Below the pieces are notes generated by a model that did no database searches, was not told the origin of the DNA, and saw only the letters and a list, made by a program, of their open reading frames with translations. DNA of 64,000 nucleotides from contig JAURFU010000004.1 of NCBI GenBank assembly GCA_030834165.1, positions 1-64,000 on the forward strand, written 5' to 3'. This document shows positions 1-64,000 of the stretch, in pieces. This DNA comes from Verrucomicrobiota bacterium. Lineage in GTDB: Bacteria; Verrucomicrobiota; Verrucomicrobiia; Opitutales; UBA953. Every line of letters begins with the position of its first letter. Positions within the stretch are counted from its first letter, which is position 1. The position numbers and the translations under genes are program-made.

Positions 1-111
1 AAGGCCGAAGTCCCTGCCGCCGGCGTCGTCACGAAGTTCTCGGAAGAAGAGCTCCAGGCGAACCTCGACAAGAAGACGCCCCGCAAGGCGCCTGCTCCGA
101 AGAAGAAGTAA
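1..111 (+). CDS. 3' end of a CDS entering from upstream (C-terminal ...NLDKKTPRKAPAPKKK), Lys/Pro/Ala-rich tail
   Basis: Frame 1 is open from base 1 to TAA at 109-111 and is followed by a strong terminator. Confidence 0.6.
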   Translation, partial: KAEVPAAGVVTKFSEEELQANLDKKTPRKAPAPKKK

Positions 112-135
112 GCGACCTCCGGGTCGTCCGCATCA

Positions 136-162
136 GGCCGGAGGTTCGCCTCCGGCCTTTTT
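136..162 (+). terminator. Rho-independent terminator
   Basis: GGCCGGAGG-TTCG-CCTCCGGCC followed by TTTTT. Confidence 0.9.
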
Positions 163-221
163 CGTGCCCGGAAAAGAAGCGGGTCGTTTGACCTCGGGGG
201 CCGCCCGCCAACCTTACGGGC

Positions 222-920
222 ATGTCCAAGCACATCGCGGTCATCGGCGGAACCTCCGGCATCGGGCGCGCGACCATCGCGCAGCTCCAGGCCGACGGGC
301 ATACCGTGCACGCCGCGTGCCGCTCGCCCGAGAAGCTGGCCGACCTCGACCTCGTCGCGCAGTCCTTCGACGCCGCCGCGCCGGGACCGCTGACCTGGCC
401 CGAGCGCCTCGACGGGTTCGTCTACTTCCCCGGCACGATCGTGCTCAGGCCGTTCCATCGCCTCGCCGCGGAGGACTTCCAGCGGGAGATGCAGGTGAAC
501 CTCTTCGGGGCGGTCGCCGCGCTGCAGTCGGCGTTGCCGGCCCTCAAGGCCTCGGGCAACGCGTCCGTCGTGCTCTTCTCCACCGTCGCCGTCGCGCAGG
601 GCATGCCCATGCACGCGGGCATCGCGGCCGCCAAGGGCGCCGTCGAAGGACTCGCCCGGAGCCTCGCCGCCGAATGGGCGCCGGCCATCCGCGTGAACGT
701 CATCGCGCCGTCGCTCACCGACACGCCGCTCGCCGGCGCGTTGCTGAACTCCGACCTCAAGAAGGAAGCCGCCGCCAAGCGTCACCCGCTGCAGCAGGTC
801 GGCCGTTCGGAGGACCTCGCCGCGCTCGTCGCGCACCTGCTCTCCGGCCACAGCCGGTTCATGACCGGCCAGGTGCTGCGCGTGGACGGCGGCCTGTCGT
901 CGGTGCGCACGTTTGCCTGA
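222..920 (+). CDS. SDR family NAD(P)-dependent oxidoreductase
   Basis: 232 aa; N-terminal GGTSGIGRATI Rossmann motif, C-terminal FMTGQVLRVDGGLS typical of SDRs. Confidence 0.9.
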   Translation: MSKHIAVIGGTSGIGRATIAQLQADGHTVHAACRSPEKLADLDLVAQSFDAAAPGPLTWPERLDGFVYFPGTIVLRPFHRLAAEDFQREMQVNLFGAVAALQSALPALKASGNASVVLFSTVAVAQGMPMHAGIAAAKGAVEGLARSLAAEWAPAIRVNVIAPSLTDTPLAGALLNSDLKKEAAAKRHPLQQVGRSEDLAALVAHLLSGHSRFMTGQVLRVDGGLSSVRTFA

Positions 921-924
921 CAAC

Positions 925-952
925 AAAAAACCCGGCCCCTTGCGAGGCCGGG
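925..952 (-). terminator. Intrinsic terminator between convergent genes (T-tract on minus strand)
   Basis: AAAAAA CCCGGCC-cccttgcga-GGCCGGG. Confidence 0.75.
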
Positions 953-979
953 CCTTGGTCGGCAGGGCTTACGCTCCGT

Positions 980-2263
980 TCAGATCAGCATCAGCGCCGG
1001 TTCTTCGAGGAGCTGCTTGAGCGCCTGGAGGAACTGCGCGCCGTTGGCGCCGTCGACCACGCGGTGGTCGCCGGAGAGGCCGATCACCATGCGGTGGCCA
1101 ATGACCAGGCGGTCCTGGGCGTCGACGACGGGCTTCTTGATGGTCGCGCCGACGGAGAGGATCGCGGCGTTGGGCACGTTGATGATGCCGAAGAAGCCGG
1201 TGACGCCGTACATGCCGAGGTTGGTGACCGTGAAGGTCGAGCCCGACATCTCGTTCGGCGTGAGCTTCTTCGAGCGGGCCTTGCCGATGAGGGACTTCGC
1301 CTCGACGGCGATGTCCTTGAGCGTCTTGGCGTGCGCGTCGCGGATGACCGGGGTGACCAGGCCGTCCTCGAGGGCGACGCCGAAGGAGAGGTGCACCGCG
1401 CCGTGGGTGCGGATGCTCGTGCCGGCCCAGGAGGCGTTGACCGCCGGGACGCGGCGGAGGGCTTCGGCGGAGGCCTTCAGGATGAAGTCGTTGACCGAGA
1501 GCTTGATCGCGTCGGCGCCGGCGTCGGCGAGGCGCTTGTTCAGCGATTCGCGCATGGCCATGAGCGGAGCGGCGTCGACTTCGACTTCGAGGTAGAAGTG
1601 CGGGACGGTGACCTTGGACTCGAGGAGCCGGCGGGCGATCGTCTGGCGCATGCCGCCCACGGGGACGTCGGCGTCAGGCTGGATGCCCTTGCCGTCGGCG
1701 GGCGGAGCGACCGCGACGTTGAGGGGACCGGAAGGAGCGGCGACGGCCGGAGCCGAAGCGGCGGCGGCGACATCGCGTCCGACGACGCGGCCGCCGGGGC
1801 CGGTGCCGGACAGCGCGGCGACGTTGAGCGCGGCCTTCTCGGCCATGCGCTTGGCGTAAGGCGAGGCCTTCGTGCGGGAAGCGTCGGACTGCGGGGCGAC
1901 GGAGCCGGAGGAAGCGGGAGCGGCGGGGACGCAGCTCACTTCGGTCTTCTCGGGGATCGCCGGGACGGCGGTCGCGGGAGCGGCGGCCTTCGGGGCCGGA
2001 GCGGAAGGTTCAGGGGCGGCTTCGCCCTTCTTGCCGATGGCGCAGATCGGGGCGCCCACGGGCAGCTGCGAACCGGCGGGGGCGTAGATCTTGAGGATCG
2101 TGCCCGGGACGGTGCACGAGAGCTCCATCGTGGCCTTGTCGGTCTCGACTTCGCCCAGGATGTCGCCGAAGGCCACGGTCTGACCTTCCTTGATGTTCCA
2201 TTTCACCAAAGTACCCACCGACATCGTGTCGGAGAGCTTCGGCATATCGATAATTTCAGCCAT
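980..2263 (-). CDS. pdhC: Pyruvate dehydrogenase complex E2, dihydrolipoamide acetyltransferase
   Basis: 427 aa; lipoyl domain ETDKATMEL, E3-binding segment, catalytic domain ending GDHRVVDGANGAQFL. Confidence 0.95.
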   Translation of the reverse strand: MAEIIDMPKLSDTMSVGTLVKWNIKEGQTVAFGDILGEVETDKATMELSCTVPGTILKIYAPAGSQLPVGAPICAIGKKGEAAPEPSAPAPKAAAPATAVPAIPEKTEVSCVPAAPASSGSVAPQSDASRTKASPYAKRMAEKAALNVAALSGTGPGGRVVGRDVAAAASAPAVAAPSGPLNVAVAPPADGKGIQPDADVPVGGMRQTIARRLLESKVTVPHFYLEVEVDAAPLMAMRESLNKRLADAGADAIKLSVNDFILKASAEALRRVPAVNASWAGTSIRTHGAVHLSFGVALEDGLVTPVIRDAHAKTLKDIAVEAKSLIGKARSKKLTPNEMSGSTFTVTNLGMYGVTGFFGIINVPNAAILSVGATIKKPVVDAQDRLVIGHRMVIGLSGDHRVVDGANGAQFLQALKQLLEEPALMLI

Positions 2264-2284
2264 CGGATTTGAGAGGGGAGGGGG

Positions 2285-3262
2285 TCAGGCGAGGACCTTG
2301 AGGGCTTCGCGGACGACGCGGTTCACGTCGGGGAGCTGCTGGTCTTCGAGGCGCTTGCAGTAGATCTGCGGGGCGTCGATCGAGGACACGCGGTGGATCG
2401 GGGCGTCGAGCTCGTCGAACGCCTTCGACTGGATGAGGTAGGCCACCTGGGCGTCGACGCCGCAGAAGGGCTTGTTCTCTTCGACCAGCAGGGCGCGGTG
2501 CGTCTTGCGGACGGAGGCGAGGATGGTCTCCTCGTCGAGCGGGCGGATGGAGCGGAGGTCGACGACCTCGACGCTGACGCCGTGTTCCTTCTCGAGGACT
2601 TCGGCGGCCTTGAGGCTCGTGATCACGGCGCGGCCGTGGGCGACGATGGTGAGGTCGCTGCCTTCGCGCTTCACGTCGGCGACGCCGAGGGGGACGATGT
2701 AGTCTTCGTCGGGGACCTCGCCCTTGTCGTTATAAAGGATGGTGTTCTCCATCACGTAGACCGGATCGTTGTCGCGGATGGCCGCCTTGAGCAGGCCCTT
2801 GGCGTCGTAAGGCGTGGCCGGGCAGACGACCTTGATGCCGGGGTGGGAGGCGAGGATGGCCTCGGGCGTGTGGGAGTGGGTGGCGCCGACGTTGGTGCCG
2901 CCGTTGGCCGGGCCGCGGATGACGATCGGGCAGTTGATGAGGCCGCCGGACATGTAGCGGATGTTGCCGGCGTTGTTCACGATCTGGTCGAACGCGACGT
3001 AGGAGAAGGACCAGAACATCAGCTCCATCACCGGGCGGATGCCGAGCATGGAGGCGCCGATGCCGAGGCCGATGAAGCCGGCTTCGGAGATCGGGGTGTC
3101 GACGACGCGCTTCGGGCCGAACTCCTTGAGGAGGCCCTCGGTCACCTTGTAGGCGCCGTTGAACTGGGCGACTTCTTCGCCCATGATGACGACCTTGTCG
3201 TCGCGCTTGAGTTCTTCGCGCATCGCGGCGCGGAGCGCCTCGCGGTAGGAAATGACGGCCAT
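2285..3262 (-). CDS. pdhB: Pyruvate dehydrogenase E1 component, beta subunit
   Basis: 325 aa; MGEEVAQFNGAYKVTEGLLKEFGPKRVVDTPISEAGFIGLGIGA motif set. Confidence 0.95.
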   Translation of the reverse strand: MAVISYREALRAAMREELKRDDKVVIMGEEVAQFNGAYKVTEGLLKEFGPKRVVDTPISEAGFIGLGIGASMLGIRPVMELMFWSFSYVAFDQIVNNAGNIRYMSGGLINCPIVIRGPANGGTNVGATHSHTPEAILASHPGIKVVCPATPYDAKGLLKAAIRDNDPVYVMENTILYNDKGEVPDEDYIVPLGVADVKREGSDLTIVAHGRAVITSLKAAEVLEKEHGVSVEVVDLRSIRPLDEETILASVRKTHRALLVEENKPFCGVDAQVAYLIQSKAFDELDAPIHRVSSIDAPQIYCKRLEDQQLPDVNRVVREALKVLA

Positions 3263-3283
3263 GACGGTAGGGGCGAAGAAAGA

Positions 3284-4390
3284 TTATTCGAAGATGATCG
3301 TGCCGCGGCTCGTGGTGTCCGGCCCGCGGTTGTCCTCTTCCCAGTAGATGTGCTTGGTGACGTCGGCGACGGTGGGGTCCGGCGACTCGTCGGCGAAGAC
3401 GGCGGCCTTGTCGGCCTCGGCCATCGCGGCGTCGTTGATCTTCTGGGAAAGCTCGGGGGTGAGGACCTTCTCGCGGAGCAGCTCCTGTTCGAAGAGCAGG
3501 ACCGGGTCCTTCTTGTCGCGGTATTCCTTGATCTCGTCCTTGTCGCGATAGGTCTTGTCCGGGTCGGCCATGGAGTGGCCGAAGTAGCGGTAGGTGAAGA
3601 TCTCGAGGACCGTCGGCTTGGATTCTTCGTGGGCGCGCTTCAGGGCGAGGGCCGTCTTGGCGCGGACTTCGTAGACGTCGTGGCCGTTGATCACGTCCCA
3701 GGCCATGTTGTAGCCTTCGGCACGCTTGGCCAGGCAGCCCGGGTGGGCGGTCGAGCGTTCCTGCGAGGTGCCCATGGAGTAGCCGTTGTTCTCGACGACG
3801 AAGATCATCGGCAGGTCCCAGAGGGCCGCCAGGTTGTAGGCTTCATGGACGGCGCCTTGGTTGACCGCGCCGTCGCCCATGTAGGCGAGGCAGCTGCCCT
3901 TGAGCCCCATGTACTTCACGGCGTAGGCGAGGCCGGTGCCGAGGGGGGCCTGGCCGCCGACGATGCCGTGGCCGCCCCAGTAGTTCTTGTCGGGGGCGAA
4001 ATAGTGCATCGAACCGCCTTTGCCCTGGGAGCAGCCGGTGACGCGGCCGGTCAGCTCGGCCATGCACTCGTTCATGCCCATGCCGACCATCAGGCCGTGG
4101 CCGTGGTCGCGATAGCCGGTGATGATATGGTCGTGCTTGCCGAGCAGGGAGATCGTGCCGGCGGCGACGGCCTCCTGGCCGACGTAAAGGTGGAGGAAGC
4201 CGCCGATCTTGCCTTGCTGGTAGATGCGGATGCAGCGCTGCTCAAAATGGCGGATACGGGCCATTTTCGTGTAAAGGGCGATTTTCTCGGCCTTTGACAT
4301 CGAAGCGTTGACCGGATCCTTGGCGTATTCGGAAGGGCCGGCGGGGCGCTTCAGGGATTCGGGATGGGTAAGGACAGCGGGCTTGGCCAC
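3284..4390 (-). CDS. pdhA: Pyruvate dehydrogenase E1 component, alpha subunit
   Basis: 368 aa; TPP motif GDGAVNQGAVHEAYNLAALW and phosphoacceptor-type YRYFGHSMADP. Confidence 0.95.
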   Translation of the reverse strand: MAKPAVLTHPESLKRPAGPSEYAKDPVNASMSKAEKIALYTKMARIRHFEQRCIRIYQQGKIGGFLHLYVGQEAVAAGTISLLGKHDHIITGYRDHGHGLMVGMGMNECMAELTGRVTGCSQGKGGSMHYFAPDKNYWGGHGIVGGQAPLGTGLAYAVKYMGLKGSCLAYMGDGAVNQGAVHEAYNLAALWDLPMIFVVENNGYSMGTSQERSTAHPGCLAKRAEGYNMAWDVINGHDVYEVRAKTALALKRAHEESKPTVLEIFTYRYFGHSMADPDKTYRDKDEIKEYRDKKDPVLLFEQELLREKVLTPELSQKINDAAMAEADKAAVFADESPDPTVADVTKHIYWEEDNRGPDTTSRGTIIFE

Positions 4391-4534
4391 GGGAGTTCGT
4401 TTGGCTCGATTGGAGGGGACTGGCGGGGAAGGTCAAGCGTCCCCTCCCTTAGGCTCAATTTGCCTTGACCCGACTTGCGGGGGGCCTCCCCTTTGGCCTA
4501 GCCTGTGAGCCCCCTCCAGGCCCCCTTTTTACTT

Positions 4535-4822
4535 ATGGAAGAAACCCACGAGGCTTCGGCCCGCGAATTCACCGTCCAAAACCGCATGGGAATCCACACC
4601 CGTCCGGCCGCCCAGATCGTCCGGCTGGCCAACCGCTACCCAGACGTCGAAATCACCGTCTCCAAGGACGACGAGTCGGTGAACGGCAAGAGCATCATGG
4701 GCCTGATGATGCTGGCCGCCGGCCAAGGTTCGAAGCTACGTTTTTCCGTCCGCGGCAAGGATGCCGGCGCTTTGTTGGAGGAGATGGAAACCCTTTTCGC
4801 CCGTAAATTCGACGAATCCTGA
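4535..4822 (+). CDS. HPr family phosphocarrier protein
   Basis: GIHTRPAAQIV (His15 region) and NGKSIMGLMMLA (Ser46 region); ATG at 4535 preferred over upstream GTG. Confidence 0.9.
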   Translation: MEETHEASAREFTVQNRMGIHTRPAAQIVRLANRYPDVEITVSKDDESVNGKSIMGLMMLAAGQGSKLRFSVRGKDAGALLEEMETLFARKFDES

Positions 4823-4828
4823 TTACCC

Positions 4829-6004
4829 GTGCACGCCCTCCTTGCCTCCCTCCTTATTCTCGCCGCCGGTGAGCCCGTCGCCCCTGCGCCGTTACCCGAT
4901 GCCGAGGTCGTGCGTCACCTGAATCCGGCTGAATTAGCTGAATGGTATAACTCAATGCGCATCAACGCCTTGGGTGAGAGTCGTATCAAGGCGGGTCAGA
5001 GCATCATGGCTACGAGCACCGCCGCTTCGGTCGCGACGAACGGGTTGAAGTCCGGCGGACTCTCCGAAACTCCCGAACAGATCAAGACCCGAGCCCAGAA
5101 AATCATCGATGAAGGAACGACGCAGGTCAGGCGGGTCGCGCCTTCGCTCGCTCGGTTGCGATTAGTCGCCGCCCAGCGTGTCGCCGAGATGACCAAACCG
5201 ATCGAGTTCGCTTCCGCGCTGACCGCCGTCTCGCCAGCCGTCGGCCTCGATGCGGCCGTGGCTCGCCTGCATAAGCAGGCGAGCGACCTCGGTTATCCTT
5301 CCGCCCATCTGCTCGGCGCGTTGCGCGTCAGCTCGGCCGGCCTCGAGCGCCCCGCCACCCTCACCGACGCCCTCCGCGCCGCTTGGTCGCGACAGGCCGG
5401 CGTACCCTTGGCCGCCGCGCCCTCCGAAGGCTATGCCTATGTCCCCGCCGCTCCGCCGGCGGCGCCCGCCTTGGCGAAGGGCATCAAGCCCGCCACCGCG
5501 GCGAAGCAGCTTGCCGTGCTTTGGGCCGAGCAGTACGCCCTGACCGCGGACGGCTCGCAGGCGCTCCTCTTCCTCCGGCTGGCCGACGCCCATTCCTTCC
5601 AGCTCGTCGCCTCGGAGCTCGTCTTCATCGACCAGCGCGCCGGCGCCACGCCTGCCGTCTGCGCCTACGTGCTCCGCGACGACCGCAGCTTCGTCCCCCG
5701 TCTCACGCAAGGCGGCGCGCCCTGGGTCTTCGGCTTCGAGCGGGACAGCCAGCCGATCGGCTCGGCCCTGCTCGCGCACCTCTGCCTCGCGCAGACCAAG
5801 TTGTCCATCGCGGCCGACGCCTACGCCGTCATCGTCGCGGGCGGCGGCCCGGCCGGCGGCGTCGTCGGCGCCAGGTGGCGCGCGACCGTGGCCGAAGCGC
5901 CTGCGGGCACGTTGGCGTTCCGGGTCGAAGGCGTTCCCGAAGGCGGCGCCGCGGTGCCGGTCGGGCTCCTCACCGTCCGTGTCGGTCCGCCCGCAGCGAA
6001 GTGA
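4829..6004 (+). CDS. Hypothetical exported protein, 391 aa, no recognised domain
   Basis: GTG start; hydrophobic N-terminus MHALLASLLILAAGEPVAPA; codon-consistent ORF ending next to def. Confidence 0.6.
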   Translation: MHALLASLLILAAGEPVAPAPLPDAEVVRHLNPAELAEWYNSMRINALGESRIKAGQSIMATSTAASVATNGLKSGGLSETPEQIKTRAQKIIDEGTTQVRRVAPSLARLRLVAAQRVAEMTKPIEFASALTAVSPAVGLDAAVARLHKQASDLGYPSAHLLGALRVSSAGLERPATLTDALRAAWSRQAGVPLAAAPSEGYAYVPAAPPAAPALAKGIKPATAAKQLAVLWAEQYALTADGSQALLFLRLADAHSFQLVASELVFIDQRAGATPAVCAYVLRDDRSFVPRLTQGGAPWVFGFERDSQPIGSALLAHLCLAQTKLSIAADAYAVIVAGGGPAGGVVGARWRATVAEAPAGTLAFRVEGVPEGGAAVPVGLLTVRVGPPAAK

Positions 6005-6583
6005 TCAGGCCTGCTTGCGCGCCGCCTTCATCTCGGCGGACGTCGCCCGCTTGAGTTTCCTCACCTTGGCCGTCGTCAGCAGCTGGTGCGGACGCGTCAT
6101 GCGATCGATGAAGAGCACGCCCTGGCAGTGGTCATGCTCGTGCTGCACGCAGCGGGCGAGCAGGCCGGCGCATTCGAGCACATGCGGCGCCCCGTCGGCG
6201 TCGCGGTAGCGCACGATCGCGCGCTCCACCCGCTCGACGTCCCCGGTGATGCCGGGGAAGGAAAGGCAGCCCTCGGCGTAGACGTCGGGCTCTCCGGGGG
6301 GCACCGTGACGGTCGCGTTGGCGAGCAGCATCGGCATGATGTCCTCCGGTTTGCGTTCCTTGCCGTCGAGCACGGGCGGAAAGTCCTCGTCGCGCACGTC
6401 CATGACGAAGAGCTGGAGCGAGAGGCCGACCTGGGGTGCGGCGAGGCCGATGCCCTTCGCGGCCTTCATCGCCCGCAGCATCGCGTCGCCGAGGGTCCGG
6501 AGGGGCGGGCCGAATTCGCGCACGGGCTCGCCCGCGGCCCGGAGGACCGGGTCGCCGTAGCGTCGGATGGTGAATTCGGCCAT
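6005..6583 (-). CDS. def: Peptide deformylase
   Basis: 192 aa; GIGLAAPQVG, EGCLSFPG and QHEHDHCQGVLFIDR motifs. Confidence 0.96.
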   Translation of the reverse strand: MAEFTIRRYGDPVLRAAGEPVREFGPPLRTLGDAMLRAMKAAKGIGLAAPQVGLSLQLFVMDVRDEDFPPVLDGKERKPEDIMPMLLANATVTVPPGEPDVYAEGCLSFPGITGDVERVERAIVRYRDADGAPHVLECAGLLARCVQHEHDHCQGVLFIDRMTRPHQLLTTAKVRKLKRATSAEMKAARKQA

Positions 6584-6627
6584 GCTTGCTGGTTACCTTT
6601 TCGCGAGGGCGGGGAAAGCGAAAACGC

Positions 6628-7143
6628 TCATTGCCCGGCGCCGTAGTCTCCTTTCTCGCAGCGGCGGACGAACGTCTCGGCGCGTTTGCGCAGGCCATTC
6701 CACTTGGCGCGCAGGGCCTGCGTCTCATCGGGCGTGACGCGTCGGTCGGCGATGGCGTCGGCCACGTCGGCGATCAGCAGCCCGAATTCTCGGACGAGCG
6801 TGTTGGCCGCCTGGTCGAGGGCCCCGTCTGCGGGCTCGGTCTCGACCGGGGTGAACTGCCCGCCGGCCTTTTCCGCGAGCCAGTCGAGGATGCGGGTGTC
6901 GCCCGTGAGCACGATCAGCTGGGCCGTGCGGTGGAGCGGGTTCGGCTGGCCGCTGCCGAGCTCCGCCGGTTCGCGCCATTTGTAGAGCATCGAGGGCGAG
7001 ACCCCGAGGGACTTCGCGACCTCGCCGTGGACCTTGGCCTGATCGCCGGGCCGGGCCTCGCCGGCCTTGCGCAGGGCGTCCTCGAGGACGTGGTGGGCTT
7101 CCTTGACGCGGCTTCGGCGGGGGGCGGCAGGTTTCTTCGGCAT
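6628..7143 (-). CDS. Phage regulatory CII-like DNA-binding protein
   Basis: 171 aa; HTH-like GEVAKSLGVSPSMLYKWREP and TGDTRILDWLAEKAGGQFTP. Confidence 0.6.
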   Translation of the reverse strand: MPKKPAAPRRSRVKEAHHVLEDALRKAGEARPGDQAKVHGEVAKSLGVSPSMLYKWREPAELGSGQPNPLHRTAQLIVLTGDTRILDWLAEKAGGQFTPVETEPADGALDQAANTLVREFGLLIADVADAIADRRVTPDETQALRAKWNGLRKRAETFVRRCEKGDYGAGQ

Positions 7144-7274
7144 GGCCTAGGATAGGGCGGGTGGAAGCCGTTCCGCAAGCGAGACGCAGGGCGTTACAAA
7201 CGGGCAGGACGTTTGTAGGGATCGCCCTTCGGAAAAGGTTGGAAAGACCTCCGTCCGCAGGCATCTTGGTCTCC

Positions 7275-7757
7275 ATGGACGAAGTCTCCTTGGTGCTGCC
7301 CGTCAGCCTGCTCTTGGCCGGCCTGGTCCTGATCGGGGCCGAATTCTTCCTGCCGACCGTGTTCCTGGGCTTCGTCGGCGCGGCCGTCTCGTTCGTCGGC
7401 ATCTACCTGTCCGCCGCGGCGGGCGCGCTGACCTGCGGCCTCTTCTGCGTCGCGTTCGTCGTCATCCTCGCCCTCGAGTTCCTCGCCTTCCGCCGTCTCC
7501 TGCCGCAGACCGGCATCGGCCGCGCGATGATCAACGTCAGCAGCAACGACGGCGTCGCCGTCCCCGCCGCCGCGGGCTTCGCCGTCTACGTCGGCAAGAG
7601 CGGCAAGGCCGTCACCGTGCTCGCGCCTTCCGGCACCGCCGAAGTCGACGGAGCCTTGCTGGAAGCCTTCTCCCTCGACGGTTTCGTCGAACGCGGCGCC
7701 GCCGTGGTCGTCGTCGAAGCCGCCGCCGGCCGCGTCACCGTGCGCCGCGCGCGCTGA
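7275..7757 (+). CDS. NfeD-like membrane serine protease-associated protein
   Basis: Multiple TM helices then OB-fold-like tail ([20 protein letters not shown]...); adjacent to flotillin; start chosen at ATG 7275. Confidence 0.8.
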
Positions 7758-7779
7758 ACCTTTCACCCACCCCCGCCTC

Positions 7780-8787
7780 ATGCCCCCCCTCGTCATCTGG
7801 ATCGCCGCCGGAGCGCTGCTCCTGCTCGTCCTCTTCCTCCTCACCTTCCTCGCCGTCTGGGTCCGCGCCCGCCTGGCCGGGGCCGAGGTCGGCATCTTCG
7901 ACCTCGTCGGCATGCGCCTGCGCGGCGTGCCGTACAGCGTGATCGTCGACGCCAAGATCGCCGCCACCAAGGCCGGCCTCTCGGTCGACGTCGAGAAGAT
8001 CGACGCCCACTACCTCGCCGGCGGCAACATCGTCCAGACCGTGCAGGCGCTCATCGCCGCGCAGAAGGCCGGCCTGCACCTCGACTGGAACCGCGCCTGC
8101 GCGATCGACATCGCCACGCGCGGCACGAACAAGTCCGTGCTCGAGGCCGTGCTCACCTCCGTCAGCCCCAAGGTCATCGACTGCCCGAATCCTTCCAGCG
8201 GCCGCACGACGATCGACGCCGTGGCCAAGGACGGCATCCAGGTCAAGGTGAAGGCCCGCGTGACCGTGCGCACGAACCTGGACCGCTTCGTCGGCGGCGC
8301 CCAGGAGGAGACCATCATCGCCCGCGTCGGCGAAGGCATCGTCACCACCATCGGCTCCTCCGAGAGCTACAAGTTCGTCCTCGAGAACCCCGACCGCATC
8401 TCGAAGACCGTGCTCGAGCGCGGTCTCGACGCGAACACCGCCTACGAGATCATGTCGATCGACATCGCGGACGTGGACGTCGGCGAGAACATCGGCGCCA
8501 CGCTCCAGGAAGCGCAGGCCAACGCGAACAAGAACATGGCGCAGGCCCAGGCCGAGATCCGGCGCGCCGCCGCCGTCGCCCTCGAGCAGGAGATGCGCGC
8601 CCGCGTCGAGGAAATGCGCGCCCGCGTCGTCGAAGCCGAGGCCCAGATCCCGCAGGCCCTCGCCGAGGCGCTGCGCTCCGGCCGCATGGGCTACCTGGAT
8701 TTCCAGCGTCTCGAGAACCTCCGCTCCGACACCGAGATGCGCAAGGGCATCGCCGGCGACGGCCCCGCACCCGGCGCCAAGGCCTGA
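7780..8787 (+). CDS. floA: Flotillin-like protein FloA
   Basis: 335 aa; N-terminal [41 protein letters not shown] and [19 protein letters not shown]. Confidence 0.93.
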
Positions 8788-8789
8788 GC

Positions 8790-9155
8790 ATGGAACCGGC
8801 GCTCATCGTCAAGCTGCTCCTCGCCGCCGGCGGTTTCGCCGCGTGGGCCTACGGACAGATGCAGGGCAAGGCCGGGCAGCCCGCGCCGACGGCCATGGCC
8901 GCGCCGCCGCCGATCCCGCGCCGCGCGCGCAAGCCGCGGTCCGCCGCGACCAAGCCGGCGCCGAAGGCCGTCGAAGAGCCGGCGGCCGGAGCCGCGCTTC
9001 CCCCGCCGCATCTGGACGGCACGAACCTCGTCGTCACCCGTCCGGCCCGCGCGCCGGCGCGCGCGCAGTTCCGCGGCACGGCCGCGCTGCGCCAGGCGAT
9101 GGTGGCCCGCGAAGTGCTCGGACCGCCGCTCTGCCTGCGTCCGCCGCGTTTCTGA
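8790..9155 (+). CDS. Hypothetical protein, 121 aa, one predicted TM helix, Pro/Ala-rich
   Basis: Starts 3 nt after floA stop, same strand. Confidence 0.5.
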   Translation: MEPALIVKLLLAAGGFAAWAYGQMQGKAGQPAPTAMAAPPPIPRRARKPRSAATKPAPKAVEEPAAGAALPPPHLDGTNLVVTRPARAPARAQFRGTAALRQAMVAREVLGPPLCLRPPRF

Positions 9156-9980
9156 TCAGCGGCGCGGGGCGAAGAGCCGCGCGAGCAGGTAGGGCAGCGC
9201 GCAGCACAGCACGATGCCGGCGCCCGAAGGCACCGCCGGCAGGTGATAGGAAAGGTAGAGTCCCGAGACGCCGCCCGCGAGCGCGCAGCCGACGCCCCAG
9301 GCCATGACCTGGGGCACCGTGCGGCCGAGCAGCACGCCCGTCGCGGCCGGGATCACGAAGAGGGCGGTGGTCAGCAACGCGCCGACGAGGCGCACGCACG
9401 AGACCGCGCCGAGCGCGACGAGCGCGAGCAGCACCATGCGCATGAGCGCGGGACGCGCGCCGAGCAGGGAGGCGTATTCCTCGTCGAACGAGGCGAGCTC
9501 CAGTTCCTTATGCAGCGCCCGTAGGCCGAAGAGCACGCCCGCCGCGGTCGCGGCGATGACGGCGAGATCTTCGGCGCCGACGGCCACGACGCTGCCGAAG
9601 AGCAGGCCGGCGAAGTCGCGCCAGGAGTTGGCCTGCTGCATGAGCGCGACGCCCGCCGCGAACATCACCGAGAGCATCACGCCGATGGCGCTGTCTTCGC
9701 TCGAGCCTTTGCGCGACGCCAGCCAGGCCGCGCCGCCGGCGGTGAGCAACGCGGCCGCGAGCGCGCCGAGGTAGGGGGAGAAGCCGAGCAGCAGCGCGCC
9801 GACCACGCCGGGCAGGATGGAGTGGGTGAGGGCGGTGCTGACGAACGCCATGCGGCGCAGGACGACGTAGGCGCCGAGGCAGGCGCACGTCACCCCGCCG
9901 AGGGCGACGGCGACGAGCGCCCGCACGAAGAAGGGTTCCGACAGCGGCTCGAGCAGGAGTTCAAGCATGGCGGTGGTCAT
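9156..9980 (-). CDS. Metal (Mn/Zn-type) ABC transporter permease
   Basis: 274 aa, ZnuB/MntB-like; LGAYVVLRRMAFVSTALTHSILPGVVGALLLG. Confidence 0.9.
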   Translation of the reverse strand: MTTAMLELLLEPLSEPFFVRALVAVALGGVTCACLGAYVVLRRMAFVSTALTHSILPGVVGALLLGFSPYLGALAAALLTAGGAAWLASRKGSSEDSAIGVMLSVMFAAGVALMQQANSWRDFAGLLFGSVVAVGAEDLAVIAATAAGVLFGLRALHKELELASFDEEYASLLGARPALMRMVLLALVALGAVSCVRLVGALLTTALFVIPAATGVLLGRTVPQVMAWGVGCALAGGVSGLYLSYHLPAVPSGAGIVLCCALPYLLARLFAPRR

Positions 9981-10746
9981 GGCCCGCGCAGGCGTGGCGG
10001 GTGGTCACGGCCCCGGCGCGGATCTCGAGGACGCGGTCGAAGCGCGCGAGGTCGGCCGGGTCGTGGGTGGCCATCATGACCGTGAAGGCGTGCCCTTGTT
10101 CGAAGAGGAAGCGTTCGATGATCTCGCGGCTCGCGGCGTCGAGCGCGGCGTAAGGTTCGTCGAGGAGCAGCACCTCCGCGCCCTGCACGAACGCCCGGGC
10201 GAGGAGGGCGCGTTGCAGCTGGCCGCCGGAGAGCGCGTGGACCGGGCGGTCGGCAAGCTCCGTCAGGCCGAGCCGCGCGAGGGCCTGGTCGACGGCTTCG
10301 TCGCCATGACGGCATTCCTCGAACCAGCCGTGGTGCGCGTAAGTACCCATCTGCACGAGCCGGCGGACGATCAGCGGGAAGCCTTCGGTGAGCTGAGGGC
10401 GTTGGGCGAGGTAGGCCACGCGGCTGCGGCCCAGCGCCGGGGCGAAGCCGGCCACGCGGACTTCGCCGGACTGCGGCGGGACGAGTCCGGCGAGCACGCG
10501 GAGCAGGGTGGATTTGCCGGAGCCGTTGGGTCCGATCAGGGCCGTCCGGCAACCGCAGGGGATGGAGAAGTCGGCATCACGGAAGGCCGCCGGTCCGTCG
10601 GTCCGGGCGCCGGCCGTCAGACCCCGCGCGAAGACGGCATCGCCTGCGCAGACGGGTTTCTCCGGCCGGGCGTAGGGCAAGGTCGGGAGGAGCGCGAAGA
10701 CGGCGTCTCCCAGCTGGCGGGTGAACCGGGTCCAGAAGCGGCTCAT
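9961..10746 (-). CDS. Metal ABC transporter ATP-binding protein
   Basis: 261 aa; Walker A GPNGSGKST, signature LSGGQLQRALLARAF, Walker B VLLLDEPYAALD. Confidence 0.93.
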   Translation of the reverse strand: MSRFWTRFTRQLGDAVFALLPTLPYARPEKPVCAGDAVFARGLTAGARTDGPAAFRDADFSIPCGCRTALIGPNGSGKSTLLRVLAGLVPPQSGEVRVAGFAPALGRSRVAYLAQRPQLTEGFPLIVRRLVQMGTYAHHGWFEECRHGDEAVDQALARLGLTELADRPVHALSGGQLQRALLARAFVQGAEVLLLDEPYAALDAASREIIERFLFEQGHAFTVMMATHDPADLARFDRVLEIRAGAVTTRHACAGHDHRHA

Positions 10747-11633
10747 CGGCGGGAGAGCGCCTCATGGAGGCGGCGGCCGTTATGGAGCATCATTCCGGCC
10801 CAGCTGTCGCCCGGGAGGCCGGCGGGCTCCAGGTATTCGAAGGACAGGGCGAGAGGGGAGGGGAGGCCGGCGTCTTCGGCCAGGCGTCGGGCGAACGCGT
10901 CGCTCTGGCCGGCATCCGTGACGATGACCCGGATGCCTTCGCGCCGGATCAGCGTGAGAAGTTCAGAGAAATGCCGGGCTGAAAGGTCGGCGGCCTCCGC
11001 CGAGCTGCTCGCGAGGATCGTCCGGGCGACCCGCAGCCCGTAGTTTTCGGCGAAGTGTCCGAGGTTGGCGTGCTGGGTCACGAGGCTGCGTCGCTCCGCG
11101 GGAAGGGCGGCGAAGAGCTTACGGAGCTCCTTGTCGACGCGGTCAATCTCCTTAACATATTCGCCAAAAGCATGTTCGGTTTTTTTGGCTGGAACGATTT
11201 GTCCGAGCCGGGTGGCGAGGAGACGGACCATTTTTTTGACCTCATCGGGATTCGTCCAGGCGTGCGGATCTGCGCACAGGTCGTGACCGTCGCGGGGGCC
11301 TGGACGTTCGTCGAAAAGCCAGATCAAGCGATGAGGACGGTCGTTGGTTTTGGCCCAGGCTTCGAGCCAGGGTTCGAGGGATGGGCTCATGCCCACGATC
11401 AGGCTGGCCCGGCGGAGGTCGCGGGCGTGGCGGACGCTGAGCTGGAAACCATGGGTCTCGCTGCGAGAAGGCACTAAATTGACCATTTCAACCTCTTTCC
11501 CGGCAAGGACTTGCACCCAATCGGCGATGACCGTGAAACTTGTCACCACCAGTGGTCTGGCCGCGGCTTCCGCCGCCGGCGCAGGGGCGGTGGCGAAGCC
11601 GAGCAGACAGAGGATGGCGAGGAAAGCGCGCAC
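10743..11633 (-). CDS. Metal ABC transporter substrate-binding protein (ZnuA/MntC family)
   Basis: 296 aa with signal peptide; SETHGFQLS, DPHAWTNPDEV, VTQHANLGHFAENYGL metal-ligand regions. Confidence 0.9.
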   Translation of the reverse strand: MRAFLAILCLLGFATAPAPAAEAAARPLVVTSFTVIADWVQVLAGKEVEMVNLVPSRSETHGFQLSVRHARDLRRASLIVGMSPSLEPWLEAWAKTNDRPHRLIWLFDERPGPRDGHDLCADPHAWTNPDEVKKMVRLLATRLGQIVPAKKTEHAFGEYVKEIDRVDKELRKLFAALPAERRSLVTQHANLGHFAENYGLRVARTILASSSAEAADLSARHFSELLTLIRREGIRVIVTDAGQSDAFARRLAEDAGLPSPLALSFEYLEPAGLPGDSWAGMMLHNGRRLHEALSRR

Positions 11634-11684
11634 GCAAGGTTTGATGGTTCAAGGAACGCGACCAGACGCAAGATATTTGCAATA

Positions 11685-11694
11685 AACAATTGTT
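11685..11694. promoter_or_regulatory. Perfect palindrome in divergent promoter region (candidate regulator site)
   Basis: AACAATTGTT in an A/T-rich patch between the metal transporter and the pilus locus. Confidence 0.3.
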
Positions 11695-11755
11695 CCCGAA
11701 GCGTCTGTTTTTGCGTTTGCCACACGCAACGGCGGGAGCCACATTTGCCCTTCCC

Positions 11756-12478
11756 ATGCCCCTAGCACGTGCTGTTTTCGCCAGCCTAATGGCTTTCTGT
11801 TTATCCGTCGCCGGCCTCCATGCCCAAGCGGGCAAAGCCGATGCGAATTCGGGCAAAAGCGCCGTCAATGTCCGTTCCATCCATTTCGACCCGGTCAAAC
11901 TGGGTGGGCAGCAGAACCCTTGGATTCGCACCCAGGTCGAGCTCCACGCCAATTATAACCCCGAGGCCAAGGCCGCCCCGGATGCCGAGGCCGGAGCCAA
12001 GAAGCCCGTCAACAAGAACTGGGTCGACAAGGTAAAGGTGACTTTGACCCTGATTTTCAAGCCGATCGGGACGAGCACCGCGGCGGAGTTCGCCTACTAC
12101 CGTTCATCGGCGACCGTGCTCACCATGGAGGTGAATTCCGACCGTTCGGTCTATTTCTACCTGCCGGGAGACATCGTGAAGCGCGACCGACTGAAGATGC
12201 AGCCCGATTACTACTACGTTCAGATCGAAGTCGGCGGTACCGAGCAGCCTTTGTTCACCGAGGCCGGCCGGCCGGTCCCCGACATGGCTAACGCCCTCCA
12301 CAAGCAGTTCCTCGACAAGAAGATTTTTGACGGGGCACGCTCCGAAGCAGACCGGGCCGTAAATTCCAACAACGGCATGCTGCGCCCGCACTACCTCGTT
12401 CCGGCTGCCTTCTACGATAACCTTCCGCAAGGTTCTCCCCAGCCGGAATTCATCCGGGAAGACGCCTCGTCGCGTTAA
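11756..12478 (+). CDS. Exported protein, first gene of pilus/secretin locus (Amuc_1102-like position)
   Basis: Signal peptide MPLARAVFASLMAFCLSVAGLHAQ; ATG 11756 preferred over track TTG 11690; synteny with downstream pilus genes. Confidence 0.6.
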   Translation: MPLARAVFASLMAFCLSVAGLHAQAGKADANSGKSAVNVRSIHFDPVKLGGQQNPWIRTQVELHANYNPEAKAAPDAEAGAKKPVNKNWVDKVKVTLTLIFKPIGTSTAAEFAYYRSSATVLTMEVNSDRSVYFYLPGDIVKRDRLKMQPDYYYVQIEVGGTEQPLFTEAGRPVPDMANALHKQFLDKKIFDGARSEADRAVNSNNGMLRPHYLVPAAFYDNLPQGSPQPEFIREDASSR

Positions 12479-12498
12479 CCCTCCACACCCCTCCTCGC

Positions 12499-14205
12499 AT
12501 GAGCCAGAAGAAGGCCACCATCGTCAATCTTGCCGCGTCCAACGTCTCGGTTTCTCAGTTCTCCGCCGCTTCCGGCGCCCTCGTCCTCGAGCAGTTCTAC
12601 GTCGAAGAGATCGCCCCCGGGCTGACCGGGGATGACGAATGGTTGAACGCGGCGATCGCCGCCCTCGCCAATCTGGTCAACCTGCACGAGATCAAGGGCC
12701 GCGTCACCGTCATCGCGCCGGCCTTCCTGCTCCTCCAGAAGCCTCTCCGCGTCCCGCAGGTCGAACGAGCCCGGCAGGCTCAGATCGTTGCTTTCGAGGC
12801 TCAGAACGCGATTCCTTACCCCTTGAACGAAGTCATGTGGGACAGCCAGTTGATGGCTTCCGACGGAGTCGAGGCGGAGGTGCTGCTCTTCGCCCTCCGG
12901 ACCGAGATCGCCACCCGCATCGCGACCCTTGTCACCTCGACGGGCCTCCGCCCCATGTCCATCCAGGCGGCCCCGTTGCTCGATAGCCAGGCTTTCCGGA
13001 TCCATGGCGGGGGGTCTTCCGCCGAAGAGGTCCTGATCGTCAACGTCGGCGCCCGCTCGACTACCTTGAGCTTCGTCGGGCCGGGCGGCGTCAACATCCA
13101 GACCTCCGCCAACATGGGTGGAAACCTGCTTACCCAGGGCGTCTCGGATAACACCGGCCAGCCTTTCGCGACCTCCGAAGCCATCAAGGTCGGTTATTTC
13201 TCGGGCGTGCTGCAACTCGCGGAGAACGACCCGCAGGTGGCCATCCTGCAGGCCAACGCCCAGACCTTCTCCCGTCGCCTCGCCCAGGACATCAACCGAC
13301 GACTCATCAACGTGCGTCGTGGCGCCAACGGCCGTCAGCCGGCCCGCATCCTCGTGACCGGCCGTGGTTCCCAAGTGCCTGGTCTCGCGGAGCAGCTCTG
13401 CGAGACGCTGCGTCTGCCGGTCGAGCCCTTCGATCCTTCCGCGGTCATCACGCCGGGCGAAGGCATCGCTCCTGAGCAGCTCCCGCGCGTCAGGCATCAG
13501 ATCACCGAGGTCATCGGCGAGGCCGCGCGCCTTGTCCTGCCTCATCCGATCGGGGTCAACCTCATCCCCCGCGACATCGCCTCCCAGCAGGCCTTCGACG
13601 CGCGCAAGCCCCGCCTCCTCGCCGCCGCCGCCCTCGCCGCCGCCGCCCCTTTCTGCGTCTGGCTCGCTTTGGCCTCTTCCGAGGGCTGGAACAGCCAGCA
13701 GATCGCCGAAGTCCAGAACCGTCAGGCGGAGCTCACCGCCCGTCGCCTCGCCATCGAAGAAACCCGCAAGCAGGCCATCGAGCTGGCCGCAAAGTGCAAC
13801 GAGCTCGAGTCCGTAGTCCTGAACCGCTCCAACTGGCCCGCGTTCCTGGGCGACCTGCAAGCCCGCATCGGCGACTGCAAGAACACCTGGGTCGAGGAGA
13901 TGCACGTCAAATACGAGACCTTGCCTCCGGCGCCCGTGCCGGAGGGGCAGACTCCGCCTCCTCCTCAGGTCGTCACCAAGGTCGTGCTGGCCGTGCGCTT
14001 CCTTTACGTCGACGTGCCTTACGATATTAAGCAGTATCGTGCGACCGCGGAGAAGGCCCACCTCAGCCGCCTCCTCGAAGCCGTGCGCAAGTCGCCTTAC
14101 GTCGGCGCGGTGCCTGAGAATGAGATCAGCGTCACCGAGGTGAACACCATCCGCAATCCGAAGGCCACCATCACCCTCGTCATCCGCAAGGACAAGGCCC
14201 TCTAA
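12499..14205 (+). CDS. PilM-PilN fusion-like type IV pilus assembly protein (Amuc_1101-like)
   Basis: 568 aa; actin-like PilM half (VNVGARSTTLSFVGPGG, LVTGRGSQVPGLAEQL) followed by VNLIPRD, a TM helix and coiled coil like PilN. Confidence 0.75.
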   Translation: MSQKKATIVNLAASNVSVSQFSAASGALVLEQFYVEEIAPGLTGDDEWLNAAIAALANLVNLHEIKGRVTVIAPAFLLLQKPLRVPQVERARQAQIVAFEAQNAIPYPLNEVMWDSQLMASDGVEAEVLLFALRTEIATRIATLVTSTGLRPMSIQAAPLLDSQAFRIHGGGSSAEEVLIVNVGARSTTLSFVGPGGVNIQTSANMGGNLLTQGVSDNTGQPFATSEAIKVGYFSGVLQLAENDPQVAILQANAQTFSRRLAQDINRRLINVRRGANGRQPARILVTGRGSQVPGLAEQLCETLRLPVEPFDPSAVITPGEGIAPEQLPRVRHQITEVIGEAARLVLPHPIGVNLIPRDIASQQAFDARKPRLLAAAALAAAAPFCVWLALASSEGWNSQQIAEVQNRQAELTARRLAIEETRKQAIELAAKCNELESVVLNRSNWPAFLGDLQARIGDCKNTWVEEMHVKYETLPPAPVPEGQTPPPPQVVTKVVLAVRFLYVDVPYDIKQYRATAEKAHLSRLLEAVRKSPYVGAVPENEISVTEVNTIRNPKATITLVIRKDKAL

Positions 14206-14209
14206 GCCC

Positions 14210-15319
14210 ATGCAACGTTTCAAGAAAAATCTCGGCTTCAACCTGGCGCTCATCCTCCTCGGCGTGACTTTCCTGTCCGGTCTGGTCCTGGCTTACCTGG
14301 CCTACAGCGGCGGAGAAGACACCTCCCGGATGCTTCGCAGCACCACCGGCGCCGAGGTCGCCCTCCTCCAAGGACACGCCTTCGCGCCGGGCGAGCAGCC
14401 GGTCGCCCTCAACGAAGAAAATGTCAAGGCCGCGCAGGCGGATCTCGCGGAGCTCGCCGCCCATCGCGACAAGCTCCGAGAGCTCATCGCCGGCAATCCG
14501 GAGATGGCCATCCGCGGCAAGGCTTCGGCGAATTCGGCCGAGTTGAGCGCCTTGCTCCGCGAGTCCGTCGATGGCTGGCGCAAGCTGGTGGCCGACCAAG
14601 GGGTGAAGCTCTCGCCGAACGAACCCACCTCCTTCGGGTTCCATCGCTACATCCATAACCAAGGGACTTCCCCGAAGCGCGACTTCCAGAAGGTCGACCA
14701 GCAGCGGCTCATCATCGACTTCTTGGTCCGCCAGCTGATCGAGTCCCGTCCCGCCGGCTCCCCTCTCCTGATCGAGTCCGTCGACCGTGAACCGGTCGAG
14801 ACATTCATCCTGATCCCGGAAGGCCGACCTGGCGCCGGAACTTACGGACCGGACAGCGAGGCCCCGCGGAATGAGAACGATGAGTTCGCTCCGGCCCGGA
14901 AGTTCGCCCGGCCCGGCCTCGTCGAGGCGCTTTCCTTCCGCGTCCGTTTCGTCGGCTACACCCCGACGCTCCGCACTTTCGTCAACAAGATCCGCAATTC
15001 CGGCCGCCCGCTCGCCGTGACCAGCATCGACGTGGGCACGACTTCCAAGGAGACGGAGAAGCTGCTCGCCGCGCCGGTTTCGCTGATTCCGGCCGTCGGC
15101 CCCAGTCCGGTCGTGGTCGGCACTCCCGCCCTCTCTTTCTTCGACCAGGCTCCCGCGGCCCCTTCGGCCGGTCCCGCCGCGCCTCCCCCCGTGAACGCCG
15201 AGGAAAAACGCATCCAAGTCGTCCAGCGCAAGCTTTCGGCCTTCGTGGTCCAGATCGATTACCTTTCCGTGCCCGAAGAGAAGCCCGCCCCCGGGGTCGA
15301 AGGCGAACCCAAGAAATAA
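14210..15319 (+). CDS. PilO-like inner-membrane pilus protein (Amuc_1100-like)
   Basis: 369 aa; N-terminal TM, coiled coil, C-terminal domain; position between PilMN-like and secretin genes. Confidence 0.65.
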   Translation: MQRFKKNLGFNLALILLGVTFLSGLVLAYLAYSGGEDTSRMLRSTTGAEVALLQGHAFAPGEQPVALNEENVKAAQADLAELAAHRDKLRELIAGNPEMAIRGKASANSAELSALLRESVDGWRKLVADQGVKLSPNEPTSFGFHRYIHNQGTSPKRDFQKVDQQRLIIDFLVRQLIESRPAGSPLLIESVDREPVETFILIPEGRPGAGTYGPDSEAPRNENDEFAPARKFARPGLVEALSFRVRFVGYTPTLRTFVNKIRNSGRPLAVTSIDVGTTSKETEKLLAAPVSLIPAVGPSPVVVGTPALSFFDQAPAAPSAGPAAPPPVNAEEKRIQVVQRKLSAFVVQIDYLSVPEEKPAPGVEGEPKK

Positions 15320-15331
15320 AGCAACCCGGCC

Positions 15332-16261
15332 ATGAACTCCCGCAAGGACATCCTTCTCGTCTGCCTCGGCGCCCTTCTTTTCGCCGGAGGTCTCGCCATC
15401 TATCTCAACCCGGGTTGGATCGCCCCGCCGGTTCCGGGCCAGGAAGAGCGTGCCATCATCCTAGCCAAACTTCGGCAGGCTCCGCCGGCGGGCGCCGCCT
15501 ACCCGTCGATGCCGCGTGCCTCGCTTGAGGACAACGTCAAGGACTGGCTCAGCCCCGAGGAAGACGATGAGAACTGGGATTACGACCTCTTCACGACGAT
15601 CGATGTCGTCTGGGACCCCTCCATCAAGGAGTACGTGCCGCGTAGCCGCAAGGCCGAGGTCATGCCGCCCTTCGGCGTCGAGTTGGTCTCGGTAGGCTAC
15701 CCGACCTACACCTTCATGCTGAGTTCCTCCACCCTGGCTCCGGGCAAGAAGGAAGAAGACCGCCTGTTCTCGCTGAAGAACGTCAAGACGAACCGCTACA
15801 TCGATGACTGCAAGCTGAACAAGCCCATCCCTGAGGCTCCTTACCTCACGCTGAAGTCCTACCGGGTGGTCAAGGGCAAGGACGCCGACGGGTTCCCCTT
15901 CGTCCGCAACATCCTCACCGTGGATGACCGCCAGTTCGGGCAGGTCGTCGAGATCGATGACGAGAAGCCCCTCGAATTCAAGGGACGCATCGACATCATC
16001 CTCCGTTCCACCGACGATCCGGCCTGGAGCCTGACCCTGCACGCGGTTGGGGATAAGTTTGCCCTGAACGGGGCCACCTTCGTGGTCAAAGGCATTGACT
16101 TGCCCGGCAAGTCCGTGACTTTCGAGAAGACCATCGCCCTCAACCCCAAGAGGCCCAAGAAGCTTACTTTCGACCAGCAGATCCTCGTCGTTCCGCCGCC
16201 CGTCCCCAAGTCCAAATCTTCGGCTGCCACCCCCAAGGCCGACGCCCCCTCCAACAAATAA
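15332..16261 (+). CDS. PilP-position membrane-anchored protein (Amuc_1099-like)
   Basis: 309 aa; N-terminal TM; immediately upstream of secretin. Confidence 0.6.
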   Translation: MNSRKDILLVCLGALLFAGGLAIYLNPGWIAPPVPGQEERAIILAKLRQAPPAGAAYPSMPRASLEDNVKDWLSPEEDDENWDYDLFTTIDVVWDPSIKEYVPRSRKAEVMPPFGVELVSVGYPTYTFMLSSSTLAPGKKEEDRLFSLKNVKTNRYIDDCKLNKPIPEAPYLTLKSYRVVKGKDADGFPFVRNILTVDDRQFGQVVEIDDEKPLEFKGRIDIILRSTDDPAWSLTLHAVGDKFALNGATFVVKGIDLPGKSVTFEKTIALNPKRPKKLTFDQQILVVPPPVPKSKSSAATPKADAPSNK

Positions 16262-16281
16262 ATTTTCTAAGCCCCCCACTC

Positions 16282-19260
16282 ATGAAAAAAATCCACCGCT
16301 CGCAGCTCGCTTGGGCCGCTTTCGCCCTCGCCCTCGCCGCCGGCACGCTCGCCGCGCAGGATGGCGACGCCGCCGCGCGCAAGCCGCTGCTCCTCGCCGA
16401 AGCCCTCAAGGCACGCGACGAAGGCAACCTCCAGGTCGCCAAGGAGAAGTTCGAGGCGCTCCTCGCCATCGACCCGAAGGACATCGGCGCCAACGAGGGT
16501 CTGACGTCCGTCAAGGCCGCCTTGGAAGAAGCCCGCGCCGCCAAGCAGGCCGCCGACGCCGCCAAGGCCGCCCCGGCCGATGCTCCTGCGGTCGCCGCTC
16601 CCGCCCCGGCCGGCGCCCTCGCCGAAGTCGCGAACGCCCATGAGAACCGTTTCGCCGAAGTCACCCGTGCGATTTCCGCCGCCCAGGACAAAGCCGCGGC
16701 CGGAGACCTCCAGCGTGCTCTCGAGATCCTCGACGGCGCGAACGGCGCGATCGCCGCGATTCCCACCGCCGCCGCCCAGAAGCTGCGTGACGCCATCGCC
16801 CTCGCCAAGCAGGAGATCACCGTTCAGCGCGATGCCGGCGGCGCCGCCGCCGCCCGGGAAGAGGTCAAGCGACTCGCCGCCGCCAACTCCGCCGCCTTGG
16901 CCAAGCAGGACGACGCGATCGCCGCCGCCGAAAAGCTGCTCCGGAAGGGGACCGCGGAGTCCGTCGACCAGGCTATTTCCGACCTCGATGCCGCCGACCG
17001 CGCCCTCGGCGCCGAAAGTCTTACGAACAAGGTCCTCAAGGAGCGCATCAAGGAGACCAAAGGTTCGGCCCTCGCCCGCCGCGCCTTGATCGCAATCGAG
17101 GCGCGCGACATGGTCCGTGCCGCCTCCCTCGTGGCCGATTACGCCAAGCTGAAGGGAGAAGACGATCCGTCCGTCGTCCGCCTTCAGAAGGAACTCGCCG
17201 CCAAGCGCGCCAACCCGACCTACCGCAACATCGACGAGCTCTCCCCGGGCGTCCGTGAGAAGGACGACAAGGTCAACGAGCTGCTCGTGAAGGGTCGCGC
17301 CCGCTACCTCTACGGAGACTACCAAGGGGCCCTCGACGCCTACCGCGAAGTCCTCCAGTACCAGCCGAACAACTCCGAGTCCAAGGCCTACCAGATCCGT
17401 ATCCGCCAGATGCTGTCCGAGAACTCCGGGCAGTGGAACCGTGGCGTGACCAAGGGCAAGCTCCTCGAGCTGCTCGACGAAAGCTGGAAGCTGCCGGAAG
17501 TCTTCAACCGCGAGAACATCAAATCCGACCTCGGCAACGGCAACGACCCCGTCACCGAGAAGATGAAGACCATCCGCCTGCCGGAAGGTTTCATCGCCCG
17601 CGACGAGCCCCTGGACCGCGCGCTCACCAAGCTCTCGAGCCTCTCGCAGACCTACGACAAGGACCAGAAGGGCGTGAACATCGTCCCCGTCACCGACGGC
17701 GGCGAAAGCCCCAACGTCAACCTGCAGCTTCGCGACGTCACGGTCTTCCAGGCCCTCGATTACCTCTGCAAGCGCGTCGGCTACAGCTTTTCGGTCAGCC
17801 CCTCGGGCATCGTCGAAGTCCGCAAGGACGCCGGTGACAGCCTCCTCGACACGCAGTTCTTCGAGCTCACCCAGGCCGCCGTCGTCAAGATGACCGGCCA
17901 GGGACTCAACACCACCGCCCCCGGCGGCGCGGCCAGCAATCCCTTCGGAGGAGCCGGCGGCGGCGCGGCCGGACCGACCGACGGCAACCCGCAGGAAATG
18001 GCGATCAAGAGCTTCCTCACCCGCTCGGGCGTCCCGTTCGAGCCCCCCGCGACCCTCTCGTTCGACGGCACCCGCCTCATCGTCACGCAGAGCCCGAAGA
18101 ACCTCGACCGCGTGAAGAACATCATCCGTCGCTATTCCGACATCAAGCAGGTCCACATCGAAGCCAAGTTCATCGAAGTCGAGCAGAAGGTCCTCAACGA
18201 GCTCGGCGTCAACTGGAGCCTGGCGCCGACCGCCGGCGGCAATGGTAACGTCAACGCGACGAGCAACCTCCGTTCCATCAACCGCGTCTTCGCCCAGAAC
18301 AACACCGCCCCGAAGAACCTGACCATCAACAGCCAGATCACGACCGCCGGCGTCACGACCAACAACACCCAGGTCTTCCCGAACGTCGCCCCCTCGTTCC
18401 CCGGAGGCATGAATCTGGGCAACACGACCTCGACCTACAGCGGCGTCGTCAGCGTCCTCGGCCAGGAAACCCTCTCCGTCGCCATCCGCGCCATCGAAGA
18501 AAGCGCCGGCAGCGACCTGATGTCCTCGCCGAGCCTCACCGTCCTCGACGGTAAGACCGCGGTCATCAAGGTGGCCCAGCTCCTCCGCTACCCGCAGGCT
18601 TACGGCGACATCCAGTCCAACGTGGGTAACGGCGGCGGCGGCGCCGGCGGCATCGGTACCGCCAACACGTCCGTCGCGATCACGGCCGGCACCCCGCAGG
18701 ACTTCACCGTCCAGGAGGTCGGCGTGACCCTCGAAGTCACCCCGACCGTCGCGGCCGATGACTCCATCGCCCTCAACCTCAAGCCGAAGGTGACCGAGTT
18801 CGAAGGTTTCGTCGAGTACGGCGGCACCTCCGTGGCGCTGACCGGTGGCGTGACCGTCACCGTGCCCTCCGGCTTCTTCCAGCCGATCTTCAGCACCCGC
18901 GAAGTCACCACGGACGTCACCGTCTTCGACGGCGCCACCGTCGTGATCGGCGGCCTGACCCGCGAAGAAGTGAAGACCATCGACGACAAGGTCCCGGTCC
19001 TGGGTTCGATCCCGATCATCGGCGCGGCCTTCCGTTCCACCGGAAAGAGCGTCCAGAAGCGCAGCCTCATGGTCTTCGTGACCGCCAACCTGGTCTCTCC
19101 GGGCGGCGCCACCCTCCGCAGCTCCCACCCGGGCATGCGCGCGGGCGCGACGTTCTCCAACCCGACGCTCATCTCGCCCGCCGGCGCCGTCTACCGCGAG
19201 CCGATCGAAGCCGCCACGCCGACCGAGCCTGCGCCGGCCGTCGCCGATCCGGCGAAGTAA
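16282..19260 (+). CDS. Secretin (type II/III secretion or PilQ family; Amuc_1098-like) with N-terminal TPR-type region
   Basis: 992 aa; signal peptide, TPR-like repeats, secretin core ...VFDGATVVIGGLTREEVKTIDDKVPVLGSIPIIGAAFRS. Confidence 0.93.
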   Translation: MKKIHRSQLAWAAFALALAAGTLAAQDGDAAARKPLLLAEALKARDEGNLQVAKEKFEALLAIDPKDIGANEGLTSVKAALEEARAAKQAADAAKAAPADAPAVAAPAPAGALAEVANAHENRFAEVTRAISAAQDKAAAGDLQRALEILDGANGAIAAIPTAAAQKLRDAIALAKQEITVQRDAGGAAAAREEVKRLAAANSAALAKQDDAIAAAEKLLRKGTAESVDQAISDLDAADRALGAESLTNKVLKERIKETKGSALARRALIAIEARDMVRAASLVADYAKLKGEDDPSVVRLQKELAAKRANPTYRNIDELSPGVREKDDKVNELLVKGRARYLYGDYQGALDAYREVLQYQPNNSESKAYQIRIRQMLSENSGQWNRGVTKGKLLELLDESWKLPEVFNRENIKSDLGNGNDPVTEKMKTIRLPEGFIARDEPLDRALTKLSSLSQTYDKDQKGVNIVPVTDGGESPNVNLQLRDVTVFQALDYLCKRVGYSFSVSPSGIVEVRKDAGDSLLDTQFFELTQAAVVKMTGQGLNTTAPGGAASNPFGGAGGGAAGPTDGNPQEMAIKSFLTRSGVPFEPPATLSFDGTRLIVTQSPKNLDRVKNIIRRYSDIKQVHIEAKFIEVEQKVLNELGVNWSLAPTAGGNGNVNATSNLRSINRVFAQNNTAPKNLTINSQITTAGVTTNNTQVFPNVAPSFPGGMNLGNTTSTYSGVVSVLGQETLSVAIRAIEESAGSDLMSSPSLTVLDGKTAVIKVAQLLRYPQAYGDIQSNVGNGGGGAGGIGTANTSVAITAGTPQDFTVQEVGVTLEVTPTVAADDSIALNLKPKVTEFEGFVEYGGTSVALTGGVTVTVPSGFFQPIFSTREVTTDVTVFDGATVVIGGLTREEVKTIDDKVPVLGSIPIIGAAFRSTGKSVQKRSLMVFVTANLVSPGGATLRSSHPGMRAGATFSNPTLISPAGAVYREPIEAATPTEPAPAVADPAK

Positions 19261-19285
19261 GCCGCGACCGATCGTCCGGTCCTAC

Positions 19286-19315
19286 AGGCCCGCCTCATGG
19301 CGGGCCTGCTTTTTT
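19286..19315 (+). terminator. Rho-independent terminator after pilus operon
   Basis: AGGCCCGCC-TCAT-GGCGGGCCT then GCTTTTTT. Confidence 0.88.
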
Positions 19316-19351
19316 CTCGATGCTCCGACGGGGCGCGGCGACAATCCCCGC

Positions 19352-20326
19352 ATGCGCTGGTTGCTCATCGACGGATTCAACCTGGTCTTCCGCAGTCATT
19401 TCGCGATGGAACGCTCCAATCTGCGCCGGCAATCCGACCAGTTCCCGACCGGCGCGTTGCACGGCTGGATCAAGGCGCTCCTCGACCTCAGGGAAGGCGA
19501 GAAGCCCGACCGCTGCGCCGTCTTCTTCGACCTGGGCGGTTCCGACCGCCATCTGGAAGTCCTGCCGGAATACAAGGCCCAGCGTGACGAGACGCCGGAG
19601 GATATCGTGCTCCAGCTCCCGGAGATCAAGCGCCTCACCAAGCTGCTCGGCTTCCAGGTCTTCGAACGTCGGGGCGTCGAGGCCGACGACCTGATCGCCA
19701 CCGCCGTGCGCATCCTCTCCGCTGCGGGCGATGCCTGCGTGATCGTGAGCGCCGACAAGGATTTCGGCCAGTGCGTCGGCGGTCCCGTCGTGCAGCTCGC
19801 CCCGCCGCCGACCGCCAATCCGGCCCTCGGCTGGCGGCGGCTCGATCCTGCCGCCGTGACCGAGAAGTTCGGGGTCCCGCCGGCGCGCATCGCGGATTAC
19901 CTGGCGCTCGTCGGCGACGCCTCGGACAACATCCCCGGGCTCAAAGGCGTCGGCCCGAAGACCGCCGTGAAGTGGCTGACCGAATACGGCGACCTCGAAG
20001 GTGTGCTCGCCGCGGCGGACGCCCTGCAGCCCGAACGCTTCCGCGAGCAGGTCAGGGCCGAGGCCGAGCGCATCCGCGGCAACCTCCGTCTCGTCACCTT
20101 CCGCACCGACTTCGAGTTCGAACCCGGCGTGCCCGTCCCGGAGGATGTCGCGGGCGTCGAAGCGTTCCTCTCCGGGATGGAGATGCACTCCACCTTGCGC
20201 CGTTACCAGGCGAAGCACGGGCGCGGGCCGGGCGAGCCTTCCTCCGCGGAGGCCCCGTCTTCCGCGCCGAAGACGAAGTCCAGGGAGAAGCCTGCGGCGG
20301 ACGCGCAGCAGGGCGAATTATTCTAA
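19352..20326 (+). CDS. Stand-alone 5'-3' exonuclease (Pol I N-terminal/FEN-like, PIN + H3TH)
   Basis: 324 aa; VEADDLIATAVRIL, VSADKDFGQCV, YLALVGDASDNIPGLKGVGPKTAVKWL. Confidence 0.92.
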   Translation: MRWLLIDGFNLVFRSHFAMERSNLRRQSDQFPTGALHGWIKALLDLREGEKPDRCAVFFDLGGSDRHLEVLPEYKAQRDETPEDIVLQLPEIKRLTKLLGFQVFERRGVEADDLIATAVRILSAAGDACVIVSADKDFGQCVGGPVVQLAPPPTANPALGWRRLDPAAVTEKFGVPPARIADYLALVGDASDNIPGLKGVGPKTAVKWLTEYGDLEGVLAAADALQPERFREQVRAEAERIRGNLRLVTFRTDFEFEPGVPVPEDVAGVEAFLSGMEMHSTLRRYQAKHGRGPGEPSSAEAPSSAPKTKSREKPAADAQQGELF

Positions 20327-20331
20327 GCAAC

Positions 20332-20358
20332 AAAAAGGCCCGCCGTGAAGGGCGGGCC
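20332..20358 (-). terminator. Intrinsic terminator between convergent genes
   Basis: AAAAA GGCCCGCC-gtgaag-GGCGGGCC. Confidence 0.8.
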
Positions 20359-20381
20359 TGATCGGGGAGCGGAGCCCAGGC

Positions 20382-21221
20382 TCAGTTCTTCTTGTCGGCC
20401 TTCTTCTCGATCTTCGGCGCCTCGGCGGGGGTGGCCGGGGCGGCGGCCGCCTGCTGCTGGGCGGCGGCGACGACCTGGTTCACTTCTTCCTGGTTGAGCA
20501 GGATGACGAACTTGGACTCGAGCACTTCGACTTCGTAGTTGTGGGTGATGGAGTAGCCGACGCTTTCGGCCATCTCCTTGTTGCCCTTCTCGAGGAGTTC
20601 GCGGGTCTGGTCGAGCTGGGTCTGGATGCGGGCCTTTTCTTCATCCTTCTCGGCGCGCTTGAGGAGCTCGGTCAGCTGGAGGAAGGCGTCACGACGGGCC
20701 TGCAGGACCTTGACGAACTGGTCGAACTGGACGACCAGCGGGAAGCCGCGGATCTCCGCCGTCTGGAGCAGGCGACGTTCGCCGCGGATGATGACCTGCT
20801 CTTCCTTGAAGTTCTTGTCGGCGCGCGCCTTGGTGAGCTCTTCTTCCGAGACAACGGCGAGGAGGCGGAGGCCGGTGTTGACGAAGGTCGACTGGCGGTT
20901 GGCGATGGCCGGGATGTTGAAGCCCCAGACCTTGGCGAAGACGGTGTCCTTCTCGTTGAAGTCCTTGAGTTCGGCTTCGGCGACCTTGGTGAGGGCGTCG
21001 CGCTCGACGGTGGTGAGGGCGGTCTGGATGCGCTGCTGCAGCTGCTGCAGGCGGCCGAAGTGCTGGCCCAGCGTCTGGAGTTCCTGCTGGAAGCGGGCGA
21101 GCGAAGCCTGGTTGGAGATCGTCAGGACGACGCGGGCCAGATTCTGGCCGAGGGGAAGGATTTCGATGGCCGGTCCCTTGGGGGCTTCGGCCGGGGCGGC
21201 GGGGGCTTCGGTGGTGGACAT
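20382..21221 (-). CDS. Hypothetical coiled-coil-rich protein, paralog of 21256..22083
   Basis: 279 aa; co-aligns with neighbour (FQQELQTLGQ...LQQRIQTALTT vs FQNNIQVLAK...LQVFLENALTT). Confidence 0.65.
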   Translation of the reverse strand: MSTTEAPAAPAEAPKGPAIEILPLGQNLARVVLTISNQASLARFQQELQTLGQHFGRLQQLQQRIQTALTTVERDALTKVAEAELKDFNEKDTVFAKVWGFNIPAIANRQSTFVNTGLRLLAVVSEEELTKARADKNFKEEQVIIRGERRLLQTAEIRGFPLVVQFDQFVKVLQARRDAFLQLTELLKRAEKDEEKARIQTQLDQTRELLEKGNKEMAESVGYSITHNYEVEVLESKFVILLNQEEVNQVVAAAQQQAAAAPATPAEAPKIEKKADKKN

Positions 21222-21255
21222 AATGGGTCGGGGTTAGGGTTTAGGGGTAAGGGGA

Positions 21256-22083
21256 TTACTTCTTGTCGCCGGAGGTGATGGCCTTGGCTTCGATGGCCTT
21301 CTTTTCGTCTTCGGTGATCTGGATCGAGAGTTTGGCTTCGGCGGGCAGGGTGATGGCCTCGGCGTTGAAATCAAAGCCGCGGGTCTTCTTGAACTCTTCG
21401 AGGTTCTTGGAAAGGTCGTCCTGGAGGTCCTTGATGGCTTTCTCGACCTTGGCCTTGTCGTCGTCCTTGGTCAGGCGCGGCTGGAGGTCGACGAGCTGTT
21501 GCAGCTGGGATTTGGCGTCGGTGATGCGCTTGAGCGCCAGACCGAAGGTCTCGACTTCCGCTTGGCCGGAGACCGTGTTGCGGACCTGGAACTTTTTGTC
21601 GCCGAGGCTCAGGATGGAGTCGGACTTGAAGTCCTTGGAGCTGGTCAGCTTGGTGAACTCTTCGTTCGACAGGGGCGTGGCGATGATGGCCTTGGTGAAG
21701 ACGAGCTGGTAGGGTCGGTCGATGCTGAAGCCGCCGTAGAGCTTGCCCATGGATTCGTTGTCACCCTTGAGCTTGGCCTGCTTGGCGGCGATTTCATGGC
21801 CGCGGGCCTCCTTTTCAGGGGTCGTCAGGGCGTTCTCCAAGAAGACCTGGAGGCGCTTCAGTTCTTCGACCTGCTTGGCGAGGACTTGGATGTTATTCTG
21901 GAAGGTCAGGCAGTCGGAGATGCTCCGCCCCACCCAGACGTCCGCGAAATAGGTCTTGGGCGCGCTCTGGGTGCTGCCGGTCAGCTTTATCTCGGGGGCG
22001 GCGGCCTTGGGGCTAGCAGGCTTGGCATCCTGGGCATGCAGGGAGACGCAGAAAGCGGCCAAGAGGATCGAGAACTTGTTCAT
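21256..22083 (-). CDS. Hypothetical exported protein, paralog of 20382..21221
   Basis: 275 aa; signal peptide MNKFSILLAAFCVSLHAQ. Confidence 0.7.
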   Translation of the reverse strand: MNKFSILLAAFCVSLHAQDAKPASPKAAAPEIKLTGSTQSAPKTYFADVWVGRSISDCLTFQNNIQVLAKQVEELKRLQVFLENALTTPEKEARGHEIAAKQAKLKGDNESMGKLYGGFSIDRPYQLVFTKAIIATPLSNEEFTKLTSSKDFKSDSILSLGDKKFQVRNTVSGQAEVETFGLALKRITDAKSQLQQLVDLQPRLTKDDDKAKVEKAIKDLQDDLSKNLEEFKKTRGFDFNAEAITLPAEAKLSIQITEDEKKAIEAKAITSGDKK

Positions 22084-22153
22084 GGGTTTGGGGAAGGAAG
22101 TTTCAACATACGGAACAACGTCCTTTGGACTACCCTAAAATAGGGTCATAGCC

Positions 22154-22972
22154 TTATTTTTTCGGCGGCAGCAGGGAACGGTCGATGATTTTGACTAAAT
22201 CAACCATTTGAGCCTCTTTTTGAAGCGCTTCATCCGCGAGGACTGCCCGGACTTTCGGGTGGTCAATGAATCCACTTAAATCATTGTTATTCAACAACTC
22301 ACGAACTTTTTTATCTTCCCAGGCTTGGTAGACGGTGGGGTGGGCGGCCAAGGCCCTGATTTCGGGTTGGCCCATGAGCCTACGCCGAGCTTCCGGATCC
22401 GCCATGAGTCGCCGGGTCTGCCGTATCAAGGTTCGCTGTTCATCAGGAATCGGCGACCAGTCTTTGAGGCCATGGGTCAGCGGCGTCGCGGCCAGCTCGT
22501 CCCGGAGTTCCACGGTCCAGTGCTTGGTCGGGCTGTCCGGCCGGGCGAGCAGGTCGTACATCGACGCCACCGAGGCTAGGATGCCGATGATCAGGAGGAA
22601 GTAGAGGGCGCCCGTCCAGCACCCCACCAGCGCTCCTATGACCGGACTTTCGGTTTCGTCCTGACCTTCGGGCAGCCGGCCCATCCGCCAGAGCAGGGCA
22701 TAGCACAGGAGCCCGCTCAAGCAGGTCAGCGCCACGACGCCGGTGGCGCCGCGGAGCATCCAGGGGTAGGCGGTGCCTTGGAGCAGGGCGTGACCAAGTT
22801 CCCCGCCGAAGAGCCAGCCGCAGAGCTGACCCACCGTCAGCGCGGCCGGCCCGGCCAGCTGCCGGAGCGGACCGCGATGATACCCGCGCCAGGCCCCGCG
22901 GACCATGAGCGCGGCCAGGATCGCGGCCGCGATCCAAAGCGTCGGCGAAAAGGCGGAAAGTTCGTTCGTCAT
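22154..22972 (-). CDS. CvpA family-like membrane protein
   Basis: 272 aa; start trimmed to ATG 22972, overlapping the upstream gene's TGA (ATGA); four TM segments with R-GYHRG. Confidence 0.6.
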   Translation of the reverse strand: MTNELSAFSPTLWIAAAILAALMVRGAWRGYHRGPLRQLAGPAALTVGQLCGWLFGGELGHALLQGTAYPWMLRGATGVVALTCLSGLLCYALLWRMGRLPEGQDETESPVIGALVGCWTGALYFLLIIGILASVASMYDLLARPDSPTKHWTVELRDELAATPLTHGLKDWSPIPDEQRTLIRQTRRLMADPEARRRLMGQPEIRALAAHPTVYQAWEDKKVRELLNNNDLSGFIDHPKVRAVLADEALQKEAQMVDLVKIIDRSLLPPKK

Positions 22973-24078
22973 CAGCGTTCGCCGAGCACTTTGCGGATGG
23001 CGGGCTCGCGGGCTTCGATGCTCTCCGCGAGCTTGAACTGCACGAGCGCGCGGCGGAGGTTGTGGCCCGGATAGCGGACCTTGAAGTAGACGTCCCCCGC
23101 GAGGTGGTCGGCGAGGAAGCGCAGGCCGAGTTCGAGCGGTATCAGGTGGATGCAGTCGAACAGGTGACGGTGGTCGGCCGGGCTCAGGAAATCCTGCGCA
23201 TGGGCCTGATAACCGCGGTGAAACATGGTGAAAAGATCGAGGTCGAAGACCACGGAACCCAGTTCCGGCGCGTCTTCGCCGGCCGGATTGCACACCGAGC
23301 GGGTGGCGTCGCCGATGTCGTAATGCACCAGGCCGGGCTGCACGGTGTCGAGGTCGACGATGCAGGTGCCGCGGCCGGTGGCCTCGTCGATCATGATGTT
23401 GCCGACCTTGGGGTCGCCGTGCGTCGTGCGCAGGGCGAGGTCGCCGCGGGCGCGCGCTTCTTCGAGCACCGCGCAGCGTGCGCGCCGCGCCTCGACGAAA
23501 CGTACGGCCCGCTTGGCTTCGACCGACGCGTGGAGGCGTTCCTGTCCGCCCGGCGACGCCAGGGCGGCGTCCATCTTCGCGAGGTAGCCCGGCGTGACAT
23601 GGAAGCCGGGCAGGGCGTAGCCGAGCTTCTCCGCGGGGAGGTCGCTGACCATGCGGTGGAAGTGTCCGAGCACGATGCCCGCCTCGTGCGCGTGCTCCGG
23701 GTTGCGCACCTTCTCGTAGGCCTGCGCGCTGGCGATCTGCGAGATCGCGCGCCAGAGGTCGCCGTCGGCGTCCGTCACCCAGTCTTCGCCCGTCTTGGTC
23801 TGGATGATCTTCGGGAGCTGCCAGATGCGGTCCGCGCCCTCGGCTTCGGCCTCGAGCTTGGCGTGGCAATGGTCGGTCAGCACGCGCATGTTCTGCATGA
23901 TCACCTCGGGCTGCGGGAAGACGGCCTTGCGGATGCGCTGCACGATGAAGCGCTGCTCCGAGAAGGTCGTCCGGAAGATCGCGAGGTACGTGTCGTTGAC
24001 GTTGCCGGAGCCATAGGGCTCGACGGTCACGAGCCTTCCTTGGACGTCGAACTGGCGGGCGATCAGGGCGGCTCGCAT
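22972..24078 (-). CDS. Phosphotransferase (APH/choline kinase fold; N-acetylhexosamine kinase-like)
   Basis: 368 aa; VQRIRKAVFPQPEVIMQN, THGDPKVGNIMID (Brenner-type motif), CIVDLDTVQPGL. Confidence 0.8.
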   Translation of the reverse strand: MRAALIARQFDVQGRLVTVEPYGSGNVNDTYLAIFRTTFSEQRFIVQRIRKAVFPQPEVIMQNMRVLTDHCHAKLEAEAEGADRIWQLPKIIQTKTGEDWVTDADGDLWRAISQIASAQAYEKVRNPEHAHEAGIVLGHFHRMVSDLPAEKLGYALPGFHVTPGYLAKMDAALASPGGQERLHASVEAKRAVRFVEARRARCAVLEEARARGDLALRTTHGDPKVGNIMIDEATGRGTCIVDLDTVQPGLVHYDIGDATRSVCNPAGEDAPELGSVVFDLDLFTMFHRGYQAHAQDFLSPADHRHLFDCIHLIPLELGLRFLADHLAGDVYFKVRYPGHNLRRALVQFKLAESIEAREPAIRKVLGER

Positions 24079-24187
24079 GGGCTGGAGGCACCTTTGCCTT
24101 ATTTTTCATGGCTGGCGAGGGCATTTCCCCCTCCGCCAAGGCTTGATTTCCGCTTCGGGCCGCCCATGTTCTTCTTTCCTCTGCGCC

Positions 24188-24263
24188 GCCACCTTAGCTC
24201 AGCTGGTAGAGCATCTCATTCGTAATGAGAATGTCGCCGGTTCAAATCCGGCAGGTGGCTCCA
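24188..24263 (+). tRNA. tRNA-Thr (anticodon CGT), CCA encoded
   Basis: Acceptor GCCACCT/AGGTGGC, anticodon stem TCTCA-TTCGTAA-TGAGA, T-arm GGTTCAAATCC, terminal CCA. Confidence 0.95.
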
Positions 24264-24327
24264 GCGCAGGGGGCACTTTCTGCCCGGCCGGTTTGCCTGC
24301 CGGGCTTTTCCTCCCACCCTTCGCGTC

Positions 24328-25287
<960 letters not shown>

Positions 25288-25337
25288 TCGGCTGACGGCT
25301 TGCCTGCTCGGGGTGGCCGTCTTACGGTCGCTTTCAC

Positions 25338-25415
25338 GAGGGGGTAGCTCAGTTGGATCAGAGCGGCAGCCTTCTAAGCTGCGGGTCGCGGGTTCGATCC
25401 CCGCCCTCCTCACCA
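25338..25415 (+). tRNA. tRNA-Arg (anticodon TCT), CCA encoded
   Basis: Acceptor GAGGGGG/CCTCCTC, anticodon stem GCAGC-CTTCTAA-GCTGC, T-arm CGGGTTCGATCCCCG, terminal CCA. Confidence 0.94.
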
Positions 25416-25428
25416 CTTTCCCGCCGTC

Positions 25429-26271
25429 ATGTCCGACCCTCCCTATCATCTCGCCGAGCGAGGGGTAGGCGTCGGCGTCCTGAGCGCGCAGGAAGTCGCC
25501 GCCGGCCTCGCCACCGGCCGTCTTGCCGCGACGACGCTTTCGTGGCGCGAAGGCGAGGCCGCCTGGGTGACGCTGGCGATGCGTCCCGAATTCGTGGCCG
25601 CGGTCGGCGCCTTCCGCACGCTCGTGCCTCCGCCGGCGCTCGCTTTCGAGGCGTCGGTGAAAGCATGGCCCGGTTGGTCGGCTTGGGCGCAGACGATGCG
25701 CGCTATCTGGCGCGCACCTCGCAGCGCGCTCCGCTCTCCGGCTGAAACCGCCGTCCGTGGTCGCTCCGTCGCGTGGTTGCTCGTCGCCGCTTTCCTGGTC
25801 GCCCCGTTCCTTTACGCGCAGCTGGCTTATACGGGTGGAGTGGCGTCCGAAATCCTTCTCTGGTCCGCCTCGGATAATCCAGTGGTTCCGCCCGCCAGGC
25901 TGGACCTCGGACGTTTCGCCACGTTCCTCGTGGGGTTCCCTCTCGCCATGCCCGCCGCGGCCTTCGGCGGCGCATGCCTCATGCATGCCGTGCTCGTCAT
26001 GTTCGGCGGAGGCAAGGCGGGCCTGCGGGTGACCTTCCGGGTCGTGGCCTACGTGGTCGGCGCGATGCTCATGCCTGCGATCCTCCCTTGCGGGTGGATG
26101 CTCGCCCCTCTGCTGACCTTCGCCTACTTGTCGTTGGCTCTTCCGACGGCCCACCGCGAGGCCGCTTGGATGTCCGTCCTGGCCTTGGCGGTCGCGGGCT
26201 TCGGGGCTGGTTGCGTGGCCGTGGCCTTCATGGCCCTGGCCGTCTGGCCCTTCTTCCGGCCGATGGGCTGA
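25429..26271 (+). CDS. GYF_2 (DUF4339)-like domain membrane protein, copy 1
   Basis: 280 aa; N-terminal VLSAQEVAAGLATGRLAATTLSWREGEAAWVTL plus several TM helices. Confidence 0.7.
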   Translation: MSDPPYHLAERGVGVGVLSAQEVAAGLATGRLAATTLSWREGEAAWVTLAMRPEFVAAVGAFRTLVPPPALAFEASVKAWPGWSAWAQTMRAIWRAPRSALRSPAETAVRGRSVAWLLVAAFLVAPFLYAQLAYTGGVASEILLWSASDNPVVPPARLDLGRFATFLVGFPLAMPAAAFGGACLMHAVLVMFGGGKAGLRVTFRVVAYVVGAMLMPAILPCGWMLAPLLTFAYLSLALPTAHREAAWMSVLALAVAGFGAGCVAVAFMALAVWPFFRPMG

Positions 26272-26318
26272 GCGGGCCTAGGCTTGCGAGGGCCTCGGTC
26301 ACGCCTATCAAAAAGGAC

Positions 26319-27167
26319 ATGCAGATCCACGTCGCTCGTCAGCAACAGCAGCTCGGGGTCTTCGCCCCGGAGGAGATCCTGGCCGGGCTTTCCTCCGGAC
26401 GCTTCCATGCCACCGACCTCGCCTGGCGCGAGGGGATGTCCGCTTGGACGCCGCTCGGCGACTGGCCTGAGTTCCGTGGCGCGGGCGCGCCGCCTTCGCC
26501 TTCCGGTCAGGCTCAACCTGCGGACGCACCCGCCATGCCCTCCTGGGAGCGTGGCGCCTCGTTGGCGAACTTCGTCGCGACGATCAAGGAAGTCGCGCTC
26601 GATCCGGTCCGGACGTTCGCGAACTTGCGCGAGGGCGGTTACGCCCGCCCGATCTCCTTCACCTATTGGTCGCTGCTCCCGGCCTGGCTTTGCGGCAGCC
26701 TGCTTTACGGCGCGCTCTTCGGCATCATGGCGGCGGGTGCGGCCAACCTGCCCGGCGGCGACAACGATCCTTTCGCGGCTTGGATCGCCGGCGTCGGTCC
26801 GCTTGTCGCGGCCTTGGCGATCTCCGCCGGCCTGGCGGTCATCTTCCTCTTCGTGCCGCTCTTCAATTTCGTCGGCGCCGCGGTCACGCACCTGCTCCTG
26901 CTGCCTTGGGGCCCCTCCGGAGGCTTCGCGCAGACCTATCGGGCCAACGCCTATGCCTATGGCGCCTTCATGCCGTTCGCCTTCGTGCCCTGCCTCAACT
27001 ACGTGGCGATGCCCTGGCAGCTCGTCGCGGCCATCATCGCGCACGCGCAGGTGCACCGCATCGCCTGGTGGAAGGTCGGGATCTCCCTCGTCGTGATTCC
27101 CTGCCTCTGCGCCTGCGGCATCTACGCGATGCTGTTCGCGGCGATCGCCAAAGGTTTCGCCGGCTGA
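26319..27167 (+). CDS. GYF_2 (DUF4339)-like domain membrane protein, copy 2
   Basis: LGVFAPEEILAGLSSGRFHATDLAWREGMSAWTPLGDWPEF plus TM domain; start trimmed to ATG 26319. Confidence 0.75.
   Translation: MQIHVARQQQQLGVFAPEEILAGLSSGRFHATDLAWREGMSAWTPLGDWPEFRGAGAPPSPSGQAQPADAPAMPSWERGASLANFVATIKEVALDPVRTFANLREGGYARPISFTYWSLLPAWLCGSLLYGALFGIMAAGAANLPGGDNDPFAAWIAGVGPLVAALAISAGLAVIFLFVPLFNFVGAAVTHLLLLPWGPSGGFAQTYRANAYAYGAFMPFAFVPCLNYVAMPWQLVAAIIAHAQVHRIAWWKVGISLVVIPCLCACGIYAMLFAAIAKGFAG
26382..26453 (+). repeat. 72-nt direct repeat, copy A (partner 27238..27309)
   Basis: One mismatch over 72 nt against copy B when aligned by eye. Confidence 0.9.
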
Positions 27168-27174
27168 CCCTTTT

Positions 27175-28071
27175 ATGCAGATCCATATCGCCCGCAATTC
27201 CGTCCAGCTCGGTGTCTTCGCTTCCGAAGACGTCGTTGCCGGGCTTTCCTCCGGACGCTTCCATGCCATCGACCTCGCCTGGCGCGAGGGGATGTCCGCT
27301 TGGACGCCGTTGGGCGACTGGCCGGAGTTCCGCGGCGCCGGCGCCCCGTCGTCGCCGGGCGTCTCCGTCGCGGCGCCGCCGGTGGCCTCATCCGTGCCCT
27401 GGGAACAGGGCAAGTCGCCCGGTTCTTTCTTCGCGACGATCAAGATGGCGGTCGCGCATCCGTCCGCGCTCGCTTCCGGACGCTTCTCCTTCGGGGACTG
27501 GCTTACCTTCTGCTACGTTGGCGTGCTGTTTTCCCTGCCGTTCCAGTTGTTCGCCCTGCTGGCTTTCGGCGACAAGAACACCCAGGTCGGTGAGGCCCTC
27601 CTGAGCCTGGATATCCCCCAGCTGCGCGCCTTCGCCGAGCAGATGACGCAGGCTAAGCCCCCGCCCGTCGCCTTCACGCTCATCGGCGCCGTCATCGGGC
27701 TCGCCTTCGCTCCGCTCAGCTACGCTTTCATGGGCGTGCTGCATTGGCTGGGCCAGCGTGTCTTCCGTTACCCGGTCGCGCTCGAACGCACGGTCTCGGC
27801 CTCCGTCCTGGCGACGGCGGCGCTGATCGTCCTGACGGCTCCGCTGCAGCTCCTCGGCTTCAGCTTCGTCACGCAGATGGTCGTCAGCTTCGTGCTCCTC
27901 ATCCCCGTCTGCGTCGTCTATTACCGCGCCCTCGGCGCCGCCACCGGCATCGCTCCGTGGGCCCAGTTCGGCATCTCCTGCTTCGTGTGGTTCGTGCTGT
28001 GCGGTTGCTGTTGTTTCCTGCCGGCCATGGTGCTCGCGGGGCTTCGGCCGCTTAATGCCTCCGCCGGCTGA
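27175..28071 (+). CDS. GYF_2 (DUF4339)-like domain membrane protein, copy 3
   Basis: LGVFASEDVVAGLSSGRFHAIDLAWREGMSAWTPLGDWPEF plus TM domain. Confidence 0.78.
   Translation: MQIHIARNSVQLGVFASEDVVAGLSSGRFHAIDLAWREGMSAWTPLGDWPEFRGAGAPSSPGVSVAAPPVASSVPWEQGKSPGSFFATIKMAVAHPSALASGRFSFGDWLTFCYVGVLFSLPFQLFALLAFGDKNTQVGEALLSLDIPQLRAFAEQMTQAKPPPVAFTLIGAVIGLAFAPLSYAFMGVLHWLGQRVFRYPVALERTVSASVLATAALIVLTAPLQLLGFSFVTQMVVSFVLLIPVCVVYYRALGAATGIAPWAQFGISCFVWFVLCGCCCFLPAMVLAGLRPLNASAG
27238..27309 (+). repeat. 72-nt direct repeat, copy B (partner 26382..26453)
   Basis: gccgggctttcctccggacgcttccatgcca[c/t]cgacctcgcctggcgcgaggggatgtccgcttggacgccg. Confidence 0.9.
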
Positions 28072-28074
28072 TCC

Positions 28075-28497
28075 GTGCTCCGGGCGATCCGCAGACCAGC
28101 CTATCCGGGGGAGCTCAATCACGAGCTCGTCTGGCCGGCTGCTTTCTTGTCCGGCGCGGTCTTCGCCTGGGTTTGGTTCCTGTCCGGGCTGCAGTTGCCG
28201 CAGTGCGTGTTCATCCGTCTGACCGGGCTGCCCTGCCTGGGCTGCGGAGGCACGCGCTGCGCCCGGAATCTGGTGAACTTCGATTTCGCCCAGGCCTTCC
28301 TCTATCACCCCGTCTTCTTCCTCGTCGTCCTGCTGGCGGCCCTCTGGACGGCCTACGCGGCGGTCTTCTGGATCCGCCGGGACACGCTGCGGCTCCGTTT
28401 CCACGTCGAGCCCGCGCAAGCGAAACGTGTCCGCGTGGGATTCGTCCTCCTGCTCGCGGCGCACTGGGCCTGGCAGTGCTATTACCTGACGCGCTGA
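28075..28497 (+). CDS. DUF2752 domain-containing membrane protein
   Basis: 140 aa; LTGLPCLGCGGTRCARNLVNFDFAQAFLYHP. Confidence 0.8.
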   Translation: MLRAIRRPAYPGELNHELVWPAAFLSGAVFAWVWFLSGLQLPQCVFIRLTGLPCLGCGGTRCARNLVNFDFAQAFLYHPVFFLVVLLAALWTAYAAVFWIRRDTLRLRFHVEPAQAKRVRVGFVLLLAAHWAWQCYYLTR

Positions 28498-28498
28498 C

Positions 28499-29446
28499 AT
28501 GATCCGGAACCTGCTCCGTTTCCTCGGCTGGGTGTGCCTGCTCGTCCTGCTCGTCTCGGGCGTCCTCGCGTTGGTCTATCTCCTCTCGGAGCGCGCCCAG
28601 AAGGTGGCCATCGAGCAGCGCGTGCTCGACGCGGTGGACGCCGTCCGCGAAGACGGCACGACCCCGCGTAGCGTCGTCGACGCCTTGGACCGGCTCGCCG
28701 ACCAGACCGTCGCGGTGCGCGGCGACGTCGTGCTGGCGCCGCCTCCCGAACCGTCGGCGACGGCGCCTTACGGCGAGCCCGCCGATCGCTGCGGCCTGAA
28801 GCGCCTCGTGAACCGCGGCTACTCCGTCGGCTACGACGACGCCCTGCCGGCGCCGCGTTGGTCTTCCTACCGCGTCTTTCCTTGCAAGGACGTCCAACTC
28901 GAGCGTCCGTCGTCCTTCAGGTCCGATCCGCGGACCTCGGCGCGCGTGACGACTTCGGAATACGTCCGCTCCGGCTACGACCGCGGTCACCTCGCGCCGA
29001 ACTACGCGATTTCGGTCTGCTACGGCGAGGAGGCCCAGAAGGAGACCTTCCTGCTCAGCAACATCGTCCCGCAGCTGCACGCGCTCAACGCCGGCCTCTG
29101 GAAGGACATGGAGCAGCGCATCATGAAACGCTACGTCGGGCGCTACGGCACCGTCTGGGTGCAGGTCGGCCCCGTGTTCGCTTCGCCGTCGACGCAGAAA
29201 GTCGGCCGGATCCCCGTGCCGGTCTCCTTCTGGATGGTGATCTCGGATTACGACGAAGCCGTCGGGGGCGTGCGCGCGATCGCCTACCTCGTCCCGCACG
29301 AGGAGAAGTGGCGCGACGCCGAGCTCACGCGCTATGTCGTCAGCATCCGCCGCCTCGAGGAGCTCACCGGGCTCGATTTCTTCCCGCAGCTGCCGCGGCC
29401 GACGCAGGACCGGCTCGAATCAACGCCTGCGCCGCGCGCCTGGTGA
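28499..29446 (+). CDS. Membrane-anchored DNA/RNA non-specific endonuclease (NUC1 family)
   Basis: 315 aa; N-terminal TM; SGYDRGHLAPNYAI (DRGH motif), LLSNIVPQLHALNAGLWKDME. Confidence 0.88.
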   Translation: MIRNLLRFLGWVCLLVLLVSGVLALVYLLSERAQKVAIEQRVLDAVDAVREDGTTPRSVVDALDRLADQTVAVRGDVVLAPPPEPSATAPYGEPADRCGLKRLVNRGYSVGYDDALPAPRWSSYRVFPCKDVQLERPSSFRSDPRTSARVTTSEYVRSGYDRGHLAPNYAISVCYGEEAQKETFLLSNIVPQLHALNAGLWKDMEQRIMKRYVGRYGTVWVQVGPVFASPSTQKVGRIPVPVSFWMVISDYDEAVGGVRAIAYLVPHEEKWRDAELTRYVVSIRRLEELTGLDFFPQLPRPTQDRLESTPAPRAW

Positions 29447-30370
29447 CGGCAGTTCGCGGCGGAGGTCGGCGGCGTGGAGGAGGCAGACGCAATCCGAACC
29501 GTCGGCCGTCGGCAGCCACAGGATCGGCAGCTTCGGCCAGGCCTGGTGCATCGCCTTCTGCAGTCCGCCGACCTCGATCACGAGGACGCCGTGCGGCTTC
29601 AGCGCTTCGCACGCCTGCGCGAGCAGCTTGCGGATCACGTCGAGGCCGTCCTTGCCGGAGACCAGCGAGCCCCTCGGCTCCTTCTTGAATTCGGCCGGCA
29701 GGCGTCGGTAGATGCCTTCCGGTTCGTAGGGAGGGTTGCTGAGGATGAGGTCGAACTTCGGCCCCTTGGTCAGCGCCGTCATCGTGTCGGTCTCGTGCAG
29801 CGTGATGCGCTTGGCGAGCTTGTGGTCGGCGACGTTGAGCTCGGCGACCTCGAGGGCCTGCGCCGAAAGGTCGGTCGCCTGCACGTGCGCCTTCGGGAAG
29901 CGCTTGGCGAGCAGGATGGCGAGGCAGCCGGAGCCCGTGCAGACGTCGGCGACGTCGGTGACCTGCGCGACGGGCGGCAGCCACCGCGGGATGGCCTCGG
30001 GGATGAGTTCGACGAAATAGGAGCGCGGGATGATCACGCGCTCGTCGACGCGGAAGCGGAGGCCGCCGAGCCAGGCCTCGCCGACGAGGTAGCCGGTGGG
30101 CACGCGTTCGAAGACGCGGCGCTCGACGAGCGTGAGGAACGCGGCCTTCTCCTTGGCCGTCAGGGCGCGTTCGAAGCAGGAGGGCAGCCGCTCCCAGGCG
30201 AGGCCGGTGGCGTGGCCCATGAGGGTCAGCGACTCCTCTTCGGCGTTCACGAAGCCCTGGCCGTGGGCGACGCCGGCCGACTTGAAGAGCCGGTTGGCGT
30301 GGCGTAAACAATCACCGCCCGTTCTGAGGCGGGCGGTGGCGGCGGGGGTCGGGCGCTGCGGGGCGCTCAT
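29420..30370 (-). CDS. prmB: N5-glutamine methyltransferase, PrmB/HemK family
   Basis: 316 aa; VIIPRSYFVELI, DVCTGSGCLAILLAKRFP, DLILSNPPYEPEG. Confidence 0.85.
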   Translation of the reverse strand: MSAPQRPTPAATARLRTGGDCLRHANRLFKSAGVAHGQGFVNAEEESLTLMGHATGLAWERLPSCFERALTAKEKAAFLTLVERRVFERVPTGYLVGEAWLGGLRFRVDERVIIPRSYFVELIPEAIPRWLPPVAQVTDVADVCTGSGCLAILLAKRFPKAHVQATDLSAQALEVAELNVADHKLAKRITLHETDTMTALTKGPKFDLILSNPPYEPEGIYRRLPAEFKKEPRGSLVSGKDGLDVIRKLLAQACEALKPHGVLVIEVGGLQKAMHQAWPKLPILWLPTADGSDCVCLLHAADLRRELPSPGARRRR

Positions 30371-30388
30371 CGTCGGCGGCAGGGCCGC

Positions 30389-31765
<1,377 letters not shown>

Positions 31766-31781
31766 GCTCGGGGGACCGTGC

Positions 31782-32255
31782 TCAGCTGACCTTCACGCGG
31801 AAGAGCGGCTGGCCGAATTCGACCGAGGTGCCGTTGGCGACGAGGCACTCGACGACCGTACCGGCGATCTCCGACTGGATCTCGTTCATGACCTTCATGG
31901 CCTCGATGATGCAGACGACGGAGTCGGCCTTGATCGGGGAGCCCACGGTCACGAACGGGGGGTTGTCGGGGGACGGGGTGGCGTAATAGGTGCCAACCAT
32001 CGGTGAGGTGATCAGCTTGATGCTGGGGTCCGCGGCGGCGGGGGCGGCCGGGGCCGGGGCCGGTGCTACGGGGGCAGGGGCAGCCGCCACGGGGGCGGGG
32101 GCGGAGGCCACAGGGGCCATCGGGGCGGCGACTGGGGCACGACCGGGCAGGTCGCGCTTGATGCGCAGCTTGAAGTCCTGGTCCTGGATCTCGAACTCGG
32201 AAAGGTCCGACTTCTTCATCAAATCCACGACTTGTTTAATCTTAATAAGGTCCAA
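31782..32255 (-). CDS. accB: Acetyl-CoA carboxylase biotin carboxyl carrier protein
   Basis: 157 aa; Pro/Ala linker and biotinyl motif [12 protein letters not shown]. Confidence 0.95.
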
Positions 32256-32319
32256 GGTAATGTCCTCCGTGAGGGGGTGCCCTTCTCTGATACAGGGTAT
32301 CAGGGGGGCAAATCAACCC

Positions 32320-35037
32320 TCATTCCAGAGCCCCCCGGGGTATCTTTCCTAAGTCTTTGTCGTTCTTTGGCTTGACGATATCCTTGAGGGTGGGGAGCGC
32401 TCGAGTCTCGGGCTTCGAGAGTGGCCCATGGAGTTTGATTTTGGTGAGGCTGACCAAGGCGCGGTTCAAATTGATGATATCTATGGGGTTGAAACCCTCT
32501 TTCCGGGGTAGCGAAAGGTCCCCGACGAATTCTAGGGTCATTCCCTTGAGGTCGATTTCACCCCCTAAATCCAGCCTGGCCTGAGGTCCGGTGATGGTCA
32601 TGTCCGGGAAATAAGCCCGGCCGTCCAGACAGCCGAAGGTGCCCGCCGCCCGGTCCAGTTCGTAGGTCGTCGCCCCGACGCCGACGGCCTCGAGCACGCC
32701 GGAAATCCCTCCCAGCAGGCGGACTTTCTTCAGGTCGGGATCTTGCAAGGAGTAAGTGCCGATCCCGCGGAGCTCCCGGGGCGCCTCTAGGTCGATGCGT
32801 CCCTTGAAGCCCAGGTCCAGCCGGCCACGTCCGTCTTTCTGGTCGGCGGGCTTCGCGCCCGGCTCGCCTATGTCGCTCATGATTCTTCCCACCTGCGCGG
32901 GATCGCAGTCCTTCAACGTCAGCGTGACGTCCGTCTGCCGCAGAGGATCGCCGTCGAGCCGGAGTTCGGCTTCGCCGTCGGCCAGCCCGAGCTTCGCGTC
33001 GACGCGCATGCCCCCCGTCTTGCTTTGGGTCGACACCTTCAGTCCGTTTCCGGCGACGCCCCACGCGCGGAACGCGCCGTCGGCTTCGATCGTCGTCCGG
33101 ATGTCGAGGCCTTTTTCCAGCGGAGCAAGTTCGAGCGCGAAGCGGCGGCCGCGGGGCAGCTCGAGCCCGCGGAGCGCGTCGCCGAAAGCCTTGCCGGCGC
33201 AACGCGCGGCGACCCAAGGCTGCAGGTCGCCCGAAGCCTTCACCACCGGTCCGGCGAGCACGCCGGCCCGCGACCAATCCCACGTGGCCGACCCTTCCAC
33301 TTCGCCGTCCTCGGCGGAGAGGCCTCCCTGCAGCCGATGCAGGCCGATCAGGGTGCGCTTTTCGTCCGCGTCGACGGTGACTTCCACGCGTCGGAACGGA
33401 GCACCCATGAAATCAAAGCCCCGCATCAGCACGCGTCCCTTGGTACGGCTCGTCCGCGCGCCCCATCGGCCTTGCACTTCGATGAAGGCGTAGGGATTTT
33501 CCTGCACGAGGAACGTTCGCCACAGGTCGATCCACCAGCCGCCCAGCACGCGGTCGAGGCTCGCCGGCGCGAGGTCGCCTTGAAGCGTCAGCCGGAAGGG
33601 GCCGCCTTCCTTCAAGGCGCAGTCCGCTTCGCCGGTGACGGAGGCGAGGCGAAGGTCGCGCAACTGCAGCGGTTGTTCGCCGCGGTCGGGTGAGAGGTCG
33701 AAGCGGGTGCGCAGCGGCAGGTCGCGCCCGGGGCTGATCGCTTCGGCGGAGAGACCGAGTCCCCGGAAGCCGGAAAGCCCGGCTTCGCCGCTTGCCTGCC
33801 GCAGGCTTCCGTCCGGCTTCAGGACGATCTCGCCATCGCGCAGCAGCAGGTCGCCGCGCAGGTCGATCCCGACGGCCGGCATCACCGGCGCGACCGCAGG
33901 ATGCGTCACGACTTCGGCGCCGGAGATCAGGGCGTGTTCGATGAGGATGCGGCGGTCTCCGTCGGCCGTCGCCTGCGCCCGGCCGCGCAAGGAGGAGGCG
34001 GCGGTGTGGGCTTGGAAGGCGAGCGTCCACGGCGCCGTCGCTTTCGCGCGCCCTCCGCTGAGCCTCACCTGTCGCAGGTGCGTCCCGCCGAGACGCACGT
34101 CCGAGAGCTCGGCCTCGGCCTGGAGCGCGCCTTCGAGCCCTTCGCCCTTCGCGCGTAGGCTCAGCCGGTCGGCCGTCAACGTCGCGCCGTCGCGCCAGGC
34201 GGTCGTCTCCGCCTCGCCAGCGGCCTTCCATTCGCGCAGGGCGCCGTCGGCCGCGAAACGCGCGTCGGCGCGCAGGCGCAGCCCGCGCAGGCTGACGCGC
34301 CCGATCTGTTCGCCGGATTCTTCGCCCAGCAGGGCCTGGGCGGAAAGTTCGGCGGTGCCGTCGTTTCGGCCCGAACAACGCACGCTCACGGTCGCTCCGC
34401 CCGAGCCTTCGGCCGCGGTGACCGCGGTGTCGAGGGCGCCGAGGAGGCCGGCGAGGCGGCGAGAGAGGGGCGCGTCGGACGCAGGCGCGGGACCCGCGCG
34501 GAGCAGGCCGGCCGGCAGTTCGCCGCTCACGTGGCAGGTGATCTTGCCCGACCTGACCTGCGCGACGCGGAGGCTGACCCAGCGGCCTTCCTTGGCGACT
34601 TCGACCGTGAGGTCATCGACGAGTCGGCGCCGCCGGCCGTCGTGCGCGACCGAAGCCGGACACCACAGGCGTCCGCCGTTCAGGCGTAGGCGCGTCGGCT
34701 CGATCTCGCCGGCGAGCAGGCGGGCGGGCTGCAGCGCGACCTCCGCGCGGGTCGCGGCGAAGACTTCGCCGGTCAGTCCCGGGAACGAGACCGCGACGTC
34801 ATCCGCCGCGAGCGTGAGGTCGGGAAGGATCCACAAGGCGCGCGCACGGAAGTCGACGCCTTGGGCGGCGAGCCGTTCGGTGACGGCTTCCGCGACGAAG
34901 TCGGGCAGGCGGACCGGGCCGTCATGGTCCGCGAGCCAGGCCAGTCCGAGCTGGACGGGCAGGAGAAGCAAAAGGCAGGTGTTCGCCAGCCCGCGCAAGA
35001 AGCGACGCAACGGTGAGCTGCCGGGCTGCGCTTTCAT
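32320..35037 (-). CDS. AsmA-like C-terminal region/DUF3971-type large membrane protein
   Basis: 905 aa; N-terminal TM; C-terminal LDRAAGTFGCLDGRAYFPDMTITGPQARLDLGGEIDLKGMTLEFVGDLSL. Confidence 0.7.
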   Translation of the reverse strand: MKAQPGSSPLRRFLRGLANTCLLLLLPVQLGLAWLADHDGPVRLPDFVAEAVTERLAAQGVDFRARALWILPDLTLAADDVAVSFPGLTGEVFAATRAEVALQPARLLAGEIEPTRLRLNGGRLWCPASVAHDGRRRRLVDDLTVEVAKEGRWVSLRVAQVRSGKITCHVSGELPAGLLRAGPAPASDAPLSRRLAGLLGALDTAVTAAEGSGGATVSVRCSGRNDGTAELSAQALLGEESGEQIGRVSLRGLRLRADARFAADGALREWKAAGEAETTAWRDGATLTADRLSLRAKGEGLEGALQAEAELSDVRLGGTHLRQVRLSGGRAKATAPWTLAFQAHTAASSLRGRAQATADGDRRILIEHALISGAEVVTHPAVAPVMPAVGIDLRGDLLLRDGEIVLKPDGSLRQASGEAGLSGFRGLGLSAEAISPGRDLPLRTRFDLSPDRGEQPLQLRDLRLASVTGEADCALKEGGPFRLTLQGDLAPASLDRVLGGWWIDLWRTFLVQENPYAFIEVQGRWGARTSRTKGRVLMRGFDFMGAPFRRVEVTVDADEKRTLIGLHRLQGGLSAEDGEVEGSATWDWSRAGVLAGPVVKASGDLQPWVAARCAGKAFGDALRGLELPRGRRFALELAPLEKGLDIRTTIEADGAFRAWGVAGNGLKVSTQSKTGGMRVDAKLGLADGEAELRLDGDPLRQTDVTLTLKDCDPAQVGRIMSDIGEPGAKPADQKDGRGRLDLGFKGRIDLEAPRELRGIGTYSLQDPDLKKVRLLGGISGVLEAVGVGATTYELDRAAGTFGCLDGRAYFPDMTITGPQARLDLGGEIDLKGMTLEFVGDLSLPRKEGFNPIDIINLNRALVSLTKIKLHGPLSKPETRALPTLKDIVKPKNDKDLGKIPRGALE

Positions 35038-36869
35038 TTCCCGGGTTCGGTCAGCAGAGGAGCGAGGATCGCGGCGAGCACGGGTTCCAGGATGAAGTCA
35101 TCGTCGTCCGCCTCGTCGCGCAGCAGCAACGAACGGTCGTGGAGCGGGGCGGAGCAAAGGTAGGTGCGGATCGTCTCGCTGGCGGCGCCCGCGCCCGTCG
35201 CGGCCTGGTCGGTGACGCGCAGTTCGTAGCTCCAGCCGCCGGCGCCGACGTCACGTCCGGGGAAGGACGCGGCGCCGACTTCGGCGAACGCGAGCGCGAG
35301 GCGTCGCGCGCTGGTCGGATCAAGTCGTCCCGTGCCGGCCCAGTTGCCGTCGGGCCCGAGCCGCGCCTCGCCGATCACCTTGCCGTCGCCGCGTGCGGTC
35401 AGGCGCAGTCCGCTCACGCGCGCGCCTTGCGGCAGCGCGGCGACCGTCCGCCGCCGCCAGGCCGAGGATTCGACGTTCTGGTGGCCGCCGTCGAGGAAGG
35501 AGACGTCGCAGACCGCGGCGAGCGGCGCGCCTTTGGCATGGACCAGGCGGGTGCCGGCGCCGTCGTCGGGGTCGGCGGCGAAGCCGAGCGTGATGCGTTC
35601 CGCGCCGAATTCGAGTTCGATGACCTGGGCCGGCGGCGTCGGGAGCGGCGCGCGGACGGCGGGGAGCGTCAGGCCGCCGGGGCCGGCGGGAGCCCGGCGC
35701 GTGGCGCGCAGCTGGGACAGGCCGGCGAGGAAACGTCCGACCAGCCGGGCGTCGGCCTCGCGACGCTTCGTGGCGGTCGAACCGGGCGCGACCGGGATCT
35801 CCCAACGCGAGTCGGCGCCTTGTCCTTCGAGGCGGTGCAACGTGATGGAGCGGCCGCCCGCCGAGACCGTGAAGCCGGTGACCAAGGCCGGATCGAAATC
35901 CGCCGGCCGGCTGTCGGCGAGCGCGGCCCGCGGGTCCAGCCATTCGCGGAGGTCGCGGGCTTCGACCAGGAAGACCGCGGCGTTGTCCTCGAGCTTGGCG
36001 CACAGCAGGTTCGGCTGGGCGGGGGCGGGTCGGCCTACGAGGAGCACCTGGCGGCGGGCGTTGCCTTCGACGGCCAGCCGCAGCATGGGCGCGTTCAGGC
36101 CGGTCGCCTCGTCGGCGAGCTCCGCGAACTTGGCGGCGCGCAGGTTGGCGAGCGCGGCCACGGCGCGCGCGGTCGCGTCCGGATCGGCGGGAGCGTCGTA
36201 AGGCGACTCGAAGCGCCACTCGGGCAGCAGCACGCGACGGCCGACGCGCGGGCGCGCCTCGGCGACGATCGACGTCACGATCTCGGCGTCCTGCGTGCGC
36301 TGGCGCACCGCGACCGCCCGCGCCTCGAAGTCGGCGATCTCGAAGATGCGGTCGACGCGGTAGCTGTCGGCGTCCACGGCCAGGGCGGCGGCCATCGCCT
36401 CGGGCAGCGGGACGATGCGGCGTCCGTCCTGAGTCAGCAGGAAATGGCGACGGGTCGAGGGCTGCGCGCCGACCTTGACCTCGACGGCGCCGCCGGCTTC
36501 GCCCGTCACCTTGAGCGTCCAACGGGCGGGTTCGAGTCCGTAGTCCTTGAGGGTGGCGCCGTTGGCGGTCACCTCGGCGACGTCGAAGCCGCTCTCCGGG
36601 CTGATGAAGCGGAGCTCGTCGATCAGGCGCTGCACCGACCACACGTTCGCCGGCCAGTCGTAGGGCTCGAGCACGCGCCAGCCCGCGGGGCGTTTTTCCA
36701 GCAGCAGGCGGGAGGGACCTTCGGCGAGGGCGAGCCGCGCGGGGTTCGGCGGGAAGAGCTGGGTCAGGCTGACGACGGCGGCCGTCTGACCCGACATGGC
36801 GCGCCAGACCAGCCCGAAGGCGATCAAGTTGGCGAGCAGGAGGACGACGGTGGTGCGGGAGATCCGCAT
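35034..36869 (-). CDS. DUF4340-like domain protein
   Basis: N-terminal TM MRISRTTVVLLLANLIAFGLVWRAM; follows GldG-type gene; start trimmed to ATG 36869. Confidence 0.7.
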   Translation of the reverse strand: MRISRTTVVLLLANLIAFGLVWRAMSGQTAAVVSLTQLFPPNPARLALAEGPSRLLLEKRPAGWRVLEPYDWPANVWSVQRLIDELRFISPESGFDVAEVTANGATLKDYGLEPARWTLKVTGEAGGAVEVKVGAQPSTRRHFLLTQDGRRIVPLPEAMAAALAVDADSYRVDRIFEIADFEARAVAVRQRTQDAEIVTSIVAEARPRVGRRVLLPEWRFESPYDAPADPDATARAVAALANLRAAKFAELADEATGLNAPMLRLAVEGNARRQVLLVGRPAPAQPNLLCAKLEDNAAVFLVEARDLREWLDPRAALADSRPADFDPALVTGFTVSAGGRSITLHRLEGQGADSRWEIPVAPGSTATKRREADARLVGRFLAGLSQLRATRRAPAGPGGLTLPAVRAPLPTPPAQVIELEFGAERITLGFAADPDDGAGTRLVHAKGAPLAAVCDVSFLDGGHQNVESSAWRRRTVAALPQGARVSGLRLTARGDGKVIGEARLGPDGNWAGTGRLDPTSARRLALAFAEVGAASFPGRDVGAGGWSYELRVTDQAATGAGAASETIRTYLCSAPLHDRSLLLRDEADDDDFILEPVLAAILAPLLTEPGK

Positions 36870-36876
36870 GGGCACG

Positions 36877-38385
36877 TCAACTCCTGCGACGCCACACGGA
36901 AACCGCAAGCCCGACTGCGAGCACGCCGAGCGGAACGAGCGCGAAACGGAGCGCCAAGGTCCAGAAGTCGGCGGCCGTCGCGGTCAGCTGGACTTCACCC
37001 CCTGCCCGGACCGGCAGCGAGATGGCCCGCTCACGGTCGCTCAGCCAGGCGGCGGCCTGCGTCAGGAAGGCGCGGTTGCCGCCGCGGTCGAGCCGGCTGT
37101 TCGCGGCGATCTCGGAGGTGCCGACGACGACCAGGCGGCCGCCGGCGCCGCCGACGCCCTGCCGGATGCCGGTCGCGCGCTCGGCCGCGACGACGACGCA
37201 GACCGGGCCGGCCTGATCGCGGTCAGGGTCGTAACGCAGAGGACGGCGGGCCGGATCGGTCTCGCCCCAGGCGGCGTCGGAGGAAAAGACGAGCTGCCAG
37301 ACGCCGAGGGTGCTGTCCGGCGCGCTGCCTTCGTCGAAGCGCGCGGGCCGGAGACGGGCGGCGACGAGCGGCAGGTTCTGTTCGCGGAGGGGTTTCGTCA
37401 GAGGGTGTTCCTTGGCTTCGAGGCGCAGGAGGCCGATGTCGCCGTCGGTGGTGCGACGGGCGGGGTCCGGTTCCTGCAGCTCGGTGTCGGGCGTGAACAC
37501 GGCCCATTCCGCCAGCACCGGGTCGAGCCCATGGTCTCGGCCCGGGTCGAGCAGGACGAGCACCCGTCCGTTGCGTTCCTGGAGGTATTTGCGGAGCCGG
37601 TCGTTCTCGGCGCCCGAGAACGGCGTCAGCGGCCCGGGCACGAGGACCATCGAGGCGTCGCGCGGTACTTCGCCGACGGTGGCCAGGTCGAGCGCGCGGA
37701 CCTCGAAGTTGCGGTTGCGGAGTTGTCGCGAAAGGAGCGACATCCCGCGGACGGGAGACGCGTCTTCCACGCCGAGTTCGCCGTGGCCCTTGGTGACATA
37801 GCAGACGGCGGGCTTGTCTTCGGTGACCTCGATCAGGGCCGAGGTGACGGCTTCCTCGCCGCGGAAGGCGCCGTCCTTGTTCACGAGGTCGCGGTAATGG
37901 AGGTATTTCGCCCGGCCGCCGCAGGTCAGCACCATCGCGACGGTCGCTTCCGGCGCGCCGTGACGGCTGGCCAGTTCGGAGAGCAGGGGGGCGTTGCGGC
38001 CGCCGCCGGCGAGCTCGACCGCGAGCCAGTTGCCGCCCTGGCGGCCGCTCTCGACGACGTAGGCGTCGAGCAGCTTGAGCAGCCGCGCGCGCAGGAACAC
38101 GGCTTCCTCGGCGCTTTCGCCGGTCAGCACGACGGCGCGGACCCAGCCGCGGGAACGCGCCGCGCCCACGGGGCTCCGCCGGCCGGCGGAGCGCACGGTC
38201 TCCACCGATTCCGGGGCGAGGGAGTGGCGGCGGTCCGCGGAGATGTCGCGGCGCAGGCGGAACTCCGGCAGCGACGCGAGCGTGTTCACGGCGACCGCGA
38301 GCGCGATCGCCAGGAGGGCCTGGGTCAGGCGGTTCAGGCGGCGGATGGGCCGGACGGAACCGAAGTCGTCGCGCGGGGAGCTCAT
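36877..38385 (-). CDS. GldG-family ABC transporter-associated auxiliary protein
   Basis: 502 aa; RRDISADRRHSLAPESVETV, KPAVCYVTKGHGELG, C-terminal TM. Confidence 0.8.
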   Translation of the reverse strand: MSSPRDDFGSVRPIRRLNRLTQALLAIALAVAVNTLASLPEFRLRRDISADRRHSLAPESVETVRSAGRRSPVGAARSRGWVRAVVLTGESAEEAVFLRARLLKLLDAYVVESGRQGGNWLAVELAGGGRNAPLLSELASRHGAPEATVAMVLTCGGRAKYLHYRDLVNKDGAFRGEEAVTSALIEVTEDKPAVCYVTKGHGELGVEDASPVRGMSLLSRQLRNRNFEVRALDLATVGEVPRDASMVLVPGPLTPFSGAENDRLRKYLQERNGRVLVLLDPGRDHGLDPVLAEWAVFTPDTELQEPDPARRTTDGDIGLLRLEAKEHPLTKPLREQNLPLVAARLRPARFDEGSAPDSTLGVWQLVFSSDAAWGETDPARRPLRYDPDRDQAGPVCVVVAAERATGIRQGVGGAGGRLVVVGTSEIAANSRLDRGGNRAFLTQAAAWLSDRERAISLPVRAGGEVQLTATAADFWTLALRFALVPLGVLAVGLAVSVWRRRS

Positions 38386-38386
38386 G

Positions 38387-39148
38387 TCATTCCTGGCCCT
38401 CCACGGTGAGCACCGCCAGTCCGAGGCAGAGCAGGGTGCCGGTCCCGTACAGCACGAGCGGACGGGCGTCGAGGACGCCGTCGGTGAAATCCTGGAGGTG
38501 GCCGAACGTCCGCAGGTGGGCCGCCGGTTCGCGCAGCCAGCCGAGCCATTCCCAGCTCTCGATCGGCAGGGTCTCGATCGCGCCGCCCGCGGCCGTCAGC
38601 GCGAGGAGGCTGATGAAGGCGAGCAGGGCGGCCAGCGCGGCGGAGCGCGTCACGCAGCTGCACAGGATGCCGATCGCGACGTGCAGGAAGCCGCTGACGG
38701 CGATGAAGCAGAGCCCCCCCCAGAGGGAGGAGGCTTCGCCGAGCGCGCGCGCGTTCGCGCCGTCCAGCCGCTGCGCGGCGAGGAACGGGAACACGGCGAA
38801 CGAGAGCCAGAACAAGGCCCAGACGATCCAGACGGCGAGGAACTTGGCCCAGACCACGGCGGCCGGGCTGGCCGGCGTGGTGAGCAGCGCGGCGAGCGTG
38901 CCCGAGCGGCGTTCCTCCGCGAAGGTGCGCATCGTCAGCAGCGGGAGGACGCAGAGCAGGGGCAGCCAGAAGAACCAGAGCGTCGCCTCCACGGGGGCGC
39001 GCGAGGTCGGCGCGCGCGCGGCGTCGACGAGGGCGAAGAAGTGGATGCCGCCCATCAGCGCGAGGAAGAGGCCGGCGGCGGCCCAGGTGTTCCAGGAGAG
39101 CGCCGCGCTGCGCAGCTCGTGCGCGAGGAGGGTGCGGAAGTGTCGCAT
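38387..39148 (-). CDS. ABC transporter permease (GldF-like)
   Basis: 253 aa; start trimmed to ATG 39148 from over-extended track ORF; multiple TM; TFAEERRSGTLAALLTTPAS. Confidence 0.85.
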   Translation of the reverse strand: MRHFRTLLAHELRSAALSWNTWAAAGLFLALMGGIHFFALVDAARAPTSRAPVEATLWFFWLPLLCVLPLLTMRTFAEERRSGTLAALLTTPASPAAVVWAKFLAVWIVWALFWLSFAVFPFLAAQRLDGANARALGEASSLWGGLCFIAVSGFLHVAIGILCSCVTRSAALAALLAFISLLALTAAGGAIETLPIESWEWLGWLREPAAHLRTFGHLQDFTDGVLDARPLVLYGTGTLLCLGLAVLTVEGQE

Positions 39149-40134
39149 CAGGAGCGGCGGCCCTCCCCGGGGGCGCGGCGCGTGGCGGCGAGGAAGATGT
39201 CCTCGAGCCCGAATTTCTCTTCGGCGACCTCGCGCAGCGCGAGGCCCGCGCCGATCAGCGTCGCGGCCAGCGTCTCGCGCGCGGGCGAGCCGGCCGGCAG
39301 CGTGACGCGGAAGGTGTTCCAGCCGTCGGCGCCGGCCAAGGCGGCGACACCGGCCGCGGCCTCCGCGCGCCGGCAGGCGGCGAGCAAGGCGGCCTCGTCG
39401 GCGCGCGTCACGACGGTGAAGGCGGCCTCCGGCAGCAGTTCGCGACGCAGGTCCTCGGTGCGACCCTGCGCCACCAGGCGTCCTCGGTTGATGATCACGA
39501 CCTTGTCGCAAACCTGCTCGACCTCGTGCAGGATGTGGCTCGAGATGAGCACGGCCATCTTGCCCCGCAGCGAGCGGATCAGTTCGCGGATGCCGAGGAT
39601 CTGATGCGGGTCGAGGCCGATGGTGGGTTCGTCCAGGATGACGACCCGTGGCTCCGCGAGGAGCGCGTCCGCGATGCCCACGCGCTGGCGGAAGCCTTTC
39701 GAGAGCTGGCCGATGAGGCGGCCCGACGCGCGCCGGGTGAGGTCGCAGTCCTCCATCACGCGGCGGACGCGTTCGTCGACGCGGTCCGGGGCGACGTCCT
39801 TGAGCCGCGCGCGCAGGGTGAGGTATTCCTCCACGCGGAGGTCTTCCGGCAGCGGGTTGTTCTCCGGCATGTACGCGAGGTGCCGCTTGGCGCCCGCGGG
39901 GTCGAGCGCGACCGAGACCCCCCAGATCGCCGCCCGGCCCGAGGTGCCGGACATCGTCCCGGAGAGGATGCGCATGGTGGTCGACTTGCCGGCGCCGTTC
40001 GGGCCCAGGAAGCCGACGATCTCGCCCGGCGCCACGGTGAAGCTCAGGTCTTCGACGGCCGTCAGGGAGCCGTAGCGCTTGGTCAGCCTTTCCGCCACGA
40101 CGGCGGCTTCCGGCTGGGGCGCGGCTTCGTTCAT
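39148..40134 (-). CDS. ABC transporter ATP-binding protein (GldA-like)
   Basis: 328 aa; GPNGAGKST, LSKGFRQRVGIADALL, VVILDEPTIGLD. Confidence 0.93.
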   Translation of the reverse strand: MNEAAPQPEAAVVAERLTKRYGSLTAVEDLSFTVAPGEIVGFLGPNGAGKSTTMRILSGTMSGTSGRAAIWGVSVALDPAGAKRHLAYMPENNPLPEDLRVEEYLTLRARLKDVAPDRVDERVRRVMEDCDLTRRASGRLIGQLSKGFRQRVGIADALLAEPRVVILDEPTIGLDPHQILGIRELIRSLRGKMAVLISSHILHEVEQVCDKVVIINRGRLVAQGRTEDLRRELLPEAAFTVVTRADEAALLAACRRAEAAAGVAALAGADGWNTFRVTLPAGSPARETLAATLIGAGLALREVAEEKFGLEDIFLAATRRAPGEGRRS

Positions 40135-40269
40135 GGGTTGGGCTCCGGAGGGAAGGGTGACGGGCTCGCCGGCTCCGCGCCGACGGGTGTCCAGAAGACA
40201 CGCCCAACGGCCTTTATTGGCAAGGTTAATAGGGGGCGGGAAGCCGGCCGGAACCGGGTCGACCGCTGC

Positions 40270-40992
40270 TTACTTTCCGGCCGGGGCGGCGGGGGCGACC
40301 AGCGAGGGCTCGGAACGGACCAGCATCTCCTTGTCCGCCTTCCAGACGTGGTTCGCCCGCAGCTTCTTGTCCATCGCGTTGAGCCACTTGCTGGCTTCGG
40401 CGGTGTCGCCCTTCGCGACGGCGACGTTGGCGAGGGTGAGCATGGCGAAACCGCGGAGGGTCTCGGCGGCGGCGACATCGTCGGCGACCTCGGCGAGGGC
40501 CTTGGTCGCGGCGGCGTCACCGTCTTCCAGTCGGCAGAGGGCGGCGTAAAGACGGGCGCGGTCGGCCAGGGCGTTGACGGCCGGAGCGGTGCCGGCGAGG
40601 CCGGCCAGACGGCGGGCTTCGTCATAAGCCTTGGCGGCGTCAGCGAACTTGCCGGCGCGCTTCAGGTCGTCGGCGACGTCGGTCAGGGCGACGGCGGCCA
40701 AGGCTTCGCCGGGATGACGGGCGGCGAAGGCGCGGCGGGCGGCTTCGTCCTGGCAGGCGGTGAACTCCTCGCCGAGCGCCTCGCGCTGGCTTTCATTCCA
40801 GAAGAAGAAGGCGAGATAACCCAGGATGCCGACCACGACGGCCACGGAGGCCTTGACGATGACGTCCTTGTTGCGCTCCCAGAAGAGCCAGAGACGGTCC
40901 TCGGCGTCCGCATTGACGAAATCCTCGTCGACGACCACGAGGTTGCGGTCATCGCCGGCCGGGGGCTGCTTGCTGGAACGGTCTTCGGGCAT
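40270..40992 (-). CDS. YfgM-like single-TM tetratricopeptide protein
   Basis: 240 aa; one TM then helical repeat region. Confidence 0.6.
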   Translation of the reverse strand: MPEDRSSKQPPAGDDRNLVVVDEDFVNADAEDRLWLFWERNKDVIVKASVAVVVGILGYLAFFFWNESQREALGEEFTACQDEAARRAFAARHPGEALAAVALTDVADDLKRAGKFADAAKAYDEARRLAGLAGTAPAVNALADRARLYAALCRLEDGDAAATKALAEVADDVAAAETLRGFAMLTLANVAVAKGDTAEASKWLNAMDKKLRANHVWKADKEMLVRSEPSLVAPAAPAGK

Positions 40993-41080
40993 GGGGGGTC
41001 AACCCTTGGGAAAGGACCGAATGTGTCAACCCCCGCCTCCCCCTGCCTACGGGCTTGTCCCCGCCGGAGGGAGGGCAAGT

Positions 41081-43021
41081 ATGGGCGGACACATGAGCGC
41101 CTCCGCCGCCGTCCTTTCGCTTCTCCAAGCCGCCCGGGACCAGGGGCGGCTTTCCGCCGCCAGCCTGGCCAATGCCGGGGATTGGCTCCGTTCCGGCGCC
41201 CTGCCGGCCGAAGCCTTGGCCTCCCTGCGCGATCTCTGCGAACGGGGCGCCTGGGCCGAACTCGAGGATCGTTTCTACAAAGGCATCGCCTTCGGCACCG
41301 GGGGCATGCGCGGTCGGACGGTCGGCCGGGTCTCCGCCGCCAACGAGGTCGACGCCGAGGGTCTGCCGGTCCGCGCCGCCATCGGTTCGGCCTGCCTCAA
41401 CGACGTGAACGTCCTCCGCGCCGTCATCGGTCTTTGGAAGCACGTCTCCGCCACCCAGCCCGGCGCCCGCCTGGTGGTCGCCCATGACGTCCGTCATTTC
41501 TCCCGTCATTTCGCCGAACTGATCGCCGGCGCCTGGACCGAACTCGGCGGCGAGGCTTATCTCTTCGCCGGCGCCCGGTCGACGCCTCAGCTCAGCTTCA
41601 CGGTCCGTCACCTCGGCGCGCAGGCCGGCGTCGTCATCACGGCCAGCCACAATCCTTCGCACGACAACGGCTTCAAGTGCTGCCTCGGCGACGGCGGCCA
41701 GGTCCTGCCTCCGCATGACGCCGCCATCGTCGCCGAAGTCGGCAAGCTCGGCCCCGCCGACGTCGCGCCTTATCTTGAGAAGGACCTCAGCCGCGTGCTC
41801 GCCGTGCCCGCCTCGGCGGAAGACGCCTACCTCGCCCGCCTCGCCGGCGTCGTGCTCGACCCGGAGGTCATCTCCCGTCACGAGCCGAAGGTCGTCTACA
41901 CCAACGTGCACGGTACGGGCGACGTCATGGTCGTGCCGGCGCTGCGTCGGGTGGGCATCGACCCGCACGTCGTCGAAGAACAGCGCGAGCACGACGGCCG
42001 CTTCCCGACCGTCGCCTCCCCGAACCCGGAGAACGCCAGCACCTTCGCCCTCGCGCTGAAGCTCGCCGACGAGATCGGCGCCGACCTCATCCTCGCGACC
42101 GATCCGGATTCGGACCGCGTCGGCGTGGCCTGTCCGCTGCCCGCCGGCGGCCATCGCCTCCTCAGCGGCAACGAGGTCGCGGCCTTGCTCGCCGAATTCC
42201 GCCTCTCTTCCCTGAAGGACGCGGGCATCCTCCCCGAGGCCGGCACGCCCAACGCCGCCGTGGTGAAGTCGCTCGTGACCACGCCGCTCGTCGCCGCCAT
42301 CTGCGCCCGCCACGGCGTCCGCTGCGTCGAGACGCTCGTCGGCTTCAAGTGGATCGCCCGCAAGCTCGAGAACTGGCACCGTCGCCTCGCCGAAGGCGCC
42401 GGCGCCGACGCTCCCGCGCTCCCGCTGCGCCGCCGCGCCCCGCTGGCCCTCCGTCACTCGACGCTCTTCCTGCTGGGCGCCGAAGAGAGCTATGGCTACC
42501 TCGCCGACGACGCCGTCCGCGACAAGGACGCCAACGCCACGGTGGTCATGCTCTGCGAGTTCGCCGCCCTGCTGCGCTCGCGCGGCCGCACGCTCCTCGA
42601 CGCGCTCGACGTCCTGCACCTGCGCCACGGCGCGCACCATGAGGACCTGCTGAATCTTTCCTTCGAAGGCGCCGAGGGCGCCGCGTGCATCCGACGCATC
42701 GTCGCCTCCTGGCGCAAGTCCCCGCCCGCCGTGATCGACGGCTCGAAGGTCCTGCGCGTCACCGACTACGAGCGCGACAAGGTGCTCGACGCCGAAGGCG
42801 AACGCGTGCCGCCCGAGGAGTTCATCCTCGCCGAGCTGGCCGACGGCCGCCGCCTCGCCGTCCGCGCCTCCGGCACCGAGCCGAAGGCGAAGTTCTATTC
42901 CTTCGCCAAGGCCGACGTCGCCGACGCCGACGACCTGGCCGCCGCCCGCGAACGCGCCCGCCGCTCCGCCCTCGCCCTCCGCGGCTGGCTCGAGGCCGAC
43001 GCGAAGCTCCGCGCCAAATAA
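41081..43021 (+). CDS. Phospho-sugar mutase (phosphoglucomutase/phosphomannomutase family)
   Basis: Catalytic VVITASHNPSHDNGFKC, metal loop ATDPDSDRVGVA, sugar loop GAEESYGYL; start 41081 or 41093. Confidence 0.93.
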   Translation: MGGHMSASAAVLSLLQAARDQGRLSAASLANAGDWLRSGALPAEALASLRDLCERGAWAELEDRFYKGIAFGTGGMRGRTVGRVSAANEVDAEGLPVRAAIGSACLNDVNVLRAVIGLWKHVSATQPGARLVVAHDVRHFSRHFAELIAGAWTELGGEAYLFAGARSTPQLSFTVRHLGAQAGVVITASHNPSHDNGFKCCLGDGGQVLPPHDAAIVAEVGKLGPADVAPYLEKDLSRVLAVPASAEDAYLARLAGVVLDPEVISRHEPKVVYTNVHGTGDVMVVPALRRVGIDPHVVEEQREHDGRFPTVASPNPENASTFALALKLADEIGADLILATDPDSDRVGVACPLPAGGHRLLSGNEVAALLAEFRLSSLKDAGILPEAGTPNAAVVKSLVTTPLVAAICARHGVRCVETLVGFKWIARKLENWHRRLAEGAGADAPALPLRRRAPLALRHSTLFLLGAEESYGYLADDAVRDKDANATVVMLCEFAALLRSRGRTLLDALDVLHLRHGAHHEDLLNLSFEGAEGAACIRRIVASWRKSPPAVIDGSKVLRVTDYERDKVLDAEGERVPPEEFILAELADGRRLAVRASGTEPKAKFYSFAKADVADADDLAAARERARRSALALRGWLEADAKLRAK

Positions 43022-43026
43022 GACTC

Positions 43027-43260
43027 ATGAAGACCCCGTTCCTCCTGCCTCTGCTGTTCCTCGTGGGTTGCGCCGCCGGCCCGGTCGGCGACCAGTCCTT
43101 CGTCGTCGAGAAGACGCCCGCCGCGGCCGCCTTGTCGGGTCAGCCGGCCGCCGACGGCACGCTCAAGGAGCGCGTCCGCGAGGCCAACGAGAAGAACGAC
43201 GAGCGCCTGCTCAAGCGTGACTGGCGCGCGGCTAAGCCCGCCGTCGGCCCGCAGCCGTAA
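43027..43260 (+). CDS. Small lipoprotein, 77 aa
   Basis: Lipobox MKTPFLLPLLFLVGCAAG; start at ATG 43027. Confidence 0.65.
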   Translation: MKTPFLLPLLFLVGCAAGPVGDQSFVVEKTPAAAALSGQPAADGTLKERVREANEKNDERLLKRDWRAAKPAVGPQP

Positions 43261-43262
43261 GC

Positions 43263-44162
43263 TTACCGCAGCTTCGTCCCGAAGTGCCGGACGAAGTAGG
43301 CCTCGAGCGATTCCGCGATCGCCTTGGCCGTGGCCGCCCGGTGGGCCGGCGTGTCCCGCATCGGTCCCGGCACCTCGAGCTGCGCGGCGTCGAGCTGCGA
43401 CTTGTCGCGCGATCCGTGCGCTTCGATGTCATAGGCGCCGTTGAAGTAAGGATCGTCCAGGAGCACGACTTCGCGCGGCGAGGGCACCGCGGCGACGCCG
43501 CGGGCCGCGAACAATCCGCCGAGGCTCGTCTCGCCGCGGAGGAGTTCGGAGAACTTCGCCGGCGTCCGCTGGCTCAGCCAGCGGATCGAAGACCTCGCGG
43601 CGACGGACTTGTCGGAGTCCAGGCGTTCGTCGGAAAGGCGCAGCTTGGACGCCTTCACCAGGTAGCCGATCTCGATGCGCGGCTTCGGGTGGCCGTGCGA
43701 GTGGATGTCCAGGTACAGGCCATGCTTCGAGCGGGCGAGCACGGCGGCCTCGGCTTCGTCGATGGCGGCGTGGTATTCGCGCCAGACCTGTTCGGCCCTC
43801 GGCTGTCCGGCGGCGCCTTCCCCGATCTCCCGGTTGCAGTCCACCTTCTTGCGCGAGAGTTCGCAGACGATGAGCTGCGGCGCGGCGCCGCAACGTTCGC
43901 GCAGGGCGTCCCGCAGGGCGTGGCCCAGGGCGGCGGCGTAGGAGTCCCGCACGGTCACGCCGCGCGTGCGGTCCGGGATGTCCGCAGGCTTGGCCGCGCC
44001 GTCATGCGGGACCGAGAGGACGACGGGGAGTTCGCCTGACCAATGGCGGATGAAACCCGAGGCGCTGGTCCGCGGGGCTTCCGCGGACGGCTCCGCCGCC
44101 GCCGCGACGACCGCGAGCAGGGACAGGCAGAGCGTGACCAACGGGGCGGACGGCCGGGGCAT
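43263..44162 (-). CDS. N-formylglutamate amidohydrolase-family exported protein
   Basis: 299 aa; signal peptide; VVLSVPHDG, DIHSHGHP. Confidence 0.65.
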   Translation of the reverse strand: MPRPSAPLVTLCLSLLAVVAAAAEPSAEAPRTSASGFIRHWSGELPVVLSVPHDGAAKPADIPDRTRGVTVRDSYAAALGHALRDALRERCGAAPQLIVCELSRKKVDCNREIGEGAAGQPRAEQVWREYHAAIDEAEAAVLARSKHGLYLDIHSHGHPKPRIEIGYLVKASKLRLSDERLDSDKSVAARSSIRWLSQRTPAKFSELLRGETSLGGLFAARGVAAVPSPREVVLLDDPYFNGAYDIEAHGSRDKSQLDAAQLEVPGPMRDTPAHRAATAKAIAESLEAYFVRHFGTKLR

Positions 44163-44206
44163 GCGACAGGAAATCCCGGCGCGCCGGACCGGTCAAGCGG
44201 GCTTGC

Positions 44207-45304
44207 TCAGCGGACGGCGCCGCCGGCGAGCAGGGCGCGGACCGCGGCGTCCTCGGGGACGCTGTCGGACGTGCCGGCGGCGCCGATGCCGTCCTGCAGG
44301 ACGAAGCGCAGCTTGCCGCCGCGCACCTTCTTGTCGCGGCGCATCGCGGCGAGCATGGGCTCGAGCGGGAGCGGCGAGCGGAGGGCGGTCGGCAGGAGGT
44401 GCGCCTTCAGCGCGGCTTCGACCTGTTCGGCCTGGGCGGCGGTGCAGTGCCTGAGCTCGGCGGAAAGGCGCGCGGCCATCACCAGGCCGATCGCCACGGC
44501 CTCGCCGTGCAGGTAGGTGCCGTAGCCGGCGGTGGCCTCGATGGCGTGACCGAAGGTGTGGCCGAGGTTGAGGAGCGCGCGGCCGCCTTGGGCGCTGGTC
44601 TCGCGTTCGTCGCCGGCGACCACGGCCGCCTTGATCTCGACGCAGCGGCGGATGACGCGCGGGAGGAGCGCATGGTTCCAGTCGAGGGGGGCGTTCTGTT
44701 CGAGCAGGCCGAAGAGGTCGGCGTCGGCGATGATGCCGTGCTTGATCACCTCGGCCATGCCCGCGGCGAATTCACGCGGCGGCAGCGTGGCCAGCAGGTC
44801 GGTGTCGGCGTAGACCGCCGTGGGCTGGTGGAAGCTGCCGACGAGGTTCTTGCCGGCGGACAGGTTGATGCCCGTCTTGCCGCCGACCGAGCTGTCGACC
44901 ATCGCGAGCAGCGTGGTCGGGAGCTGATAGAAATCGACGCCGCGCTGGTAGGAAGCGGCCGCGAAGCCGGCGAGGTCGCCGACGACGCCGCCGCCGAGCG
45001 CGAAGACCGCGCCGTCGCGGGCCACGCCGTTGGCGGCGAGGAAATCCCAGACACGCGCGAGTTCGGCGGCGGACTTCGCCGTCTCGCCGTCGGAAGCGGT
45101 GGCGAGGACCGGCATCAGCCGCGCGAGTTCGGCCGCGAAGCCGGACTGCGCCGCGGCGACGCCGGGCGACGTGATCGCGACGCACTTCTGGCCGGAAGCC
45201 AGCCGGCGTTCGGCCGCGGCCAAGGCCTCGCGGCGCATCCCGGCCCCGATGCGGACGGGGTAGGAGCGCGAGCCTAGTTCGACGGTGACGGTCTCGGCCG
45301 ACAT
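44207..45304 (-). CDS. aroB: 3-dehydroquinate synthase
   Basis: 365 aa; ALGGGVVGDLAGFAAASYQRGVDFYQLPTTLLAMVDSSVGGKTGIN. Confidence 0.97.
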   Translation of the reverse strand: MSAETVTVELGSRSYPVRIGAGMRREALAAAERRLASGQKCVAITSPGVAAAQSGFAAELARLMPVLATASDGETAKSAAELARVWDFLAANGVARDGAVFALGGGVVGDLAGFAAASYQRGVDFYQLPTTLLAMVDSSVGGKTGINLSAGKNLVGSFHQPTAVYADTDLLATLPPREFAAGMAEVIKHGIIADADLFGLLEQNAPLDWNHALLPRVIRRCVEIKAAVVAGDERETSAQGGRALLNLGHTFGHAIEATAGYGTYLHGEAVAIGLVMAARLSAELRHCTAAQAEQVEAALKAHLLPTALRSPLPLEPMLAAMRRDKKVRGGKLRFVLQDGIGAAGTSDSVPEDAAVRALLAGGAVR

Positions 45305-45346
45305 GGGTTCACGCTGGGGCGAGGCGCCCTCGCTGGCAAGACAACC

Positions 45347-46249
45347 TCACTCCGGCAGGCCGACGATCGAACGGGCGTAGGCCCGCGCGTCGAAGGGCTG
45401 GAGGTCAGCCGGCTGTTCGCCGACGCCGATGAAGCGGACCGGCACGCCGAGTTCGCGGACCACGGCGACGAGCGCGCCGCCGCGGGCGGTGCCGTCGAGC
45501 TTGGTCACGATGAGGCCGGTGAGGCCGACGGCTTCATGGAAGATGCGCGCCTGTTCGATGGAGTTCGCGCCGAGCGAGCCGTCGAGGACGAGCCACTTCT
45601 CGTGCGGGGCGCCGGCGTGGGCCTTGGTCGTCACGCGCACGACCTTGCGGAGTTCCTCCAGCAGGTGCGCCTTGGTGTGCAGGCGCCCGGCGGTGTCGAG
45701 GATCACGAGGTCGGCGCCGCGCGCCACGCCCGCCTTGACGGCGTCGAACGCGACCGCCGCGGGATCGGCGCCGGCGGCGGCGCCGACGACTTCGACGCCG
45801 AGCCGGTCCGCCCAGGCGGAAAGTTGTTCGCCGGCCGCCGCGCGGAACGTGTCGCATGCGCCGAGCAGGCAGGACCGGCCCTCCTGGCGCCAGCGCCAGG
45901 CGAGCTTGGCCGCGGTCGTCGTCTTGCCGGCGCCGTTGACGCCGAGGAGCATGATGACGTGCGGCTTCGAGAGGGTGCTCGCCGGCGCGGCCTCGCCCCC
46001 CAGCGCGCGGACGATGCTTTCGGCCGCGGCTTCGGCGGGCGAGGTCTTGCGCAGGGCGGCGTCGGTCTTCCAGGCGGCGCGCGCCGCTTCGACCACCTCA
46101 TCGGCGGTGGCCGGGCCGAAGTCGCCCGCGATCAGGCGCTCACGCAGCTCTTCGGCGGCCGCGGCGTCCATCGGACGCGCCAGCAGGTTGGCCACGGCCT
46201 CGGCCGTGCGGCTCAGGCCCGCCTTCAGTCGCTCGAAGAAGCCCGCCAT
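45347..46249 (-). CDS. ftsY: Signal recognition particle receptor FtsY
   Basis: 300 aa; GVNGAGKTTTAAKLAW, DTAGRLHTKAHLLEELRK, TKLDGTARGG. Confidence 0.96.
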   Translation of the reverse strand: MAGFFERLKAGLSRTAEAVANLLARPMDAAAAEELRERLIAGDFGPATADEVVEAARAAWKTDAALRKTSPAEAAAESIVRALGGEAAPASTLSKPHVIMLLGVNGAGKTTTAAKLAWRWRQEGRSCLLGACDTFRAAAGEQLSAWADRLGVEVVGAAAGADPAAVAFDAVKAGVARGADLVILDTAGRLHTKAHLLEELRKVVRVTTKAHAGAPHEKWLVLDGSLGANSIEQARIFHEAVGLTGLIVTKLDGTARGGALVAVVRELGVPVRFIGVGEQPADLQPFDARAYARSIVGLPE

Positions 46250-46252
46250 GGC

Positions 46253-47035
46253 TCAGCCGCCCTCGGCCTTGCGCGGGTCGCGCCCCAGTTCTTCCTTGTA
46301 GCTGTCGAGGATGCCGTTGACGAAACGCTTGGACTCCTCGGTCGAGAACTCCTTGGCGATGTCGACGGCCTCGTTGATGCTCACGACCGGCGGGATGTCC
46401 GTCCGGCGCATGAGTTCGAAGACGGCCACGCGCAGGATGGCGAGGTCGACGCGCGCGATGCGGCCGAAGGCCCAGTTCTTGGCGTACTTGCCGATGACCT
46501 CGTCGATGAGGGCGAGGTCCCGGATGACGCCTTGGATGAGTTCCTCGGCGAAGGCGTAATACTCGCGGGGCTGCGGGCGCTCGGAGAAGAAGTCGAAGAG
46601 GCCCGTGACCATGTCGGGGTGGCGTTGGAGCTCCCAGGAGCAGAGGAACTGCATGGCCGCGACGCGGCTGTCATGGCGACGGTTGCGTTTGGCGGGCGGC
46701 GCGGCGGGGTCGGCCGCGGCGGGTTCGTCCGGGGCGACGATGGCGATCTCGACGCCGGCGGGCACGTTATGGCGGCGGAACGCGTCGACGGTCTTCTGGT
46801 TGGAGCCGATGATCTCGATGAGGCGGCGGTGGCTGCGGATCTCCTCGCGGAGGGCCGTGCGCGGTTCCTCGACCTGCGAGGGGAGCGGGAAGGGCCCCGA
46901 GATGCGGGCGCCGGAGCCGGCGACGCTGGCGATGATGTCGGCCGCGGTCTGGTCCGCCATGCGGTAGTCGACGCCTTTGATCCGGATGCGGATCTTGGCG
47001 CGCGCGGAGGCGGAAACAGGCGAGTCGTTGTCCAT
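46253..47035 (-). CDS. nusB: Fusion protein: N-terminal ribosomal protein S10 (NusE)-like domain plus C-terminal NusB
   Basis: 260 aa single ORF; residues ~14-100 align with S10 (KIRIRIKGVDYRMADQTAADI...GPFPLP...EIRSHRRLIEII...KTVDAFRRHNVPAGVEIAI); residues ~117-255 are NusB (RVAAMQFLCSWEL...VSINEAVDIAKEFSTEESKRFVNGILD). Confidence 0.92.
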   Translation of the reverse strand: MDNDSPVSASARAKIRIRIKGVDYRMADQTAADIIASVAGSGARISGPFPLPSQVEEPRTALREEIRSHRRLIEIIGSNQKTVDAFRRHNVPAGVEIAIVAPDEPAAADPAAPPAKRNRRHDSRVAAMQFLCSWELQRHPDMVTGLFDFFSERPQPREYYAFAEELIQGVIRDLALIDEVIGKYAKNWAFGRIARVDLAILRVAVFELMRRTDIPPVVSINEAVDIAKEFSTEESKRFVNGILDSYKEELGRDPRKAEGG

Positions 47036-47038
47036 CGT

Positions 47039-47575
47039 TCAGTTCTGGGCGAAGGGTTCCTGGCCGCCGCGCTTGCGTTCCTCGTCCTCGACCTGGTCGA
47101 GGCGGGCGCCGAGCGTGACGCGGTGACGGGCCATGGTGAGGGCGGCGTGGGCGAACTCCGTGCCGCGGTCCAGCGAACCCTGGCAGCGGGCGACGGCCTG
47201 CTCGCGGGTGTTCGTCACGACGATGCCGTTGATCATCGGGACTTCGGAGCGGATGGCCGCGTCCTGGAGGGCCTGGGCCGTCGAGTGCGCGATGATCTCG
47301 TGGTGCGGGGTGTCGCCGGCGACGACGACGCCGAGGGCGATGACGCAGTCATAATCACCGGTCATGGCCGACATGTAGGCGGCGTAAGGGATCTCGCCGG
47401 AGCCGGGGACGGCGACTTCGACGATCGAGGCGGCGGGCACGCCGGCGGCGCGCAGGCCTTTGATGGCGTTCTTCTTCAGGGCCTGGACCAGCTCGCCATT
47501 GTAACCCGCGGCCACGAGGGCGAAGCGGAGTTCGGCGCCATCGATGGCGTCAGGGGTGGGCTTGTCGAGGCTCAT
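47039..47575 (-). CDS. ribH: 6,7-dimethyl-8-ribityllumazine synthase
   Basis: FALVAAGYNGELVQAL, VPGSGEIPYAAYM, ALGVVVAGDTPHHEII; start trimmed to ATG 47575. Confidence 0.95.
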   Translation of the reverse strand: MSLDKPTPDAIDGAELRFALVAAGYNGELVQALKKNAIKGLRAAGVPAASIVEVAVPGSGEIPYAAYMSAMTGDYDCVIALGVVVAGDTPHHEIIAHSTAQALQDAAIRSEVPMINGIVVTNTREQAVARCQGSLDRGTEFAHAALTMARHRVTLGARLDQVEDEERKRGGQEPFAQN

Positions 47576-47644
47576 GGCGGAAGAACGGACGTCCGATGGA
47601 GTCGCTTCGGACCAAGCCTGCAAGCGGAAACAACCGTCCGCTTC

Positions 47645-48721
47645 TCAGAAGGGCACCTGTTCGACGATCTCCAGACCGTAACCGCCGAGGCCAACGACCT
47701 TGCGCGGGTTGTTCGTGATGAGACGGATGCGGCGGAGGCCGAGGTGCGAAAGGATCTGGGCGCCGATGCCGTAGTCGCGCGCGTCCATCTTGCCGAGGCG
47801 CACGCCGTCCTGGTCGGCCTGCATGCCCCCGAAGGGCTGGGCGACGTGGACGATGACGCCGTGGCCGGCCTTGGCGACGGCTTCGAAACTGGAGGCGAGC
47901 GAGGCGCCCGCGCCGAAGGCGCTGCCCTTGAAGAGGTCGCCAAGCATGTTCTCGCGCTGGACGCGGACGAGCGTGGGCGTCTCGTCCGGCCGGCCGAGGG
48001 TGAAGACGAGGTGCTGACGTCCGTCCGGCAGCGAACGGTAGACGCGGAGCGTGAACTCGCCCCAGGCTGATTTGAAGGGGCTTTCGGCGACGGGCTCGAC
48101 GAGACGTTCGCGGCGGTGGCGGAACTCGATGAGCTGCGCGATGGAGATCATGTGCAGGCCGAACTTCCGCTTGAGTTCGACGAGCTCCGGCAGGCGGGCC
48201 ATCGAGCCGTCTTCGTTCAGGATCTCGCAGATGACGCCGCTGGGGTGCAGGCCGGCGAGCGACGCGAGGTCGACCGCGGCTTCGGTGTGACCGGCGCGCT
48301 GGAGCACGCCGCCCGGACGGGCGAGGAGCGGGAAGATGTGACCGGGCTGCACGAGCGCCTCGGGTTTGGCCTGCGGGTCGGCGAGGATCGCGATGGTCTT
48401 CGCGCGGTCGTAGGCGGAGATGCCGGTGGAGATCCCTTCGGCGGCGTCGACGGACACCGCGAAGGCGGTGCGCTGCGACTCGCGGTTCTCGGGCACCATC
48501 TGGGAGATGCCCAGTCGGCGCAGCTGATGCTCGACGGTCGGGACGCAGATGAGTCCGCGCGCATGGCGGATCATCATGTTGACCGTCTCCGGCGTGGCCT
48601 TGGAGGCCGCCATGACGAGGTCACCCTCGTTCTCGCGGTTCTCGTCGTCGGTCACGATGACGAGCTTCCCGGCGGCGATGTCCGCCAGGGCTTCCTCGAT
48701 GGTGTCGAAGGGCTCGTTCAT
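47645..48721 (-). CDS. ribB: 3,4-dihydroxy-2-butanone 4-phosphate synthase fused to a degenerate GTP cyclohydrolase II-like domain
   Basis: 358 aa; intact DDENRENEGDLVMAA, GHTEAAVDLASLAGL; GCHII half lacks the zinc Cys motif (GDLFKGSAFGAGA instead of GD..SLRCDCG). Confidence 0.92.
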   Translation of the reverse strand: MNEPFDTIEEALADIAAGKLVIVTDDENRENEGDLVMAASKATPETVNMMIRHARGLICVPTVEHQLRRLGISQMVPENRESQRTAFAVSVDAAEGISTGISAYDRAKTIAILADPQAKPEALVQPGHIFPLLARPGGVLQRAGHTEAAVDLASLAGLHPSGVICEILNEDGSMARLPELVELKRKFGLHMISIAQLIEFRHRRERLVEPVAESPFKSAWGEFTLRVYRSLPDGRQHLVFTLGRPDETPTLVRVQRENMLGDLFKGSAFGAGASLASSFEAVAKAGHGVIVHVAQPFGGMQADQDGVRLGKMDARDYGIGAQILSHLGLRRIRLITNNPRKVVGLGGYGLEIVEQVPF

Positions 48722-48727
48722 GAAAGT

Positions 48728-48756
48728 GGGAGGTTCGAACTTGGTCGTAACCTCCC
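48728..48756 (-). promoter_or_regulatory. Perfect 8-bp hairpin immediately upstream of ribB start
   Basis: gggaggtt (48728-48735)/aacctccc (48749-48756), 13-nt loop; ribB ATG begins at 48721. Confidence 0.5.
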
Positions 48757-48765
48757 ATGGTGCAA

Positions 48766-48785
48766 GCGGGGAGATGGGTCCCCGC
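48766..48785 (-). promoter_or_regulatory. Second perfect 7-bp hairpin in the ribB leader
   Basis: gcgggga (48766-48772)/tccccgc (48779-48785), 6-nt loop. Confidence 0.4.
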
Positions 48786-48807
48786 CGGTGAAAAAGAGCC
48801 GGATGGC

Positions 48808-49557
48808 TTATTTGGCGGCCTTAGCCTTGCCCTTGCCTTTGGCGGCACCCTTGCCCTTGGCGGCGGGCGCGGCGGGCTTCGGCGCGGCGGCCATGGCTTC
48901 GGCGATCTGCGCGCTGGCTTCCTTCCAGGAGGCCTTGGGCTCGGCCTTGGCGCTCCAGATCACGAGATTACGGAAAGTGGCCGACTGTCCGCCGCAGGTG
49001 AAGCCCGGGTTGGCTTTCTCGGCCTTGAAGAGTTCGTCGCGCCCGAAACCGCTGATCTTGCCGTCGATCGTCGCGACCATCGTGTCGCCGACCATCTCCA
49101 GCACGACGCGGTGCCAGCTGCCGGCTTCGAACGCCTGCGCCTGGTTCAGGAAGATCACGGACTTGTCGGGGCCGTCGTGGTCATGGTCGTCCTTCTGGAT
49201 GCGCAGGGAGGTCGGCGTGATGAGCACGCGGGCGACGTGTTCCTTGGCGTCATTGATGCTCAGCGAGACGGACTTGGCGCCATCGAGGCGGAAATCGAAG
49301 GCGGCGACGAAGTCCTGGAGCTTCGTGTTCACGCGGCCGGCGGCGCCATGCATGTCGGCAGGGAGTTCTTCGACGCGGATGCCGTCGGCGGTTCGCTCCC
49401 ACTTGCCTTTGGCGATCTTCCACTGGGCGGCGGTCGCTTCCTTGGTAAGGGCGTCGGCGACGAGCTCCTTGTCCGGCTGCGCGAGCAGGGTGGCCGGGGC
49501 TTCGGCGGCGCTGAGCGGGGAGAGGAAGGCAAGCAGGGCGAGGAGGCGGAGCGACAT
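48808..49557 (-). CDS. Exported LamG/DUF1080-like (concanavalin-type) protein with Lys/Ala/Gly-rich C-terminal tail
   Basis: 249 aa; signal peptide; FEAGSWHRVVLEMVGDTMVATIDGKISGFG; tail AAKGKGAAKGKGKAKAAK. Confidence 0.6.
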   Translation of the reverse strand: MSLRLLALLAFLSPLSAAEAPATLLAQPDKELVADALTKEATAAQWKIAKGKWERTADGIRVEELPADMHGAAGRVNTKLQDFVAAFDFRLDGAKSVSLSINDAKEHVARVLITPTSLRIQKDDHDHDGPDKSVIFLNQAQAFEAGSWHRVVLEMVGDTMVATIDGKISGFGRDELFKAEKANPGFTCGGQSATFRNLVIWSAKAEPKASWKEASAQIAEAMAAAPKPAAPAAKGKGAAKGKGKAKAAK

Positions 49558-49606
49558 GGGAGGAGGGGTGTGAGGATATAACCGCGGAAACGGACGAGGG
49601 TTCCGA

Positions 49607-52084
49607 TTATTCGTAGGTCAGCTGCGCAGAAAGGACGGCGTCCTGGGCGCTCACCATGCGGACCCAGTAGGCGTTGATCCATTCGGGGATGGCATGCTCG
49701 ACCGGCGAGCCGGGCGTGACCGTGAAGTCTTGGTAGTCCGAGAAGCGCCCGTCGCCCGCGACGTCGAGCTGGACGGTGACCCGCACCGGTTCGCGGCCAT
49801 GGTTGGTCAGGGTGAGGCTCTTCTTGTCGTAGCCGGTCATGAGATAAGGATCGGAGGGAGCGCCCTTCTGGACGGCGGTGTTCGCCCAAGGGCCGCCATG
49901 GCCGCGCGGCTTGCCCAGCTTCCACAGGTCATCGGCGGCGCCGACCCACACGGCGGCCTTGCCGTCGTCGGAGCGGATGACGTGGCGATCGTCCTTGGCG
50001 GCTTCGGGCGAGACGCCGCTGAGCACGAGCAGTCCGCGGTAGGAGCAGTAGTCATGCACGGCGGCGTCGCTCGTGGCGATCGGACGCATGCGGATGGCAC
50101 CCTTGGCGTTGAGCGCCGGGAGTTCGTAGAAGGTGCCGTGCGCCTGGAGCATGTCGCGCTCCGTGCAGACTTCGCGGGCCTTGCGCAACGCCGAGCGGCC
50201 GAGCAGGCCGTCGTGCGCCGCGGAGGGCGAACGCGGCAGGCGCCAGCGGACGCCGCTCTCCTCGAAGATGACCGAGGCCGCGTCGGCGGTGACGATGCCC
50301 TGCGGGATGGCCGTGTTCTTGCGGACGAAGTCGGCGGCTTTCTGGTCGGCCATCTTCGTCAGCTTGAGGTCGGCGGAGAGCTCATAGGCTTCGCCGACCG
50401 AGGTCTGGTCGGTCGTGAGGGTCGCGGCGAGCACGGAGAGCGTGCGGAGGTTCGCTCCGCGCGTCAGCAGGAACGCGCCTTGCGAGGTGGCGTCGCCGGC
50501 CTTGCTGAGTCCTTTGAAGAGTCCGTCGCGCTCGACGCCGCGCTTGTCCTCGGCGGCGTATTGGAAGGTGACGCTCGCCTTGGCGACGTCGCGGTCGGCT
50601 TTCGCGCGGATCCAAGCGCCGGTGACGGTGGCGGGAATTTCGACCCACTGCGTGGCTTCGTCAGCCTTGAGCGCGACTTCGCGCCAGGTCTTCCACCGGC
50701 CGTCGCCGAGGGCGTCGATCTCCAGCGTGAAGGTCGTGGCCGTCGAACCGTCGTGCTGCACCAGCACCGCACGCTTGGCGAAACCGGCGAGGAGGAAAGG
50801 GTCTGAGGCCTCTCCGGCTTTCACGGGTTCATCGACCCAGACGCTGCCGCGGCCGATCGCCGGGCCGAGCTTGTCCGGGGTGTCGAGCGACGTGAACCAG
50901 AGGTTGGACTGCGACTGGCCGGGGCCGGCGAGGGCGCCTTTGGCGGGCCGCTTGTTGAGGAACTCGGACTTGGCGGTGTCGTCACAGCCGAAGACGAGGC
51001 GACCCTGCCAGGGCGTGAAGTCGCCGATGACCTTGAGGTAGGCGGAGCGCGGCGCGATGCCGGCGGACTGCTTGGATGAGAAGTTCGCGGGGAACTTCCA
51101 GAAGAGCCCGTGCATGGTCATCAGGCGCGAGCCTTCTTCGCCGATGTCGCGGATGCGCGGCCATTCGGTGTTCCAGCCGTGCGCGCCGTCGTAGGAGTGG
51201 CTGCCTTTGGGCAGGCGGTAGCTCGTCCACCTGCCGTCCTCCATCACCATGAGGATGACCGAGCGGAAATCCCAGCCGACGGTCCAGATCGGATCCTTGG
51301 CCGGGTCGGCGTTGCCGGTCAGGCCGCCGGGTCCGGTGACTTCGGTGAACTGGTTGCGGCGGATGAGCGTCCAGTTGCCTTCGCCGTTGAAGGAGCCGAG
51401 CGCGCCGCTCGTGATCGTCGGGTCGACGAGCGCCTGGGCGCTCTGCTCGCCGTTGTTCGCGATGATGACCTGGCCTTGGCCGGAGTAGAGTCCCTTGCCG
51501 TGGTAGCCGGGCAGCGTCGACGTGATCGTCGCGGGGCTGGCTTCGGCGGTCTGGCCGGGCTTGGGCTTGTTCTTGATCTCCTTGATCAGGCCTTTGACCG
51601 CGAGGGTGCGGACGTCCACTTCGTAGAGGCCGTCTTCCATCGTGGCGAAGTAGACCTTGTTGGCCGGGTCCGTGAGGTGGCGGGCGTTGCCGGTGTGGCG
51701 GCCGGGCATGAGCTTCGGCGGGACGACGCGCACCTCGCGGTCGGCGCCGATGAAGTAAGGCCCGATGATCAGCTGGTTCGATTCCTTGTGGATCATGCGG
51801 TTCGCGGGCGTGCCGCCGACGCTTTCCGGGCGGACGATCTGCCGCAGGTCCGGCGTGAACTCGTACAGCTTGTCGCTCGAGCCGTAAGGCAGGTGCGGGC
51901 CGTAGGTGATGACCCACAGGCGGTCGGCCCAAGGCACGACGGCGCCGGTGCCGCATTCGCCTTCGTTGTTGAAGTAGGCGAGCTCGGGGTAGATGCCGGA
52001 CCATTCCTGCGGCGCGGCGGTGCTGAGGGACGTGGACGCGGCCAACGCGAGCGCGGCGAACGTGCGGAACGAGAACGGGTTCAT
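49607..52084 (-). CDS. Large exported protein, 825 aa, with a propeller-like N-terminal part and two internal ~95-aa repeats
   Basis: Signal peptide MNPFSFRTFAALALAASTSLSTAAPQ; repeats ASDPFLLAGFAKRAVLVQHDG... and PSDPYLMTGYDKKSLTLTNHG... Confidence 0.65.
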   Translation of the reverse strand: MNPFSFRTFAALALAASTSLSTAAPQEWSGIYPELAYFNNEGECGTGAVVPWADRLWVITYGPHLPYGSSDKLYEFTPDLRQIVRPESVGGTPANRMIHKESNQLIIGPYFIGADREVRVVPPKLMPGRHTGNARHLTDPANKVYFATMEDGLYEVDVRTLAVKGLIKEIKNKPKPGQTAEASPATITSTLPGYHGKGLYSGQGQVIIANNGEQSAQALVDPTITSGALGSFNGEGNWTLIRRNQFTEVTGPGGLTGNADPAKDPIWTVGWDFRSVILMVMEDGRWTSYRLPKGSHSYDGAHGWNTEWPRIRDIGEEGSRLMTMHGLFWKFPANFSSKQSAGIAPRSAYLKVIGDFTPWQGRLVFGCDDTAKSEFLNKRPAKGALAGPGQSQSNLWFTSLDTPDKLGPAIGRGSVWVDEPVKAGEASDPFLLAGFAKRAVLVQHDGSTATTFTLEIDALGDGRWKTWREVALKADEATQWVEIPATVTGAWIRAKADRDVAKASVTFQYAAEDKRGVERDGLFKGLSKAGDATSQGAFLLTRGANLRTLSVLAATLTTDQTSVGEAYELSADLKLTKMADQKAADFVRKNTAIPQGIVTADAASVIFEESGVRWRLPRSPSAAHDGLLGRSALRKAREVCTERDMLQAHGTFYELPALNAKGAIRMRPIATSDAAVHDYCSYRGLLVLSGVSPEAAKDDRHVIRSDDGKAAVWVGAADDLWKLGKPRGHGGPWANTAVQKGAPSDPYLMTGYDKKSLTLTNHGREPVRVTVQLDVAGDGRFSDYQDFTVTPGSPVEHAIPEWINAYWVRMVSAQDAVLSAQLTYE

Positions 52085-52120
52085 GAGCGGACTTTTTCCG
52101 CCTGCGCACGGCTGGCAAGG

Positions 52121-53755
52121 TCAGGTTAAGATACGAAGCAAAAAGGCGGCCAGTCCCCAGCCGACCAGGACCGCCGTAGGCACGCCGAGCAGCCGACCCA
52201 GGCTTTTCGTCTGAGCCTGCGAGAGGAAAACGGCCGCCAGCAGAGCGCTTCCCGCCGGGCCTAGCCATCGATGCGGCAGGGTGAGCTCGAGGTTGATGAC
52301 CGGAACCAGCGCGCAGGCCTGGGCGATCCAAGTCATCGCGTGTAACCATGCCCCCGCGAGGCCGTTGAGCCAGCTCGCGGGCGTCACGAGCCAGTCGCTC
52401 GCGCCGCAGGCGATGGAAGCCATCCCGAGCATGAGGGGAATCTCCGAGAGCGGTACGAGCACGAGGTTGACGAGGACTCCGCCCCAGCTCGCCCGCCCGA
52501 AATGTCCGAGGGTCAGGGGCGCGCCGGCGAGCGTGGCCGCGAGCGAGACGCAGAGCCCGCCAAGCAGGAACTTCCGCGCGCGCCAGCGGAGCCGTTGCGT
52601 CGCGGTCTGCGCGGCGACCGGCGTGAGGCGTTCCTCCTCGGTGGGACGGCCGCAGAGTTCCGCGGCCGGGCCGCCCGCGACGATGATGCCGAGCACCGCC
52701 GCATAGCTGAGCTGGAAGCCGGCGTCGGCGCAGGCTTCGGGTGAGAGGAGGAGCGTGACGGCGCACGCGAGCGCCAGCGACTGCAAGGCGGGCGTGTCTC
52801 GCTCGCCCACGCGGCCGCCCCAGAGGAACGCCGCCATGATCCACGCGCGGACGGACGAAGGCGATGCGCCGGTCACCTGCACGTAAAGCCAGAGCAGGAC
52901 GAGGACGGCCACGCCGGCCGGCACTTCGGGCAGGCGAGCGCGACGTGCGAGCCAAAGCAGGGCCGCCGCCATGCCGGCGATGTGCAGGCCGCTGATCGCG
53001 AAGAGATGCAGCGTGCCCGTCGCCGCGAAGGCCTCCTTGGCTTCGGCCGGCAGCAGCGCGGTCCGCCCCAGCATCGTCGCGGCGAGCAGCGCGCCGCCGT
53101 CGGGGTCGGGCCAAGGCATGTGGCGCAGCCATGCGTCCAGACGTCGTTGCTGCCGCTGTCGCCAGACCGCGAAGCGCGAGGCCGGCGCGAGTTCGCCGAG
53201 CACGCGGCCGCCGCGCAGCTTCAAGGTCGCGCCCTGCGAACGCAGCCAGGCGTCGTAGCCGGACGCTTCCGAAGGGAGCGCGCTCAGCCCGCCGGCGACC
53301 ATCAGTTCGGCGCCTTCGGCCGGACACTCGCCGCGCGCGGAGAGCGCCAGGCGTCGCCGGAAGAACGGACCGTCGCGGTCGGTGATCCAGCCGAGGCCGG
53401 ACCAGCCGTCGCCTTCCGCGCGTGGCGCGGCGCGTTCGATCATCACCGGCAGTTCGACGAAAGGTCGGCGGACGACGACGGCTTCCTGCGGCGGCGTCCG
53501 AAGGTGATGCCAGGCGGCGCCGAGGGTCGTTCCCGCGACGACGAGCAGGACGCCGGAGAGGAACGCACGGCGTCGGCTCGTCCAGGCGAAGACGGAGGCT
53601 AGGAATCCGCAGAGCAGCCAAGGACCTGGGTCCAAGCCGAACCAGGCGTCGGCCGAACAGCCGAGCAGGAGGGGTAGGGCGAGCCAGAGCGCCGGACAGT
53701 GTCCGAACCGATCGGGGGTCAGGGAGTCTTGCTCCAGGGGGTCGGGCCTTGCCAT
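52121..53755 (-). CDS. ComEC/Rec2-type competence membrane protein lacking a metallo-beta-lactamase domain
   Basis: LFAISGLHIAGMAAALLWLARRA and PSSVRAWIMAAFLWGGR motifs; ends after TM helices; start trimmed to ATG 53755. Confidence 0.85.
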   Translation of the reverse strand: MARPDPLEQDSLTPDRFGHCPALWLALPLLLGCSADAWFGLDPGPWLLCGFLASVFAWTSRRRAFLSGVLLVVAGTTLGAAWHHLRTPPQEAVVVRRPFVELPVMIERAAPRAEGDGWSGLGWITDRDGPFFRRRLALSARGECPAEGAELMVAGGLSALPSEASGYDAWLRSQGATLKLRGGRVLGELAPASRFAVWRQRQQRRLDAWLRHMPWPDPDGGALLAATMLGRTALLPAEAKEAFAATGTLHLFAISGLHIAGMAAALLWLARRARLPEVPAGVAVLVLLWLYVQVTGASPSSVRAWIMAAFLWGGRVGERDTPALQSLALACAVTLLLSPEACADAGFQLSYAAVLGIIVAGGPAAELCGRPTEEERLTPVAAQTATQRLRWRARKFLLGGLCVSLAATLAGAPLTLGHFGRASWGGVLVNLVLVPLSEIPLMLGMASIACGASDWLVTPASWLNGLAGAWLHAMTWIAQACALVPVINLELTLPHRWLGPAGSALLAAVFLSQAQTKSLGRLLGVPTAVLVGWGLAAFLLRILT

Positions 53756-54255
53756 GGACGGAGGCCATGGTCGCCGATGGACAGGGCGTGGACCTCCGCG
53801 GCGAGCGAACCCCAGGCGGGGTGCTTGGCGAGGGCCGGGTCCTGAAGCAGATTCCTTAGGGGTAAGATGACAAACCCACGGGAAGACCACCTAGGGTGGG
53901 GCAGGGTGACGGTCGGGCTTTCCCAGGATCCTCCTTCATAGAAGAGCAGGTCGATGTCCAAGGTCCGGGGGCCGTTGCGATTCGCGGTCCTCTCTCGACC
54001 CAATTTTCGCTCGATTTCTAGGGTTTCTGCGAGGAGTTCGTCGGGATTTATATCACAAACTATTGCCATACAAAGGTTTAAGAAATTAGGCTGGTCGGCA
54101 TAGCCTATGGGGTCGGAATCGACGGCCTGGGAAACGGCCAAAACCTTCACCCCCGGGAGTTTTCCGATGCGCGTGATGGCTTGGGCGAGGAGGTCGGTAC
54201 GTTCCCCTAGGTTGCTGCCCAGGCCGAGGATATAGTGGCGGGGGGTCCTGCTCAC
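53719..54255 (-). CDS. folK: 2-amino-4-hydroxy-6-hydroxymethyldihydropteridine pyrophosphokinase
   Basis: 178 aa; LGLGSNLGERTDLLAQAI, GRERTANRNGPRTLDIDLLFY, LPHPRWSSRGFVILPL. Confidence 0.95.
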   Translation of the reverse strand: MSRTPRHYILGLGSNLGERTDLLAQAITRIGKLPGVKVLAVSQAVDSDPIGYADQPNFLNLCMAIVCDINPDELLAETLEIERKLGRERTANRNGPRTLDIDLLFYEGGSWESPTVTLPHPRWSSRGFVILPLRNLLQDPALAKHPAWGSLAAEVHALSIGDHGLRPWQGPTPWSKTP

Positions 54256-54614
54256 GCTCGCTCGCGCCGGATCTTGACTGAAATCGCGTCAAACTCGGCC
54301 GCCACGGGGGCGAAGGGCTTGTTCACCTCGACGGTGACGGCCTTGACCACGTTAAAAGTGCCCAAAATACGCGCGGCGATCTGCTGGGCCAAGGTCTCGA
54401 TGAGGTAGACCGGCTGGCCGGTCAGCTGCGCTTCGACGGTCCGGATGACTTCGGCATAATTGACCGTGAGTTTGAGGTCGTCCGTGGCGGCGGCCGGACG
54501 GGTGTCGACTTCGAGGTCGACGGAGACGGTGAACCGCTGTCCGAGGCGTTTCTCCTCGGGCAGGGCGCCATGGTGTCCGAAGGACTTGATGCCGGCGATC
54601 CTGATGATGTCCAC
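54252..54614 (-). CDS. folB: Dihydroneopterin aldolase
   Basis: IIRIAGIKSFGHHGALPEEKRLGQRFTVSVDLEVD, TVNYAEVIRTV, LIETLAQQIAARIL; GTG start 54614 proposed. Confidence 0.9.
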   Translation of the reverse strand: MDIIRIAGIKSFGHHGALPEEKRLGQRFTVSVDLEVDTRPAAATDDLKLTVNYAEVIRTVEAQLTGQPVYLIETLAQQIAARILGTFNVVKAVTVEVNKPFAPVAAEFDAISVKIRRERA

Positions 54615-54733
54615 GCCCCGATGAATGACCGCCCGGGACGACCCTGCAAGCGCCTTCCCGCGCGGCGCCCGCAATTGTTAGAACTCCCCACTTGACCATC
54701 CTTCCAGCGGTCGCTGACAGTCCGCGGAACACT

Positions 54734-57976
<3,243 letters not shown>

Positions 57977-57998
57977 ATCGGGTAGGAACTGCTTTCCC

Positions 57999-58742
57999 AT
58001 GAAATACCCCGTCCTCGCCGCGCTGGCCGTCGCCGTCGCGTCCCTCCATGCCGCCGACGCGCCCAAGCCCGCCGTCGACGCCCCCACTCCTCCCCCCGCA
58101 CCCAAAGTGAAGACCCTCACCCCTGAACAGGCCAAACAGGCTTGGACCATGCTCGGCTACTCCATCGCCAGCCAGTCCCCCATGCCGCAAGTGAACTCGC
58201 AGCTCGAGCTCACCGACGACGAGATCGAACTCTTCCTCGTCGGCGTGCGCCAAGCCATGCGCGGCGAGAAGCCGAAGTTCGATCCCGCCGAGCTCGGCGA
58301 CGGCGCCGACGCCATGTTCCAGGAGCGTGTCAACGCCAAGGCCGGCAAGTGGGGCAGGCAGAACGACGAGTTCCTCGCCAAGATCGACGCCGACAAGTCG
58401 GTGACGAAGACCGCCTCCGGCCTCCGTTACAAGATCCTCGCCGCGGGTTCCGACGTGAAGCCCACCGCGGCCTCCACCGTGAAGTGCCGCTACGAAGGCA
58501 AGCTCGTCGACGGCAAGGTCTTCGATTCGACCAAGAACCGTAACAATGAGCCTTCGGAGTTCCCCCTCAGCGGCGTCATTCCCGCCTGGACCGAAGGCGT
58601 GCAGCTCATCGGCGTCGGCGGCAAAATCGTCCTCTATTGCCCGTCCGCCCTCGCTTACGGCGATCAGGGCCAGGGCCCGATCCCCGGCAAGTCCGTCCTC
58701 GAATTCGAGGTCGAACTCGTCGAGATCGCCAAGGGTAAGTAA
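57999..58742 (+). CDS. FKBP-type peptidyl-prolyl cis-trans isomerase, exported
   Basis: 247 aa; signal peptide; KTASGLRYKILAAG, YEGKLVDGKVFDST, VIPAWTEGVQLIGVGGKIVLYCPSALAYGDQG. Confidence 0.93.
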   Translation: MKYPVLAALAVAVASLHAADAPKPAVDAPTPPPAPKVKTLTPEQAKQAWTMLGYSIASQSPMPQVNSQLELTDDEIELFLVGVRQAMRGEKPKFDPAELGDGADAMFQERVNAKAGKWGRQNDEFLAKIDADKSVTKTASGLRYKILAAGSDVKPTAASTVKCRYEGKLVDGKVFDSTKNRNNEPSEFPLSGVIPAWTEGVQLIGVGGKIVLYCPSALAYGDQGQGPIPGKSVLEFEVELVEIAKGK

Positions 58743-58765
58743 GTTGCGACGCGGCTTTCTCGCAC

Positions 58766-58792
58766 GGCGCGCCTATCGGCGCGCCTTTTTTT
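58766..58792 (+). terminator. Rho-independent terminator
   Basis: GGCGCGCC-TATC-GGCGCGCC then TTTTTTT. Confidence 0.92.
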
Positions 58793-58814
58793 ACGCTGGA
58801 ACAAAGTCCGTGAC

Positions 58815-60389
58815 ATGAGGTACTTACCCTCACTGATGCGGTCTGCGCTCTCCATGGCCTTACTGTCGGCGGCCGCCTTGGCCGTCGCCGGTCCGGCTGC
58901 GCCCGCTTCCTCGGCCCCGCTCACCCTCCGCCAGGCGGTGGACCGGACCCTCGAGCACAACCTCGGACTGGCCGTCACGCGCCTCGACGCCTGGCGCGCC
59001 CTCGACGCCGTCGACGTCTCAGCCTCGGTCTTCGACCCGACGTTCGCCTGGACCAATCGTCTCAGCGGCGGCCGGACCCCGGCCGACATCCTCAACGGCG
59101 ACCCGGCCGGCCGCATCCACGACTCGGACCTGAGCCTGAGCCAACGCTTCACCTGGGGTGGCACGCTCTCGCTGGGCACCGGGCTGACGCGCACCTGGGC
59201 AGACTCCGGCTCCGTCGGGCTGGCCTCCTCGTACGACCTCGGGACGAACATCGCCTACACGCAGCCGTTGCTCGCCGGCGGCTGGCGGGCCGTCAACCTC
59301 ACGCCGCTCATCACCGCGCGGCAGGCCGCCTTGCGCAGCCGCCTCTCCCTGCGGGCCGCCGCGCTCGACCTGATCCGCGACGCCGAGGTAGGGTATTGGT
59401 CGCTCGCCTCCGCCCGCGCGCTCGTCGCCTTCCGCGAGACCAGCCTCCGCTCCGCCAGCTCGCTGCTCGAGCAGATCCGCGCGCGCCGTTCCCTCGGCGA
59501 CGCGACGATCCTCGAGGAGCTCCAGGCCGAAGCCGACGTCGCCGCCCAGCGCGTCGGCGTCCTGAACGCCCGGCAGGCCCTCGACAACGCCGAGATGAGC
59601 CTGCGCCGCCTGCTCGGCCAAGGCACCGCCGACGACGTCGCGCAGCCGCTCGCGGTGGAGACCTTGCCGACGACGCCTGTCCCGGCGGCCGCGCCGTTCG
59701 CCCCGTGGATCCGCGTCGTCGCGGATTTCGACTTCGCGACCGAGATCCAGCGCGCGAACATCGTCCAGGCCGAGGCCCTCGTCGCCCAGGCCGAACAGAA
59801 CGACCAGGCCAGCCTCAACCTTTCCGTCGGCGCCGGCCGCTACGGCGAAGCCGGCGGCGCCGGGGCGGGCGTCTCGGGCGGCCTCGACAACTACCGTCGC
59901 CAGGCGGGCTGGACGAACTTCGCCGAGCTCCGCCTTTCCTTCCCGCTCGGCTTCCGCGAGGCCGAGGCGAACCTGCGCGCCGCCTCCCGCGCCCGCCGGC
60001 AGGCCGAGCTCCGCCTCGCCGACGTCCGACAGTCCCTCGTGTTCTCCGCCCGCGCTACCTGGCGCGACCTCGAGGCCGCGCGCGCCCGGGTCGAGGCGGC
60101 CACCTCCGCCCTGGAGCTCCAGCGACAGTCCTACGAAGGCGAGCGCGCCCGATACGCCGCCGGTCAGTCCGACCTGCCGCGCGTGCTGCAGGCGCAGGCT
60201 TCCCTCGACGTCGCGCAGCTCGCCTGGGTGCAGGCCCACCTCGACGCCCGTTCCGCCTCCGCCCGGGTGGCCCGGCTCGACGGCTCCATCCTTTCCCGCC
60301 ATGGTTTCACCATGGACGCCGTCGAACTCAAGGTCGCCGGCGGCCTCGGCGAGACCGACCCGTTGCCTCCTCTGACCACCACCCCATGA
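58815..60389 (+). CDS. TolC-like outer membrane efflux protein
   Basis: 524 aa; signal peptide; APLTLRQAVDRTLEHNLGL; OEP repeat architecture. Confidence 0.9.
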   Translation: MRYLPSLMRSALSMALLSAAALAVAGPAAPASSAPLTLRQAVDRTLEHNLGLAVTRLDAWRALDAVDVSASVFDPTFAWTNRLSGGRTPADILNGDPAGRIHDSDLSLSQRFTWGGTLSLGTGLTRTWADSGSVGLASSYDLGTNIAYTQPLLAGGWRAVNLTPLITARQAALRSRLSLRAAALDLIRDAEVGYWSLASARALVAFRETSLRSASSLLEQIRARRSLGDATILEELQAEADVAAQRVGVLNARQALDNAEMSLRRLLGQGTADDVAQPLAVETLPTTPVPAAAPFAPWIRVVADFDFATEIQRANIVQAEALVAQAEQNDQASLNLSVGAGRYGEAGGAGAGVSGGLDNYRRQAGWTNFAELRLSFPLGFREAEANLRAASRARRQAELRLADVRQSLVFSARATWRDLEAARARVEAATSALELQRQSYEGERARYAAGQSDLPRVLQAQASLDVAQLAWVQAHLDARSASARVARLDGSILSRHGFTMDAVELKVAGGLGETDPLPPLTTTP

Positions 60390-61456
60390 AGTTCCTCAAG
60401 CCTCTCCTCCTCGCCGTGGTCGTCGGCGGCCTCGCCTATGCTTTCTGGCCCGCGAAGAAGCCCGTCCGCACGGGCGCGTCGTCCAACGAGGCCCGGGCCG
60501 AGAAGCGCGACATCCGCGAGACGGTCGAGGCGGCGGGCTTCGTCCGGGCGGTCATCTACAGCTCCATCCGCGCCCAGGTCAGCGGCCCCATCCTCAAGCT
60601 GCATGTCCAGACCGGCGACATGGTGAAGAAGGACCAGGTCCTGGTCGAACTCGACCCTGTCCTCGCCAACGCCGACGAAGAGCAGGCCCGACGCTCCGTC
60701 CAGCTGCAGACCTTCACGTTGGAGCGGCTCGAGCGCGACCTCCGTCGCGTCGAGGTGCTCGTCAAGAACGGCTTCGTCTCCGAACGCGAGGTGCTCGACC
60801 ATCGCACCGCCTATGAGGTCGCGAAGCTGCAGCGCGACATCGCCCAGGCCAAGCTCGACACCGCCGTCGAGATGGTGCGGCGCACGATCATCCGCGCCCC
60901 GCACGACGGGCAGGTCTCCGACTGCAACGTGCTCGAGGGCCAGATCGTCATCGGCGCCCAGTCGATCAACAACGGCACGCCCCTGATGACCGTCTCCGAC
61001 ACCTCGGTGCTGCGCGTCGACGTCAACCTGAACGAGTTCGCGGCCACCCGCGTCGAGCTGGGCAAGGACGCCGTCGTGACCTTCGATTCCATCCCCGGGC
61101 TGCGCAAGCAGGGTAAGATCACGTTCATGACGCCGTTCGGCACCGCGGACCTCAAGGTCCCCGATCTACGCGTCTTCCCGACCCAGGTCTCCTTCCCGGC
61201 CGGCGACGGCGTGCGGCCCGGGATCAGCGGCAACGTCACGGTCACCGTCGACAGCGTCAAGGGCTGCGTCGCGGTGCCGGTGTCGGCCGTCTTCGTCGAC
61301 GGGGCCGACCGCGTGGTCTACGTCCGCGCCGCCGACGGCGAGTGGGAGGCCCGCAAGGTGAAGCTCGGCCTGAGCGACGCCAGCTGGACCCAGGTGCGCG
61401 AGGGCGTCGCGCTCGGCGACGTGGTGAGCCTCGTCCGCCCCGCCCAGTCGCGCTGA
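60386..61456 (+). CDS. MacA/HlyD-type periplasmic adaptor
   Basis: N-terminal TM; VSGPILKLHVQTGDMVKKDQVLVELD, IIRAPHDGQVSDCNVLEGQIV; start trimmed to ATG 60386. Confidence 0.92.
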   Translation: MKFLKPLLLAVVVGGLAYAFWPAKKPVRTGASSNEARAEKRDIRETVEAAGFVRAVIYSSIRAQVSGPILKLHVQTGDMVKKDQVLVELDPVLANADEEQARRSVQLQTFTLERLERDLRRVEVLVKNGFVSEREVLDHRTAYEVAKLQRDIAQAKLDTAVEMVRRTIIRAPHDGQVSDCNVLEGQIVIGAQSINNGTPLMTVSDTSVLRVDVNLNEFAATRVELGKDAVVTFDSIPGLRKQGKITFMTPFGTADLKVPDLRVFPTQVSFPAGDGVRPGISGNVTVTVDSVKGCVAVPVSAVFVDGADRVVYVRAADGEWEARKVKLGLSDASWTQVREGVALGDVVSLVRPAQSR

Positions 61457-61457
61457 G

Positions 61458-62144
61458 ATGCCGCCGCTCATCGCCATCCGCGGGCTCCGCAAGACCTACC
61501 GCATGGGCGATGAGAACGTCCATGCCCTCGACGGCGTGGACCTCGATTTCCAGAAAGGCGAGTTCGTCGCCATCCTCGGGCCTTCCGGCTCCGGCAAGTC
61601 GACGCTCATGCACATCCTCGGCTTCATGGACACGCCGAGCGAAGGCAGCATCGTCTTCGACGGCGAGGAGGTCGCCCGGCTGGACGCGGACCGCCGGGCC
61701 TGGTACCGGGCCCACCGCGTCGGCTTCGTCTTCCAGGCCTTCAACCTGCTGCCCCGCCTGACCATCGAGGAGAACGTGGCGCTGCCGTTGCTCTACCGCG
61801 ACGGCACCGATCCGGCGGCCAACCTGGCCGCGGCGCACGCCGCCCTCGAGCGCGTGGGGATGTCGCATCGGCTGGGCCATCGTCCGGGCCAGTTGTCCGG
61901 CGGCGAGCGCCAGCGCGTGGCCGTGGCCCGCGCGATCGTCGGCACGCCTTCCATCATCTTCGCCGACGAACCGACCGGCAACCTCGACGTGAAGAACGTC
62001 GACCGCGTGCTCGAGCTGCTCGGGTCGCTCATCAAGGAAGGCATCACCGTCGTGCTCGTCACGCACGACCTGTCCGTCGCCGAGAAGGCCCGCCGCGTCA
62101 TCTCGATGCGCGCCGGCCTCGTCCAGGAGGACCGCGTCCGATGA
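61458..62144 (+). CDS. MacB-type ABC transporter ATP-binding protein
   Basis: 228 aa; GPSGSGKST, LSGGERQRVAVARAI, IIFADEPTGNLD. Confidence 0.95.
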   Translation: MPPLIAIRGLRKTYRMGDENVHALDGVDLDFQKGEFVAILGPSGSGKSTLMHILGFMDTPSEGSIVFDGEEVARLDADRRAWYRAHRVGFVFQAFNLLPRLTIEENVALPLLYRDGTDPAANLAAAHAALERVGMSHRLGHRPGQLSGGERQRVAVARAIVGTPSIIFADEPTGNLDVKNVDRVLELLGSLIKEGITVVLVTHDLSVAEKARRVISMRAGLVQEDRVR

Positions 62145-63427
62145 GGCTCTTCGACCGCGTCCGGCCCGCCGTGATCAACGGCCTGCGCGAGCTGCAGGCC
62201 AACAAGGTCCGTTCGCTGCTTTCGATGTCCGGCATCATCCTCGGCGTCGCCTCGCTCGTCGCGATGGTCACCGTCGTCCAGGGGATGGTCGGCAACTTCC
62301 GCCAGTTCGTCGACGCGATGGGCGGCATCGAGAAGATCACCGTGGTCCGGGAGCTGCTCCCGAAGGAGCAGGAACATCTGGCGGAGCTTTCCGAAGGACT
62401 CACGATGCGCGACGTGGCGAGCCTCCGCCGGACGGTCCCCCTGGTGCGCAACATCTCGCCCGAGGCCCGCGTCGGCTACGAGAAGATCGTCCACGACGGC
62501 CGCGAATTCAGCACCTACGTCACCGGCGTCACCGCCGACTACCTGCCGGTGGCCAAACGCTGGGTCGAGCCGGACCAGGGCCGTTTCATCAGCGACCTCG
62601 ACGTGCTCAACATGACCGACGTCATCGTCCTGGGCTCCGCCGTCGTCCCGGAGCTTTTCCCGGCGAACGTCGATCCGGTCGGCCAGGTCGTCCGGATCCG
62701 CGGCCGCCGCTTCACCGTCATCGGTGTCCTCAACAACATCGAGGGCACCGGCATGCAGGTCCGTTCGGCGAGCTCCCGCAGCTCCGGCGGCTCCTGGCGC
62801 TGGCGCAACAGCGGCGCGTTCATTCCGGTGAGCACGGCCCTCACCAAGTACATCGGCAACGACCGCCTCACGGGGCTCGGCCTGCGCATCGCGGATCCGG
62901 AGCAGCTGCGCGACGCGGTCGAGCAGACCGAACGCACGATGCTGGCGGCGCACAAGGGGCTCCGGGACTTCTCGATCTCGACCAACGAGCAGACGCTCGA
63001 GGACTTCCGCAAGACGGAGTCCGCCTTCAAGCTCTCCCTCGGCGGCGTGGCGGGCATCTCGCTCTTCGTCGGCGGCATCGGCATCATGAACGTCATGCTC
63101 GCTTCGATCAACGAGCGTATCCGTGAGATCGGCGTGCGCAAGGCGGTCGGCGCCCGTGGCTCGGACCTCTTCCTGCAGTTCCTCGCCGAAGCCGCCGTGG
63201 TCTCGGTCGTCGGCGGCCTCCTGGGCCTGCTGGTCTCGGTCGGCATCGTGTCGCTGATGAACTTCATCCTCACCCAGGCCCTGCCCACGGGCGCCGTCGC
63301 GGCCCTCGACTGGGTCATCATGGGCGAAGGGCTGGCCTTTTCCGTGGTGATCGGCCTGGTCGCCGGCGTCTACCCTGCGCTCCGCGCGGCCAAGCTCGAC
63401 CCGATCGAAGCCCTGCGCCATGAATGA
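62141..63427 (+). CDS. MacB-type ABC transporter permease (FtsX family)
   Basis: 428 aa; KVRSLLSMSGIILGVASLVAMV, GGIGIMNVMLASINERIREIGVRKAVGA, YPALRAAKLDPIEALRHE. Confidence 0.95.
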   Translation: MRLFDRVRPAVINGLRELQANKVRSLLSMSGIILGVASLVAMVTVVQGMVGNFRQFVDAMGGIEKITVVRELLPKEQEHLAELSEGLTMRDVASLRRTVPLVRNISPEARVGYEKIVHDGREFSTYVTGVTADYLPVAKRWVEPDQGRFISDLDVLNMTDVIVLGSAVVPELFPANVDPVGQVVRIRGRRFTVIGVLNNIEGTGMQVRSASSRSSGGSWRWRNSGAFIPVSTALTKYIGNDRLTGLGLRIADPEQLRDAVEQTERTMLAAHKGLRDFSISTNEQTLEDFRKTESAFKLSLGGVAGISLFVGGIGIMNVMLASINERIREIGVRKAVGARGSDLFLQFLAEAAVVSVVGGLLGLLVSVGIVSLMNFILTQALPTGAVAALDWVIMGEGLAFSVVIGLVAGVYPALRAAKLDPIEALRHE

Positions 63428-63434
63428 TCTCCCC

Positions 63435-64000
63435 ATGAAACCGCTCCTCCTCACGCCCCTGCTCCTGACGCTCGTCGGCTGCGTCGCCGCGCCGCTCGCC
63501 CCCATCGCCGTCTGGGACGGCGCCCCGCCCGCCGAGACGCTCACGCTCAAGCCGGGCCAGGACCCGCGCGGCACGATCAACAAGCAGACGCACCGCGGCG
63601 ACGTCTTCATCCCGGAGTTCGTCGTCTACCCGGCCGCCAAACCGGGCGCGCCGCTCGTCATCGTCTGCCCCGGCGGCGGTTACAACATCCTCGCCGAGAC
63701 GCACGAAGGCAGCGAGGTCGCGAAGCGGCTCAACGCCTTCGGCAGCGCCGCCGTGGTCCTGAAGTATCGCGTGCCGCGTCGCGATCCGAACAAGCCTTGG
63801 GTCGTCCCGGTGATGGACGCCCGTGAGACCCTGCGCCTCGTCCGCGCCCGCGCGACCGAGTGGAACGCCGACCCGAAGAAGATCGGGATCCTCGGTTTCT
63901 CCGCCGGCGGCAACCTCGCCGCGCGCGTCGCCTACGCCCCGGCCGCCCCCGATGCGCCGCGCCCGGATTTCGCGGTGATGGTCTACCCGGCTTATCTCTT
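63435..64000 (+). CDS. Alpha/beta hydrolase (esterase/acetylxylan esterase-like) lipoprotein, truncated by window end
   Basis: Lipobox MKPLLLTPLLLTLVGC; CPGGGYNILAETHEG, ILGFSAGGNLAAR; ORF open at 64000. Confidence 0.85.
   Translation, partial: MKPLLLTPLLLTLVGCVAAPLAPIAVWDGAPPAETLTLKPGQDPRGTINKQTHRGDVFIPEFVVYPAAKPGAPLVIVCPGGGYNILAETHEGSEVAKRLNAFGSAAVVLKYRVPRRDPNKPWVVPVMDARETLRLVRARATEWNADPKKIGILGFSAGGNLAARVAYAPAAPDAPRPDFAVMVYPAYL

Follow-up and report, generated by a model that had tools for sequence, protein, structure and literature searches.

A natural fusion of ribosomal protein S10 (NusE) to NusB is encoded by one open frame in the window analysed here, a stretch of 64,000 nucleotides at the start of contig JAURFU010000004.1 from a Verrucomicrobiota bacterium, and there is a strong probability that the product is a dedicated single-chain NusB-NusE antitermination factor. 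S10 is a textbook ribosomal protein that has a second job in transcription. When it is bound to NusB it keeps its ribosomal fold and cannot simultaneously occupy the ribosome, and the two partners together bind boxA RNA and contact NusG (PMC10931766). A first-pass annotation of this DNA had described both the fusion and the shortening of the ribosome-docking loop in its S10 part, and these observations stand; it had further proposed a module uncoupled from the ribosome, with a fixed 1:1 stoichiometry. This second part, which we infer from the loss of the loop, the presence of a separate rpsJ, a NusB-binding motif that never varies, the evidence of purifying selection and a two-domain model of high confidence, is the best-supported reading of the data.

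Table 1. The fused gene, its parts and its neighbours in the window
Feature	Coordinates	Strand	Remarks
Fused NusE(S10)-NusB gene	46253..47035	(-)	260 aa; only NusB detected in the bin
N-terminal tail, residues 1-13 (MDNDSPVSASARA)	46997..47035	(-)	Resembles the first part of the tail that plain NusB has in sister species
S10/NusE-like domain, residues 14-100	46736..46996	(-)	PF00338, rpsJ alignment, Foldseek S10 matches
NusB-binding helix motif, residues 21-30 (GVDYRMADQT)	46946..46975	(-)	Corresponds to E. coli S10 12-21
Truncated loop, residues 53-65	46841..46879	(-)	Site of the extended hairpin in ribosomal S10
Linker, residues 101-117	46685..46735	(-)	Ala/Pro/Asp-rich, fast evolving, low pLDDT
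NusB domain, residues 118-250	46286..46684	(-)	TIGR01951; Foldseek NusB structures
ribH (6,7-dimethyl-8-ribityllumazine synthase)	47039..47623	(-)	Directly upstream of the fusion gene
ftsY (SRP receptor GTPase)	45347..46249	(-)	Directly downstream of the fusion gene

The ATG of the fusion gene lies 3 nt downstream of the ribH stop codon, and the uninterrupted frame between ribH and ftsY, its coordinates and the limits of its domains had been given correctly in the first-pass annotation. Residues 16-99 match the Pfam family Ribosomal_S10 (PF00338) with an E-value of 8.8e-12 and 45.6 bits for a cut-off of 21.2; the match covers positions 1-97 of the 98 in the profile, nearly its full length, placing this half in the uS10 superfamily and supplying the significant profile match that had been anticipated. 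Residues 122-246 match Pfam NusB (PF01029; E-value 3.9e-32, 111.9 vs 23.1 bits), and the NusB equivalog cut-off of TIGR01951 nusB (NCBIfam) is also passed (3.7e-38, 130.8 vs 88.35 bits). The S10 half scores below the rpsJ equivalog cut-offs (58.4 vs 72.75 bits for TIGR01049; 64.4 vs 85 bits for the NCBIfam model PRK00596 rpsJ, E-value 9.2e-18) because the domain is divergent, and it also lacks the extended ribosome loop of an rpsJ equivalog. In the freshwater Opitutales genus UBA953 of the GTDB taxonomy, a name in use in the literature (PMC11039613), the fusion was found in 38 of 55 searchable genomes, nine have a plain NusB, and nusB was not recovered from eight. With both domains above the curated Pfam cut-offs and the same fusion in 38 congeners, its natural occurrence is established.

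Structure prediction with AlphaFold2 gave a pTM of 0.84 for the window protein and 0.83 for a fusion that is 67% identical. Both domains are well predicted and joined by a flexible linker, and pLDDT is below 50 for residues 1-12. Since NusB makes up about 54% of the chain, these pTM values indicate that the two domains are placed confidently relative to each other, as the first-pass annotation had suggested examining. The best PDB matches of the model in Foldseek are S10 chains and NusB chains, including those of 3imq and 3d3b, and TM(target) values of 0.82-0.88 against NusB structures (again including 3d3b and 3imq) assign the predicted C-terminal half to the all-helical NusB fold.

The S10 domain may dock onto NusB in the canonical manner. 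Residues Y18, E75 and E81 of NusB belong to the interface pocket (PMC9820117). Positions in S10 and NusB are numbered here after E. coli reference sequences; that of S10 aligned as expected, and in that of NusB the three cited residues fall on the correct letters. The equivalent of Y18, which is C132 in the window protein, is Cys or Val in 23 of the 34 distinct fusions and Tyr or Phe in all 70 plain NusB proteins that could be scored. E75 is often replaced by Gly or Ala in the fusions, and E81 by Asp in all of them and in almost all plain relatives. Docking may be altered, as both Y18 and E75 are replaced in many fusions: tethering may have lessened the need for these two contacts, or the dock may be a different one. 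Such substitutions could also loosen the docking enough to permit opening, as would befit a regulatory or autoinhibitory protein in which the tethered S10 domain caps the NusB groove, blocks free S10 and opens only upon a signal or RNA binding; intramolecular occupancy of the groove would likewise yield a high pTM. This explanation is nevertheless unlikely, given that the NusB-binding motif is invariant, that the constraint on the S10 domain is close to that on NusB, and that a Pfam search of the fusion protein revealed no additional regulatory domain.

The S10 domain is 38% identical to E. coli S10 and 46% identical to the rpsJ product of the genus itself, and each alignment shows 10 loop residues to be missing, the very extent of the shortening that had been estimated at first. 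Across the genus, the conserved ribosome loop is shorter by 9-17 residues in every fusion. The fusion of G019 (L081, G019:C2:61165-61908), found in a genome that is 99% complete, is highly divergent and has a shorter loop still, with 17 residues missing.

Conservation was surveyed at the 59 rpsJ positions (E. coli numbering) that are at least 95% conserved, in 37 aligned fusions. Positions 51-58, at the tip of the loop, are missing from all 37, and the rpsJ-conserved residues K30, R31 (mostly) and K71 are changed. All 37 retain R7, D14, R16, D19, A22, G38, P39, P43, R68, H70, R72, T83 and G95, and Q20 is invariant across ten diverse fusions. The NusB-binding stretch D14-x-R16-x-x-D19-Q20 is thus preserved in the fused S10 domains; the NusE peptide YDHRLLDQS, which spans it, has been used to test the inhibition of NusB-NusE binding (PMC12652419). 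At position 86, ribosomal S10 of the genus and of the order has Glu, and all fusions have Ala or Val. The E. coli nusE71 mutation is A86D, and this position may matter for the transcription role.

Retention of the core S10 fold and of many rpsJ-conserved residues would also agree with an S10 domain that sometimes enters the 30S subunit and so keeps NusB on ribosomes or on subunits being assembled, the fusion acting as a factor in co-transcriptional assembly; a published study ties Nus factors to 30S biogenesis (PMC4807359). The probability of this explanation is smaller again, as the rpsJ-conserved loop is missing from every fusion, K30, R31 and K71 have disappeared wholly or almost wholly, and a normal rpsJ exists alongside. 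Canonical rpsJ was found in 31 of the 38 fused genomes, among them each of the 16 with a completeness of 90% or more, which settles the question of a separate gene raised by the first-pass annotation; the seven fused genomes that gave no match are 61-85% complete. The bin from which the window comes (81% complete) contains neither rpsJ nor rplC, and the additional absence of rplC indicates that the S10 operon is apparently not part of the bin. That the fusion might be the sole S10 of the cell, as the single S10 match in this bin could imply, was rejected because rplC is missing as well and near-complete fused congeners have both rpsJ and rplC.

The domain most likely stems from a duplication of rpsJ within the lineage itself, since the S10 tree unites the fused domains and the rpsJ of the genus in one group, separate from the remaining rpsJ sequences of the order (97/98). 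Within it, 32 of 33 distinct fused S10 domains form a single clade (99/100); that of G019, on a very long branch (2.77), has no assigned position, and a topology uniting all fused domains is not rejected (p-AU 0.465). Three changes to or from the fused state are needed on the NusB tree, a count in which gain and loss are indistinguishable. If the domain arose once, the simplest history, in the direction that we infer, would be a gain followed by two losses, one of them in G057 and the other in eight small genomes (bins of 1.1-1.5 Mb) that group together. As the S10 domain was lost or never gained in these congeners, it is not indispensable. Plain NusB of congeners begins right after ribH with a short tail (e.g. 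VEDNPPPSSDSPETTPVKRNRR), in which no S10 remnant was found. This plain tail resembles both ends of the fused tail plus linker, which suggests that the S10 domain was inserted within the N-terminal tail of NusB.

Nei-Gojobori estimates of dN/dS in five clades range from 0.00 to 0.16 for the S10 domain and from 0.013 to 0.066 for NusB, and the value of the linker exceeds those of the flanking domains in most clades. By this sequence-based measure, the S10 domain is under purifying selection and, given such low ratios, functional and not debris. A near-neutral leftover, namely a duplicated rpsJ fragment that was fused by accident and has been tolerated, might explain the absence of the domain from nine congeners and the strong divergence in G019, but it is very improbable: already disfavoured by ratios well under 1 in all five clades, it does not fit with a fusion that 38 species-level genomes retain and whose motif residues do not vary.

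In each of the 38 fused genomes the fusion is the single NusB match; the one in G024 is split across two contigs. Being common to 38 of 55 congeners, the fusion is due neither to chance nor to misassembly. The host sequences are chiefly metagenome-assembled genomes, yet an assembly or binning artefact is refuted by the same in-frame ribH-ftsY fusion in 38 genomes from many projects, at protein identities as low as about 60% to the fusion of the window. In the eight congeners with no NusB match, ribH is absent or at a contig start and ftsY is mostly missing or partial, so that an assembly gap is the likely reason for the unrecovered gene; a loss of NusB from them is not supported, the ribH-ftsY region being mostly unassembled. 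A search for 16S rRNA in the searchable genomes gave no match, even in complete ones.

The first-pass annotation, which had rightly guessed Verrucomicrobiota, had also advised looking for the NusB extension elsewhere in this phylum. It is widespread in the genus, and none was seen outside it among the best matches listed in overlapping samples of 223 genomes of the order and 384 of the class. In phage and plasmid records NusB and S10 were matched only separately, no single record reaching 80% coverage of the query, and a phage or plasmid origin of the fusion was rejected on this basis; like those of the order and class, these surveys span part of bacterial diversity. One record titled Polynucleobacter meluiroseus (CALPIW020000083.1, L088) holds a UBA953-type fusion that is 95% identical to the window protein, and is probably a mislabelled or misbinned metagenome-assembled genome. 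In the search of the order, the single-contig 2.3 Mb genome G116 (95% complete) matched neither the NusB nor the S10 part, which may reflect a missing stretch of sequence or be a true oddity.

Departures from the DQ of the NusB-binding motif, which is otherwise invariant, are found in the ribosomal S10 of some genomes of the genus. Its Q20 is replaced by His in G009, G020, G021, G023, G025, G031, G032 and G264, all of them members of a single fused clade except G020, a genome without a recovered nusB; D19 is replaced by Glu in two further fused genomes, G003 and G036 (e.g. L190 and L012 among these proteins). Neither Q20H nor D19E was seen in the ribosomal S10 of plain-NusB congeners or of the other families sampled, and the pattern amounts to two or three evolutionary events. 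Departures of this kind in fused lineages are expected if ribosomal S10 no longer serves NusB. As a lead, not proof, this small pattern points to relaxed NusB binding by ribosomal S10 in fused lineages. The chances are about even that the lineage is escaping from moonlighting, the NusE attached to NusB serving transcription only and the free S10 only the ribosome, the latter now giving up its binding to NusB (Q20H, D19E). If so, control of rRNA synthesis through the level of free S10 would be abolished.

The fusion can be compared with several known systems. Both of its folds are matched, in sequence and in structure, by the E. coli NusB-NusE heterodimer (3d3b) and by the NusB-NusE-RNA complexes 3r2c and 3r2d, and the helix motif with which S10 binds NusB is conserved. 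It differs from the heterodimer in being one polypeptide instead of two, and in that its S10 part is a separate rpsJ paralogue without the ribosome loop. The absence of the loop is shared with the engineered NusB101-S10(delta loop) complex, in which a loop-less S10 is likewise paired with NusB and whose NusB chain is among the best structural matches of the fusion. The engineered complex consists of two chains, whereas in the fusion evolution has removed the loop and joined the chains. The fusion looks like an evolved counterpart of engineered NusB-S10Δloop, with a loop-less NusE permanently attached to NusB. Luo and co-workers reportedly found in 2008 that loop-deleted S10 stays active in antitermination; that it pairs with NusB is stated in the title of PDB 3imq. 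Ribosomal uS10 (rpsJ) would be the ancestor of the fused domain within the genus; compared with it, the fused domain has lost most of the loop, evolves much faster and sits at ribH-ftsY, away from the rpsJ of the genome. Plain Opitutales NusB occupies the same place after ribH, and the NusB part is 72-83% identical in congeners without the fusion; it differs in having no S10 domain and an always aromatic Y18. No report of a natural S10-NusB fusion was found in the open-access literature, and reports may exist elsewhere.

For the dedicated single-chain factor, the following course of events can be proposed. The rpsJ of the lineage would have been duplicated, and the copy would have shed its ribosome-insertion loop and been placed within the N-terminal tail of NusB. 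In the protein, the S10-like domain would fold back onto the NusB domain by means of the linker of about 17 residues, and this intramolecular pair would bind boxA-type RNA and enter the elongation complex, in contact with RNA polymerase and NusG, as the NusB-S10 heterodimer does elsewhere. The fusion would be excluded from the ribosome, with which the unfused S10 would stay, resulting in a putative division of labour between the two proteins. The likely gains would be a fixed stoichiometry, a high effective concentration and no contest with ribosome assembly for S10.

Other bacteria assemble their NusB-NusE factor by borrowing S10 from the ribosome, and the fusion would be a ready-made, single-chain version of it. 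The dual use of S10 may be a regulatory coupling of rRNA synthesis to free S10, or it may be a historical accident, and the two are hard to tell apart by experiment as long as both jobs fall to one protein. A separate loop-less NusE built into NusB, next to a normal S10, would amount to a natural separation-of-function experiment, for which sister species with and without the fusion are available for comparison. The fusion also offers a single-chain protein for structural and boxA-binding studies.

Follow-up and report, generated by a model that had tools for sequence, protein, structure and literature searches.

A conserved, genus-restricted natural fusion of NusB with a loop-deleted S10 paralog in freshwater Opitutales

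One genus of freshwater bacteria within the Opitutales carries a conserved and genus-restricted natural NusB-S10(delta loop) fusion, in which the S10 part is a paralog, distinct from the ribosomal S10. S10 is a textbook moonlighting protein that acts both as a ribosomal subunit and as the transcription factor NusE, and in most bacteria one protein does both jobs. The function that we infer for the fusion, with a probability of about 60%, is that of a dedicated single-chain NusB-NusE module in rRNA transcription and maturation. A search of the open-access literature found no account of a natural S10-NusB fusion.

The fusion gene was found in a window of 64,000 nucleotides (contig JAURFU010000004.1), where it occupies positions 46253-47035, stop codon included, and encodes 260 amino acids; this gene and all features described below lie on the minus strand. 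The ORF is confirmed to consist of an S10 domain, a short linker and a complete NusB, with Pfam and NCBIfam matches to both families. The S10-like domain that the initial annotation had placed at 46736-46996 (residues 14-100) stands as an S10 homolog, as Ribosomal_S10 (PF00338) matches residues 16-99 with 45.6 bits against a cut-off of 21.2, the secondary structure predicted by AF2 is b-a-b-b-a-b, and Foldseek matches the domain to S10 chains. It stays below the rpsJ equivalog cut-offs (58.4 vs 72.75 bits for TIGR01049 and 64.4 vs 85 bits for NF001861). The linker (46685-46735; residues 101-117) is rich in Pro, Ala, Asp and Glu and has low pLDDT, and a similar N-terminal tail also precedes unfused NusB. 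The NusB domain (46286-46684; residues 118-250) is matched by Pfam at residues 122-246 with 111.9 bits and passes the TIGR01951 equivalog cut-off (130.8 vs 88.35 bits). It thus resembles other NusB proteins in completeness, in score and in the gene order ribH-nusB-ftsY, but differs in the S10 domain in front of it; NusB is unfused in all other genera examined. An Arg-rich motif at the start of NusB, KRNRRHDSR (46664-46690; residues 116-124), is conserved in 17 representative fusions, with K116, R117, N118, R119, R120, D122 and R124 invariant. By homology, this motif is likely the contact to boxA RNA.

The fusion gene is part of a tight row, ribBA-ribH-[S10-NusB]-ftsY-aroB, and is separated by 3 bp each from ribH upstream (47039-47623; TIGR00114) and from ftsY downstream (45347-46249; TIGR00064). 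It therefore lies outside the S10 operon, in contrast to the true rpsJ, which by motif lies directly ahead of rplC at 29 of 30 loci. An assembly chimera was ruled out, since the same ORF between ribH and ftsY recurs in about 35 independent assemblies of related organisms. In the neighboring RibBA (47645-48721) the RibB half is strong, but for the GTP cyclohydrolase II half the match to the model is limited to the last 47 residues, and the RibA part may be degenerate.

The fused S10 domain has a shortened loop. The P43-to-E66 segment, which in E. coli S10 holds the 22-residue loop T44-Y65, is reduced to the 12 residues SQVEEPRTALRE in the window fusion (46844-46879; residues 53-64). When E. coli S10 was aligned with 24 rpsJ products of the order and 34 distinct fused domains, the loop had 22 residues in all 24 rpsJ products, those of the window's genus included, and was shortened in every fused domain, to 12 (27 domains), 13 (6) or 5 residues (1). 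The initial annotation had described both this reduction and the retention of the surrounding core, and the alignment bears out each of them, together with the homology to S10. The flanking GPFPLP strand (46880-46897; residues 47-52), which is expected to face NusB, keeps G38, P39, P41 and P43 in 34/34 fused domains, and EIRSHRR on the other side (46823-46843; residues 65-71) keeps R68, H70 and R72, also in 34/34. Further core positions that are kept include I6, R7, D14, R16, D19, T83 and G95, while K30 and R31 are gone from nearly all fused domains.

The deleted stretch is the S10 contact to helix h31 of 16S rRNA, and removal of one loop residue already impairs growth in E. coli (PMC8249722). 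It is thus highly implausible that the fused domain is a second, specialised ribosomal S10 which joins some 30S subunits. Apart from S10 homology nothing speaks for this, and it would have to accommodate the loss of the loop in all 34 domains, the scores below the rpsJ cut-offs, the presence of rpsJ in relatives, and the report that S10 bound to NusB is barred from the ribosome (PMC10931766).

In the sister genomes, an rpsJ with a full loop, followed by rplC, is present alongside the fusion. Neither rpsJ nor rplC was found in the window's own MAG, which is 81% complete. The joint absence of the two genes, the incompleteness of the MAG and the relatives that hold both rpsJ and the fusion make an assembly gap the best reading, and the same observations rule out that the fusion is the cell's sole S10. 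Full-length fusion matches were confined to the window's genus among 273 Opitutales genomes. Among 388 genomes of the phylum, a second S10 match was found in one genome only, which belongs to the same genus, and no other genus in either set had a second S10. One longer match, at locus L103 (residues 74-259), was rejected as a fusion since the NusB ORF begins past the S10 region. Most of the MAGs that contain the approximately 35 fusion loci carry the label Opitutae or Verrucomicrobia, and many are lake-derived according to their titles. The public MAG titles of two fusion contigs, L062 and L076, name Polynucleobacter and Akkermansia, but by sequence both contigs cluster with the Opitutales genus, and the titles therefore look wrong.

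The fused domain appears to be derived from the rpsJ of its own lineage. In an S10 tree of 77 core columns, which is short and has long branches, most notably that of genome G019, a branch with support 97/98 splits 26 other rpsJ sequences, including that of E. coli, from a group formed by the rpsJ of the genus, the rpsJ of the sister genus and the fused domains. M17 and E75 additionally occur both in the genus's rpsJ and in the majority of the fused copies, and these two observations together argue that the fused S10 was copied from there. It shares the fold and core motifs of uS10 (TIGR01049), but differs from it in the missing loop, the sub-equivalog score, the location outside the S10 operon and the joining to NusB. 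A tree of RibBA, RibH, FtsY, AroB and NusB, with sister genera outside, places the diverged G019 fusion beside all others and requires three changes, which we read as one gain and two losses. Therefore, a single fusion at the base of the genus followed by repeated loss is the most economical reading of the trees, and the duplication that the initial annotation had proposed would be one of the lineage's own rpsJ. The S10-domain losses, at least two in number, are clean. They affect G043 and a clade of six genomes (G018, G160, G206, G259, G263 and G006), and in both lineages nusB begins directly after the ribH stop with a short tail retained. No separate S10 paralog was found in the unfused members of the genus. 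The assemblies of the six-genome clade are small, at 1.3-1.5 Mb, whereas most relatives with the fusion have assemblies of about 1.9-2.7 Mb.

The classical rrn complex is proposed to act against the termination factor Rho. Searches with TIGR00767 covered 16 genomes of the window's genus (e.g., G019, G043, G139 and G151), several of them 96-99% complete, and one genome of the sister genus (G116, 98% complete), and found Rho in none. Among 229 other Opitutales, by contrast, about 217 have Rho at E below 1e-60, and three further genera of the same family are among them. The weak TIGR00767 matches that were examined are AtpD and ABC-F proteins. With the sister genus represented by one genome, the simplest order of events is that Rho was lost before the split of the two genera and that the fusion came later. 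Protection from Rho is thus unlikely as the role of the fusion, and antitermination in the usual sense is weakened. The initial annotation had called the domain a diverged paralog specialised for antitermination and not ribosomal. The S10 tree upholds the paralogy, and the intact separate rpsJ of the sister genomes shows that it is not the ribosomal copy; antitermination, however, is not established, given 16 genomes without detected Rho and at least two losses of the S10 domain. The better fit is a role in rRNA transcription and maturation. In E. coli, the main role of the complex is reported to be rRNA maturation and not the blocking of Rho (PMC4807359), and a lineage which lacks detectable Rho but has kept and fused NusB and NusE agrees with that view. 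None of the genomes searched, among them single-contig ones, yielded a 16S rRNA gene, and matches to a boxA-like pattern were scattered and showed no link to rRNA.

The fused domains have not kept all faces of S10 equally. Of the positions conserved in rpsJ, 84% are retained in beta2 (GPxPLP), 78% in beta1, 76% in beta4 and 67% in beta3, compared with 49% in alpha1 and 42% in alpha2. In E. coli S10, alpha1, alpha2, beta1 and beta4 form the side facing RNA polymerase and NusG, opposite the side facing NusB and the ribosome (PMC4642336); the NusB side is therefore better kept than the RNAP-facing helices. This divergence counts against a module that works at the polymerase, and is what would be expected if the tethered S10 were regulatory or self-blocking, i.e., if it filled the S10 site of NusB, excluded free S10 and NusG, and damped NusB instead of acting as NusE. 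Less antitermination may also be needed where Rho is not found. However, the two S10 residues of the NusG pocket (84 and 88; PMC8116511) argue otherwise, as position 84 is V or I/L and thus hydrophobic in 34/34 fused domains and position 88 is basic in 31/34, a property that the rpsJ of the genus already shows. On its S10-binding KOW surface, the genus's NusG likewise retains DGPF and IFGR (residues named in PMC8116511), and the Arg-rich motif of NusB is conserved. We therefore regard self-blocking as unlikely. Among the genus genomes searched, true NusG was not found in G004. An RfaH-like NusG paralog occurs besides true NusG in every searched genome of the genus, e.g., at L213:945-1382 (G000:C62), where TIGR01955 gives 85.6 bits, below the cut-off.

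The predicted structure is in line with the single-chain NusB-NusE module. For the window protein, AF2 gave a mean pLDDT of 84.5 and a pTM of 0.85, with an S10 fold that has a short beta2-beta3 hairpin, a disordered tail and a weak linker. Two domains would rarely reach such a pTM without a confident prediction of their relative placement, and the S10 domain likely docks on NusB. A second fusion (L087), modelled with a shallower alignment, reached a pTM of 0.63, which counts against the module in that a confident prediction of docking does not extend to every member. Foldseek matched the window model best to the NusB chain of the NusB101-S10(delta loop) crystal. As the initial annotation had noted, structural work has used an S10 with this loop removed: PDB entries 3d3b, 3d3c, 3imq and 2kvq hold a shortened S10 together with NusB or the NusG C-terminal domain, and NusE-delta denotes NusE without the ribosome-binding loop (PMC4642336). 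Like the fusion, the E. coli NusB-S10(delta loop) complex (3d3b, 3d3c and 3imq) combines NusB with an S10 fold minus the ribosome loop. However, the E. coli complex is engineered and has two chains, while the fusion is one natural chain with a 12-residue turn and with S10 N-terminal of NusB.

The rates of substitution show the fused S10 domain to be under purifying selection, as its dN/dS within subclades is low (0.010/0.28, 0.052/1.19, 0.061/0.82 and 0.016/0.59). Between subclades, the S10 domain evolves two to five times faster than NusB (dN 0.21-0.37 vs 0.05-0.15). This faster change at depth, the very diverged G019 copy and the two or more losses could reflect a remnant, in which NusE has been nearly dispensable since the loss of Rho and the fused domain is on its way to being lost. 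Such a remnant is nevertheless improbable in view of the low dN/dS within subclades, the core motifs in 34/34 domains and the lack of frameshifts or stops across about 35 assemblies. The clean losses in at least two lineages do indicate that free S10 can serve, which counts against the dedicated module.

The module is favored by the coincidence of a NusB-facing strand and R68, H70 and R72 kept in 34/34 domains with a loop lost in 34/34. In the mechanism we propose, a copy of the lineage's rpsJ would have shed the loop by which S10 is anchored in the 30S head, and would have been placed, in frame, within the disordered tail at the N-terminus of NusB. Packing of the S10 domain on NusB probably resembles that of free S10 in the known heterodimer, and tethering would ensure that NusB always has a partner and need not compete for S10 with the assembling ribosome. 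The most likely ligand of the module is boxA-type RNA in the nascent pre-rRNA, and the S10 domain together with NusG would hold it near RNA polymerase. As an outcome, rRNA transcription, folding and processing would be aided, rather than Rho blocked.

S10 is essential, which makes its two roles hard to separate. In this lineage, where Rho was not detected, they appear to have been separated naturally, and the part removed is the same as crystallographers removed. We tentatively suggest, at somewhat less than an even chance, that after the loss of Rho the shared S10/NusE became two proteins, a ribosome-only S10 and a single-chain NusB-NusE for rRNA maturation. If so, this would be a natural separation of the two functions of S10, with NusB-NusE kept for a Rho-independent role. 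The fusion protein could also serve as a single-chain reagent in structural work. With an apparent natural split in a lineage without detected Rho, comparisons between fused and unfused relatives could address the long-standing question of whether NusB-NusE acts against Rho or serves rRNA maturation.
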